NCBI GenBank assembly: GCA_023264995.1 | Contig: JAHFUR010000031.1 | Coordinates: 1-46,867 of the forward strand | Length of the DNA stretch: 46,867 nucleotides | Source of the DNA: Acidimicrobiia bacterium | GTDB lineage: Bacteria > Actinomycetota > Acidimicrobiia > Acidimicrobiales > AC-14 | Reading direction: 5' to 3' | Shown here: piece after piece, positions 1 through 46,867 of the stretch | How positions within the stretch are numbered: position 1 is the first letter of the stretch | Layout: each line of letters opens with the position of its first letter | Position numbers and translations under genes: made by a program | Notes under the pieces: generated by a model | What the model saw: only the letters and a program-made list of their open reading frames with translations | What the model was told of the DNA's origin: nothing | The model's database searches: none

Positions 1-1338
1 GAGGTCGACGCCCGCGACACCAAGCTGGGCGCCGAGGAGATCACCCGGGACATCCCGAACCTCTCCGACGACATCCTCAAGGACCTCGACGAGCGGGGCA
101 TCATCCGCATCGGCGCCGAAGTCGGCCCGGGCGACGTGCTCGTCGGCAAGGTCACCCCCAAGGGCGAGACCGAGCTCACCCCCGAGGAGCGCCTCCTGCG
201 GGCCATCTTCGGCGAGAAGGCCCGTGAGGTCCGCGACACCAGCCTCAAGGTGCCCCACGGCGAGACCGGCAAGGTCATCGACGTCAAGGTGTTCTCCCGG
301 GAGGAGCAGCACGAGCTGGCCCCCGGCGTGAACCAGCTGGTGCGGGTCTACGTGGCCCAGAAGCGCAAGATCAGCGAGGGCGACAAGCTGGCCGGCCGCC
401 ACGGGAACAAGGGCGTCATCTCCAAGATCCTCCCGGTCGAAGACATGCCCCATCTGGCCGACGGCACCCCGGTCGACATCATCCTGAACCCCCTGGGCGT
501 GCCCAGCCGGATGAACGTCGGCCAGGTGCTCGAGTGCCACCTGGGCTATGCGGCCCGCTACGGCTGGGACGGCGCCAACAACGGCACGCCCACGTCCACC
601 ACGGCCACCAAGACCCGGCCCGTCACCGACCCCGCGGTCTGGGTGGCGTCGCCGGTCTTCGACGGTGCCCACTGGGACGAAGAGGGCGACGCCGGCTCGG
701 GCAAGCACCCCACGATCCAGCAGATCCTCACCCAGCGGCTGCACTCTGACTCCGCCGTCCCCGGGGGCCCCCGCCTGATCCAGGCCGACGGCAAGCAGGT
801 CCTCTACAACGGCCGCACCGGCGAGCCCTACGACCGCCCCGTGACCTGCGGCTTCGTCTACATCCTGAAGCTGCTCCACCTGGTCGACGACAAGATCCAC
901 GCCCGGTCCACCGGCCCGTACTCGATGATCACCCAGCAGCCCCTGGGCGGGAAGGCCCAGTTCGGCGGCCAGCGCTTCGGGGAGATGGAGGTGTGGGCCC
1001 TCGAGGCCTACGGCGCCGCCTACGCCCTGCAGGAGCTGCTCACCATCAAGTCCGACGACGTGTTGGGCCGCGTGAAGGTCTACGAGGCCATCGTCAAGGG
1101 CGAGAACATCCCCGAGCCCGGCATCCCCGAGTCCTTCAAGGTCCTCATCAAGGAGATGCAGTCCCTCTGCCTCAACGTCGAGGTCCTCTCGACCACCGGC
1201 GAAGAGATCGAGATGCGCGAGCTCGACGAGGACGTGTTCCGGACCGCAGAGGAGTTGGGCATCGACCTGTCGAGGCCCGAGCGTGGAAGTGACGAAGAGG
1301 ACGCCCGGAGGGCGGCCGAGCGATCGAGTCGGTTGTGA
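1..1338 (+). CDS. rpoB: RNA polymerase beta subunit, C-terminal part (5' end outside window)
   Basis: The frame is open from base 1 and gives the last 445 residues of the RNA polymerase beta subunit, which forms the catalytic pincer with beta-prime. The conserved [13 protein letters not shown] block, the [14 protein letters not shown] block and the [20 protein letters not shown] block near the C terminus are all present in order, as in actinobacterial RpoB. The rifampicin-binding region lies upstream of the window and cannot be judged. The short acidic tail after [10 protein letters not shown] is typical of variable RpoB ends. rpoC follows after 105 bases that hold a repeat element. Confidence 0.99.
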
Positions 1339-1344
1339 CGGCCC

Positions 1345-1388
1345 GGCGGACGGGCCCTGTCCCTCAGGGTCCCTCCCACCCGTCCGCC
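1345..1388. repeat. Intergenic inverted-repeat element, copy 1 (rpoB-rpoC gap)
   Basis: Perfect 10-base arms GGCGGACGGG (1345-1354) and CCCGTCCGCC (1379-1388) enclose a core that contains CCTGTCCCTCAGGGTCCCTC. Inside the core CCCTG and CAGGG can form a second small stem. The core recurs between rplF and rplR at 18309-18330, where the enclosing arms have a different but again complementary sequence. It may be a REP-like element or a structured RNA; it has no T-run typical of an intrinsic terminator. Confidence 0.6.
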
Positions 1389-1443
1389 TTGTCGGTGACG
1401 TCCTCGTCCAGCTGCGAAGAGTTTTAAGAGAGAGAAGGTTGCG

Positions 1444-5403
<3,960 letters not shown>

Positions 5404-5415
5404 TCCATTCCGAAC

Positions 5416-5455
5416 TGGCTGCAGTTGGCCGCGCAGGCGCGGCCAACTGCAGCCA
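5416..5455 (+). terminator. Long perfect hairpin between rpoC and rpsL
   Basis: A 19-bp uninterrupted stem (5416-5434 with 5437-5455, arm core GGCTGCAGTTGGCCGCGC) begins 13 bases after the rpoC stop. The formal loop is two bases, so the top pairs probably open. No T-run follows (AAATCG), so it may be a factor-assisted terminator, an RNA-processing site or a barrier that separates the rpoBC and str transcripts. The structure is seen directly; its role is inferred. Confidence 0.6.
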
Positions 5456-5478
5456 AATCGACACGTCCGTCAACAAGG

Positions 5479-5484
5479 TAGGAT
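5479..5484 (+). promoter_or_regulatory. Candidate -10 box (TAGGAT) of rpsL
   Basis: TAGGAT preceded by GG sits eight bases before the GTG start of rpsL, which fits a leaderless or nearly leaderless transcript. No convincing -35 box is seen. AGGA inside the same stretch could alternatively act as a weak ribosome binding site. Confidence 0.4.
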
Positions 5485-5492
5485 GTCTCTTC

Positions 5493-5861
5493 GTGCCCAC
5501 CATCGCCCAGCTCGTCCGTAAGGGCCGCGAGTCGAAGTCCGACAAGACCAAGACGCCGGCTCTGAAAGGTGCCCCGCAGCGGCGGGGCGTGTGCACTCGT
5601 GTGTACACCCACACTCCCAAGAAGCCCAACTCCGCCCTCCGCAAGGTCGCCCGTGTGCGGCTGACCACCGGCCAGGAGGTCACCGCCTACATCCCGGGCG
5701 TCGGCCACAACCTCCAGGAGCACTCCATCGTGCTCGTGCGTGGTGGCCGGGTGAAGGACCTCCCGGGTGTCCGCTACAAGATCATCCGCGGCGTGCTCGA
5801 CGCTTCCGGCGTCCGCGACCGCAAGCAGGCCCGTAGCCGCTACGGCGCCAAGAAGGGTTAA
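5493..5861 (+). CDS. rpsL: 30S ribosomal protein S12
   Basis: S12 (122 residues) belongs to the decoding centre of the 30S subunit. The [11 protein letters not shown] block is intact, with lysine at position 43, and a second lysine is present in the [10 protein letters not shown] block, so the residues usual in streptomycin-sensitive ribosomes are there. The protein starts with GTG, giving the typical [12 protein letters not shown]. It opens the str operon and is separated from rpsG by only two bases. Confidence 0.98.
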
Positions 5862-5863
5862 GA

Positions 5864-6334
5864 ATGCCCAGGAAAGGCCCGCCGCCGCGCCGCGAGCTCA
5901 TGCCCGACCCGATCTACCGGTCGGTGCTCGTCACCCAGTTCGTCAACAAGGTCCTGGTCCGGGGCAAGCGCTCCACGGCCGAGCGCATCGTCTACGGCGC
6001 CCTTGACATCATCAAGGAGAAGACCGGCGCCGAGCCTGTGGCCACGCTCAAGCGGGCCATGGACAACGTGAAGCCCCAGCTCGAGGTCAAGAGCCGCCGG
6101 GTCGGTGGTGCCACCTACCAGGTGCCGATCGAGGTCAAGCCCCGCCGGGCCTCCACCCTGGCTATCCGCTGGCTGGTGGGCTACTCCCGCCAGCGCCGCG
6201 AGAAGACCATGGCCGAGCGCCTGGCCAACGAACTGCTCGACGCCTCGAACACCACGGGGTCCTCGGTCAAGCGCCGGGACGACGTCCACAAGATGGCCGA
6301 GTCGAACAAGGCGTTCGCCCACTACCGCTGGTAG
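5864..6334 (+). CDS. rpsG: 30S ribosomal protein S7
   Basis: S7 (156 residues) organises the 3' major domain of 16S rRNA in the 30S head. The sequence begins [10 protein letters not shown] and ends [15 protein letters not shown], typical of bacterial S7 and of full length. The ATG is two bases after the rpsL stop, so translation is probably coupled. A GC-rich hairpin lies between it and fusA. Confidence 0.98.
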
Positions 6335-6354
6335 CCGGCACACACCCGTTGTCG

Positions 6355-6384
6355 ACCGGCCGGGCGCCTGTGCGCCCGGCCGGT
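6355..6384 (+). terminator. Hairpin between rpsG and fusA
   Basis: Perfect 12-bp arms CCGGCCGGGCGC (6356-6367) and GCGCCCGGCCGG (6372-6383) with a four-base CTGT loop are extended by an A-T pair. Only TTTC follows before the fusA ribosome binding site, so it is more likely a partial terminator or processing hairpin that adjusts fusA-tuf against rpsL-rpsG. Confidence 0.5.
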
Positions 6385-6403
6385 TTCATGGAGAGAAGAA
6401 GCA

Positions 6404-8500
<2,097 letters not shown>

Positions 8501-8510
8501 AGGGGCCCCC

Positions 8511-9698
8511 ATGGCGAAGCAGAAGTTCGACCGCACCAAGCCGCACCTCAACGTGGGCACGATGGGCCACATCGACCACGGCAAGACCACACTGACCGCG
8601 GCCATCACCAAGGTCCTCCACGACCAGAACCCCACCACGGCCTTCACCGCCTTCGACCAGATCGACAAGGCGCCCGAGGAGAAGGCCCGGGGGATCACAA
8701 TCTCCATCGCCCACGTGGAGTACGAGACCAACAAGCGGCACTACGCCCACGTCGACATGCCCGGCCACGCCGACTACATCAAGAACATGATCACCGGTGC
8801 GGCCCAGATCGACGGCGCCATCCTGGTGGTCAGCGCGGCCGACGGCCCCATGCCCCAGACCCGTGAGCACGTCCTCCTGGCCCGCCAGGTCGGTGTGCCC
8901 TACATCGTCGTCGCCCTCAACAAGGCCGACGCGGTCGACGACGAGGAGCTCCTCGACCTGGTCGACCTGGAAGTGCGTGAGCTGCTCAACGAGTACGAGT
9001 TCCCCGGCGACGACACCCCGATCGTCCGGGTCTCCGCTCTCAAGGGCCTCGAGGGCGATGCCGAGTGGGGGGCCAAGATCCTCGAGCTGATGGACGCGGT
9101 GGACTCCTACATCCCCGAGCCCGAGCGCGACGTCGACAAGCCCTTCCTCATGCCCATCGAGGACGTCTTCACCATCACCGGCCGGGGCACCGTCGTCACC
9201 GGCAAGGTGGAGCAGGGCGTGATCAAGGTCGGCGAGCAGGTGGAGATCGTGGGCATCCGCGACACCCAGACCACGGTCTGCACCGGCGTGGAGATGTTCA
9301 AGAAGCTCCTCGACCAGGGCCAGGCCGGCGACAACGTGGGTGTGCTCCTCCGGGGCACCAAGAAGGAGGACGTCTCGCGCGGCCAGGTGCTGTGCAAGCC
9401 GAAGTCCATCACCCCCCACACCACCTTCGAGGCCAACGTCTACGTCCTGAAGAAGGAGGAGGGTGGGCGTCACAGCCCCTTCTTCCAGAACTACCGCCCC
9501 CAGTTCTACTTCCGCACCACCGACGTCACCGGCCAGATCACCCTGCCCGAGGGCACCGAGATGGTCATGCCCGGCGACAACATCACCCTGAACGTCGAGC
9601 TCATCAACCCCATCGCCATGGACGAGGGGCTCCGCTTCGCCATCCGTGAGGGTGGCCGCACCGTGGGCGCCGGTCGCGTCGTCAAGATTATTAAGTGA
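8511..9698 (+). CDS. tuf: Elongation factor Tu
   Basis: EF-Tu (395 residues) delivers aminoacyl-tRNA to the ribosome. It has the P-loop GHIDHGKT (19-26), a G3 motif reading DMPGH (82-86) and a G4 motif NKAD (137-140). Most bacterial EF-Tus have DCPGH and NKxD, so M83 is a notable but plausible substitution. An in-frame extension reaches back into fusA; the ATG at 8511 is chosen because it gives the conserved [12 protein letters not shown] start. Only one tuf copy is visible here. Confidence 0.98.
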
Positions 9699-9711
9699 GA
9701 GGTTGACCGTA

Positions 9712-10026
9712 GTGGCCCAGAAGATCCGTATCCGGCTCAAGGCGTACGACCACGAGATCGTCGACCAGTCGACGAAGAAGATCGTGGAGACGGTGCTGCG
9801 CACGCAGGCCACCGTGCGCGGGCCGGTCCCGCTGCCCACCGAGAAGCACCGCTACACCGTGATCCGGTCCCCCCACAAGGACAAGGACTCCCGCGAGCAC
9901 TTCGAGATGCGCATCCACAAGCGGCTGCTCGACATCCTCGAGCCCAGCCCCAAGACGGTGGACTCCTTGCAGCGCCTCGACCTGCCCGCCGGCGTCGACA
10001 TCGAGATCAAGATCCAGCAGGTCTGA
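9712..10026 (+). CDS. rpsJ: 30S ribosomal protein S10
   Basis: S10 (104 residues) is a 30S head protein; in enterobacteria it also serves as NusE in antitermination. The sequence [14 protein letters not shown] through [10 protein letters not shown] is typical. The GTG at 9712 is chosen because GAGAGG lies nine bases upstream and because S10 proteins begin here. It follows tuf by 13 bases but is separated from rplC by 289 bases, so it appears attached to the str operon rather than leading the S10 operon. Confidence 0.97.
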
Positions 10027-10036
10027 GCCGTCCCGG

Positions 10037-10079
10037 GCCCTTCCGGGGAGAGCCCCGAGAGGGCTCCCCTCGGAAGGGC
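10037..10079 (+). terminator. Imperfect hairpin after rpsJ
   Basis: Arms 10037-10055 and 10061-10079 can pair over 19 positions with one G-U wobble and one A-C mismatch around a CGAGA loop. It starts ten bases after the rpsJ stop and ends three bases before a -10-like TATACT. The position suggests termination of the str-rpsJ transcript just before a new start; a T-run is lacking. Confidence 0.5.
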
Positions 10080-10081
10080 GC

Positions 10082-10087
10082 TATACT
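10082..10087 (+). promoter_or_regulatory. Candidate -10 box (TATACT) of the rplC operon
   Basis: TATACT is one mismatch from the TATAAT consensus and is conspicuous in this GC-rich sequence. No clear -35 box is present in the preceding hairpin. A start about seven bases downstream would give a leader of roughly 220 bases before rplC. Confidence 0.5.
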
Positions 10088-10315
10088 CCTCAGGTTCACG
10101 AGGGGAGCCGCGTTTGCTCCTCCTCCAGTCGACGTCCTTGGTCGCCGGCAGTGCCCTTCCCGGAGGGTGCATCCGGTACACCGAGGCAACAACCGAATCG
10201 CTCCGCCGGGCGGTAACTGCGTTTCACACGCAGCTAGGACCCGTGCGGAGTTTCCGCGTGAGCCACCGGCTCGCAGAGGCATGTTCCACACAACTGCAGA
10301 GGCAGATACGAAGCC
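10088..10315 (+). other. Long leader region of the rplC operon
   Basis: The 228 bases between the TATACT box and the rplC start have no recognised gene. GAGGGGAG (10100-10107) could act as a ribosome binding site for a TTG at 10114, but it can also pair with CTCC-rich sequence at 10116-10122. Other short stems include GCGGA-GTT-TCCGC and a competing CACGC/GCGTG pair near 10230-10260. The TTG frame would run to 10371, overlapping rplC out of frame. A structured regulatory leader for the S10 operon is plausible but unproven; no known riboswitch was recognised. Confidence 0.4.
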
Positions 10316-10978
10316 ATGGCAAAGAAGGCGATCGTCGGCGAGAAGGTCGGCATGACACAGATCTGGGATGACCAGAACCGTGCCATCCCGGTCACCCTCG
10401 TGCGGGTTGCGCCGTGCCGGGTGGTGCAGGTGAAAACGCCCGAGACTGACGGCTACAGCGCGGTGCAGGTGACCTTCGGGGCCCAGCGCCCCTCCCGGCT
10501 GAACAAGCCGGAGCAGGGTCATTTCGCCAAGGCTGGTGTCGATCCCGGGAAGCGTCTGGTCGAGCTCCGGGTCGATGACTCGGGCCAGTACTCGATCGGC
10601 GACGAGATCACCGCCACCATCCTGAGCGCCGGCGAGAAGGTCGACGTCACGGGCGTCAGCAAGGGCAAGGGCTTCGCCGGCGTGATGAAGCGCCACAACT
10701 TCAAGGGGTTGGGCGCCGGTCACGGCACGCACAAGAAGCACCGGTCGCCCGGGGCCATCGGCGCCTGCGCCACGCCGGCCCGGGTGTTCAAGGGCACCAA
10801 GATGGCCGGGCGCATGGGCCACCAGCAGGTGACCACGTTGAACCTCGAAGTTGTCCAGGCCGACGCCGACCGCCAGATCATCCTCATCAAGGGCGCGGTC
10901 CCCGGCCCCCGGGGCGGGCTGGTCCTGATCCGCGATGCCGTCCGGGGCAACAACGGGAACGGGACGGTGGAGCAATGA
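10316..10978 (+). CDS. rplC: 50S ribosomal protein L3
   Basis: L3 (220 residues) is a primary 23S rRNA-binding protein near the peptidyl transferase centre. The signature block [15 protein letters not shown] and the [14 protein letters not shown] stretch identify it. The ATG follows a GC-poor stretch with a modest ribosome binding site. The stop codon overlaps the rplD start as ATGA. It is the first gene after the long leader and probably the first of the S10 transcript here. Confidence 0.97.
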
Positions 10979-11619
10979 CCTCCGTCGACATGCGCAACGC
11001 CTCGGGCGACACCGTCGGCACCGCCACGCTGGCTGACGACATCTTCGGCGTGACGCCGAACGTGCCCCTGATGCACCAGGTCGTCACCGCACAGCTCGCC
11101 GGCATCCGCTCCGGCGACCAGAGCACGTTGACGCGGGCCGAGGTCCGGGGCGGCGGGCGCAAGCCGTGGCGCCAGAAGGGCTCCGGCCGGGCCCGCCAGG
11201 GATCCACCCGGGCCCCGCACTGGCGGGGAGGTGGTGTGGCCATGGGGCCCAAGCCCCGGAGCTACGCCCAGCGCACTCCCAAGAAGATGGTGGCGGCCGC
11301 CCTGCGGTCGGCCCTGTCCGACCGGGCCGCTGAGGGCAAGGTCGTCGTCGTCGACGGCTGGGACTTCCCGGCGCCCAAGACCCGTGACGCCCGCGTGGCC
11401 CTGGCCGCGCTCGGCCTGACCGGCCGGGTGCTGCTCGTCCTCGACCGTGAGCAGGAGGACGCGGCCAAGTCGTTCCGCAACCTGCCCAAGGTCCACCTCA
11501 TCCTGCCGTCGGAGCTCAACGCCTACGACGTGCTGTGCAGTGACTGGGTGGTCTTCACCCGCGACAACCTGCCCGCCGGCTCGGGCGCCGGCGCCACCAC
11601 GGAGGCGGCTTCCGAATGA
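10975..11619 (+). CDS. rplD: 50S ribosomal protein L4
   Basis: L4 (214 residues) lines the exit tunnel through an extended loop, seen here as [18 protein letters not shown]. In E. coli L4 also represses the S10 operon through the leader; whether it does so here is unknown, but the long leader before rplC makes the question relevant. Start and stop both overlap the neighbours as ATGA, so translation of rplC-rplD-rplW is probably coupled. Confidence 0.97.
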
Positions 11620-11906
11620 GTGACCCGCGCAGCATCATCATCCGCCCGGTCGTGAGCGAGAAGTCCTACGGCCTGCTCGACAACGGCGTCTACACGTTCG
11701 TCGTTGACCCCCGGGCCAGCAAGATCGAGATCTCCGACGCCATCGAGACCATCTTCAACGTCCAGGTCACCAAGGTGAACACGCTGAACCGCAAGGGCAA
11801 GCGCAAGCGCAACCGGAAGTCGCAGACCTTCGGCAAGCGCCCTGACACCAAGCGGGCCATCGTCACCCTCGCCGCCGGCGGGCGCATCGACCTCTTCGAG
11901 AACTAG
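11616..11906 (+). CDS. rplW: 50S ribosomal protein L23
   Basis: L23 (96 residues) sits at the tunnel exit and is the docking site for trigger factor and SRP. The sequence shows the conserved [19 protein letters not shown] start and the [14 protein letters not shown] loop. Its ATG overlaps the rplD stop. The length is typical. Confidence 0.97.
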
Positions 11907-11920
11907 GGGACCCGTCTCTC

Positions 11921-12757
11921 ATGCCCCTTCGTAAGCGCAAGCCCACCAGCGCCGGCCGGCGGTTCCAGACCGTCTCCGACTTCTCCGACATCACGACGGC
12001 CACCCCGGAGAAGACGCTCGTCTCCCCGCTGCCCAAGACCGGCGGGCGCAACAGCTACGGCCGCAAGACGGCCCGTCACCGCGGCGGCGGCCACAAGCGG
12101 CAGTACCGCGCCATCGACTTCAAGCGGGACAAGGACGGCGTGCCGGCCAAGGTGGCCACGATCGAGCACGACCCCAACCGCAACGCCCGCATCGCCCTGC
12201 TGCACTACCTCGACGGTGAGAAGCGCTACATCCTGGCCCCGGCCAAGGTGCGCGTCGGTGACCTGCTCGAGAGCGGCCAGAAGGCCGACATCCGGGTGGG
12301 CAACGCCCTCGCCCTGCGCTACATCCCCGTCGGCACGACGGTGCACAACGTCGAGCTGAAGCCGGGCGCCGGCGGCAAGATGGGCCGGGGCGCCGGCGCC
12401 AGCATCCAGCTCGTGGCCAAGGAGGGCGATTTCGCCACCCTGCGCCTGCCCAGCACCGAGATGCGGCGCGTCCCCATCGACTGCCGGGCCACCATCGGCG
12501 AGGTCGGCAACTCCGAGGCCGAGCTGATCTCCATCGGCAAGGCCGGCCGCAACCGCTGGAAGGGCGTCCGCCCCCAGAGCCGCGGCGTGGCCATGAACCC
12601 GGTGGACCACCCCCACGGCGGCGGCGAGGGCAAGACCTCCGGTGGTCGCCACCCCGTGTCGCCATGGGGCCAGCCTGAGGGCCGCACCCGCAACAACAAC
12701 AAGCCGTCCCAAAAGCTGATCATCCGCCGGCGCCGGACGCGCGGCTCGCGCAGGTAG
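11921..12757 (+). CDS. rplB: 50S ribosomal protein L2
   Basis: L2 (278 residues) is a core 50S protein needed for subunit association and peptidyl transferase structure. The C-terminal [10 protein letters not shown] motif, the GRNSYGRKT block and the arginine-rich C terminus are clear. The length is standard. It lies 14 bases after rplW and 11 bases before rpsS. Confidence 0.98.
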
Positions 12758-12768
12758 GGGAAGAGACC

Positions 12769-13047
12769 ATGGCACGCAGTCTGAAGAAGGGCCCGTTCAT
12801 CGACGACCACCTCTTGAGGAAGGTCGACGCCCTCAACGCCAAGGGGGAGAAGCGGGTCATCAAGACCTGGTCCCGGCGCTCGACGGTCATCCCCGACATG
12901 GTCGGTCACACGATCGCGGTCCACGACGGCCGCAAGCACGTGCCCGTGTACATCACCGAGGCCATGGTCGGCCACAAGCTGGGCGAGTTCGCCCTCACCC
13001 GCACCTTCCGGTTCCACGCCGGCCAGGAGCGGGCGGGGAGGCGGTAG
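12769..13047 (+). CDS. rpsS: 30S ribosomal protein S19
   Basis: S19 (92 residues) binds the 30S head next to S13. [15 protein letters not shown] at the start and [11 protein letters not shown] in the middle are diagnostic. AAGAG precedes the ATG. rplV starts two bases after its stop. Confidence 0.97.
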
Positions 13048-13049
13048 GC

Positions 13050-13778
13050 ATGACGGGCCCCAAGCTCAACGAGGCGCCCGTGATGCGCCGGCGGCCGGAG
13101 TCTCGCTCCGAGGCCGTGCGCACGCCCGTCACCTCCACCCGGGCCGTCGCCCGCTACGTCCGCATCTCGCCCTACAAGGTGCGCCAGGTGCTCGACCTCA
13201 TCCGCGGCTACGACGCCGACCGGGCGCTGGAGATCCTCAAGTTCTGCGAGCGCGACGCGGCCATCGTGGTCGGCAAGCTGCTGGCGTCGGCCATGGCCAA
13301 CGCCGAGCACGACCACGCCATGGTGGCCGACGAGCTGTTCGTGTCGGCCTGCTACGCCGACGAGGGCCCGACGCTGAAGCGCTGGCGCCCCCGGGCCCGC
13401 GGCCGGGCCACCCGCATTCGCAAGCGCACCTGTCACATCACCCTGCTCGTGTCCCGCCTCCCCGACCGGGAGCTGCAGGAGCGCCGGGCCCGCCGGGCCC
13501 AGGGCATCACCGGCGACCGCCGCCGGCGCACCGGTGGCCAGGCCGCGTCGGAGAGCCGTGGGCGGCCGACCCGCCGGCGGCCCGAGGAGCGCACCGCTCC
13601 TGCCGTGACCGACGAGGCCACGGTCGACGAGCTGCTGACCGAGCCCGAAGAGACTTTTACCGTTGACACCGTGACCTCCGAGGCGGAACCCGAGGTCTCC
13701 GCGTCTGAGGCAGCCACCACTGAGGAGCAGGACATCACGGCCTCCACCCAGCAGAGCAGCGAAGAGGAGTCGAAGTAG
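13050..13778 (+). CDS. rplV: 50S ribosomal protein L22 with long C-terminal tail
   Basis: The L22 core, a tunnel-wall protein, runs from about residue 27 to 136 and includes [20 protein letters not shown] and the [14 protein letters not shown] end. The protein is 242 residues, about twice the usual 110-120. The extra C-terminal part is first arginine-rich (137-175) and then acidic, Ser/Thr-rich and without aromatic structure (176-242). Bases 13640-13770 are visibly less GC-rich than their surroundings. Mycobacterial L22 also has a tail, so this is an exaggerated lineage trait rather than a fusion with a recognisable domain. Confidence 0.95.
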
Positions 13779-13780
13779 TC

Positions 13781-14764
13781 ATGGGCCAGAAGGTCAACCC
13801 CTACGGGTTCCGGCTGGGCATCACCACGGACTGGAAGTCCCGGTGGTTCAGCGACCGCGAGTACAAGGCCTACCTCATCGAGGACTGGAAGATCCGCGAC
13901 TACCTGATGAAGCAGCTCCCGCACGCGGCGATCAGCCGGATCGAGGTCGAGCGCACCCGTGACCGTCTCCGGGTCGACGTGCACACGGCCCGTCCCGGCA
14001 TCGTGATCGGCCGCCGGGGTGCCGAGGCCGACCGCCTCCGGGCCGACCTGGCCAAGATGAGCGGCAACCCGAAGATCCAGCTCAACATCCAGGAGATCAA
14101 GCAGCCCGAGCTCGACGCGGCCCTGATCGCCCAGGGTGTTGCTGACCAGCTTGCCGGTCGGGTCAGCTTCCGCCGGGCCATGAAGCGGGCCGTGCAGACA
14201 GCCCAGAAGGCCGGTGCCCTCGGCATCCGGGTCCAGTGCTCCGGCCGCCTCGGCGGTTCGGAAATGGCTCGGAGCGAGTGGTACCGCGAAGGTCGTGTGC
14301 CCCTGCACACGCTCCGCTCCGACATCGACTACGGCTTCCGTGAGGCCCGCACCACCTTCGGCCGCATCGGGGTGAAGACGTGGATCTACAAGGGCGACAT
14401 CCTGCCCTACAAGACCTCCACCGAAGACAAGATCTCCCGTGAGGCGGCCATGGCCGTCGGCGAGACGTCGGGCGGGCCGGCCCGGCCGCGCCGCATTATC
14501 TCCGCCGGCGGTGGGCGCCGCCTCCCGGGCCAGGAAGAGCCGGGGAGCGCGACCGGCGTCGTCCCCACGGGCAACGAGGTCCTCGGTGCCGAGGACGCGG
14601 CGTTGCTCGACGACCCCACGTTGGCCGTCGACCTGGCCGCAGCCGCGCCGCTCATCCCCGAGGCCGACCCCGAGCGCGAGCGCCTGCTCGCCGAGGAGGA
14701 GGAGATCGAGCGCCGCACGCGGCAGCACCACGAGACCCCTCACTTCAGGTCAGGGGACGAATGA
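13781..14764 (+). CDS. rpsC: 30S ribosomal protein S3 with long C-terminal tail
   Basis: S3 lies at the mRNA entry of the 30S subunit. The KH domain ([14 protein letters not shown]) and the C-terminal domain ending [12 protein letters not shown] are complete by about residue 211. A further 115 residues follow: first a Gly/Arg/Pro stretch, then an acidic alpha-helical stretch with AEEEEIERR. The total of 327 residues is well above the usual 210-275. The gene starts two bases after rplV, whose product also carries a long acidic tail. Confidence 0.96.
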
Positions 14765-14765
14765 C

Positions 14766-15182
14766 ATGTTGATGCCGCGCAGAGTCAAGCACCGCAAGCA
14801 GCATCGCGGCCGGCTGACCGGGAAGGCCACCGGGGGGAGCGAGATCACCTTCGGCGACTTCGCCATCCAGGCCTTGGAGCCCGGGTGGATCACGGCCCGA
14901 CAGATCGAGGCCGCCCGTATCGCCATGACCCGCCACATCAAGCGTGGCGGCAAGGTCTGGATCAACATCTTCCCCGACAAGCCGGTCACCGAGAAGCCGG
15001 CCGAGACCCGCATGGGTTCGGGCAAGGGCAACCCTGAGCACTGGGTGGCGGTGGTCAAGCCCGGCCGGGTCATGTTCGAGCTGGCCGGCGTGGCCGAGCC
15101 CCTGGCCCGCGAGGCCATGAACCGAGCCATCCAGAAGCTGCCCATCAAGGCCAAGATCATTGTGCGGGCGGAGGAGATTTGA
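14766..15182 (+). CDS. rplP: 50S ribosomal protein L16
   Basis: L16 (138 residues) contacts the A-site tRNA region of the 50S subunit. The start [15 protein letters not shown] and the [18 protein letters not shown] block are diagnostic. The ATG at 14766 is one base after the rpsC stop; a longer in-frame extension upstream overlaps rpsC and is not conserved in type. Its stop overlaps the ATG of a 26-codon ORF as TGATG. Confidence 0.97.
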
Positions 15183-15262
15183 TGACCGAGCACCGAAGTG
15201 CATCGGAGGAGCGCAGGTCCTGCCAGCGTGCCACCAGCGTGCTGCCGAAGGCGGCTCACTGA
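15182..15262 (+). CDS. Possible 26-residue peptide between rplP and rpmC
   Basis: An ATG overlapping the rplP stop (TGATG) opens a 26-codon frame that ends in a TGA overlapping the rpmC start (again TGATG). The peptide begins [16 protein letters not shown] and is hydrophilic, with no recognised domain. The frame fills the 79-base gap exactly, so ribosomes leaving rplP could translate it and reinitiate at rpmC. It may be a translational relay or chance; only conservation or ribosome profiling could tell. Confidence 0.35.
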   Translation: MTEHRSASEERRSCQRATSVLPKAAH

Positions 15263-15579
15263 TGGCCAACACCCGTACCTCCGAGCTGCGCGAGATGAGC
15301 GATGACGAGCTGATCACCCGGCTGGCCGAGGCCCGCTTGGAGCATTTCAACCTGCGGTTCCAGCACGTCACCGGCCAGCTCGACAACTACTCCCGCCTGG
15401 GCCAGCTCCGCCGCGACATCGCCCGCATCGAGACCCTGCTCCGCGAGAACGAGATCGCCGCCGCCGAGGCGGCCGAGGCCGAGGCCGACGCCGAGTGGCA
15501 GGCCGCCAACGCGGCCCGCAGGGCCCGGGTCGCCGCCAGCCGTGGCGCCACACAGAACGAGGAGGAGTCCGATGGCTGA
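15262..15579 (+). CDS. rpmC: 50S ribosomal protein L29 with C-terminal extension
   Basis: L29 is a small helical protein at the tunnel exit. Residues 7-65 ([20 protein letters not shown] to ETLLREN) are the normal helical hairpin. The protein is 105 residues instead of about 65-80 because of an Ala/Glu-rich, then Arg/Ala-rich tail of about 40 residues. The ATG at 15262 is chosen over an in-frame upstream extension because the conserved protein begins here. The gene overlaps rpsQ by eight bases. Confidence 0.95.
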
Positions 15580-15865
15580 GCCCGAAGAGCAGGGCCTGAG
15601 CGGGGACGCGGCGCGACCCAACCCGCGCAAGGTGCGTGAAGGCGTCGTCGTCAGCTCGGCCATGGACAAGACCGCTGTGGTCGCCGTCGTCGAGCGGGTC
15701 CGCCACCGGCGCTACACCAAGACGGTGCAGCGGACCAAGCGGATCCACGCCCACGACGAGGCCAACGAGACGAAGGTCGGCGACCGGGTGCGCATCAGCG
15801 AGACCCGGCCGCTGTCGAAGCTGAAGCACTGGCGCATCGTCGAAGTGCTCGAGAGGGCGAAATAG
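15572..15865 (+). CDS. rpsQ: 30S ribosomal protein S17
   Basis: S17 (97 residues) is an OB-fold primary 16S rRNA binder. The core [19 protein letters not shown] through [17 protein letters not shown] is standard; about 17 acidic, low-complexity residues precede it. The ATG at 15572 lies inside the end of rpmC with GAGGAGGAG upstream. rplN begins three bases after the stop. Confidence 0.97.
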
Positions 15866-15868
15866 CAG

Positions 15869-16237
15869 ATGATCCAACAGGAAACCCGCCTCCGGGTGGC
15901 TGACAACTCCGGTGCCAAGGAAGTCCTCTGCATCAAGGTGCTGGGTGGCTCGAAGCGCCGCTACGCCTCCATCGGCGACATCATCGTCGGCACGGTCAAG
16001 GAAGCCATCCCCGGCGCGGCCGTGAAGAAGGGTGAAGTCGTGAAGTGCGTCGTCGTACGCACCAAGAAGGAGAACCGCCGGCCCGACGGCAGCTACATCC
16101 GTTTCGACGAGAACGCCGCCGTGCTCATCAACGACGCCCAGCAGCCGCGGGGCACGCGCATCTTCGGCCCGGTGGGCCGGGAGCTGCGCGACAAGAAGTT
16201 CATGCGGATCATCTCTCTCGCTCCTGAGGTCCTGTAG
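15869..16237 (+). CDS. rplN: 50S ribosomal protein L14
   Basis: L14 (122 residues) is a 50S protein at the subunit interface that forms part of the intersubunit bridge. [19 protein letters not shown] at the start and the [14 protein letters not shown] block are diagnostic. The length is exactly that of the family. Its stop abuts the rplX start without a gap. Confidence 0.98.
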
Positions 16238-16543
16238 ATGAAGCTGAAGAAGGGCGACCGGGTCAGGGTGCTGACCGGCAAGGACCGGGGTGACGAGGGC
16301 GAGATCATGCGCGTCTTCCCGAAGGACGGCCGGATCATCGTTGAAGGCGTCAACGTGGCCAAGAAGCACCAGCGGGCGCTCCGGGCCACCATGCAGGCAG
16401 GCATCATCGACAAGGACATGCCGATGCCGGCGTCCAACGTGGCCTTGATCTGCCCGACCTGCGGCCCGACCCGCGTGGGGTACCGCTTCGATGCGGGCGG
16501 CAAGAAGGTCCGCATCTGCCGCAAGTGCGGAGGTGACGTCTGA
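16238..16543 (+). CDS. rplX: 50S ribosomal protein L24
   Basis: L24 (101 residues) is an early assembly initiator of the 50S subunit. The KOW motif is at the N terminus ([19 protein letters not shown]). The C-terminal part carries CPTC and CRKC pairs, which could bind zinc, as seen in many bacterial L24 proteins. It starts directly after the rplN stop and its own stop overlaps rplE as TGATG. Confidence 0.97.
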
Positions 16544-17115
16544 TGGCCGAGGTGAAAGAGCTTCCCCGGTTGAAGACCCGGTACAACGACCTCCTGCGGG
16601 CCCAGCTCCAGGAGACGCTCGGGCTCGGCAACATCATGGAGGTCCCGCGCCTCGAGAAGATCGTCGTCAACATGGGTGTCGGCCGGGCCACCCAGCAGGC
16701 GTCGCTGCTCGAAGGAGCGGTCACCGACCTCACGCTGATCACCGGCCAGAAGCCGCTGGTCACGAGGGCCCGGCGCTCCATCGCCGCGTTCAAGCTGCGT
16801 GAGGGCGTGCCGATCGGGGCCAAGGTCACCCTGCGAGGTGACCGCATGTGGGAGTTCCTCGACCGGCTGATCGCCCTGGCCATCCCCAGGATCCGTGACT
16901 TCCGGGGCCTCCCGGCGAACGGCTTCGACGGTCGGGGGAACTACACCTTCGGAGTCGACGAGCAGCTGATCTTCCCCGAGGTCGATTACGACAAGATCGA
17001 CGCGGTGCGCGGGATGGACATCACCATCGTGAACACCGCCCGCACCAACGCCGAAGGTCGGGCCCTGCTCGACGCCTTCGGTTTCCCGTTCGCCCGTCCT
17101 GATGCCCCGAAGTAA
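16543..17115 (+). CDS. rplE: 50S ribosomal protein L5
   Basis: L5 (190 residues) binds 5S rRNA in the central protuberance. The conserved [21 protein letters not shown] and [17 protein letters not shown] segments are all present. The ATG overlaps the rplX stop, which indicates coupled translation. An 18-base gap with GATCTGAGGAG leads to rpsZ. Confidence 0.98.
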
Positions 17116-17133
17116 AGGGATCTGAGGAGTTTC

Positions 17134-17319
17134 GTGGCCAAGACAGCGCTCATCCAGAAGCAGCAGCGCAAGCCAAAGTTCAAGGTACGGGCCTACACCC
17201 GCTGCGCGCGGTGCGGGCGGCCCCGCGCCGTGTACCGCAAGTTCAACCTCTGCCGGATTTGCCTCCGGGAGATGGTGCACGCCGGCGAGGTCCCCGGCGT
17301 GACCAAGGCCAGCTGGTGA
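17134..17319 (+). CDS. rpsZ: 30S ribosomal protein S14, zinc-binding (type Z)
   Basis: This 61-residue protein is the short, zinc-binding form of S14, with C24, C27, C40 and C43 forming the CxxC-CxxC site. The start is GTG with GAGGAG upstream. It occupies the normal S14 place between L5 and S8. A longer zinc-free S14 paralogue, often present elsewhere in actinobacteria under zinc control, is not in this window. Confidence 0.97.
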
Positions 17320-17332
17320 GAGGAGGCCGCCG

Positions 17333-17737
17333 ATGACGATGACCGATCCGATCGCCGACATGCTGACGCGCCTCCGCAACGGGGCCACCGCCAGCCAGGA
17401 CAGCGTACGTATGCCGTCCTCCAAGCTGAAGGAAGCCCTGGCTGCCATCCTGCGGCGCGAGGGCTACATCGGGGATTTCAAGGTGAGCGAGGACGGCACC
17501 CGTCCTGGTCGCATCCTTGAGATCACCATGAAGTACACCCACGACCGCTCGCCCACCATCTCCGGCCTGCGCCGGGTGTCCAAGCCGGGCCGGCGCGTCT
17601 ACATCCAGGCCGACAGCCTGCCGCGGGTTCTCGGCGGCCTCGGTGTCGCCGTGCTCTCGACCAGCCAGGGGCTCCTCACCGACCGCGAGGCGCGCCAGCG
17701 CCGGGTGGGCGGCGAGGTCCTCTGCTACGTGTGGTGA
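17333..17737 (+). CDS. rpsH: 30S ribosomal protein S8
   Basis: S8 (134 residues) binds helix 21 of 16S rRNA, and in E. coli it autoregulates the spc operon. [15 protein letters not shown] and the C-terminal [20 protein letters not shown] block are diagnostic. Two ATGs lie six bases apart; the first (17333) has AGGAGG at good spacing, the second would give the more usual MTDPIAD start. The gene sits six bases before rplF. Confidence 0.97.
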
Positions 17738-17743
17738 GGCCTC

Positions 17744-18283
17744 ATGTCACGAATCGGTAGAAGCCCCATTCCCGTGCCCGCCGGCGTCACCATCGAGCTG
17801 ACCGACGGCCACGTCAAGGTCACCGGCCCGAAGGGCATGCTCGAGCGCGACCTGCCCCGCGACATCACCGTCCGCCAGGACGATGCCGTCCTCCTGGTCG
17901 AGCGTCCCGACGACGCCCGTCAGCACCGCGCCCTGCACGGGCTGACCCGCTCGCTGGTCAACAACATGGTCGTCGGCGTCACCGACGGCTTCACTCGCGA
18001 CCTTGAGATCGTCGGCGTCGGCTACCGCGCCGCGGCCACCACACCGACCAAGCTGGACCTGGCCCTGGGTTTCAGCCACCCGGTCTCGGTCGATGCCCCC
18101 GAGGGCGTCACCTTCGAGACGCCGGCCCCGACCAAGATCACCGTCCGCGGCATCGACAAGGAAGCCGTGGGCCAGGTGGCCGCCAACATCCGCAGCATCC
18201 GCAAGCCCGAGCCCTACAAGGGCAAGGGTGTCCGCTACGCCGGCGAGGTCGTCCGCCGCAAGGCCGGGAAGGCCGCGAAGTGA
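17744..18283 (+). CDS. rplF: 50S ribosomal protein L6
   Basis: L6 (179 residues) lies near the sarcin-ricin loop. It has two related domains and the C-terminal signature [32 protein letters not shown] is the normal start. A 145-base gap with a repeat element separates it from rplR, which is unusual in a cluster that is otherwise tightly packed. Confidence 0.98.
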
Positions 18284-18299
18284 GCCTCGTCACGCCTCC

Positions 18300-18390
18300 G
18301 GCGGCGGGTCCTGTCCCTCAGGGTCCCTCCCCAGTCGTCCTCGCTGCGCTGCGGCGACCGGGGGCCCCTCCCTACGGGCCACCCGCCGCC
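18300..18390. repeat. Intergenic inverted-repeat element, copy 2 (rplF-rplR gap)
   Basis: Arms GGCGGCGGG (18300-18308) and CCCGCCGCC (18382-18390) enclose the same CCTGTCCCTCAGGGTCCCTC core found at 1356-1375. Compared with copy 1, each arm has lost one base at matching positions, so complementarity is kept. This copy is longer and holds a further GGCCC-GGGCC stem near 18364-18380. It lies inside the spc cluster and must be transcribed through. Confidence 0.6.
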
Positions 18391-18428
18391 TCATCCCGCC
18401 ACTCCCTTCTGGAGGGGGGAAAAGGAAG

Positions 18429-18794
18429 ATGAGCTTTTCCACGAAGAAGAAGCAACTGGCCCGCAAGCGCCGCCACCACCGCGTCCGCAAGCTGGTCAGG
18501 GGCACGGCCCTTCGGCCGCGCCTGGCCGTGTTCCGGTCGAACAAGCACGTCACCGCCCAGGTGATCGACGACGTCACCGGGCGCACCCTCGCCGCGGCGA
18601 GCACGGTGGAGGCCGACCTCCGGTCGGGCCCCACCGGCAACAAGGCCGCAGCGGCGGCCATTGGCAAGCTCGTCGCCGAGCGGGCGCAGGCCGCCGGCGT
18701 CACCAAAGTCGTCTTCGACCGGGGTGGCAACCTCTACCACGGCCGGGTCGCCGCAGTCGCCGACGCCGCCCGTGAAGCTGGATTGGAGTTCTAG
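18429..18794 (+). CDS. rplR: 50S ribosomal protein L18
   Basis: L18 (121 residues) binds 5S rRNA with L5. The [20 protein letters not shown] start, [13 protein letters not shown] and the [15 protein letters not shown]-terminal signature identify it. AAGGA precedes the ATG at 18429; an in-frame extension reaching back into rplF is not part of the protein. rpsE begins two bases after the stop. Confidence 0.97.
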
Positions 18795-18796
18795 AG

Positions 18797-19345
18797 ATGG
18801 CTGAGAGTCCCTACGTCGAGCGCGTCATCGCCATCAACCGGGTGGCCAAGGTGGTCAAGGGTGGCCGGCGGTTCTCCTTCACGGCCCTGGTGGTCGTCGG
18901 CGACGGCGCCGGCAAGGTCGGCCTTGGCTACGGCAAGGCCAAGGAAGTACCCGCCGCCATCCAGAAGGGGATCGAGGAGGCCAAGAAGGAGCTCTTCGAC
19001 GTCCCCCTGGCTGGCAGCACCATCACCCACCCCATCCTCGGCGAGCGCGGCGCCGGCCGGGTGCTGCTCAAGCCGGCGGCGCCGGGTACCGGCGTCATCG
19101 CCGGCGGTGCGGCCCGGGCCATCCTGGAGTCCGCCGGCGTGCACGACATCCTGGCCAAGTCGCTCGGGTCGTCGAACGCCATCAATGTGGCCCACGCCAC
19201 CGTCGCTGGCCTCAAGGGCCTCATGCGCCCGGACGAGGTGGCTCGCAAGCGGGGCAAGTCGCCGGAGGAAGTCACGCCTCCCGGCCTGCTCCGGGCCTAC
19301 CAGGAGACCCAGCGCGGCCCCCACACTCCGGTCGAGGTGGCCTGA
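18797..19345 (+). CDS. rpsE: 30S ribosomal protein S5
   Basis: S5 (182 residues) contributes to decoding fidelity and mRNA entry. The N-terminal double-stranded-RNA-binding-like domain holds the [18 protein letters not shown] signature. The C-terminal domain ([19 protein letters not shown]) is complete. rpmD follows after one base. Confidence 0.98.
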
Positions 19346-19346
19346 G

Positions 19347-19538
19347 ATGGCCCGCATCAGCGTGACGCAGGTCAAGTCCACCATCGGCACCAAGCCGATC
19401 CACCGCAAGACGATGAAGGCGCTTGGCCTGGCCGGCATCGGGCGGAAGACAAATCTCCCCGACACGCGCGATGTCCGGGGCATGCTGGCCAACGTGTCCC
19501 ACCTCATCACCGTCGAAGCGGTAGAGGAGCTCGCATGA
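19347..19538 (+). CDS. rpmD: 50S ribosomal protein L30
   Basis: L30 (63 residues) is a small 50S protein. The sequence begins [14 protein letters not shown] and contains the [15 protein letters not shown] stretch that matches the L30 family. Its stop overlaps the rplO ATG (ATGA). Position between S5 and L15 is standard. Confidence 0.96.
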
Positions 19539-20023
19539 AGGTTCATGACCTCAAGCCGGCCCCCGGGTCGACGAAGGAACGTCGCCGGGTCGGTCGTGGT
19601 ATCGGTGGCAAGGGCGGCAAGACCGCCGGCCGGGGCACCAAGGGCCAGGGCGCACGCGGCTCGGTCAAGCCCGGGTTCGAGGGCGGGCAGATGCCCCTCA
19701 GCCGGCGGGTGCCGAAGCTCAAGGGCTTCCGCAACCCCTTCCGCGTCGAGTACGTAGTGGTGAACCTCGACGCGCTCCAGGAGTTCGAGGGCGACGTCGT
19801 CACCCCCGAGAGCCTCCGGGCCAAGGGCTTGGTGCACAAGCACGGCCTGGTCAAGGTCCTGGGCCGCGGTGAGCTGACCCGTGCCCTGCGGGTCTCCGCC
19901 CACGGGTTCTCCAAGTCGGCGGAGGAAGCCATCCTCGCCGGCGGCGGAAGCGTTGAAGTCCTGCCGCTCCCGTTCGGCCACGGTCGGCCCCCGGCCAAGG
20001 GCAACGCCCTTTCGAACCGCTGA
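19535..20023 (+). CDS. rplO: 50S ribosomal protein L15
   Basis: L15 (162 residues) is a late-assembly 50S protein. The glycine-rich start ([20 protein letters not shown]) and the [20 protein letters not shown]-terminal signature are typical. The ATG overlaps the rpmD stop. A 55-base gap to secY holds a CATACT box that could be a weak promoter. Confidence 0.97.
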
Positions 20024-20078
20024 CAACTAACCTGTTCAGTCTGCACATACTGAGCCGTCAGACGATCCAGAGGACTCC

Positions 20079-21371
20079 ATGCTGTCGAGCCTGAAGAACA
20101 TCTTCAAGGTCACGGACCTCCGCAACAAGATTCTCTTCACGATGTTCGTGATCACCCTGTACCGACTGGGCTCGAACATCACCGTTCCGGGGATCGATTT
20201 CAACGCGGTCCAGGATCTCCAGCGCCAGGCCCAGAGCGGCGGCGTGCTCGGCTTCCTGAACCTCTTCTCCGGCGGCGCGCTGACCCAGATGGCGGTCTTC
20301 GCCCTCGGGATCATGCCGTACATCACCAGCTCGATCATCATGCAGCTGCTGGCGGTGGTCATCCCCCGGATCGAGCAATGGCAGAAGCAGGGTGCAGTCG
20401 GCCAGAAGAAGATCACCCAGTGGACCCGGTACATGACCGTCGGCCTGGCCATCCTTCAGGCCACGGGCATCACCTACCAGTTCAACAACGGCCTGTTGGG
20501 CCGGGGCACCGAGACCAACCTGAAGCTGGTGACCACCTTCGACGTGCCCCACGTCGCCCTGATCGTCCTCACCATCACCGCCGGCACCGCCGTCGTGATG
20601 TGGATGGGCGAGCTGATCACCCAGCGGGGGATCGGCAACGGGATGTCGATCCTCATCTTCGCCAACGTGGTCAGCCGCATGCCCGCCCAGTTCGGGAACG
20701 TGCAGGCCGAGAAGGGGTACTTCGCCTTCTCGCTGTTCATGCTCCTCGGCGTGGGCATGATCGTGGCCATCGTCTTCGTCGAGCAGGGCCAGCGCCGCAT
20801 CCCCGTCCAGTTCGCCAAGCGGGTCGTCGGCCGGCGGATGTACGGCGGGCAGAGCACCTACATCCCGCTGAAGGTGAACCAGGCCGGCGTCATCCCCATC
20901 ATCTTCGCCAGCTCCGTCCTCTACTTCCCAGTGCTGCTGTCCAACATCGTCCAGTGGAAGCTGGTCGTGAACTTCATCAACAAGTACCTGGTACAGCAGG
21001 ACAACATCGTCTACATCTTCACCTACGGCCTGCTCATCGTGTTCTTCACGTACTTCTACACGGCCATCACGTTCAACCCCCAACAACAGGCCGACATCAT
21101 CCGCAAGCAGGGAGGGTTCATCCCCGGCATCAGGCCCGGTCCTCCCACCGAGCGCTATTTGGGCCAGATCCTCAACCGCATCACGCTGCCGGGCTCACTG
21201 TTCCTCGCTGCCATCGCCCTGGTCCCGAACATCCTGCTCTCGCTCTATGGCGTCAAGCAGTTCCCGTTCGGCGGCACCACCATCCTGATCGCCGTCGGCG
21301 TGGCGCTGGAGACGATGAAGCAGATCGACAGTCAGCTCATGATGCGGAACTACGAGGGCTTCCTCGCGTAG
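20079..21371 (+). CDS. secY: Preprotein translocase subunit SecY
   Basis: SecY (430 residues) is the channel of the Sec translocase in the cytoplasmic membrane. About ten hydrophobic segments can be read, from LRNKILFTMFVITLYRLG to the PFGGTTILIAVGVALE segment near the C terminus. The conserved IMPYITSSIIMQLL and GMSILIFANVV stretches are present. GGACTCC precedes the ATG. Its position after L15 and before adk is conserved in bacteria. Confidence 0.98.
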   Translation: MLSSLKNIFKVTDLRNKILFTMFVITLYRLGSNITVPGIDFNAVQDLQRQAQSGGVLGFLNLFSGGALTQMAVFALGIMPYITSSIIMQLLAVVIPRIEQWQKQGAVGQKKITQWTRYMTVGLAILQATGITYQFNNGLLGRGTETNLKLVTTFDVPHVALIVLTITAGTAVVMWMGELITQRGIGNGMSILIFANVVSRMPAQFGNVQAEKGYFAFSLFMLLGVGMIVAIVFVEQGQRRIPVQFAKRVVGRRMYGGQSTYIPLKVNQAGVIPIIFASSVLYFPVLLSNIVQWKLVVNFINKYLVQQDNIVYIFTYGLLIVFFTYFYTAITFNPQQQADIIRKQGGFIPGIRPGPPTERYLGQILNRITLPGSLFLAAIALVPNILLSLYGVKQFPFGGTTILIAVGVALETMKQIDSQLMMRNYEGFLA

Positions 21372-21381
21372 TGCACGCCTA

Positions 21382-22044
21382 GTGCTCGCCACGCGGCTGG
21401 TCATCCTGGGGAAACAGGGTGCCGGGAAGGGGACGCAGGCCATCCGCCTGTCCCAGCATTTCCGCGTGCCCCGGATTTCGACCGGGGACATGTTCCGGAT
21501 GTTCGTCAAGGGCGACTCCGAGATCGGCCGGCGGGCCAAGAAGTACATGGAGTCCGGCGACCTGGTCCCCGACGAGGTGGTGAACGAGATGGTCCGGGAA
21601 CGCCTCGTCGAGCTCGACGCCAGCGAGCACGGTTTCGTCATGGAAGGTTTCCCCCGCAATGTGGCCCAAGCCGACGCCCTCGACGACATGCTGTCCCCCC
21701 ACCCGGTGGATCTGGTCATCGAGCTCGACGTGCCGACCGGTGTGGTCATGCGCCGCCTGGCCAGCCGGCGGGTGTGCACGGTCTGCGGTCTCAACTACAG
21801 CGTCGACGCTCCGCCCAAGAAGAACTGGACCTGCGATGCCTGCGGTGGCGACGTGGTCCAGCGTGAGGACGACACTGAGGCCGTCATCTCCCGCCGCCTC
21901 GACCAGTACGACAAGCAGACCGCGCCCCTCGTGGCCTGGTACCTGGCCACCGACCGCCTGGCCGCGGTCGACGGCGAAGGTGACCCCGACACGGTGACCC
22001 GCCGGCTGCTCCGGGCCATCGAGAGCCGGCTGGCGCGCCGATGA
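21382..22044 (+). CDS. adk: Adenylate kinase, zinc-binding lid
   Basis: Adenylate kinase converts ATP and AMP to two ADP. The P-loop reads GKQGAGKGTQ near residue 10; STGDMFR and the EGFPRN motif (usually DGFPR) follow. The lid carries two Cys pairs (CTVCG and CDACGG), so it should bind zinc, unlike many short actinobacterial Adks. The start is GTG, 11 bases after secY, with no clear ribosome binding site. At 220 residues it has the long-lid form. Confidence 0.96.
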   Translation: MLATRLVILGKQGAGKGTQAIRLSQHFRVPRISTGDMFRMFVKGDSEIGRRAKKYMESGDLVPDEVVNEMVRERLVELDASEHGFVMEGFPRNVAQADALDDMLSPHPVDLVIELDVPTGVVMRRLASRRVCTVCGLNYSVDAPPKKNWTCDACGGDVVQREDDTEAVISRRLDQYDKQTAPLVAWYLATDRLAAVDGEGDPDTVTRRLLRAIESRLARR

Positions 22045-22068
22045 AGCGTTTCGACGAGACGGCTCGCC

Positions 22069-22135
22069 GCCGGCGGGGCGGGGGGCCCCCGCCGGCACTG
22101 GCGGGCGCGGTCCGCAGGGCCCGGGTGCCCGCCAG
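22069..22135. repeat. Two GC-rich hairpins between adk and map
   Basis: The first has 10-bp arms GCCGGCGGGG (22069-22078) and CCCCGCCGGC (22087-22096). The second has 9-bp arms CTGGCGGGC (22098-22106) and GCCCGCCAG (22127-22135). Neither is followed by a T-run. They fill most of the gap and may slow transcription or protect mRNA ends; their function is not known. Confidence 0.5.
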
Positions 22136-22144
22136 AGGCAAACC

Positions 22145-22894
22145 ATGATCACGCTCAAGTCGCCCCAGGAGATCGCCAAGATGCGCAAGGCGGGGCGGGT
22201 CGTGGCCGAGATGCTCGAGGCCTGCGCGGCGGCGGCCCGGCCGGGCATCACCACGGCCGACCTCGACAAGGTGGCCCGCGAGGTACTGGCCCGGAGGAAG
22301 GCCAAGTCCAACTTCCTCGGCTACCACGGGTACCCGGCGGTCATCTGCACCTCCCCCAACGACGTCATCGTCCATGGGATCCCCGGCTCGTACCGCCTCG
22401 AAGAGGGCGACCTCATCTCCATCGACTGCGGGGCCATCATCGACGGCTGGCACGGCGACGCCGCTCGTACCATCCCGGTGGGGGAGATCTCCGAAGAGGC
22501 CCGCAAGCTCCTCACCGTCACCGAGGAGAGCCTGTGGGCCGGCATTCAGCACGTGCGGAAGGGGGCGAGGCTGCAGGACATCGGCCACGCCGTGCAGACG
22601 GTGGCCGAGGGCGCCGGCTTCTCCGTGGTGCGGGAGTACGTCGGCCACGGGATCGGCCGGGCCATGCACGAGGAGCCCCAGATCCCGAACTACGGCGAGC
22701 CCGGCAAGGGCCTGAAGGTCAAGGTCGGCCATTGTTTCGCGGTGGAGCCCATGGTGAACCTGGGCAGCGCTGAGACCCAGCTCAACGACGACGGTTGGAC
22801 CGTCATCACCGCCGACGGCTCCCTGTCGGCCCACTTCGAGCACTCCATCGCCGTCACCGAGGACGGCCCGGAGGTCCTCACCGTCCTCGACTAG
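22145..22894 (+). CDS. map: Methionine aminopeptidase, type I
   Basis: This 249-residue metalloenzyme removes the initiator methionine from nascent proteins. The two metal-binding aspartates lie in SIDCGAIIDGWHGDAA; the histidine is in VGHGIGRAMHEEP and the glutamates are in FAVEPMV and EHSIAVTEDG. The length is that of the short type Ia enzyme without the N-terminal zinc-finger extension. The ATG follows AGAGG. Location between adk and infA is the standard one. Confidence 0.97.
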   Translation: MITLKSPQEIAKMRKAGRVVAEMLEACAAAARPGITTADLDKVAREVLARRKAKSNFLGYHGYPAVICTSPNDVIVHGIPGSYRLEEGDLISIDCGAIIDGWHGDAARTIPVGEISEEARKLLTVTEESLWAGIQHVRKGARLQDIGHAVQTVAEGAGFSVVREYVGHGIGRAMHEEPQIPNYGEPGKGLKVKVGHCFAVEPMVNLGSAETQLNDDGWTVITADGSLSAHFEHSIAVTEDGPEVLTVLD

Positions 22895-22999
22895 CCGCGC
22901 GACGGGACCCCCGGGAACCAACGGCGCGGAATTGAGTTACTCTATCCCTCTGTCCCCCGGCAGTTTGCTGGTTGAGACGCGTCGTCAGGAGAAAATCAC

Positions 23000-23224
23000 C
23001 TGCCCAAGCCCAAGGAAGACGCCATCGTGATGGAGGGCACGGTCGTCGAACCGCTGCCCAACGCCATGTTCCGCGTCGAGCTGGAGAACGGCCACAAGGT
23101 ACTGGCTCACATCTCGGGGAAGATGCGGATGCACTACATCCGGATCCTCCCTGGTGACCGGGTGCAGGTGGAGCTGACGCCGTACGACATCAGTCGTGGC
23201 CGGATCACTTACCGATACAAGTAG
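23000..23224 (+). CDS. infA: Translation initiation factor IF-1 with apparent CTG start
   Basis: IF-1 (74 residues as called) binds the 30S A site during initiation. The sequence [20 protein letters not shown] to [12 protein letters not shown] is unmistakable. The first ATG in frame (23027) would remove about nine residues, including KEDAIVM, which aligns with the first strand of E. coli IF-1 (KEDNIEM). The codon that restores a full protein beginning PKPKEDAIV is CTG at 23000, and AGGAG lies eight bases before it. GTG 23024 and ATG 23027 are alternatives but leave a truncated OB fold. A sequencing error in the start codon cannot be excluded. Confidence 0.9.
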
Positions 23225-23234
23225 GAAGCAGCCC

Positions 23235-23252
23235 ATGAAGGCGACCAGATGA
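23235..23252 (+). CDS. Possible five-codon minicistron before rpmJ
   Basis: ATG AAG GCG ACC AGA TGA encodes MKATR and its stop overlaps the rpmJ ATG as ATGA. AGGAAG lies six bases before this ATG, a better ribosome binding site than any directly before rpmJ. Ribosomes may therefore start here and reinitiate at rpmJ. It could equally be chance. Confidence 0.3.
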
Positions 23253-23362
23253 AAGTCAAGCCGAGCGTCAAGAAGATTTGTGAGCGCTGCAAGGTGATCC
23301 GGCGCGAGGGCAAGGTCATGGTGATCTGCTCGAACCCGCGCCACAAGCAGCGGCAAGGGTGA
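23249..23362 (+). CDS. rpmJ: 50S ribosomal protein L36, zinc-binding
   Basis: L36 (37 residues) is the smallest 50S protein. [14 protein letters not shown] through NPRHKQRQG matches the family. C11, C14, C27 and H32 form the zinc site, so this is the zinc-dependent form. It lies between infA and rpsM as in most bacteria. Its start overlaps a five-codon upstream frame. Confidence 0.97.
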
Positions 23363-23367
23363 GGCGA

Positions 23368-23451
23368 GTGAGCACAGCGAACGAGACCTGGCCCGAGCGG
23401 CCGCTTGAGCGGGACACGTGGCCCGAGCGGCCCCTTGAGCGGGAAGGTTAG
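23368..23451 (+). CDS. Possible 27-residue repeat peptide between rpmJ and rpsM
   Basis: A GTG start with AAGGG eight bases upstream opens a 27-codon frame ending in TAG nine bases before rpsM. The product is MSTANE followed by two tandem copies of the decapeptide TWPERPLER plus D or E, then G. The DNA repeat has a period of 30 bases, so the frame is kept, and the one mismatch inside the 26-base identical block is a silent Pro codon change. It is rich in Trp, Pro, Arg and Glu and has no known domain. It may be a real small protein or a coincidental frame over a tandem duplication. Confidence 0.4.
23389..23444. repeat. Tandem 30-base repeat, two copies
   Basis: Copies 23389-23414 and 23419-23444 match in 25 of 26 bases (unit begins TGGCCCGAGCGGCC and ends CTTGAGCGGGA). 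Copy 1 holds the palindrome AGCGGCCGCT. The repeat fills most of the rpmJ-rpsM gap and lies within the small ORF described there. Confidence 0.85.
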
Positions 23452-23459
23452 GGAAGCCG

Positions 23460-23837
23460 ATGGCACGTATCGCCGGCGTCGATATCCCCCGCGAGAAGCG
23501 GTTGGAGATCTCCCTCACCTACATCCTGGGCATCGGCCGGACCACGGCCTCCCAGATCTGCGCGGCCACGGGGATCGATCCCAACACCCGGGTGCGTGAC
23601 CTCACCGAGGAAGAGGTCGCCCAGCTCCGCGCCCACATCGACGCCAACCTCAAGGTCGAAGGTGACCTCCGGCGCGATGTCGCCCAGGACATCAAGCGCA
23701 AGATCGAGATCGGCTGCTACCAGGGCATCCGCCACCGCCGGGGCCTGCCGGTCCGCGGTCAGCGCACCCACACCAACGCTCGCACCCGCAAGGGCCCGAA
23801 GAAGACCGTCGCCGGAAAGAAGAAGGTGCGTAAGTAA
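23460..23837 (+). CDS. rpsM: 30S ribosomal protein S13
   Basis: S13 (125 residues) contacts tRNA and S19 at the top of the 30S head. [17 protein letters not shown], the helix-hairpin-helix [14 protein letters not shown] and the [20 protein letters not shown]-terminal block are standard. Its TAA overlaps the rpsK ATG. Confidence 0.98.
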
Positions 23838-24235
23838 TGCCGAAGCCCAAGCCGGGAGGCAGGCGGCCCAAGAAGCGCGAGCGGAAGAACGTCACCTACG
23901 GGGTGGCGCACATCAAGAGCTCGTTCAACAACACGATCATCTCGATCAGCGACATGGAGGGCAACGTCCTGGCCTGGGCGTCGGCCGGCAACGTGGGGTT
24001 CAAGGGATCCCGCAAGTCCACTCCCTTCGCCGCGCAGCTCGCCGCCGAGGCGTGCGCCCGCCGGGCCATGGAGCACGGGGTCCGCAAGGTCGACGTGCTG
24101 GTCAAGGGCCCGGGTTCGGGCCGCGAGACCGCTATCCGGTCGATCCAGCAGACCGGGATCGAGGTCTCCGGCATCAAGGACCTCACCCCGATCCCCCACA
24201 ACGGTTGCCGTCCCCCGAAGCGCAGGAGAGTCTGA
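23837..24235 (+). CDS. rpsK: 30S ribosomal protein S11
   Basis: S11 (132 residues) lies in the 30S platform. [20 protein letters not shown] and the C-terminal [18 protein letters not shown] are diagnostic. Both ends overlap their neighbours (TAATG before, TGATG after), so rpsM-rpsK-rpsD form a coupled set. Confidence 0.98.
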
Positions 24236-24858
24236 TGGCGCGCTACACCGGTCCCGTCTGCCGCCTCTGCCGGCGGGAGAAGATGAAGCTCTTCCTCAAG
24301 GGCCCCAAGTGCGACTCGATGAAGTGCCCGATCGAGCGCCGGCCCTACCCCCCGGGTATGCACGGCCGCGGCCGCATCCGGGAGTCCGAGTACATGTTCC
24401 AGCTGCGCGAGAAGCAGAAGGCCCGCCGCATCTACGGCGTGCTGGAGAAGCAGTTCCGCAACATGTACGAGGAGGCCAACCGCCAGGACGGCATCACCGG
24501 CGAGAACCTGCTCCGCATGCTCGAGCAGCGTCTCGACAACGTCGCCTTCCGCGCCGGTTGGGGCTCGAGCCGTAACCAGTCCCGCCAGTTCGTCCGCCAC
24601 GGCCACGTCAATGTCAACGGCCGGCGAGTGACCATCCCCAGCTACCAGGTCCGCAAGGGTGACGTGGTGGAGATCCGGGAGAAGTCCCGCTCCATGATCG
24701 TCCTGCGCCACAACCTCGACACGCTCGACCGGGTGAAGCCGCCCTGGCTCGAGGTCGCCGGCGAGGGCTTCACCGCCACCGTGCGCGACCTGCCCCTGCG
24801 TGAGCACATCGACGTCCCGGTGAGGGAGTCCCTCATCGTCGAGCTTTACTCCAAGTAA
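24235..24858 (+). CDS. rpsD: 30S ribosomal protein S4, zinc-binding
   Basis: S4 (207 residues) starts assembly of the 5' domain of 16S rRNA. C9, C12, C26 and C31 form the zinc knuckle, so this is the Cys-containing form. The S4 RNA-binding domain is around residues 97-160 (LDNVAFRAGWGSSRNQSRQF). The ATG overlaps the rpsK stop; a longer in-frame extension upstream is a shadow. It precedes rpoA in the alpha operon, where S4 is the regulator in E. coli. Confidence 0.98.
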   Translation: MARYTGPVCRLCRREKMKLFLKGPKCDSMKCPIERRPYPPGMHGRGRIRESEYMFQLREKQKARRIYGVLEKQFRNMYEEANRQDGITGENLLRMLEQRLDNVAFRAGWGSSRNQSRQFVRHGHVNVNGRRVTIPSYQVRKGDVVEIREKSRSMIVLRHNLDTLDRVKPPWLEVAGEGFTATVRDLPLREHIDVPVRESLIVELYSK

Positions 24859-24873
24859 GGAAAGCGACAGCTT

Positions 24874-25818
24874 ATGCTCATCATCCAGCGCCCCTCCGTC
24901 GAAGCCCTCGGCGAACAGGAGGGCGACCGCCAGCTGTTCACCATCTCGCCCCTTGAGCCTGGCTTCGGCCACACCCTGGGCAACTCGCTGCGGCGCACCC
25001 TGCTCTCGTCGATCCCGGGCGCGGCGGTGACCTCGATCCGCTTCGACGACGTGCTCCACGAGTTCACCACCATCGCCGGCGTGAAGGAAGACGTCACCGA
25101 CATCATGCTCAACCTCAAGGACCTGGTCCTGCGGGTGGAGTCCGACGAGCCGGTGGTCCTGCGCCTCGACGCCCGGGGCCCGGGCGACGTCACCGCCGGC
25201 GATCTCCAGCTCCACTCCGATGTCGAGATCCTCAACCCCGAGATGCACATCGCCACGTTGTCGTCGAAGGCCCGGCTGGCCCTCGACGTCACCGTCGAAC
25301 GGGGCCGGGGCTACGTCTCCGCCGACAAGAACAAGAAGTCTTCGGTCATCGGGGTCATCCCGATCGACTCGATCTTCTCGCCCGTGCGCCGGGTGGCGTT
25401 CACCGTCGAGCCGACCCGGGTCGAGCAGGCCACCAACTACGACCGCCTCACCCTCGACATCGAGACCGACGGTTCCATCTCCCCCCGGGAGGCCCTGGCG
25501 TCGGCCGGCGCCACCCTGCGCTCCCTCGTCACCCTGGTGGCCGAGATGAGCGACGCCCCCCGGGCCCTCGAGCTGGGCGATGTCGGCGTGCTGGGCAGCG
25601 GGTCTCCTGACCTCGACCTGGCCATCGAGGAGCTCGACCTCTCCGAGCGCCCCCGGAACTGCCTCAAGCGGGCTCAGGTCAACACCGTGGGCGAGCTGGT
25701 CAACAAGACCGAGGAGGACCTGCTGGCCATCACCAACTTCGGCCAGAAGTCCCTCGACGAGGTCCTCCAGAAGCTCGACGAGCGCGGTCTGTCGCTCCGG
25801 TCGAAGGCCGGGGCGTAG
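24874..25818 (+). CDS. rpoA: RNA polymerase alpha subunit
   Basis: The alpha subunit (314 residues) dimerises to nucleate RNA polymerase assembly. The N-terminal domain contains [20 protein letters not shown]. The C-terminal domain, which binds UP elements and activators, is seen from about 240 onward ([20 protein letters not shown]). The length is typical. It starts 15 bases after rpsD with AAGGAAAGCG upstream, and rplQ follows after four bases. Confidence 0.98.
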
Positions 25819-25822
25819 GCCC

Positions 25823-26176
25823 ATGCCTGGTACCCCCACCAAGGGCCGCCGCTTCGGCGGCAGCGCCAGCCACCAGCGCCTGATGTTCGCCAACATGGCT
25901 GCCTCGCTGTTCGCGGCCGAGGGCATCGTCACCACCGAGGCCAAGGCCAAGGCCCTGCGGCCCATCGCCGAGAAGCTCATCACCAAGGCCCGCAAGGGCG
26001 GCGTGCACAACCACCGCCAGGTGGTGGCGTACATGGGCGACAAGGACATGGCCCACAAGCTGTTCGAGGAGATCGGTCCCCGCTACGAGGGCCGGCCCGG
26101 GGGCTACACCCGGATCCTCAAGCTGGGCCCCCGCCACGGCGACAACGCGCCGATGGCCCGCATCGAGCTCGTCTAG
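25823..26176 (+). CDS. rplQ: 50S ribosomal protein L17
   Basis: L17 (117 residues) lies at the tunnel exit. [21 protein letters not shown] and the [20 protein letters not shown] block define it. No tail is present, in contrast with L22, S3 and L29 of this genome. The ATG is four bases after the rpoA stop. Confidence 0.97.
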
Positions 26177-26189
26177 CCCGACCGCACCT

Positions 26190-27071
26190 GTGAAGGTGCC
26201 GAGCGACGAGGAGGCTCCCGGGCCGGCGCCGGCCGCCGCCGACCCGACGCGCGTCCGCATGACCGTCGCCTATGACGGCACCCGGTTCGCGGGCTTCGCC
26301 GAGAACCGTGATGTCCGCACCGTCGGCGGCGAGCTGAAGGCCGCCCTGGCCACGGTCCTCCGCCACCCGGTCAACCTGATCGTCGCCGGCCGGACCGATG
26401 CCGGCGTCCACGCGTGGGGCAACGTCGTCAGCTTCGACGTCGAACGGCCCGAGGCCGAGGTCGACGTGGCCGGCCTGCAGCGCCACTTGAACAGCATGCT
26501 CGGCCCCGCTGTCGTGGTCCGCTCCGCCGAGGTGGCGCCGGCGGGGTTCAATGCCCGCCGCTGGGCGGTGGCCCGGCGCTACCGCTACACGGTGCTGAAC
26601 CGGTCGGTCCCCGACCCGTTCCTGGCCTCGACCACCTGGCAGGTCCCCGAGCCCCTCGACCTGGGCGCGCTGCGCCTGGCCTGCGACCCGCTGATCGGCG
26701 AGCACGACTTCTCGTCGTTCTGTCGGGTGCCCAAGCGCATCCCCGACGCCAGCCTGGTCCGCCACGTCTACGACGCCCGGTGGCTGGACCTGGGCGACGG
26801 GCAGCTGCGCTTCGACATCGACGCCAGCTCGTTCTGCCAGCAGATGGTCCGGGCCATCGTCGGGACGATGGTGCCCATGGGCGCCGGCCGCCAGCGGGCC
26901 GGCGAGATGGCCGGCATCCTCCGGGCACGAGACCGGTCGGCTGCCAACCGGGTGGCGCCGGCCCGGGGCCTGTGCCTGTGGGAGGTCGTGTACCCCGACG
27001 ACGGCGCGGCGATGCCCCGGCCCCCAGTGGGGGGACGGGGGCCTCGGCCGAGGGAGAGCCCTACTGCCTGA
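26190..27071 (+). CDS. truA: tRNA pseudouridine synthase A
   Basis: TruA makes pseudouridine at positions 38-40 of tRNA anticodon arms. The catalytic aspartate is D70 in the AGRTDAGVHAWG motif. The fold's second half (GEHDFSSFCR, SFCQQMVRAIVGTMV) is complete. The GTG start gives about 20 Pro/Ala-rich residues before the conserved MTVAYDGTRFAGF; a second GTG two codons on is equally possible. The Pro/Arg-rich end overlaps yceI, which is convergent, by 11 bases. Confidence 0.95.
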   Translation: MKVPSDEEAPGPAPAAADPTRVRMTVAYDGTRFAGFAENRDVRTVGGELKAALATVLRHPVNLIVAGRTDAGVHAWGNVVSFDVERPEAEVDVAGLQRHLNSMLGPAVVVRSAEVAPAGFNARRWAVARRYRYTVLNRSVPDPFLASTTWQVPEPLDLGALRLACDPLIGEHDFSSFCRVPKRIPDASLVRHVYDARWLDLGDGQLRFDIDASSFCQQMVRAIVGTMVPMGAGRQRAGEMAGILRARDRSAANRVAPARGLCLWEVVYPDDGAAMPRPPVGGRGPRPRESPTA

Positions 27072-27630
27072 CGGCCTCGACGTTGAACTCGAGGCGGATC
27101 TTCTTCCCTACCAGGACGCCGCCGGTCTCCAATGCCACGTTCCAGGTCAGGCCCCAGTCCTCGCGGTCGATCTCGGCGGAGGCCGAGAACCCGAGGCGCT
27201 GGCCGCCCCACGGGTCGCCCTGGGAGCCCTCGAACTCCACGTCCAGGGTCACGGGCCGGGTCACGTCCTTGATGGTCAGGTCGCCAGTGACCTTGGCCGA
27301 GCCATCACGTCCGACCGCGACCTTCGTGCTGCGGAAGGAGATAGTCGGGTAGGTCTCGACGTCGAGGAAGTCGGCGCTGCGGAGGTGGCCGTCACGCTTC
27401 TCGTCGGAGCTGTCCACGCTGGCGGTCTGGATGGTGACCTCCACCGAGGAGTCCTCGGGGGCCTGGCCGACGACCAGCTGGCCCTCGAACCCGGTGAAGC
27501 GCCCGCGCACCTTGGTGATCATCAGGTGGCGGCCGACGAACTCGATGGTGGTGTGGCCCTGGTCGATGGCGTAGGTGCCGGCTTCGGGGACCTGGGTGCC
27601 CTGGTACTCGCGGGTGAAGGTGGCGGCCAT
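27061..27630 (-). CDS. YceI family protein
   Basis: YceI proteins form a lipocalin-like barrel that can hold polyisoprenoid-type ligands. This 189-residue protein shows AGTYAIDQGHTTIEFVGRH at the start and DLTIKDVTRPVTLDVEFEG in the middle, the usual family landmarks. It has no signal peptide, so it is probably cytoplasmic, as is common in actinobacteria. AAAGGAG lies eight bases before the ATG. Upstream is an AT-rich stretch with a palindrome that may be its operator. The exact ligand is unknown. Confidence 0.9.
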   Translation of the reverse strand: MAATFTREYQGTQVPEAGTYAIDQGHTTIEFVGRHLMITKVRGRFTGFEGQLVVGQAPEDSSVEVTIQTASVDSSDEKRDGHLRSADFLDVETYPTISFRSTKVAVGRDGSAKVTGDLTIKDVTRPVTLDVEFEGSQGDPWGGQRLGFSASAEIDREDWGLTWNVALETGGVLVGKKIRLEFNVEAVRQ

Positions 27631-27691
27631 GGGGAGCTCCTTTCCGCCCGGAGGCGGGGTATCGATGAATGTTCAACGACTTACTTCACCA

Positions 27692-27704
27692 TACAACAGT
27701 TGAA
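27692..27704. promoter_or_regulatory. Candidate operator upstream of yceI
   Basis: TACAACAGTTGAA is a 13-base palindrome with one mismatched pair, within a conspicuous AT-rich island (27661-27720). TTCAAC recurs at 27672-27677, giving an inverted half-site pair. Such short palindromes are typical of MarR-type repressor sites. The regulator is not in the window, and the -35/-10 boxes are not clear. Confidence 0.35.
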
Positions 27705-27710
27705 AGGCTT

Positions 27711-27962
27711 TCATATTCCGGCACGAGGCCCGGCGGCCGGCGCGTCGATCTGGGCGGCCGGCGTCATCGCTGTGGCCTGCTCGGTCAGCCGCTCGGCGGC
27801 GGCGGCCAACTCGCTGTAGAGACCGTCCAAGTCCCGCCGTAGCTCGGCCTCGCGGCCGGGCCAACCGTCATGGGCGGCCTGATCGGCCTGGCGGGCCAGT
27901 TCGACGATCTCCTGCTCGAGCCCGACGGCATGGTCCTGCAGCTGAGGTGCGACTTCGCTCAT
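27711..27962 (-). CDS. Small hypothetical coiled-coil protein
   Basis: This 83-residue protein begins MSEVAPQLQDHAVGLEQEIV. Residues 5-65 have a strongly helical, heptad-like pattern of Leu/Val/Ala with charged residues (ELRRDLDGLYSELAAAAERL). The last 18 residues are Ala/Pro-rich. No cysteine, membrane segment or known domain is seen. A clear GAGAGGAGAG ribosome binding site precedes the ATG. It lies upstream of yceI on the same strand and diverges from the helicase gene. I do not recognise its function. Confidence 0.75.
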   Translation of the reverse strand: MSEVAPQLQDHAVGLEQEIVELARQADQAAHDGWPGREAELRRDLDGLYSELAAAAERLTEQATAMTPAAQIDAPAAGPRAGI

Positions 27963-28065
27963 GGCGCTCTCCTCTCTCTCCGGTCGCTGCTCGGCTCGGT
28001 GAGCCCGCAGACGTCCCCAGGTCGTCCTTACCCACAACGTCCGCCGTTCAATGCCACCGACCCGG

Positions 28066-28071
28066 TAGGGT
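28066..28071 (+). promoter_or_regulatory. Candidate -10 box (TAGGGT) of the helicase gene
   Basis: TAGGGT preceded by GG lies nine bases before the helicase ATG. No ribosome binding site is visible between it and the start codon, so a leaderless or very short leader is likely. No convincing -35 hexamer was found. Confidence 0.4.
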
Positions 28072-28080
28072 GTCGAACTG

Positions 28081-30186
28081 ATGTTCGAGCTGAACGACCG
28101 ACAGCATCTGGCCGTCGACCACGCCGGGGGGCCGCTGCTGGTCCTCGCCGGCGCCGGCAGCGGGAAGACCGGCACGTTGGCCCACCGGGTGGCCCGGCTC
28201 CTCCGGGACGGCGCCGACCCAGACCGGGTGTGCCTGGTCACCTTCAGCCGGCGGGCGGCCCAGGAGCTGCTGGCCCGGGCCGGCCGACTTTCCGACCCCA
28301 CCGCCGCCGGCCGGGTATGGGGCGGCACCTTCCATTCGGTGGCCAACCGGGTACTGCGCCTCCACGGCCGGCGCCTCGGCCTCGACCCGGGGTTCAGCAT
28401 CCTCGACGCCGGCGACGTCACCGAGCTGTTCGGGCTGATCCGCTCCGACCTTGGGCTCCACCACGATGCCGGCGGGAGCGGCGCCGCCTCGCCCCATCGG
28501 CGCTCGCCCCGGGCGTCCACACTGGCATCCATCTACGACCGGGTGGTCAACACCGGCGACCGGTTGCAGGTGGTCCTCGACCGCAGCTTTCCCTGGTGTG
28601 CGCGGGAGGCCGACGGCATCCGGGCGTCGTTCGAGGCCTATACGGCCCGCAAGCGCGAGCGCCAGCTCCTCGATTACGACGACCTGCTCCTGTGCTGGCG
28701 GGCCCTCGGCGCCGTCCCTGGGCTGCTCCCGGGCCTGTTCGACCACGTCCTGGTCGACGAGTACCAGGACACCAACGCCCTGCAGGCCGACATCCTGTCG
28801 TTGCTGTGCCCCGCCGGCGCCGGGCTCACGGTGGTGGGCGACGACGCCCAGGCCATCTACGGGTTCCGGGCCGCCAGCAGCGGCAACCTCCTGGAGTTCC
28901 CCGAGCGGTTCCCGGGCACCACCATCGTGCGGCTCGAGCAGAACTACCGCTCCACGCCGCCCATCGTGGCGGTGGCCAACGCGGTGATGGCCGAGGCGGC
29001 CGCGGGCGCGGCCATGACCAAGGTGCTCTGGTCCGAGCGCACCGGCTCCCGCCGGCCCCTCTTGCGCAGCTGCGGCGACGAGGACGCGGAGGCGGCGGCG
29101 GTCTGCGACTCGGTGCTGGCCCACCGGGACGACGGCGTGGCCCTGCACGACCAGGCTGTCCTCTTCCGGGCTGCCTCCCACTCGGACCTGCTCGAGCTCC
29201 ACCTGACCCGTCGCAACGTGCCGTATGTGAAGTACGGGGGCTTGAAGTTCCTCGAGGCGGCCCACGTCAAGGACCTGGTGTCGCTCCTGCGGGTGCTCGA
29301 CAACCCGGCCGACGAGCTGGCGTGGTTCAGGGTGCTCCAGCTCCTCGAAGGCGTCGGCGCGGCCACGGCCCGCCGGGTCATGGGAGAGCTGGGCCTCGGT
29401 GCCGCCGGCGCCGGCTCGCCGGCGCCCGGTGAGCCCAACGTGACCCCGCTCGCCCGTCTCCTGGCCGCCCCGCCCAAGGTGCCGGCCGCGGCCCGGCCCG
29501 AGCTGGCCGGCCTGCGGGAGGCCCTGGCCGAGTGCGCCGACGGGTGCCTGCCGGGCGGGGCCACGCCGCCGGCCGCGGTGCAGGTCGAGCGCCTCGGGCG
29601 GTGGCTGGGCCCGGTGATGGCCCGCACCTACGACCACGCCGTGGCCCGCCAGGCCGACATCCGCCAGCTCGAGGGCGTGGCCGCCGCCGCCCCCTCGCGC
29701 AGCCGGTTCGTGAGCGACCTCACCCTCGACCCCCCGTCGTCCACCGCCGAGCTGGCCGGCCCGCCCCTGGTCGACGAGGACTGGCTGGTCCTGTCCACGG
29801 TGCACTCGGCCAAGGGGGGCGAGTGGGAGGTTGTCCACGTCCTGCACGCCAGCGACGGCATGTTCCCGTCGGACATGGCCACCGGGGACCCGGAGGGCAT
29901 CGAGGAGGAGCGCCGGCTCCTCTATGTAGCGGTGACCCGGGCCAAGTCGGTGCTCGAGGTCAACGTCCCCCTGCGCTACCACCACCGCCGGCGGCCGCTG
30001 GCCGATGCCCACAGCTATGCCCAGGTCAGCCGGTTCCTCACCCCGGCCGTCCGTTGCCTCATGGACGAGGCCCATGTGGAGGGCCGGCCACAGTTCGACG
30101 ACCGTCTCGGGCCGGACGGCGGTCAGCAGGTGGTCGCCGGCGGCCTGGCCGGCGTCGACCGAATGCTGGCCGACCTCTGGGGGTAG
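28081..30186 (+). CDS. UvrD/Rep-family (SF1A) DNA helicase
   Basis: This 701-residue protein is a 3'-5' superfamily 1A helicase. The Q motif (LNDRQHLAV) is at 4-12, Walker A (GAGSGKT) at 24-30, motif Ia TFSRRAAQEL follows, motif II DEYQDT at 226-231, motif III GDDAQAIYGFR, motif IV QNYRST, motif V STVHSAKGGEW and motif VI YVAVTRAK. No HRDC domain is seen at the C terminus, so it is not a typical mycobacterial UvrD2, and no nuclease domain is present. It probably acts in repair or replication restart. It lies in an accessory insertion between truA and rplM. Confidence 0.95.
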   Translation: MFELNDRQHLAVDHAGGPLLVLAGAGSGKTGTLAHRVARLLRDGADPDRVCLVTFSRRAAQELLARAGRLSDPTAAGRVWGGTFHSVANRVLRLHGRRLGLDPGFSILDAGDVTELFGLIRSDLGLHHDAGGSGAASPHRRSPRASTLASIYDRVVNTGDRLQVVLDRSFPWCAREADGIRASFEAYTARKRERQLLDYDDLLLCWRALGAVPGLLPGLFDHVLVDEYQDTNALQADILSLLCPAGAGLTVVGDDAQAIYGFRAASSGNLLEFPERFPGTTIVRLEQNYRSTPPIVAVANAVMAEAAAGAAMTKVLWSERTGSRRPLLRSCGDEDAEAAAVCDSVLAHRDDGVALHDQAVLFRAASHSDLLELHLTRRNVPYVKYGGLKFLEAAHVKDLVSLLRVLDNPADELAWFRVLQLLEGVGAATARRVMGELGLGAAGAGSPAPGEPNVTPLARLLAAPPKVPAAARPELAGLREALAECADGCLPGGATPPAAVQVERLGRWLGPVMARTYDHAVARQADIRQLEGVAAAAPSRSRFVSDLTLDPPSSTAELAGPPLVDEDWLVLSTVHSAKGGEWEVVHVLHASDGMFPSDMATGDPEGIEEERRLLYVAVTRAKSVLEVNVPLRYHHRRRPLADAHSYAQVSRFLTPAVRCLMDEAHVEGRPQFDDRLGPDGGQQVVAGGLAGVDRMLADLWG

Positions 30187-30189
30187 CCT
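30184..30189 (+). promoter_or_regulatory. Candidate -10 box (TAGCCT) overlapping the helicase stop
   Basis: The TAG stop of the helicase gene forms the first half of TAGCCT, preceded by GG. The GTG of the next gene follows six bases later, the spacing expected if transcription starts at the start codon. No ribosome binding site is present. Confidence 0.45.
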
Positions 30190-30195
30190 CCCGCG

Positions 30196-31014
30196 GTGCC
30201 TGCCACCACCACCGTCGACTGGGCCGCGGCCCGGAGCGCCGTGGCCCAGGCCGGGCCCCGCCTGACGGCGATGCTGCGGTCGGTGACCAAGCCCGATGCG
30301 CCGGCGCTGGGGGAGTGGGACATCACCCAGGTCGCCGTCCACATCTCCCACGGGATGGACACCATCTCGGCCATGAGCCGGGGCGGCGGGAACGTCATCG
30401 AGGACATCGCCGGCCTGGCAACCTTGACCAAGGTCATGGTTGCCGGCGAGGGCCGGCGGGCCCTCGGTGAGATCGCCGACCGGATCGACGTCAGCGTGGC
30501 CGGGTTCCTTGCCGCCATGGACGCGGCTGTCGCCACGGGCGACAGCTCGCACCCCTGGCTGATCATCGGCACCGAGATGCCCCTCAGCGTCCTCACCTGC
30601 CACATGCTGAACGAGCTCACGGTGCACGGCCGCGACATCGCCCGGGCCGAGGGGGTGCCGTGGCCCATCGACCGGGCCCACGCGTCGCTCATCATGCTGG
30701 GCTTCGTCCTGCCGTCCCTGCACACCGTGGGCCGGGCCATGGTCGTCCAGGAGAAGGCCGGCAACGGTCGCTTCGAGATCCACCTCCGGGGAGGGGGGCG
30801 GGCGTGGATGGTGTTCTCTGACGGCAACTTCTCGGTGGAGGGGTCACCCCAGGGCCCGGTCGACTGCCATCTGTCGGTGGACCCGGAGGCCTTCCTGCTG
30901 GTGGCATGGGGCCGCATCAGCCAGTGGTCGGCCATGCCCAAGGGCCAGCTCCTGGCCTGGGGCCGCAAGCCATGGCTGGGCCTCCAGCTCCGCTCCTGGC
31001 TGCGCAATCCATAG
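30196..31014 (+). CDS. DinB/maleylpyruvate-isomerase-like protein with SCP2-like C terminus
   Basis: The N-terminal part (about 10-170) looks like the metal-binding four-helix domain of mycothiol-dependent maleylpyruvate isomerases: GEWDITQVAVHISHG supplies a histidine, and HMLNELTVHGRDIA supplies a Glu and His spaced as in that family. The C-terminal part (about 185-265) resembles a sterol-carrier SCP2 domain (WMVFSDGNFSVEG, VDCHLSVDPEAFLLVAWG). Many actinobacterial proteins share this two-part layout; substrates are mostly unknown, so a specific reaction is not assigned. The GTG start follows a -10-like box by six bases. Confidence 0.75.
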   Translation: MPATTTVDWAAARSAVAQAGPRLTAMLRSVTKPDAPALGEWDITQVAVHISHGMDTISAMSRGGGNVIEDIAGLATLTKVMVAGEGRRALGEIADRIDVSVAGFLAAMDAAVATGDSSHPWLIIGTEMPLSVLTCHMLNELTVHGRDIARAEGVPWPIDRAHASLIMLGFVLPSLHTVGRAMVVQEKAGNGRFEIHLRGGGRAWMVFSDGNFSVEGSPQGPVDCHLSVDPEAFLLVAWGRISQWSAMPKGQLLAWGRKPWLGLQLRSWLRNP

Positions 31015-31021
31015 CGTCGAC

Positions 31022-31027
31022 TACACT
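31022..31027 (+). promoter_or_regulatory. Candidate -10 box (TACACT) of rplM
   Basis: TACACT lies nine bases before the rplM GTG, with no ribosome binding site between them. TGGCTG 19 bases upstream is a poor -35 match. It would mark the start of the rplM-rpsI transcript. Confidence 0.45.
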
Positions 31028-31036
31028 CTCCGCCCG

Positions 31037-31495
31037 GTGCGTACCTTTTCTCCAAAGCCATCCGACGTTCAGCGCGTCTGGCACCTCGTCGACGCCGAGG
31101 GCCTCGTCCTCGGCCGCATGTCGTCCGAGGTTGCCCGCCTACTGCGCGGCAAGCACAAGCCCATCTTCGCCCCCCACCTGGACACCGGTGACTTCGTCAT
31201 CGTCGTCAACGCGTCGAAGGTCGTGCTGACCTCTGGCAAGGAAGGCAAGAAGATCGCCTACCGCCACACCGGGTACCCCGGTGGCCTGCGCCAGCGGTCC
31301 TACACCGAGGTCATGGCCAACAACCCCGAGGAAGCCGTCCGCAAGGCGGTCCGGGGCATGCTGCCCAAGGGCCCGCTCGGCCGCTCGATGCTGAAGAAGC
31401 TGAAGGTGTACGCCGGCCCTACGCACCCCCACTCCGCCCAGATGCCCGAGCCGCTGGAGCTCGCCATGGCCGTCGCCCGCCAGCGCGGCCTGTAA
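31037..31495 (+). CDS. rplM: 50S ribosomal protein L13
   Basis: L13 (152 residues) is an early 50S assembly protein. VWHLVDAEGLVLGRMSSEVA, the GDFVIVVNASKVVLTSGK strand and the RGMLPKGPLGRSMLKKLKVY block are diagnostic. The start is GTG, 22 bases after the preceding gene. The pair rplM-rpsI is conserved in nearly all bacteria. Confidence 0.98.
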   Translation: MRTFSPKPSDVQRVWHLVDAEGLVLGRMSSEVARLLRGKHKPIFAPHLDTGDFVIVVNASKVVLTSGKEGKKIAYRHTGYPGGLRQRSYTEVMANNPEEAVRKAVRGMLPKGPLGRSMLKKLKVYAGPTHPHSAQMPEPLELAMAVARQRGL

Positions 31496-31528
31496 CCGCA
31501 TCCCGCCAAAGTCAGCAAAAGGATCCCC

Positions 31529-31921
31529 GTGCCCAAGCCCCTCATGCAAGCGACCGGACGCCGCAAGGAAGCCGTCGCCCGCGTCCGCATCCGGCCCGGT
31601 ACCGGCGTCATCACGGTCAACAAGCGGCCCATCGAGAACTACTTCCCCTCGGAGACCCACCGGATGATCGTCACCGAGCCGCTGCGGCTCACGACGCTCT
31701 CCGAGGCCTACGACGTCGATGCCACCATGGATGGCGGGGGTATCTCCGGGCAGGCCGGCGCGCTGCGCCTGGGCATCGCCCGGGGCCTGGTCAACCTCGA
31801 CGAGGAGCTGCGCAGCACGCTCAAGAAGGCCGGCTTCCTCACCCGTGACGCTCGGGAGAAGGAAAGCAAGAAGTACGGGCTGAAGAAGGCCCGGAAGGCG
31901 CCCCAGTACTCCAAGCGCTAA
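31529..31921 (+). CDS. rpsI: 30S ribosomal protein S9
   Basis: S9 (130 residues) reaches the P-site tRNA with its C-terminal tail. [17 protein letters not shown] at the start and [20 protein letters not shown] with the final YSKR are standard. The GTG start is preceded by AAAAGGA. glmM follows with a GGAGG ribosome binding site after 16 bases. Confidence 0.98.
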
Positions 31922-31937
31922 GCCCCGGAGGTCGTCG

Positions 31938-33311
31938 GTGACCCTCCGGTTCGGCACCGACGGCGTCCGTGGGGTCGCCAACGCCGAGCTCACACCCGAG
32001 CTGGTCCTGGCCCTCGGGCGGGCCGCGGCCCGGGTGCTGGGCGACGGGCCGTTCCTGGTCGGCCGCGACACCCGCATCTCCGGCCCGCTGCTGCAGGCCG
32101 CCCTCTCTGCCGGCCTGGCCGCCGAGGGCGCCGATGTGATCGACCTCGGCGTCCTGCCCACGCCCGGCGTGGCCTGGCTCTCCGCGGCCGACGCCCGGCC
32201 CGCGGCCATGATCTCGGCCTCCCACAACCCGTTCCCCGACAACGGGGTCAAGTTCTTCATGGCCGGCGGCCGCAAGCTGTCCGACGCCACCGAGGCCGCG
32301 CTGGAGACCGAGCTCGACCGGATGATCGCCGAGCCGGGTGCCCACCCCCGCCGCACCGGGCCGGCCCTGGGCCGCCTGGTGGCCGGCGGCGGGCATGACC
32401 GCTACGAGGCCGCGCTGGCGGCGTCGATCGGGGGCCGGCGCCTGGACGGGCTGGCGGTGGTGCTCGACTGCGCCAACGGGGCGGCGAGCCGGGTGGCGCC
32501 CGCCGTGCTGCGGGCCCTCGGCGCCGACGTCACCGTGCTCCACGACACGCCCGACGGGGTCAACATCAACGACGGCTGCGGGTCGACCCACCCCCAGAGC
32601 CTCCAGCGCGAGGTCGTGGCCCGCGGGGCAGCCGTCGGGCTGGCTTTCGACGGCGACGCCGATCGGGTCCTGGCCGTCGACCACAACGGCGCCCTGGTCG
32701 ATGGCGACCAGCTCATCGCCATCTGCGCCCTTGACCGCCGGGCCGGCGGCGGCCTCCCCGGTGACACGGTGGTCGTCACGGTGATGGCCAACCTCGGGTT
32801 CCGCAAGGCCATGGCCGAGCACGGCATCGCCCTCATCGAGACCGACGTGGGTGACCGCTACGTGCTCGAGGAGATGGAAAAGGGCGGCTGGTCGCTCGGT
32901 GGCGAGCAGTCGGGCCACATCATCTTCGGCGACCTGGCCACCACGGGCGACGGCGTTCTCACCGGTTTGCAGGTCCTCGACGTAATGGCCCGCACCGGCC
33001 GGTCGCTCGCTGAGCTGGCCGGGGTGATGGTCCGGCTGCCCCAGATCCTGCGCAATGTGCCCGTGGCCACCCGGGGCCCGAGCCTGCACGCCGCCGAGCA
33101 CCTCACCCGGGCCGTCGATGCCGTGGCCACCGACCTGGGCGAGCGTGGACGGGTACTGGTTCGGGCCAGCGGGACCGAGGCCGTCGTACGGGTCATGGTC
33201 GAGGCCGTCACGGCCGAGGAGGCGGAAGCGGCGTGCGAGTCGCTCTGCCAGGCCGTCCAGCATGCGCTCGGGGGCGAGCCGGCGGGCGCGCAGGCGGCAG
33301 CCGGGGCCTAA
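31938..33311 (+). CDS. glmM: Phosphoglucosamine mutase
   Basis: GlmM converts glucosamine 6-phosphate to glucosamine 1-phosphate for UDP-GlcNAc and peptidoglycan. The phosphoserine is S95 in ISASHNP, the magnesium loop DGDADR is at 238-243, the substrate loop GEQSGH follows, and the C-terminal phosphate loop RASGTEAVVRVMVEA is present. At 457 residues it is of family length. The start is GTG with GGAGG six bases upstream. It sits directly before glmS, which makes its substrate. Confidence 0.97.
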   Translation: MTLRFGTDGVRGVANAELTPELVLALGRAAARVLGDGPFLVGRDTRISGPLLQAALSAGLAAEGADVIDLGVLPTPGVAWLSAADARPAAMISASHNPFPDNGVKFFMAGGRKLSDATEAALETELDRMIAEPGAHPRRTGPALGRLVAGGGHDRYEAALAASIGGRRLDGLAVVLDCANGAASRVAPAVLRALGADVTVLHDTPDGVNINDGCGSTHPQSLQREVVARGAAVGLAFDGDADRVLAVDHNGALVDGDQLIAICALDRRAGGGLPGDTVVVTVMANLGFRKAMAEHGIALIETDVGDRYVLEEMEKGGWSLGGEQSGHIIFGDLATTGDGVLTGLQVLDVMARTGRSLAELAGVMVRLPQILRNVPVATRGPSLHAAEHLTRAVDAVATDLGERGRVLVRASGTEAVVRVMVEAVTAEEAEAACESLCQAVQHALGGEPAGAQAAAGA

Positions 33312-33314
33312 CCT
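33309..33314 (+). promoter_or_regulatory. Candidate -10 box (TAACCT) overlapping the glmM stop
   Basis: The glmM TAA forms the first half of TAACCT, and the glmS ATG follows after six bases with no ribosome binding site. This suggests a leaderless glmS transcript in addition to read-through from glmM. Confidence 0.45.
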
Positions 33315-33320
33315 GGGCCC

Positions 33321-35162
<1,842 letters not shown>

Positions 35163-35178
35163 GCCCGGGTACCCCGCG

Positions 35179-35544
35179 GTGATCGGGATCGGGATCGACA
35201 CGGTGGAGGTCGAGCGGTTCCGGCGGGCGCTGCTGACCCGGCCGGGCATCGCTGACCGCCTGTTCACGCCGGCGGAGCAGGCCTATGGTCGGCGCCAGCG
35301 CGACCCGGCCGAGCGGCTGGCGGCCCGGTTCGCGGCCAAAGAGGCGGTCATGAAGGCGCTCGGGGTCGGGCTGGGGGCGTTCGCCTTCCACGACGTCGAG
35401 GTGGTGAAGGCCCCTTCGGGGGCACCGTCGCTGTCGCTCACCGGGCGGGCGGCCGAGCTGGCGGCCCGGCGGGGCGTCACGTCGTGGCATGTGTCGCTCA
35501 CCCACACCGGCCTCGTCGCCGAAGCCGTCGCTGTCGCCCTGTAG
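35179..35544 (+). CDS. acpS: Holo-[acyl-carrier-protein] synthase
   Basis: AcpS transfers phosphopantetheine from CoA to acyl carrier protein. The magnesium-binding residues are D7 in GIGIDTVEVERF and E55 in RFAAKEAVMKALG. At 121 residues it has the usual length. The GTG at 35179 is chosen because the protein then starts MIGIGID; the frame extends back into glmS without meaning. nnr follows after ten bases. Confidence 0.96.
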   Translation: MIGIGIDTVEVERFRRALLTRPGIADRLFTPAEQAYGRRQRDPAERLAARFAAKEAVMKALGVGLGAFAFHDVEVVKAPSGAPSLSLTGRAAELAARRGVTSWHVSLTHTGLVAEAVAVAL

Positions 35545-35554
35545 AGGCTGACCG

Positions 35555-36913
35555 GTGATCCCCGTCCTCACCCCCGAGGAGATGAGGGCCGTCGACCGGT
35601 CGGCTCCCGAGCCGGTCGAGGTGCTCGTCGACCGGGCCGGTGCCGCCGTGGCCCGGGCCGCCCTGGCCATGATGGGCGGCGCCTACGGCCGGCGGGTCGT
35701 GGTCGTGGCCGGCAAGGGCAACAACGGGGCCGACGGCCGGGTGGCGGCGGAACGGCTTCGGCGCCGGGGTGCCCAGGTGGTGGTGATCGAGGCCGCCGAC
35801 CAGCCCGACCGGCTGCCGGCGTCCGACCTGGTCGTCGACGCGGCCTACGGCACCGGGTCCCGCCGCGGGTACGACGCACCCGACCCGGCCGGCGCGCCGG
35901 TCCTGTCGGTCGACATCCCCTCCGGCGTCGACGGGCTCACCGGCGAGGCCGGGCCGGGGGCGGTCCGGGCCACGGCCACCCTGACGTTCGCCGCGCTCAA
36001 ACCCGGCCTGCTCCTGGCCGCCGGCGCGTCCCTTGCCGGCCGGGTCACCGTGGCCGACATCGGCCTCGACGTCTCGCGGTCGACCATCGGTCTGGTCGAG
36101 GCGTCCGACGCCGGCGCCTGGCTGCCGGCCCGGGCCCGGGAGTCCCACAAGTGGACGACGGCGGTCTGGATGGTCGGTGGGTCCCTGGGGATGACCGGCG
36201 CCGCCGACCTGTCGGCTCGGGCGGCCATGCGGTCGGGCGCGGGCACGGTCCGCCTGGGCGTCCCCGGCCAGGTCCCCAGCCCGCGGTGGGCCGAAGTGGT
36301 CGGTCGCCCGCTCCCCGCCGAGGGGTGGGACGCTGACGTCCTCGCCGATCTGGGGCGCGGCAAAGCGGTGGTGATCGGGCCGGGCCTGGGCCGGTCGGCC
36401 GCCACGGCCGCCGCCGTCCGCCGGCTGCTGGCCGTGACCGACCTGCCGGTCGTGGTCGACGCCGATGCGCTCTTCGCCCTCGGCGCCCTCGACGACCCGG
36501 TCCGCATCCTGCGGGCCCGTCCGGGCCCGACGGTCCTGACACCCCACGACGGGGAGTTCGCCCGGCTCGCCGGCTGCGCGCCCGGCCCCCGTCGCATCTC
36601 CGCCGTCCGCCACCTGGCCTTCACCACGGGCGCGACGGTCCTGCTCAAGGGCCCGACGACCATCGTGGCCGACCCGGCCGGCGAGGTGCTGCTGGCCACG
36701 GCGGGCGACGCCCGCCTGGCAAGCGCCGGCACCGGCGACGTCCTGGCCGGCGTGATCGGTGCCCTCCTGGCCCAAGGGCTGGCGCCCACGCCGGCGGCGG
36801 CCCTGGGCGCCTTCGTGCACGGGACGGCGGCGGGCCTAGGCTGGCGGCGCGGCCTGGTAGCCGGAGACCTGCTCGATCTGCTGCCCGCCGCGTTCGACTC
36901 GCTCGCTCGCTGA
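35555..36913 (+). CDS. nnr: Bifunctional NAD(P)H-hydrate epimerase/dehydratase
   Basis: Nnr repairs hydrated NAD(P)H. Residues 1 to about 200 are the epimerase (YjeF N) domain with GKGNNGADGRVAAERLRRRG and SVDIPSGVDG. The rest is the ATP/ADP-dependent dehydratase (carbohydrate-kinase-like) with TPHDGEFARLAG and SAGTGDVLAGVIGALLAQG. At 452 residues it is somewhat short, but both domains look complete. The GTG start lacks a strong ribosome binding site. Position between acpS and alr is usual for actinobacteria. Confidence 0.95.
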   Translation: MIPVLTPEEMRAVDRSAPEPVEVLVDRAGAAVARAALAMMGGAYGRRVVVVAGKGNNGADGRVAAERLRRRGAQVVVIEAADQPDRLPASDLVVDAAYGTGSRRGYDAPDPAGAPVLSVDIPSGVDGLTGEAGPGAVRATATLTFAALKPGLLLAAGASLAGRVTVADIGLDVSRSTIGLVEASDAGAWLPARARESHKWTTAVWMVGGSLGMTGAADLSARAAMRSGAGTVRLGVPGQVPSPRWAEVVGRPLPAEGWDADVLADLGRGKAVVIGPGLGRSAATAAAVRRLLAVTDLPVVVDADALFALGALDDPVRILRARPGPTVLTPHDGEFARLAGCAPGPRRISAVRHLAFTTGATVLLKGPTTIVADPAGEVLLATAGDARLASAGTGDVLAGVIGALLAQGLAPTPAAALGAFVHGTAAGLGWRRGLVAGDLLDLLPAAFDSLAR

Positions 36914-36933
36914 GCCTCTAGAGAAAGCGGCCC

Positions 36934-37410
36934 ATGCCCCGCAACACGCTCGTGCGCCAGATGATGACGACCGACGTGGTCAGCCTGAGGCCCACCGACA
37001 CGGTCGAAGCCGCGGCCGAGGCGTTGTCGGGCCGGGGGTTGGGCGGCGCACCGGTCGTCGACGACGACGGGGTGGTCATCGGGCTCCTGGAAGACGACGA
37101 CCTGATCGTCCAGGACACGCGGCTGCATTTCCCGACGGTGATCTCGGTGTTCGGGGCCTACCTCGAGCTCCCGTCGTCGCTACGGCATTTCGAGTCGGAT
37201 CTCCGCAAGGCGGTGGGAGCCACCGTCGCCGATGTCATGGACGCCGACGCCCCGACCTGCCGGGAGGACGACACCCTGGAGACCGTCGCCACCAGCCTGC
37301 ACGAGCGCAACGGCTCCCGGATGGCCGTGGTCGACGACGCCGGCCGGTTGGTCGGCATCGTCTCGCGAGGTGACCTGGTGCGGGCCATCGTGGGCGACCG
37401 GGAGGAGTAG
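36934..37410 (+). CDS. CBS-domain pair protein
   Basis: The protein (158 residues) consists of two CBS domains, about 5-62 and 98-154 (VRQMMTTDVVSLRPTDTV; VADVMDADAPTCREDDTL), which together form one Bateman module that usually binds adenine nucleotides. A 35-residue linker between them (FGAYLELPSSLRHFESDLRK) resembles that of other stand-alone CBS proteins. No catalytic domain is attached. It interrupts the nnr-alr neighbourhood, and its last base is shared with the alr start (TAGTG), so the two are translationally coupled. Confidence 0.92.
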   Translation: MPRNTLVRQMMTTDVVSLRPTDTVEAAAEALSGRGLGGAPVVDDDGVVIGLLEDDDLIVQDTRLHFPTVISVFGAYLELPSSLRHFESDLRKAVGATVADVMDADAPTCREDDTLETVATSLHERNGSRMAVVDDAGRLVGIVSRGDLVRAIVGDREE

Positions 37411-38540
37411 TGCTGGCCGGTCGCCGGGCGTGGGCCGAGGTCGACCTCGGCGCCATCCGGCACAACGCAGCAACGCTGGCGGCGCTGGTCGGGCCGGCCG
37501 GCCTGTGCGCCGTCGTCAAAGCCGGCGGGTACGGCCACGGGTCGGTGGCCGTGGCCCGGGCCGCCATCGAGGGCGGGGCGTCGTGGCTGGCCGTCGCCCT
37601 GGTGGAAGAGGGCGAGGTCCTCCGCCGGCACGGGATCGACGCGCCGGTCCTGCTGCTGTCCGAGCCGCCGGTCGACGCCATGGGCGACGTGGTGGCGCTC
37701 ACCCTGACACCGACGCTCTACACCGAGGAGGGTGTCGAGGCCGCGGCCAAGGCGGTCGTCGCCGCGGGCGCGGCACCGCTCAGCGTCCACGTCAAGGTCG
37801 ACACCGGGATGCACCGCGTCGGCGCCAGCGCCGAGGGCGCGCTGGTCGTGGCCCGGTCCGTTGCCGATCGGCCCGAGCTGGTCTTCGGTGGTCTCTGGAC
37901 CCATTTCGCGGTCGCCGACGACCCGAGCCTTCCCTTCACCGGCGAACAGTGCGCCCGCTTCGATGCCGTCGTCGCCCACCTGGGCGCGGCCGGGCTGCGG
38001 CCCTCACTGCTGCATGCGTGCAACTCCGCAGGCGCGCTGGCCTTTCCTGCCGCCCGCCACGATCTGGTCCGCTGCGGCATCGCCCTCTACGGCGTCGCCC
38101 CCAGCCCGGCGATGGCGGCCACCGACCTCGGGGCCCGCCTCCGGCCGGCGCTGTCCTTGCGGGCACGGGTGTCCTACGTCAAGCAGGTGGCCGCCGGCGA
38201 GGCCGTCTCCTACGGGTTGCGCCGACCGCTGGAGCGGGCCGCCACCGTCGCCACCGTTCCCGTGGGCTACGCCGACGGGGTGCCGTGGCGCCTGGGCGTG
38301 ACCGGCGGTGAGGTCCTGATCGGCGGCCGCCGGCGGCCGCTGGCCGGCAGCGTGACCATGGACCAGATCCTCGTGGACTGCGGCGACGATACCGGGGTGC
38401 TCGCCGGCGACGAGGTGGTGCTCATCGGCCGCCAGGGCACCGAGCAGATCACCGCCTGGGACTGGGCCACCAAGGTCGGCACCATCGCCTATGAGATCCT
38501 GTGCGGCATCGGGCCCCGCGTCCCGAAGCTCTACGCGTGA
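37410..38540 (+). CDS. alr: Alanine racemase
   Basis: Alr supplies D-alanine for peptidoglycan. The PLP lysine is K37 in [11 protein letters not shown]; most relatives read AVVKADAYGHG or AVVKADGYGHG, so the Asp-to-Gly change next to the lysine is unusual. The second catalytic residue is Y268 in [11 protein letters not shown], and [11 protein letters not shown] follows. The length of 376 is normal. The GTG overlaps the stop of the CBS gene. Loss of activity is not expected, because both catalytic residues remain. Confidence 0.96.
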
Positions 38541-38553
38541 CCGGAGGTACCGG

Positions 38554-38559
38554 TACCAT
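38554..38559 (+). promoter_or_regulatory. Candidate -10 box (TACCAT) of the uracil-DNA glycosylase gene
   Basis: TACCAT preceded by GG lies seven bases before GTG 38567. This spacing supports that GTG as a leaderless start, rather than the GTG at 38537 that overlaps the alr stop. Confidence 0.4.
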
Positions 38560-38566
38560 CGTCGCC

Positions 38567-39115
38567 GTGCCGGCCCTGGCCGAAGTCGAGCGGGAGGCGA
38601 AGGCCTGCACCCGTTGCCCGCTGGCGGGCGGGCGGACGCAGGTGGTCTTCGGCGTCGGCGACGCCACCGCCGACCTGATGTTCGTCGGCGAGGCCCCGGG
38701 CCAGCAGGAGGACCTCAAGGGGGAGCCGTTCGTCGGCCGTTCCGGCCAGTTGCTCGACAAGCTGGTGTTCGAGGAGATGGGCCTGACGCGGGACCGCTTC
38801 TACATCGCCAACACGGTGAAGTGCCGGCCCCCCGGCAACCGTGACCCCCAGCCGGCGGAGATCGCGGCTTGCGGGCCATGGTTGGAGGCCCAGGTCGACC
38901 TGATCGACCCGAAGGTGGTTGTCACCCTCGGGAACTTCGCGGCCAAGCTGCTGCTCAACACCACCGAGGGCATCACCCGGTTGCGGGGCCGGGCCTACCC
39001 CTACCGCCGGGGTGTCCTGGTCCCCACTTTCCACCCGGCCGCGGTGCTCCGCGGCGCCGGCGACCTGGCCGCCCAGATGCGCGCCGACCTGGTGCGGGCC
39101 AAGGCCTTCCTGTGA
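38567..39115 (+). CDS. Uracil-DNA glycosylase, family 4 (iron-sulfur)
   Basis: The enzyme removes uracil from DNA. With the start at 38567 it has 182 residues, and the four cluster cysteines are C14, C17, C86 and C102, the spacing expected for a family 4 [4Fe-4S] enzyme. Motif 1 is [20 protein letters not shown], and motif 2 is HPAAVLR. An alternative GTG at 38537 overlaps the alr stop and adds ten residues. The gene stands between alr and tsaE, which are close neighbours in many actinobacteria. Its stop codon lies in the first base triplet of a tandem repeat. Confidence 0.94.
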
Positions 39116-39248
39116 CCGGCCCGGGAGGCCGGTCCCGAGGGCGCTCACTGGTCCACACTCGTCGTGGGAGTGTGGACCAGTGACCGGCCCGGGAGGCCGG
39201 TCCCGAGGGCGCTCACTGGTCCACACTCGTCGTGGGAGTGTGGACCAG
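39113..39248. repeat. Perfect 68-bp tandem duplication with paired hairpins
   Basis: Bases 39113-39180 and 39181-39248 are identical. Each unit contains a small hairpin (GACCGGCC, loop CGGGA, GGCCGGTC) and a large one with 16-bp arms TCACTGGTCCACACTC and GAGTGTGGACCAGTGA around a seven-base loop. The arms of the large hairpins run three bases into the following unit. The unit begins at the glycosylase stop codon, and the second large hairpin ends across the tsaE GTG start. The unit length of 68 is not a multiple of three. No other copy was found in the window. Confidence 0.95.
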
Positions 39249-39727
39249 TGATCACTGCGGCCACCACATCGGTCGACGCCACCCGCGCCCTGGCCGCCGA
39301 GATCGCGGCGTTGGCCCGTCCGGGCGACCTGGTGGTCCTGGCCGGCGACCTGGGCACGGGGAAGACGGCCTTCGCCCAGGGCTTCGCCCACGGCCTGGGG
39401 GTCGACGAGCAGGTCACCAGCCCGGCGTTCATCCTCGTGCGCACCTACGAGGGCCGTATCCCGCTTGTCCACCTCGACGTCTACCGTCTTGACACCATGC
39501 AGGAACTGGTCGACCTGGGCATCGCCGAACTGCTCGACGAGGGGGCGGTGACCCTGATCGAGTGGGGCGACGCCGTCGCTCCCGGCCTCCCGGCCGACTT
39601 CCTTGAAGTCCGGCTCGAAGCGGGCGCCGGTGCCGACGAGCGTGTCCTTACCATCAGGTCCGTCGGGCCCGGCTGGCCGCCGCGGGCCGACGCCCTTCGC
39701 GTCGCCGTCGCGCCGTGGGTGGTCTGA
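39248..39727 (+). CDS. tsaE: tRNA t6A modification ATPase TsaE
   Basis: TsaE is the ATPase that works with TsaB and TsaD to make threonylcarbamoyladenosine at tRNA position 37. Walker A is GDLGTGKT at 33-40; TSPAFILVRTYEG and HLDVYRL follow. The GTG at 39248 gives 159 residues, normal for the family; the frame also continues upstream through the repeat. No ribosome binding site is present, and the start codon is inside a hairpin arm, so initiation is probably affected by this structure. Confidence 0.93.
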   Translation: MITAATTSVDATRALAAEIAALARPGDLVVLAGDLGTGKTAFAQGFAHGLGVDEQVTSPAFILVRTYEGRIPLVHLDVYRLDTMQELVDLGIAELLDEGAVTLIEWGDAVAPGLPADFLEVRLEAGAGADERVLTIRSVGPGWPPRADALRVAVAPWVV

Positions 39728-39731
39728 CACC

Positions 39732-40436
39732 GTGCTGATCCTGGGCATCGAGACGGCCACCATCCAGGTGGGATGTGCCATCGGAGGCCACGAGGGCGTC
39801 CTGGCCTCGTTCCATGCGGCCAAGGGCCGGCGCCATGTGGAGACGCTGGTCCCGGCCATCGAGTTCATGTGCAAGCAGGCCCAGATCGACCTGAGCGAGA
39901 TCAGCGTTGTGGCCGTCGATGTCGGCCCCGGCCTGTTCAGCGGCCTGCGGGTCGGCGTCTCGGCGGCGAAGGCGCTGGCCCAGGCGCTCCGCGTGCCCAC
40001 CATCGGGATCTCCAGCCTCGACCTGCTGGCCTTCCCGGTCCGCTACACCAACCGCCTGATCGTCCCGGCCATCGACGCTCGACGGGGCGAGCTGTTCTAC
40101 GCCTTCTACCGACAGGTGCCCGGGGGCGCCCAGCGCCTCTCGCCCTACCAGGTGGGGTCGCCCGACGACCTGGCGTCGGAGCTGCTGGCCCGGGGCGAGG
40201 ACTGCTTGGTCGTGGGCGACGGCGCCCTGCGCTACCCGCACATCCTCACCGAGGTGTCCGGCGCCGAGGCCGGTGACGGGACGTCGGCGTTCCCGTCGGC
40301 GGCGTCCCTCGTCGAGCTGGCCCATGCGCAGGCCCTACGTGAGCAGTTCTGCCAGCCCTGGGAGCTGCAGCCGCTCTACCTGCGCAAGAGCGACGCCGAG
40401 ATCAACTGGACCGCGGCCGTCGACCGGGCGAGGTAA
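39732..40436 (+). CDS. tsaB: tRNA t6A modification protein TsaB
   Basis: TsaB (234 residues) is the non-catalytic partner of TsaD in t6A synthesis. It has the ASKHA-type start MLILGIETATIQVGCAIGG and DVGPGLFSGLRVGVSAAKALA. The GTG at 39732 is four bases after the tsaE stop; the longer in-frame extension upstream overlaps tsaE and is rejected. Its stop overlaps the rimI ATG as TAATG. Confidence 0.94.
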   Translation: MLILGIETATIQVGCAIGGHEGVLASFHAAKGRRHVETLVPAIEFMCKQAQIDLSEISVVAVDVGPGLFSGLRVGVSAAKALAQALRVPTIGISSLDLLAFPVRYTNRLIVPAIDARRGELFYAFYRQVPGGAQRLSPYQVGSPDDLASELLARGEDCLVVGDGALRYPHILTEVSGAEAGDGTSAFPSAASLVELAHAQALREQFCQPWELQPLYLRKSDAEINWTAAVDRAR

Positions 40437-40999
40437 TGGCGCAGGTCCGGCGGGACGACGTTCCCGAGCCGCTGGTGGTGCACATCGTCCCCATGCGCCG
40501 GCGCCACCTCCGCTCGGTCCTGAAGATCGAGGCCCAGGTTTACGCCCGGCCATGGTCCCTGAGCCTCTTCGTGAGCGAGATGGCCATGCGCACGAGCCGG
40601 GCGTACTACGTGGCCCGGGTCAACGGGGTGCTCTGCGGCTATGGGGGCCTGATGGTGAGCGAGGAGGACGGCCACGTGACCACCCTGGCCGTCGACCCCG
40701 CGTGGCACCGCAACAAGATCGCCACCCGGCTGCTGCTCACGCTGGCCCGCACGGCAGTTCGCCGTGGAGCGGTGAACCTCACCCTGGAGGTCCGGGTCGG
40801 CAATGTCGCGGCCCAGGAGATGTACCGCCGGTTCGGGTTCCGGCCCGCCGGTATCCGCAAGAACTACTACGTGGAGACGAACGAGGACGCGCTGGTCATG
40901 TGGGCCCACGACGTGAACACGCCGGAGTACGCCCGGCGCCTGGCCGAGATCGAGGCCGGCGTCCCCGGCGTGACCCTGATCAGCGAGGGCCTACGGTGA
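40436..40999 (+). CDS. rimI: Ribosomal-protein-alanine N-acetyltransferase family protein
   Basis: This GNAT-fold acetyltransferase (187 residues) has the acetyl-CoA loop HRNKIATRLLLTLAR and the C-terminal NVAAQEMYRRFGFRPAGIRKNYY typical of RimI. In E. coli RimI acetylates the N terminus of S18; broader N-terminal acetylation is known in actinobacteria. It lies between tsaB and tsaD, as in many actinobacteria, and both ends overlap the neighbours. About 17 extra residues at the start and 25 at the end extend the usual 150. Confidence 0.92.
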   Translation: MAQVRRDDVPEPLVVHIVPMRRRHLRSVLKIEAQVYARPWSLSLFVSEMAMRTSRAYYVARVNGVLCGYGGLMVSEEDGHVTTLAVDPAWHRNKIATRLLLTLARTAVRRGAVNLTLEVRVGNVAAQEMYRRFGFRPAGIRKNYYVETNEDALVMWAHDVNTPEYARRLAEIEAGVPGVTLISEGLR

Positions 41000-42003
41000 C
41001 AGGCATGGCCGACCAGTTCCTCGTGCTCGGGATCGAGACGTCGTGCGACGAGACGGCGGCGGCCATCGTCGCCAACGGCGACACGGTGATCTCCTCGGTG
41101 GTGTCCAGCCAGGTCGACCTCCACGCCCGCTACGGCGGGGTCGTCCCCGAGATCGCCAGCCGGGCCCACGTCGAGATGCTGACGCCGGCCGTCGCCCAGG
41201 CTCTCGTCGAGGCCGGGCTCGAGGGCTCCCAGCTCCACGCCGTCGCCGCCACGGTGGGCCCGGGCCTGGCCGGCGCCCTGCTGGTGGGGATCAGCGCGGC
41301 CAAGGCCTACGCGCTGGCGTGGGACCTGCCGTTCGTCGGCGTGAACCACATGGAGGCCCACCTCTACGCCTCGTTCCTGGAGGAGCCCGACCTCGAGCCC
41401 CCGCTGGTCGTGCTCCTCGTCTCGGGGGGCCACACCCTCCTGGTGGCCATGGACGACCACGGGCGGTACCGGCTCCTGGGCACCACGGTCGACGACGCGG
41501 TGGGGGAAGCGTTCGACAAGGTGGCCCGCGTCATGGGCCTCGGGTACCCGGGCGGCCCGGTCATCGACCGTGTCGCCCTCACCGGCGACCCCACGGCGGT
41601 GAAGTTCCCCCGGGCCATGCCCGAGGGCCTGGACTTCTCCCTGAGCGGGCTGAAGACAGCGGTGATCCGCTACGTCCGCGACAACCCCGACGCCCCTGTG
41701 GCCGATGTGGCCGCGTCGTTCCAGGCCGCGGTGGTCGACGTGCTCATCGACAAGACCCGGCGGGCGGTGGCCGAGGTGGGGGCCAACACGGTATGCATCG
41801 GTGGCGGCGTGGCCGCCAACTCGCTGCTCCGGGAGCGCATGCTCGACCTGGCCACCGAGGATGGCCTGCGCTGCTTCCTCCCCAGCCGGTCGATGTGCAC
41901 CGACAACGCGGCCATGGTGGCCGCCGCCGCGTGGTGGCGCTACAAGGCCGACGGCCCCACCCCCCTCGACATCGGCGCGCAGCCCAACCTGCGGCTGGCG
42001 TAG
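40996..42003 (+). CDS. tsaD: tRNA t6A threonylcarbamoyltransferase TsaD
   Basis: TsaD is the catalytic subunit for t6A37. The metal-binding histidines are H118 and H122 in [32 protein letters not shown] and the [15 protein letters not shown] motif are all present. The GTG at 40996 overlaps the rimI stop (GTGA) and has GAGGG six bases upstream; ATG 41005, three codons on, is an alternative. At 335 residues it is of normal length. A GC-rich inverted repeat (42009-42015 with 42050-42056) follows, without a T-run. Confidence 0.96.
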
Positions 42004-42077
42004 ATCCCGCGGGGCGGTACCCGTTCCGGTGCGCCGACGCGGGCAGGGGGCCCCGCCCCAGGGACATCCCGGCCCGG

Positions 42078-42106
42078 TTGCCGAGGGACGGGACCCCGGC
42101 TATCGT
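42078..42106 (+). promoter_or_regulatory. groESL promoter
   Basis: A -35 box TTGCCG (42078-42083) and a -10 box TATCGT (42101-42106) are separated by 17 bases, the ideal spacing for a housekeeping sigma factor. The expected transcription start falls within the CIRCE element directly downstream. It is the best two-box promoter in the window. Confidence 0.7.
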
Positions 42107-42132
42107 TAGCACTCGACACACGAGAGTGCTAA
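42106..42132. promoter_or_regulatory. CIRCE operator (HrcA site)
   Basis: The 9-base arms TTAGCACTC (42106-42114) and GAGTGCTAA (42124-42132) with a nine-base spacer match the CIRCE consensus perfectly. CIRCE is the operator of the heat-shock repressor HrcA. It overlaps the -10 box and expected start, so HrcA binding should block groESL transcription. hrcA itself is not in the window. Confidence 0.96.
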
Positions 42133-42166
42133 GTACTCCCTTTCGTCCTATGGAGGTCGAACCGAC

Positions 42167-42463
42167 ATGAACCTCAAGCCCCTCGACGACCGCATTGTCG
42201 TCCGCCCCAACGAGGCTGAGCAGACCACCGTCAGCGGCCTGGTCATTCCCGACACCGCCAAGGAGAAGCCCCAGAAGGGTGCCGTCCTCGCCGTCGGCCC
42301 CGGCCGGCGCTCCGAGCAGACCGGCGAGATCATCCCGCTCGACGTCAAGGCTGGCGACACCGTCGTCTACAGCAAGTACGGCGGCACCGAGATCACCGTC
42401 GATGGCGAGGACCTGCTGATCCTGTCCAGCCGCGACGTCCTCGCTGTTGTCGACGGCAAGTAG
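42167..42463 (+). CDS. groES: Co-chaperonin GroES
   Basis: GroES (98 residues) caps the GroEL folding chamber. [20 protein letters not shown] and the mobile-loop region [16 protein letters not shown] are diagnostic; [19 protein letters not shown] follows near the end. GGAGG precedes the ATG. The gene is controlled by the CIRCE element 34 bases upstream and is followed by groEL after seven bases. Confidence 0.98.
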
Positions 42464-42467
42464 GTAG

Positions 42468-44111
<1,644 letters not shown>

Positions 44112-44125
44112 TCCCGCTCCGAGGA

Positions 44126-44165
44126 GGACGGCCAGCCCCTGCTACAGGGGCTGGCCGTCCTTTTT
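44126..44165 (+). terminator. Intrinsic terminator of groESL
   Basis: A perfect 16-bp stem (GGACGGCCAGCCCCTG at 44126-44141 with 44145-44160) and a three-base CTA loop are followed directly by five T residues (44161-44165). This is the only textbook intrinsic terminator in the window. The loop is the stop codon of the ferredoxin gene on the opposite strand. Confidence 0.93.
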
Positions 44166-44345
44166 CACGTTGATGGCCCCGGTCGGGCACCCCTCGGCGG
44201 CGGCCAGGATGTCGTCGAGCGGGGCGGCGGAGGGGTTGGCCACGCGCGCCACGTCGCCGGCCATGACGAACACGCCCTCGGCGGCCCAGGTGCAGGTCTT
44301 CGAGCCCATGCAGCGGGCGGCATTGACCTCGATCTCGATACCCAT
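44142..44345 (-). CDS. Small ferredoxin, probably [3Fe-4S]
   Basis: This 67-residue protein has C12, C18 and C53 followed by proline (C-x5-C ... CP). The position between C12 and C18 that would hold the additional ligand cysteine of a [4Fe-4S] ferredoxin is not a cysteine, so a [3Fe-4S] cluster is expected, as in ferredoxins that serve actinobacterial cytochromes P450. No P450 or reductase is next to it. The ATG at 44345 fits because a TACTCT box lies seven bases upstream; a long in-frame extension over guaB3 is a shadow. Its last codons form part of the groEL terminator. Confidence 0.88.
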   Translation of the reverse strand: MGIEIEVNAARCMGSKTCTWAAEGVFVMAGDVARVANPSAAPLDDILAAAEGCPTGAINVKKDGQPL

Positions 44346-44352
44346 GGGGGCG

Positions 44353-44358
44353 AGAGTA
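44353..44358 (-). promoter_or_regulatory. -10 box (TACTCT) of the ferredoxin gene
   Basis: Read on the minus strand, TACTCT is followed by seven bases and the ferredoxin ATG, with no ribosome binding site. It overlaps by two bases the -10 box of the divergent hypothetical gene. Confidence 0.5.
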
Positions 44359-44362
44359 GTGT
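44357..44362 (+). promoter_or_regulatory. -10 box (TAGTGT) of the 59-residue hypothetical gene
   Basis: TAGTGT is followed by six bases and a GTG start, with no ribosome binding site. Together with the opposite TACTCT box it fills the 23-base gap between the two divergent genes. Confidence 0.5.
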
Positions 44363-44368
44363 GGCCCT

Positions 44369-44548
44369 GTGGACGAACGACCCCCGCCCGACCCGACCAA
44401 GCTGCTCGTGGCCTGGATGGAGTGGGAGCGCGGTGACACACCGCCCGGCCGGGTCCTGAGCAACCTGAAGATCGCCGGCATGCGCGAGTTCCTCGAGGCC
44501 ACGGCTGAGGCCCAGGCCGACCTGGCCGCGTCCGCCGAACTTCGCTAG
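44369..44548 (+). CDS. Small hypothetical protein (59 residues)
   Basis: The frame starts with GTG and encodes MDERPPPDPTKLLVAWMEW, then a GDTPPGRVLSNLKIAGMREF stretch and an Ala-rich helical end. The central part resembles small conserved actinobacterial proteins of unknown function with an AWxxWExGxxxPGxxLxxLKxAGM pattern; this is from memory and not checked by a search. It has no membrane segment or cysteine. It diverges from the ferredoxin gene and lies just before guaB3. No function is proposed. Confidence 0.7.
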   Translation: MDERPPPDPTKLLVAWMEWERGDTPPGRVLSNLKIAGMREFLEATAEAQADLAASAELR

Positions 44549-44576
44549 CGCTCCCGTCGAGGGGCCGGGACCCCGG

Positions 44577-44582
44577 TAGTCT
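44577..44582 (+). promoter_or_regulatory. Candidate -10 box (TAGTCT) of guaB3
   Basis: TAGTCT preceded by CCCCGG lies six bases before the guaB3 ATG, the spacing of a leaderless start. No ribosome binding site or clear -35 box is present. Confidence 0.5.
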
Positions 44583-44588
44583 CGACGG

Positions 44589-45752
44589 ATGGCAGAGATC
44601 GAGATCGGTATCGGGAAATCGGGTCGACGGGCGTACGGGTTCGATGACATCGCCATCGTCCCCAGCCGGCGGACGCGTGACCCCGAGGACGTCGACATCT
44701 CCTGGGAGATCGACGCCTTCCGCTTCGAGCTGCCCCTCATGGCCTCGGCGATGGACGGCGTGGTGAGCCCGGCCACGGCCATCGAGATCGGCCGGCTCGG
44801 TGGCGTCGGCGTGCTCAACCTGGAGGGCCTCTGGACCCGCTACGACGACCCTGAGCCCCTGCTCAGCGAGATCGCCACCCTGGACCGCGACAAGGCCACC
44901 CTGCGCATGCAGGAGATCTACGCCGAGCCGATCAAGGAGGAGCTGGTCGGGCGGCGCATCGCCGAGATCAAGGAGGCGGGGGTCACGTCGTGTGCGTCGG
45001 TGACGCCCCAGCGCACGCCGCAGCTCACCAAGGCCATCCTCGAGGCCGAGCTCGACCTGCTGGTCATCCAGGGCACCGTGGTCTCGGCCGACCACGTGTC
45101 GAAGACGGTCGAGCCGCTGAACCTCAAGCGGTTCGTTCGCGAGCTCGAAATCCCGGTCATCGTCGGCGGCTGTGCGTCGTACAAGGGCGCCCTGCAACTC
45201 ATGCGCACCGGTGCGGTCGGCATCCTGGTCGGGGTCGGCCCCGGCCACGCCTGCACCACTCGCGCCGTCCTCGGCATCGGCGTCCCCCAGGCCACCGCCA
45301 TCGCCGACGCCGCCGGCGCCCGCATGCGCCACCTCGACGAGACCGGCGTCTATGTCCATGTCATCGCCGACGGCGGGATGAGCACCGGCGGCGACATCGC
45401 CAAGGCCATCGCCTGCGGAGCGGACGCGGTCATGATCGCCTCCCCACTCGCGGCGGCCCACGAGGCGCCGGGCCGGGGCTACCACTGGGGCATGGCCACC
45501 TTCCACCCCACCCTGCCCCGTGGCGCCCGGGTGAAGACCACGCCCCGCGGCACGCTGAAGGAGATCCTCACCGGGCCGGCCCACGAGAACGACGGCCGCC
45601 TCAACCTGTTCGGCGCCCTCAAGACCTCCATGGCCACCTGCGGCTACGAGACGGTCAAGGAGTTCCAGAAGGCCGAGGTCATGGTGGCGCCGGCGCTGCA
45701 GACCGAGGGCAAGAGCCTCCAGCGGGCCCAGGCCGTCGGCATGGGCGCCTGA
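44589..45752 (+). CDS. guaB3: GuaB3-family IMP dehydrogenase
   Basis: This 387-residue TIM-barrel protein belongs to the GuaB3 branch of IMP dehydrogenases. The expected catalytic cysteine is C222 in GVGPGHACTTRAVLG, and the phosphate-binding VIADGGMSTGGDIAKAIACGAD follows. The CBS (Bateman) module of canonical IMPDH is absent, as is usual for GuaB3. The C-terminal LKTSMATCGYETVKEFQ is typical. In mycobacteria guaB3 follows guaB2; here no guaB2 is adjacent. guaA follows, so the pair would convert IMP to XMP to GMP if GuaB3 is active. Confidence 0.93.
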   Translation: MAEIEIGIGKSGRRAYGFDDIAIVPSRRTRDPEDVDISWEIDAFRFELPLMASAMDGVVSPATAIEIGRLGGVGVLNLEGLWTRYDDPEPLLSEIATLDRDKATLRMQEIYAEPIKEELVGRRIAEIKEAGVTSCASVTPQRTPQLTKAILEAELDLLVIQGTVVSADHVSKTVEPLNLKRFVRELEIPVIVGGCASYKGALQLMRTGAVGILVGVGPGHACTTRAVLGIGVPQATAIADAAGARMRHLDETGVYVHVIADGGMSTGGDIAKAIACGADAVMIASPLAAAHEAPGRGYHWGMATFHPTLPRGARVKTTPRGTLKEILTGPAHENDGRLNLFGALKTSMATCGYETVKEFQKAEVMVAPALQTEGKSLQRAQAVGMGA

Positions 45753-45767
45753 GGCCCCACTCGGCGA

Positions 45768-45812
45768 TCATTGTGCGCTGAGCTACCGCGGCGGTCGCCC
45801 AGCTCACAATGA
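45768..45812. promoter_or_regulatory. Inverted repeat between guaB3 and guaA
   Basis: The 8-base arms TCATTGTG (45768-45775) and CACAATGA (45805-45812) are perfectly complementary and lie in AT-richer sequence than their surroundings. Inside them GAGCT and AGCTC extend the pairing with a five-base bulge. It ends 19 bases before the guaA -10 box. It may be an operator for a regulator of guanine nucleotide synthesis or a transcribed hairpin. Confidence 0.5.
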
Positions 45813-45831
45813 GCGGAGGGTCGGCCCCTGG

Positions 45832-45837
45832 TAGGCT
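45832..45837 (+). promoter_or_regulatory. Candidate -10 box (TAGGCT) of guaA
   Basis: TAGGCT preceded by GG lies five bases before the guaA ATG, with no ribosome binding site, again suggesting a leaderless start. Confidence 0.5.
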
Positions 45838-45842
45838 GGGCG

Positions 45843-46867
45843 ATGGCTTTCGACAACGTGCTGGTCGTCGACTTCGGCGCCCAATATGCGCAGCTCATCG
45901 CCCGGCGGGTGCGCGAGGCCCACGTCTACAGCGAGATCGTGCCCCGCACGATGCCCCTGGCCGAGATGTTGGCCCGGAAGCCGGCAGGCATCATCCTGAG
46001 CGGGGGGCCGGCGTCGGTGCACGTGCCCGGCGCCCCGTCGATCGACCCGGCCCTCTACGAGAGCGGCGTGCCCGTGCTGGGCATCTGTTACGGCGCCCAG
46101 CTCATCGCCCAACAGCTCGGCGGCGAAGTGGCCCGCACGGGCGTCGCCGAGTACGGCCGCACCGCCCTGGAGGTGACCGGCCCATCCGGGCTCTTCGCCG
46201 GCCTCCCCTCCGAGCAGGACGTGTGGATGAGCCACGGCGACTCCATCGTCCGGGCGCCCGAGGGGTTCAAGGTGACGGCCCAGACGGGTGCCGTGCCCAT
46301 CGCGGCCATGGAGGACGTGGAGCGGGCGCTCTATGCCGTCCAGTTCCACCCTGAGGTGGCGCACACCGTCCGGGGCCAGGAGATGCTCAAGCACTTCCTC
46401 TACGACGTCTGCGGCTGCCTGCCCCGCTGGACGATGACGTCCATCGTCGAGCAGGCGGTGGAGAACATCCGGGCCCAGGTCGGCACCGAGAAGGTGATCT
46501 GCGGGCTTTCGGGTGGGGTCGACAGCGCGGTTGCCGCGGCCATCGTCCACAAGGCGGTGGGCGACCAGCTCACCTGCGTGTTCGTCGACACCGGGCTCAT
46601 GCGGGCCGGCGAGGCCGACCAGGTCGAGGACACCTTCCGCCGGCAGTTCCAGGTCGACCTGGTCCACGTGAAGGCCGCCGACCGCTTCCTCGAGGCGCTC
46701 CGCGATGTCGACGACCCCGAGCAGAAGCGCAAGGCCATCGGCAGCACCTTCATCCGGGTGTTCGAGGAGGTGGCGGCCGACTTCGAGGACGCCCGGTTCC
46801 TCGTCCAGGGCACGCTGTACCCGGACATCATCGAGTCGGGCACCAAGGACGCGGCCCGCATCAAGTC
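45843..46867 (+). CDS. guaA: GMP synthase (glutamine-hydrolysing), 3' end outside window
   Basis: GuaA makes GMP from XMP, ATP and glutamine. The window holds the first 341 codons of an expected 510-525. The class I amidotransferase domain has C82 in [15 protein letters not shown] and H169 with E171 in FHPEVA. The ATP-pyrophosphatase domain begins near 205 with the P-loop SGGVDSAV at about 223-230. The frame is still open at the window edge. The ATG is chosen because [15 protein letters not shown] is the normal start. Confidence 0.97.

What the first reader, a model, noticed from the sequence alone, without database searches (positions are those of the whole stretch)
39113..39251. Perfect 68-bp tandem duplication of double hairpins running into the tsaE start codon
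Two identical units each form a small 8-bp and a large 16-bp hairpin. The repeat begins at the glycosylase stop codon and the second large hairpin includes the tsaE GTG, which has no ribosome binding site. Perfect identity suggests a recent duplication or ongoing copy-number change, which could tune expression of an essential t6A gene. It may also be one locus of a genome-wide repeat family.
Basis: partly seen in the sequence, partly recalled or inferred. Interest (0 to 1): 0.6.

Follow-up and report, generated by a model that had tools for sequence, protein, structure and literature searches.

The report
Translation-linking repeat family between operon genes
The duplicated hairpin unit before tsaE is one copy of a repeat family scattered through this and related actinobacterial genomes; it sits at overlapping stop/start codons and carries a tiny reading frame that probably links translation of one gene to the next, much like the MIRU repeats of mycobacteria.

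Summary
In detail: two perfect 68-bp units (39112-39247) run from the UDG stop into the tsaE GTG, each with an 8-bp and a 16-bp hairpin. The unit is one of a dispersed family. Of 79 arrays from the window's genome (36) and relatives, 77 begin at (G/A/T)TGA and none at CTGA; of 187 ordinary TGA stops nearby, 96 have C there. In 61 of 79 the unit reads as a short ORF ending at a second DTGA, usually the next gene's start. With ends set by hairpins closing on DTGA, frame ignored, 64 of 72 distinct units have length 2 mod 3. The hairpins covary (0/500 shuffles) and the next start codon is part of the large one. Congeners lack the element at several junctions, often showing a bare DTGA. A second, 104-bp family does the same in one congener. 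Best reading: a MIRU-like interspersed element in Acidimicrobiia that inserts at translational-coupling sites and carries a mini-ORF that keeps coupling intact. Mobility and coupling are inferred; tuning of tsaE is untested.

The parts
38501..39115 (+). upstream gene, uracil-DNA glycosylase family; stop TGA 39113-39115 (start codon not verified)
   Evidence: PF03167, E 8e-38; ORF
39112..39115 (+). first GTGA: UDG stop overlapping the start of mini-ORF 1
   Evidence: sequence; 77 of 79 arrays begin at DTGA
39112..39179 (+). repeat unit 1 (68 bp)
   Evidence: model hits 39112-39183 and 39180-39251
39112..39183 (+). mini-ORF 1, 23 codons plus stop, [23 protein letters not shown]
   Evidence: translation; chain 68,68 COUPLED
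39114..39134 (+). small hairpin of unit 1 (8 bp, loop CGGGA)
   Evidence: sequence; helix 1 of the family
39145..39183 (+). large hairpin of unit 1 (16 bp); 3' arm contains GGGAG and the next GTGA
39180..39247 (+). repeat unit 2 (68 bp), identical to unit 1
39180..39251 (+). mini-ORF 2, 23 codons plus stop, starts at GTGA 39180 and ends at GTGA 39248-39251
39182..39202 (+). small hairpin of unit 2
   Evidence: sequence
39213..39251 (+). large hairpin of unit 2; contains the tsaE GTG in its 3' arm
   Evidence: arms 39213-39228 / 39236-39251
39234..39238 (+). GGGAG, Shine-Dalgarno-like, 9 nt before tsaE GTG, within the hairpin arm
   Evidence: sequence; 31 of 61 coupled arrays have an SD-like 4-mer in this zone, no control run
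39248..39727 (+). downstream gene tsaE; GTG 39248-39250
   Evidence: PF02367, E 4e-35; start lines up with orthologues

Best explanation
It is a two-unit array of a small interspersed (MIRU-like) element. Shown: units sit at DTGA, where D is A, G or T; most carry one open mini-ORF from that start codon to a second DTGA; they form two covarying hairpins; and they are present or absent at the same gene junction in different species. Inferred: the element moved into sites where the stop of one gene overlaps the start of the next. A ribosome ending UDG at GTGA re-starts on mini-ORF 1, translates 23 codons through both hairpins, ends at the next GTGA, repeats this for unit 2, and then starts tsaE. 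The large hairpin hides the tsaE start and its GGGAG unless the mini-ORF is translated, so tsaE stays dependent on translation of UDG. Unit number would then set the number of restart steps.
For: No C before the first TGA in 77 of 77 arrays that have the TGA, against 96 C of 187 TGA stops not at an element. Mini-ORF ends at DTGA in 61 of 79; coding by GC3 on both sides in 54 of 79. Frame-blind lengths 2 mod 3 in 64 of 72 distinct units, in-frame stop in 1 of those 64. Covariation: 39 two-sided cells against 12.9 in shuffles, 0/500; slid controls pair 27-45% of cells against 89.9%. The start-codon base pairs with its left-arm partner in 24 of 27 aligned 68-bp units (C-G 20, T-A 3, T-G 1). Junctions without the element in congeners at tsaE and at 9 of 9 other decidable junctions in at least one of two congeners. 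In other families 36 of 39 model hits start at DTGA and 32 of 39 end coupled. A second element of 104 bp has the same design. Two run-on arrays are confirmed in-frame fusions, to dihydroorotate dehydrogenase and a TadE-like protein.
Against: TGA was part of the search core, so only the D base and the 3' end are free tests. 17 arrays run on without a stop within 32 codons and 1 is broken; some are fusions, others frame-shifted (units of 66, 69, 49 bp). In the own genome 11 of 36 run on. Some arrays have no coding sequence after them (for example L072, L075, L076, L100), 11 lack it upstream and 3 on both sides; a few of these are cut by short flanks. Stops are also uncommon in the other two frames (9 and 5 of 64). 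No codon-position signal in the variable part: the peptide is not conserved there. In one search arms were chosen for pairing, which favours paired ends. For 50-bp units two of the covariation measures are weaker (22 and 34 of 500 shuffles). No mobilising enzyme found. A review passage says structure just after a stop lowers coupling (PMC12548453). At tsaE the congeners' UDG is 7 codons longer, so that site is not base-exact. No expression data.
Confidence: 0.74

Rival explanations
1. REP-like hairpin element whose job is at the end of the upstream mRNA: it stalls or protects at the stop codon and lowers or stabilises UDG; the reading frame is a by-product of the founder sequence.
For: Hairpin begins at the stop codon; passages of PMC12306157 say E. 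coli REPs within 15 nt of a stop can stall ribosomes and lower translation. Hairpins covary. Some arrays lie at gene ends with no coding sequence after them.
Against: Length 2 mod 3 kept in several length classes (50, 59, 62, 65, 68); the terminal DTGA is followed by coding sequence in its frame in 52 of 61 coupled arrays. Y1 transposase family PF01797, the REP partner, matched 1 of 21 genomes, G015, which lacks the element.
Confidence: 0.12
2. Copy-number switch: unequal recombination changes unit number and so tunes tsaE, selected for that purpose.
For: Perfect tandem units; arrays of 1 to 4 core hits, 61 of 79 with one; pyrD junction has three full units plus a truncated one in G002 and only the truncated one in G000.
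Against: tsaE array absent from both congeners; the same element sits at many unrelated operons; no expression data.
Confidence: 0.08
3. Inert selfish repeat with target preference for DTGA; the frame looks conserved only because insertions that break the operon were lost, or because all copies descend from one framed founder.
For: Patchy: 30 model hits in G074 and none in its congener G018; peptide not conserved in its variable part; some arrays with no gene after them still keep the frame (L076, L100).
Against: Not exclusive of the best explanation: the mini-ORF would still be what makes it harmless. Shortened units (for example 44 and 23 bp, L058 and L017) still end coupled.
Confidence: 0.2
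4. Assembly artefact of the duplication.
For: The genome is in 81 contigs; no reads available here.
Against: 136 bp in total, and comparable arrays are seen in other assemblies.
Confidence: 0.03

Closest known systems
MIRU (mycobacterial interspersed repetitive units)
   Same: Short repeats, often in tandem, that insert at start codons, with an internal ORF coupled to the next gene at -4 nt spacing (PMC12548453, passages); 40-100 bp, scattered in 41 places, 12 variable in copy number, effects on expression proposed (PMC2734929, passages). Insertion at DTGA sites is recalled from Supply et al. 1997, not read.
   Different: Different class (Acidimicrobiia, by the named relatives); strong paired hairpins with the next start codon inside the hairpin; main lengths 50/65/68. 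Whether MIRUs have such hairpins, and any sequence kinship, was not tested.
Rickettsia palindromic elements (RPE)
   Same: Small palindromic repeats that stay open in frame and encode a recurring peptide; can fuse to genes (PMC10969869, passages).
   Different: RPEs are about 150 bp and many lie inside genes; this element lies between genes at DTGA.
REP/BIME elements
   Same: Palindromes near stop codons, multiple copies.
   Different: No reading-frame rule known to me for REPs (recalled); PF01797 not found in the carriers that were searched: G000, G001, G002, G005, G006, G019.

Membership tests
MIRU | dispersed short repeat, often tandem, variable between strains | tested here: met
   36 arrays in the own genome, 10 of them with 2-3 core hits; presence/absence between species; strains of one species not available
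MIRU | sits at DTGA stop/start overlaps | tested here: met
   77 of 79 arrays start at DTGA; 54 of 79 coding on both sides
MIRU | internal ORF overlapping both neighbours | tested here: met
   61 of 79 arrays end at DTGA, 43 of them coding on both sides; 32 of 39 hits in other genomes
MIRU | sequence homology to the mycobacterial family | not tested
   no mycobacterial MIRU sequence was fetched
MIRU | mobility | tested here: inconclusive
   junctions without the element in congeners imply insertion or loss; no enzyme found
REP with RAYT transposase | Y1 transposase (PF01797) in the carrier genomes | tested here: not met
   no match in G000, G001, G002, G005, G006, G019; 1 of 21 genomes matched, G015, a non-carrier; G074, G111 and G034 not searched
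Intrinsic terminator | hairpin followed by a T run | tested here: not met
   0 terminator-like sites in 39000-39400
Rfam families | match to a curated RNA family | tested here: not met
   0 matches at gathering score over 6 sources holding arrays

The most novel reading that the evidence does not exclude
Translation-linking interspersed repeats are not a mycobacterial oddity but a recurrent kind: within one acidimicrobial genus at least two repeat families without detectable sequence likeness (68-bp hairpin type; 104-bp type) use DTGA overlaps as a safe harbour, bring their own mini-ORF, and can replace the host gene's start codon with their own (argJ and argB: ATG at the junction in G001, GTG after the element in G000). 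In the hairpin type the start codon is a paired, covarying part of the element.
Probability: 0.55. Interest if true: 0.72.

Novelty: new variant of a known kind. Interest (0 to 1): 0.6.

Why it matters
It would show that small repeats can spread between tightly packed operon genes by carrying a built-in translational adapter. It gives many natural variants (unit number, hairpin strength, broken frame, ATG or GTG) at homologous junctions to test how reinitiation and RNA unfolding each contribute to translational coupling, whose mechanism the review PMC12548453 (abstract and passages) calls not firmly established.

Tried and rejected
Rejected: Rfam family, promoter or terminator, Y1/REP transposase, phage carriage (0 exact core matches in viral contigs). 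Conserved peptide: entropy by codon position shows no third-position excess, so I do not claim a functional peptide; in G074 many copies carry a mismatch in the small hairpin that leaves TGPGGRS unchanged (by eye).

Limits of the counts. Lengths are taken to the in-frame stop, so their mod 3 is circular; the test used is, in which ends come from the best hairpin closing on a DTGA, frame ignored. It leaves out 30 of the 109 units for which no such hairpin was placed (chance hits L008 and L087 among them); the 79 placed are 72 distinct sequences, some from one array. In one search the ends come from a 72-position model, which favours the 68-bp length, so 33 of 39 with 2 mod 3 is no free test there. 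One search printed the letters TGA as a label; one search checked them: 77 of 79 are DTGA, L056 and L059 are not. L008 and L087 were dropped before the 79 arrays.

Of the 31 downstream pieces, 14 were used. Nine junctions were decidable (permease, phosphatase, carA, thiE, aminotransferase, ruvA, YraN, argJ, argB). Five were left aside: a second permease (no clear orthologue), ABC-2 gene (paralogues), ispG and livG (junctions differ beyond the element), argD (uncertain remnant). One search examined 29 matches from 22 loci, not all 42. The order-wide search hit 7 of 148 drawn genomes; G002 is not among the rows shown, so it was probably not drawn. The class-wide search hit 1 of 296, the own genome, with strict filters and few candidates scored, and known carriers are not among its rows; it is weak evidence of absence. 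Paper searches for prior reports listed no such element outside mycobacteria that I noticed; only listings and passages of four papers were seen, in an open-licence library.

Full report
OBSERVATION. Two identical 68-bp units lie at 39112-39247, followed by GTGA at 39248-39251. The first unit starts on the stop of a uracil-DNA glycosylase-family gene; the second ends on the GTG of tsaE. Each unit holds an 8-bp hairpin and a 16-bp hairpin. The folded strand is far more stable than shuffles (z -7.05). A GGGAG lies 9 nt before the tsaE GTG, inside the hairpin arm.

FAMILY. A similarity search matched 8 of 41 genomes: 34 matches in the own genome, 21 and 27 in two congeners (G001, G002), 5 in G006 and single short ones in four others. 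A pattern for the small hairpin with up to 3 mismatches found 66 places in the own genome, against 6 for the reversed control pattern. An exact core pattern in the collection of 84,980 species gave 39 stretches. Apart from one lone hit in Actinomadura, which I judged chance, these are MAGs titled Acidimicrobiia, Acidimicrobiales, Actinomycetes or Actinomycetota.

ANATOMY RULES. From fetched stretches I grouped 79 arrays, 36 of them in the own genome; 61 hold one core hit, 9 two, 8 three and 1 four. The base before the first TGA was never C. 77 of 79 begin with GTGA (47), ATGA (28) or TTGA (2); in L056 and L059 the TGA itself is changed. TGA was part of the search core, so only the base before it is a free test. 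Among 187 TGA stops of nearby genes not at an element, 96 had C and 91 another base. Reading from that base as a start codon, 61 of 79 arrays give a chain of short ORFs ending at DTGA; 17 run on without a stop and 1 is broken. Two of the 17 were checked and are in-frame N-terminal fusions: to dihydroorotate dehydrogenase (L064, Pfam match from residue 14) and to a TadE-like protein (L066, match from residue 13). Others are frame-shifted. By third-position GC, coding sequence lies on both sides in 54 of 79, only downstream in 11, only upstream in 11 and on neither side in 3; a few of these are cut by short flanks. With ends set by the best hairpin closing on a DTGA, frame ignored, 64 of 72 distinct units have length 2 mod 3, 6 have 0 and 2 have 1. 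An in-frame stop occurs in 1 of the 64; the other two frames have stops in 9 and 5 of 64, so the stronger evidence is length and end position.

STRUCTURE. In 27 aligned 68-bp units the two helices show 39 cells changed on both sides against 12.9 in shuffles, 0/500, and 89.9% of cells paired against 27-45% when slid. In 14 units of 50 bp: 11 against 4.9, 0/500, though the number of pairs with two-sided change (3, reached by 22/500) and of pair types (7, reached by 34/500) is weaker. The start-codon base at the 3' end pairs with its left-arm partner in 24 of 27 aligned units (C-G 20, T-A 3, T-G 1) and in 67 of 72 of the wider set, in which arms were chosen for pairing. Where the start is ATG the arm is usually TCAT. 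The variable part shows no codon-position signal.

JUNCTIONS WITHOUT THE ELEMENT. The UDG/tsaE junction in congeners G001 and G002 is a bare GTGA overlap; their UDG is 7 codons longer. Of 14 other G000 junctions searched in G001 and G002, nine were decidable. carA: bare DTGA in both. thiE: bare in both, though in G002 only 6 nt are seen before a contig end. ruvA: DTGA start without element in both. argJ: ATGA in G001; G002 also lacks the element. argB: ATGA in G001; G002 has the other, 104-bp element. A metal-permease gene: GTGA in G001, occupied in G002. A phosphatase gene: TAG stop followed by ATGA in G001; G002 not read. An aminotransferase gene: TTGA in G002, occupied in G001 by a 50-bp unit where G000 has a 68-bp one. 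YraN: lacking in G002 (start and stop 15 nt apart), occupied in G001. At argJ and argB G001 has ATGA, while G000 has ATGA on the left and GTGA on the right, so the element seems to supply the new start codon. Over 61 coupled arrays the left/right D bases are G/G 32, A/G 17, A/A 7, G/A 3, T/T 1, T/G 1.

OTHER LINEAGES. A covariance model found the family in 7 of 148 drawn genomes of the order, including G074 (30 matches) and G111 (6) in another family, while G018, congener of G074, has none. A class-wide draw of 296 gave only the own genome, with strict filters; this says little. Of the 39 hits in G074, G111, G019 and G034, 36 start at DTGA and 32 end in a coupled DTGA; 33 have model-defined length 2 mod 3, which the model itself favours.

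A SECOND FAMILY. At argJ-argB in G002 a 104-bp unit is duplicated between DTGA sites. It has 42 matches in G002, none in G000 and only short weak ones in G001, G006, G011 and G017, so it has no BLAST-level likeness to the 68-bp family of G000. Of 29 matches examined, 21 read as a mini-ORF that ends at DTGA, 16 of them with exactly 104 bp (2 mod 3); 4 of the 21 come from two near-identical copies of the argJ-argB region. The 8 exceptions are L269, L272 (two), L281, L282 (two) and parts of L284 (two).

MECHANISM. Inferred: each DTGA is a -4 nt overlap where a terminating ribosome restarts. The mini-ORF carries ribosomes across the insert and opens the hairpin that covers the next start. This combines reinitiation and RNA unfolding, the two models in the review PMC12548453 (passages). 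The same passages report that structure just after a stop lowers coupling, which speaks against easy passage. How the units move is unknown; Y1 transposase was not found in the carriers searched.

COMPARISON. MIRUs of mycobacteria are described as working alike (PMC12548453, PMC2734929, passages). Membership by sequence was not tested. I therefore call it MIRU-like, a new variant of a known kind.

Noticed in passing
L184 and L201 (G002 C160), argJ-argB junction; further copies in L267-L286: Second DTGA-bounded repeat family, 104-bp unit with mini-ORF like VSGHAGRAVRPRRSAAEASAGRPLRAGVSHDQERS*, 42 matches in G002.
   Followed up: partly
L064 (G000) and L071 (G002), pyrD junction: A truncated unit is fused in frame to the N-terminus of dihydroorotate dehydrogenase (checked for L064); G002 has three full units before it, G000 none.
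   Followed up: partly
L017 near 2542 of the reverse strand (G000 C1): A 23-bp remnant unit in which the conserved GGAGG of the small hairpin falls 6 nt before the ATG of the next gene, where it could serve as a Shine-Dalgarno site.
   Followed up: no
L231-L257 (G074): Many copies share a change in the small hairpin that breaks one pair but keeps the TGPGGRS reading, the reverse of the compensated changes seen in other genomes (by eye).
   Followed up: no
61 coupled arrays, base after the first TGA: Where the base after the left TGA is not C, it equals the base after the right TGA in 7 of 11 arrays (permutation p 0.0015); may hint at a longer target duplication.
   Followed up: partly
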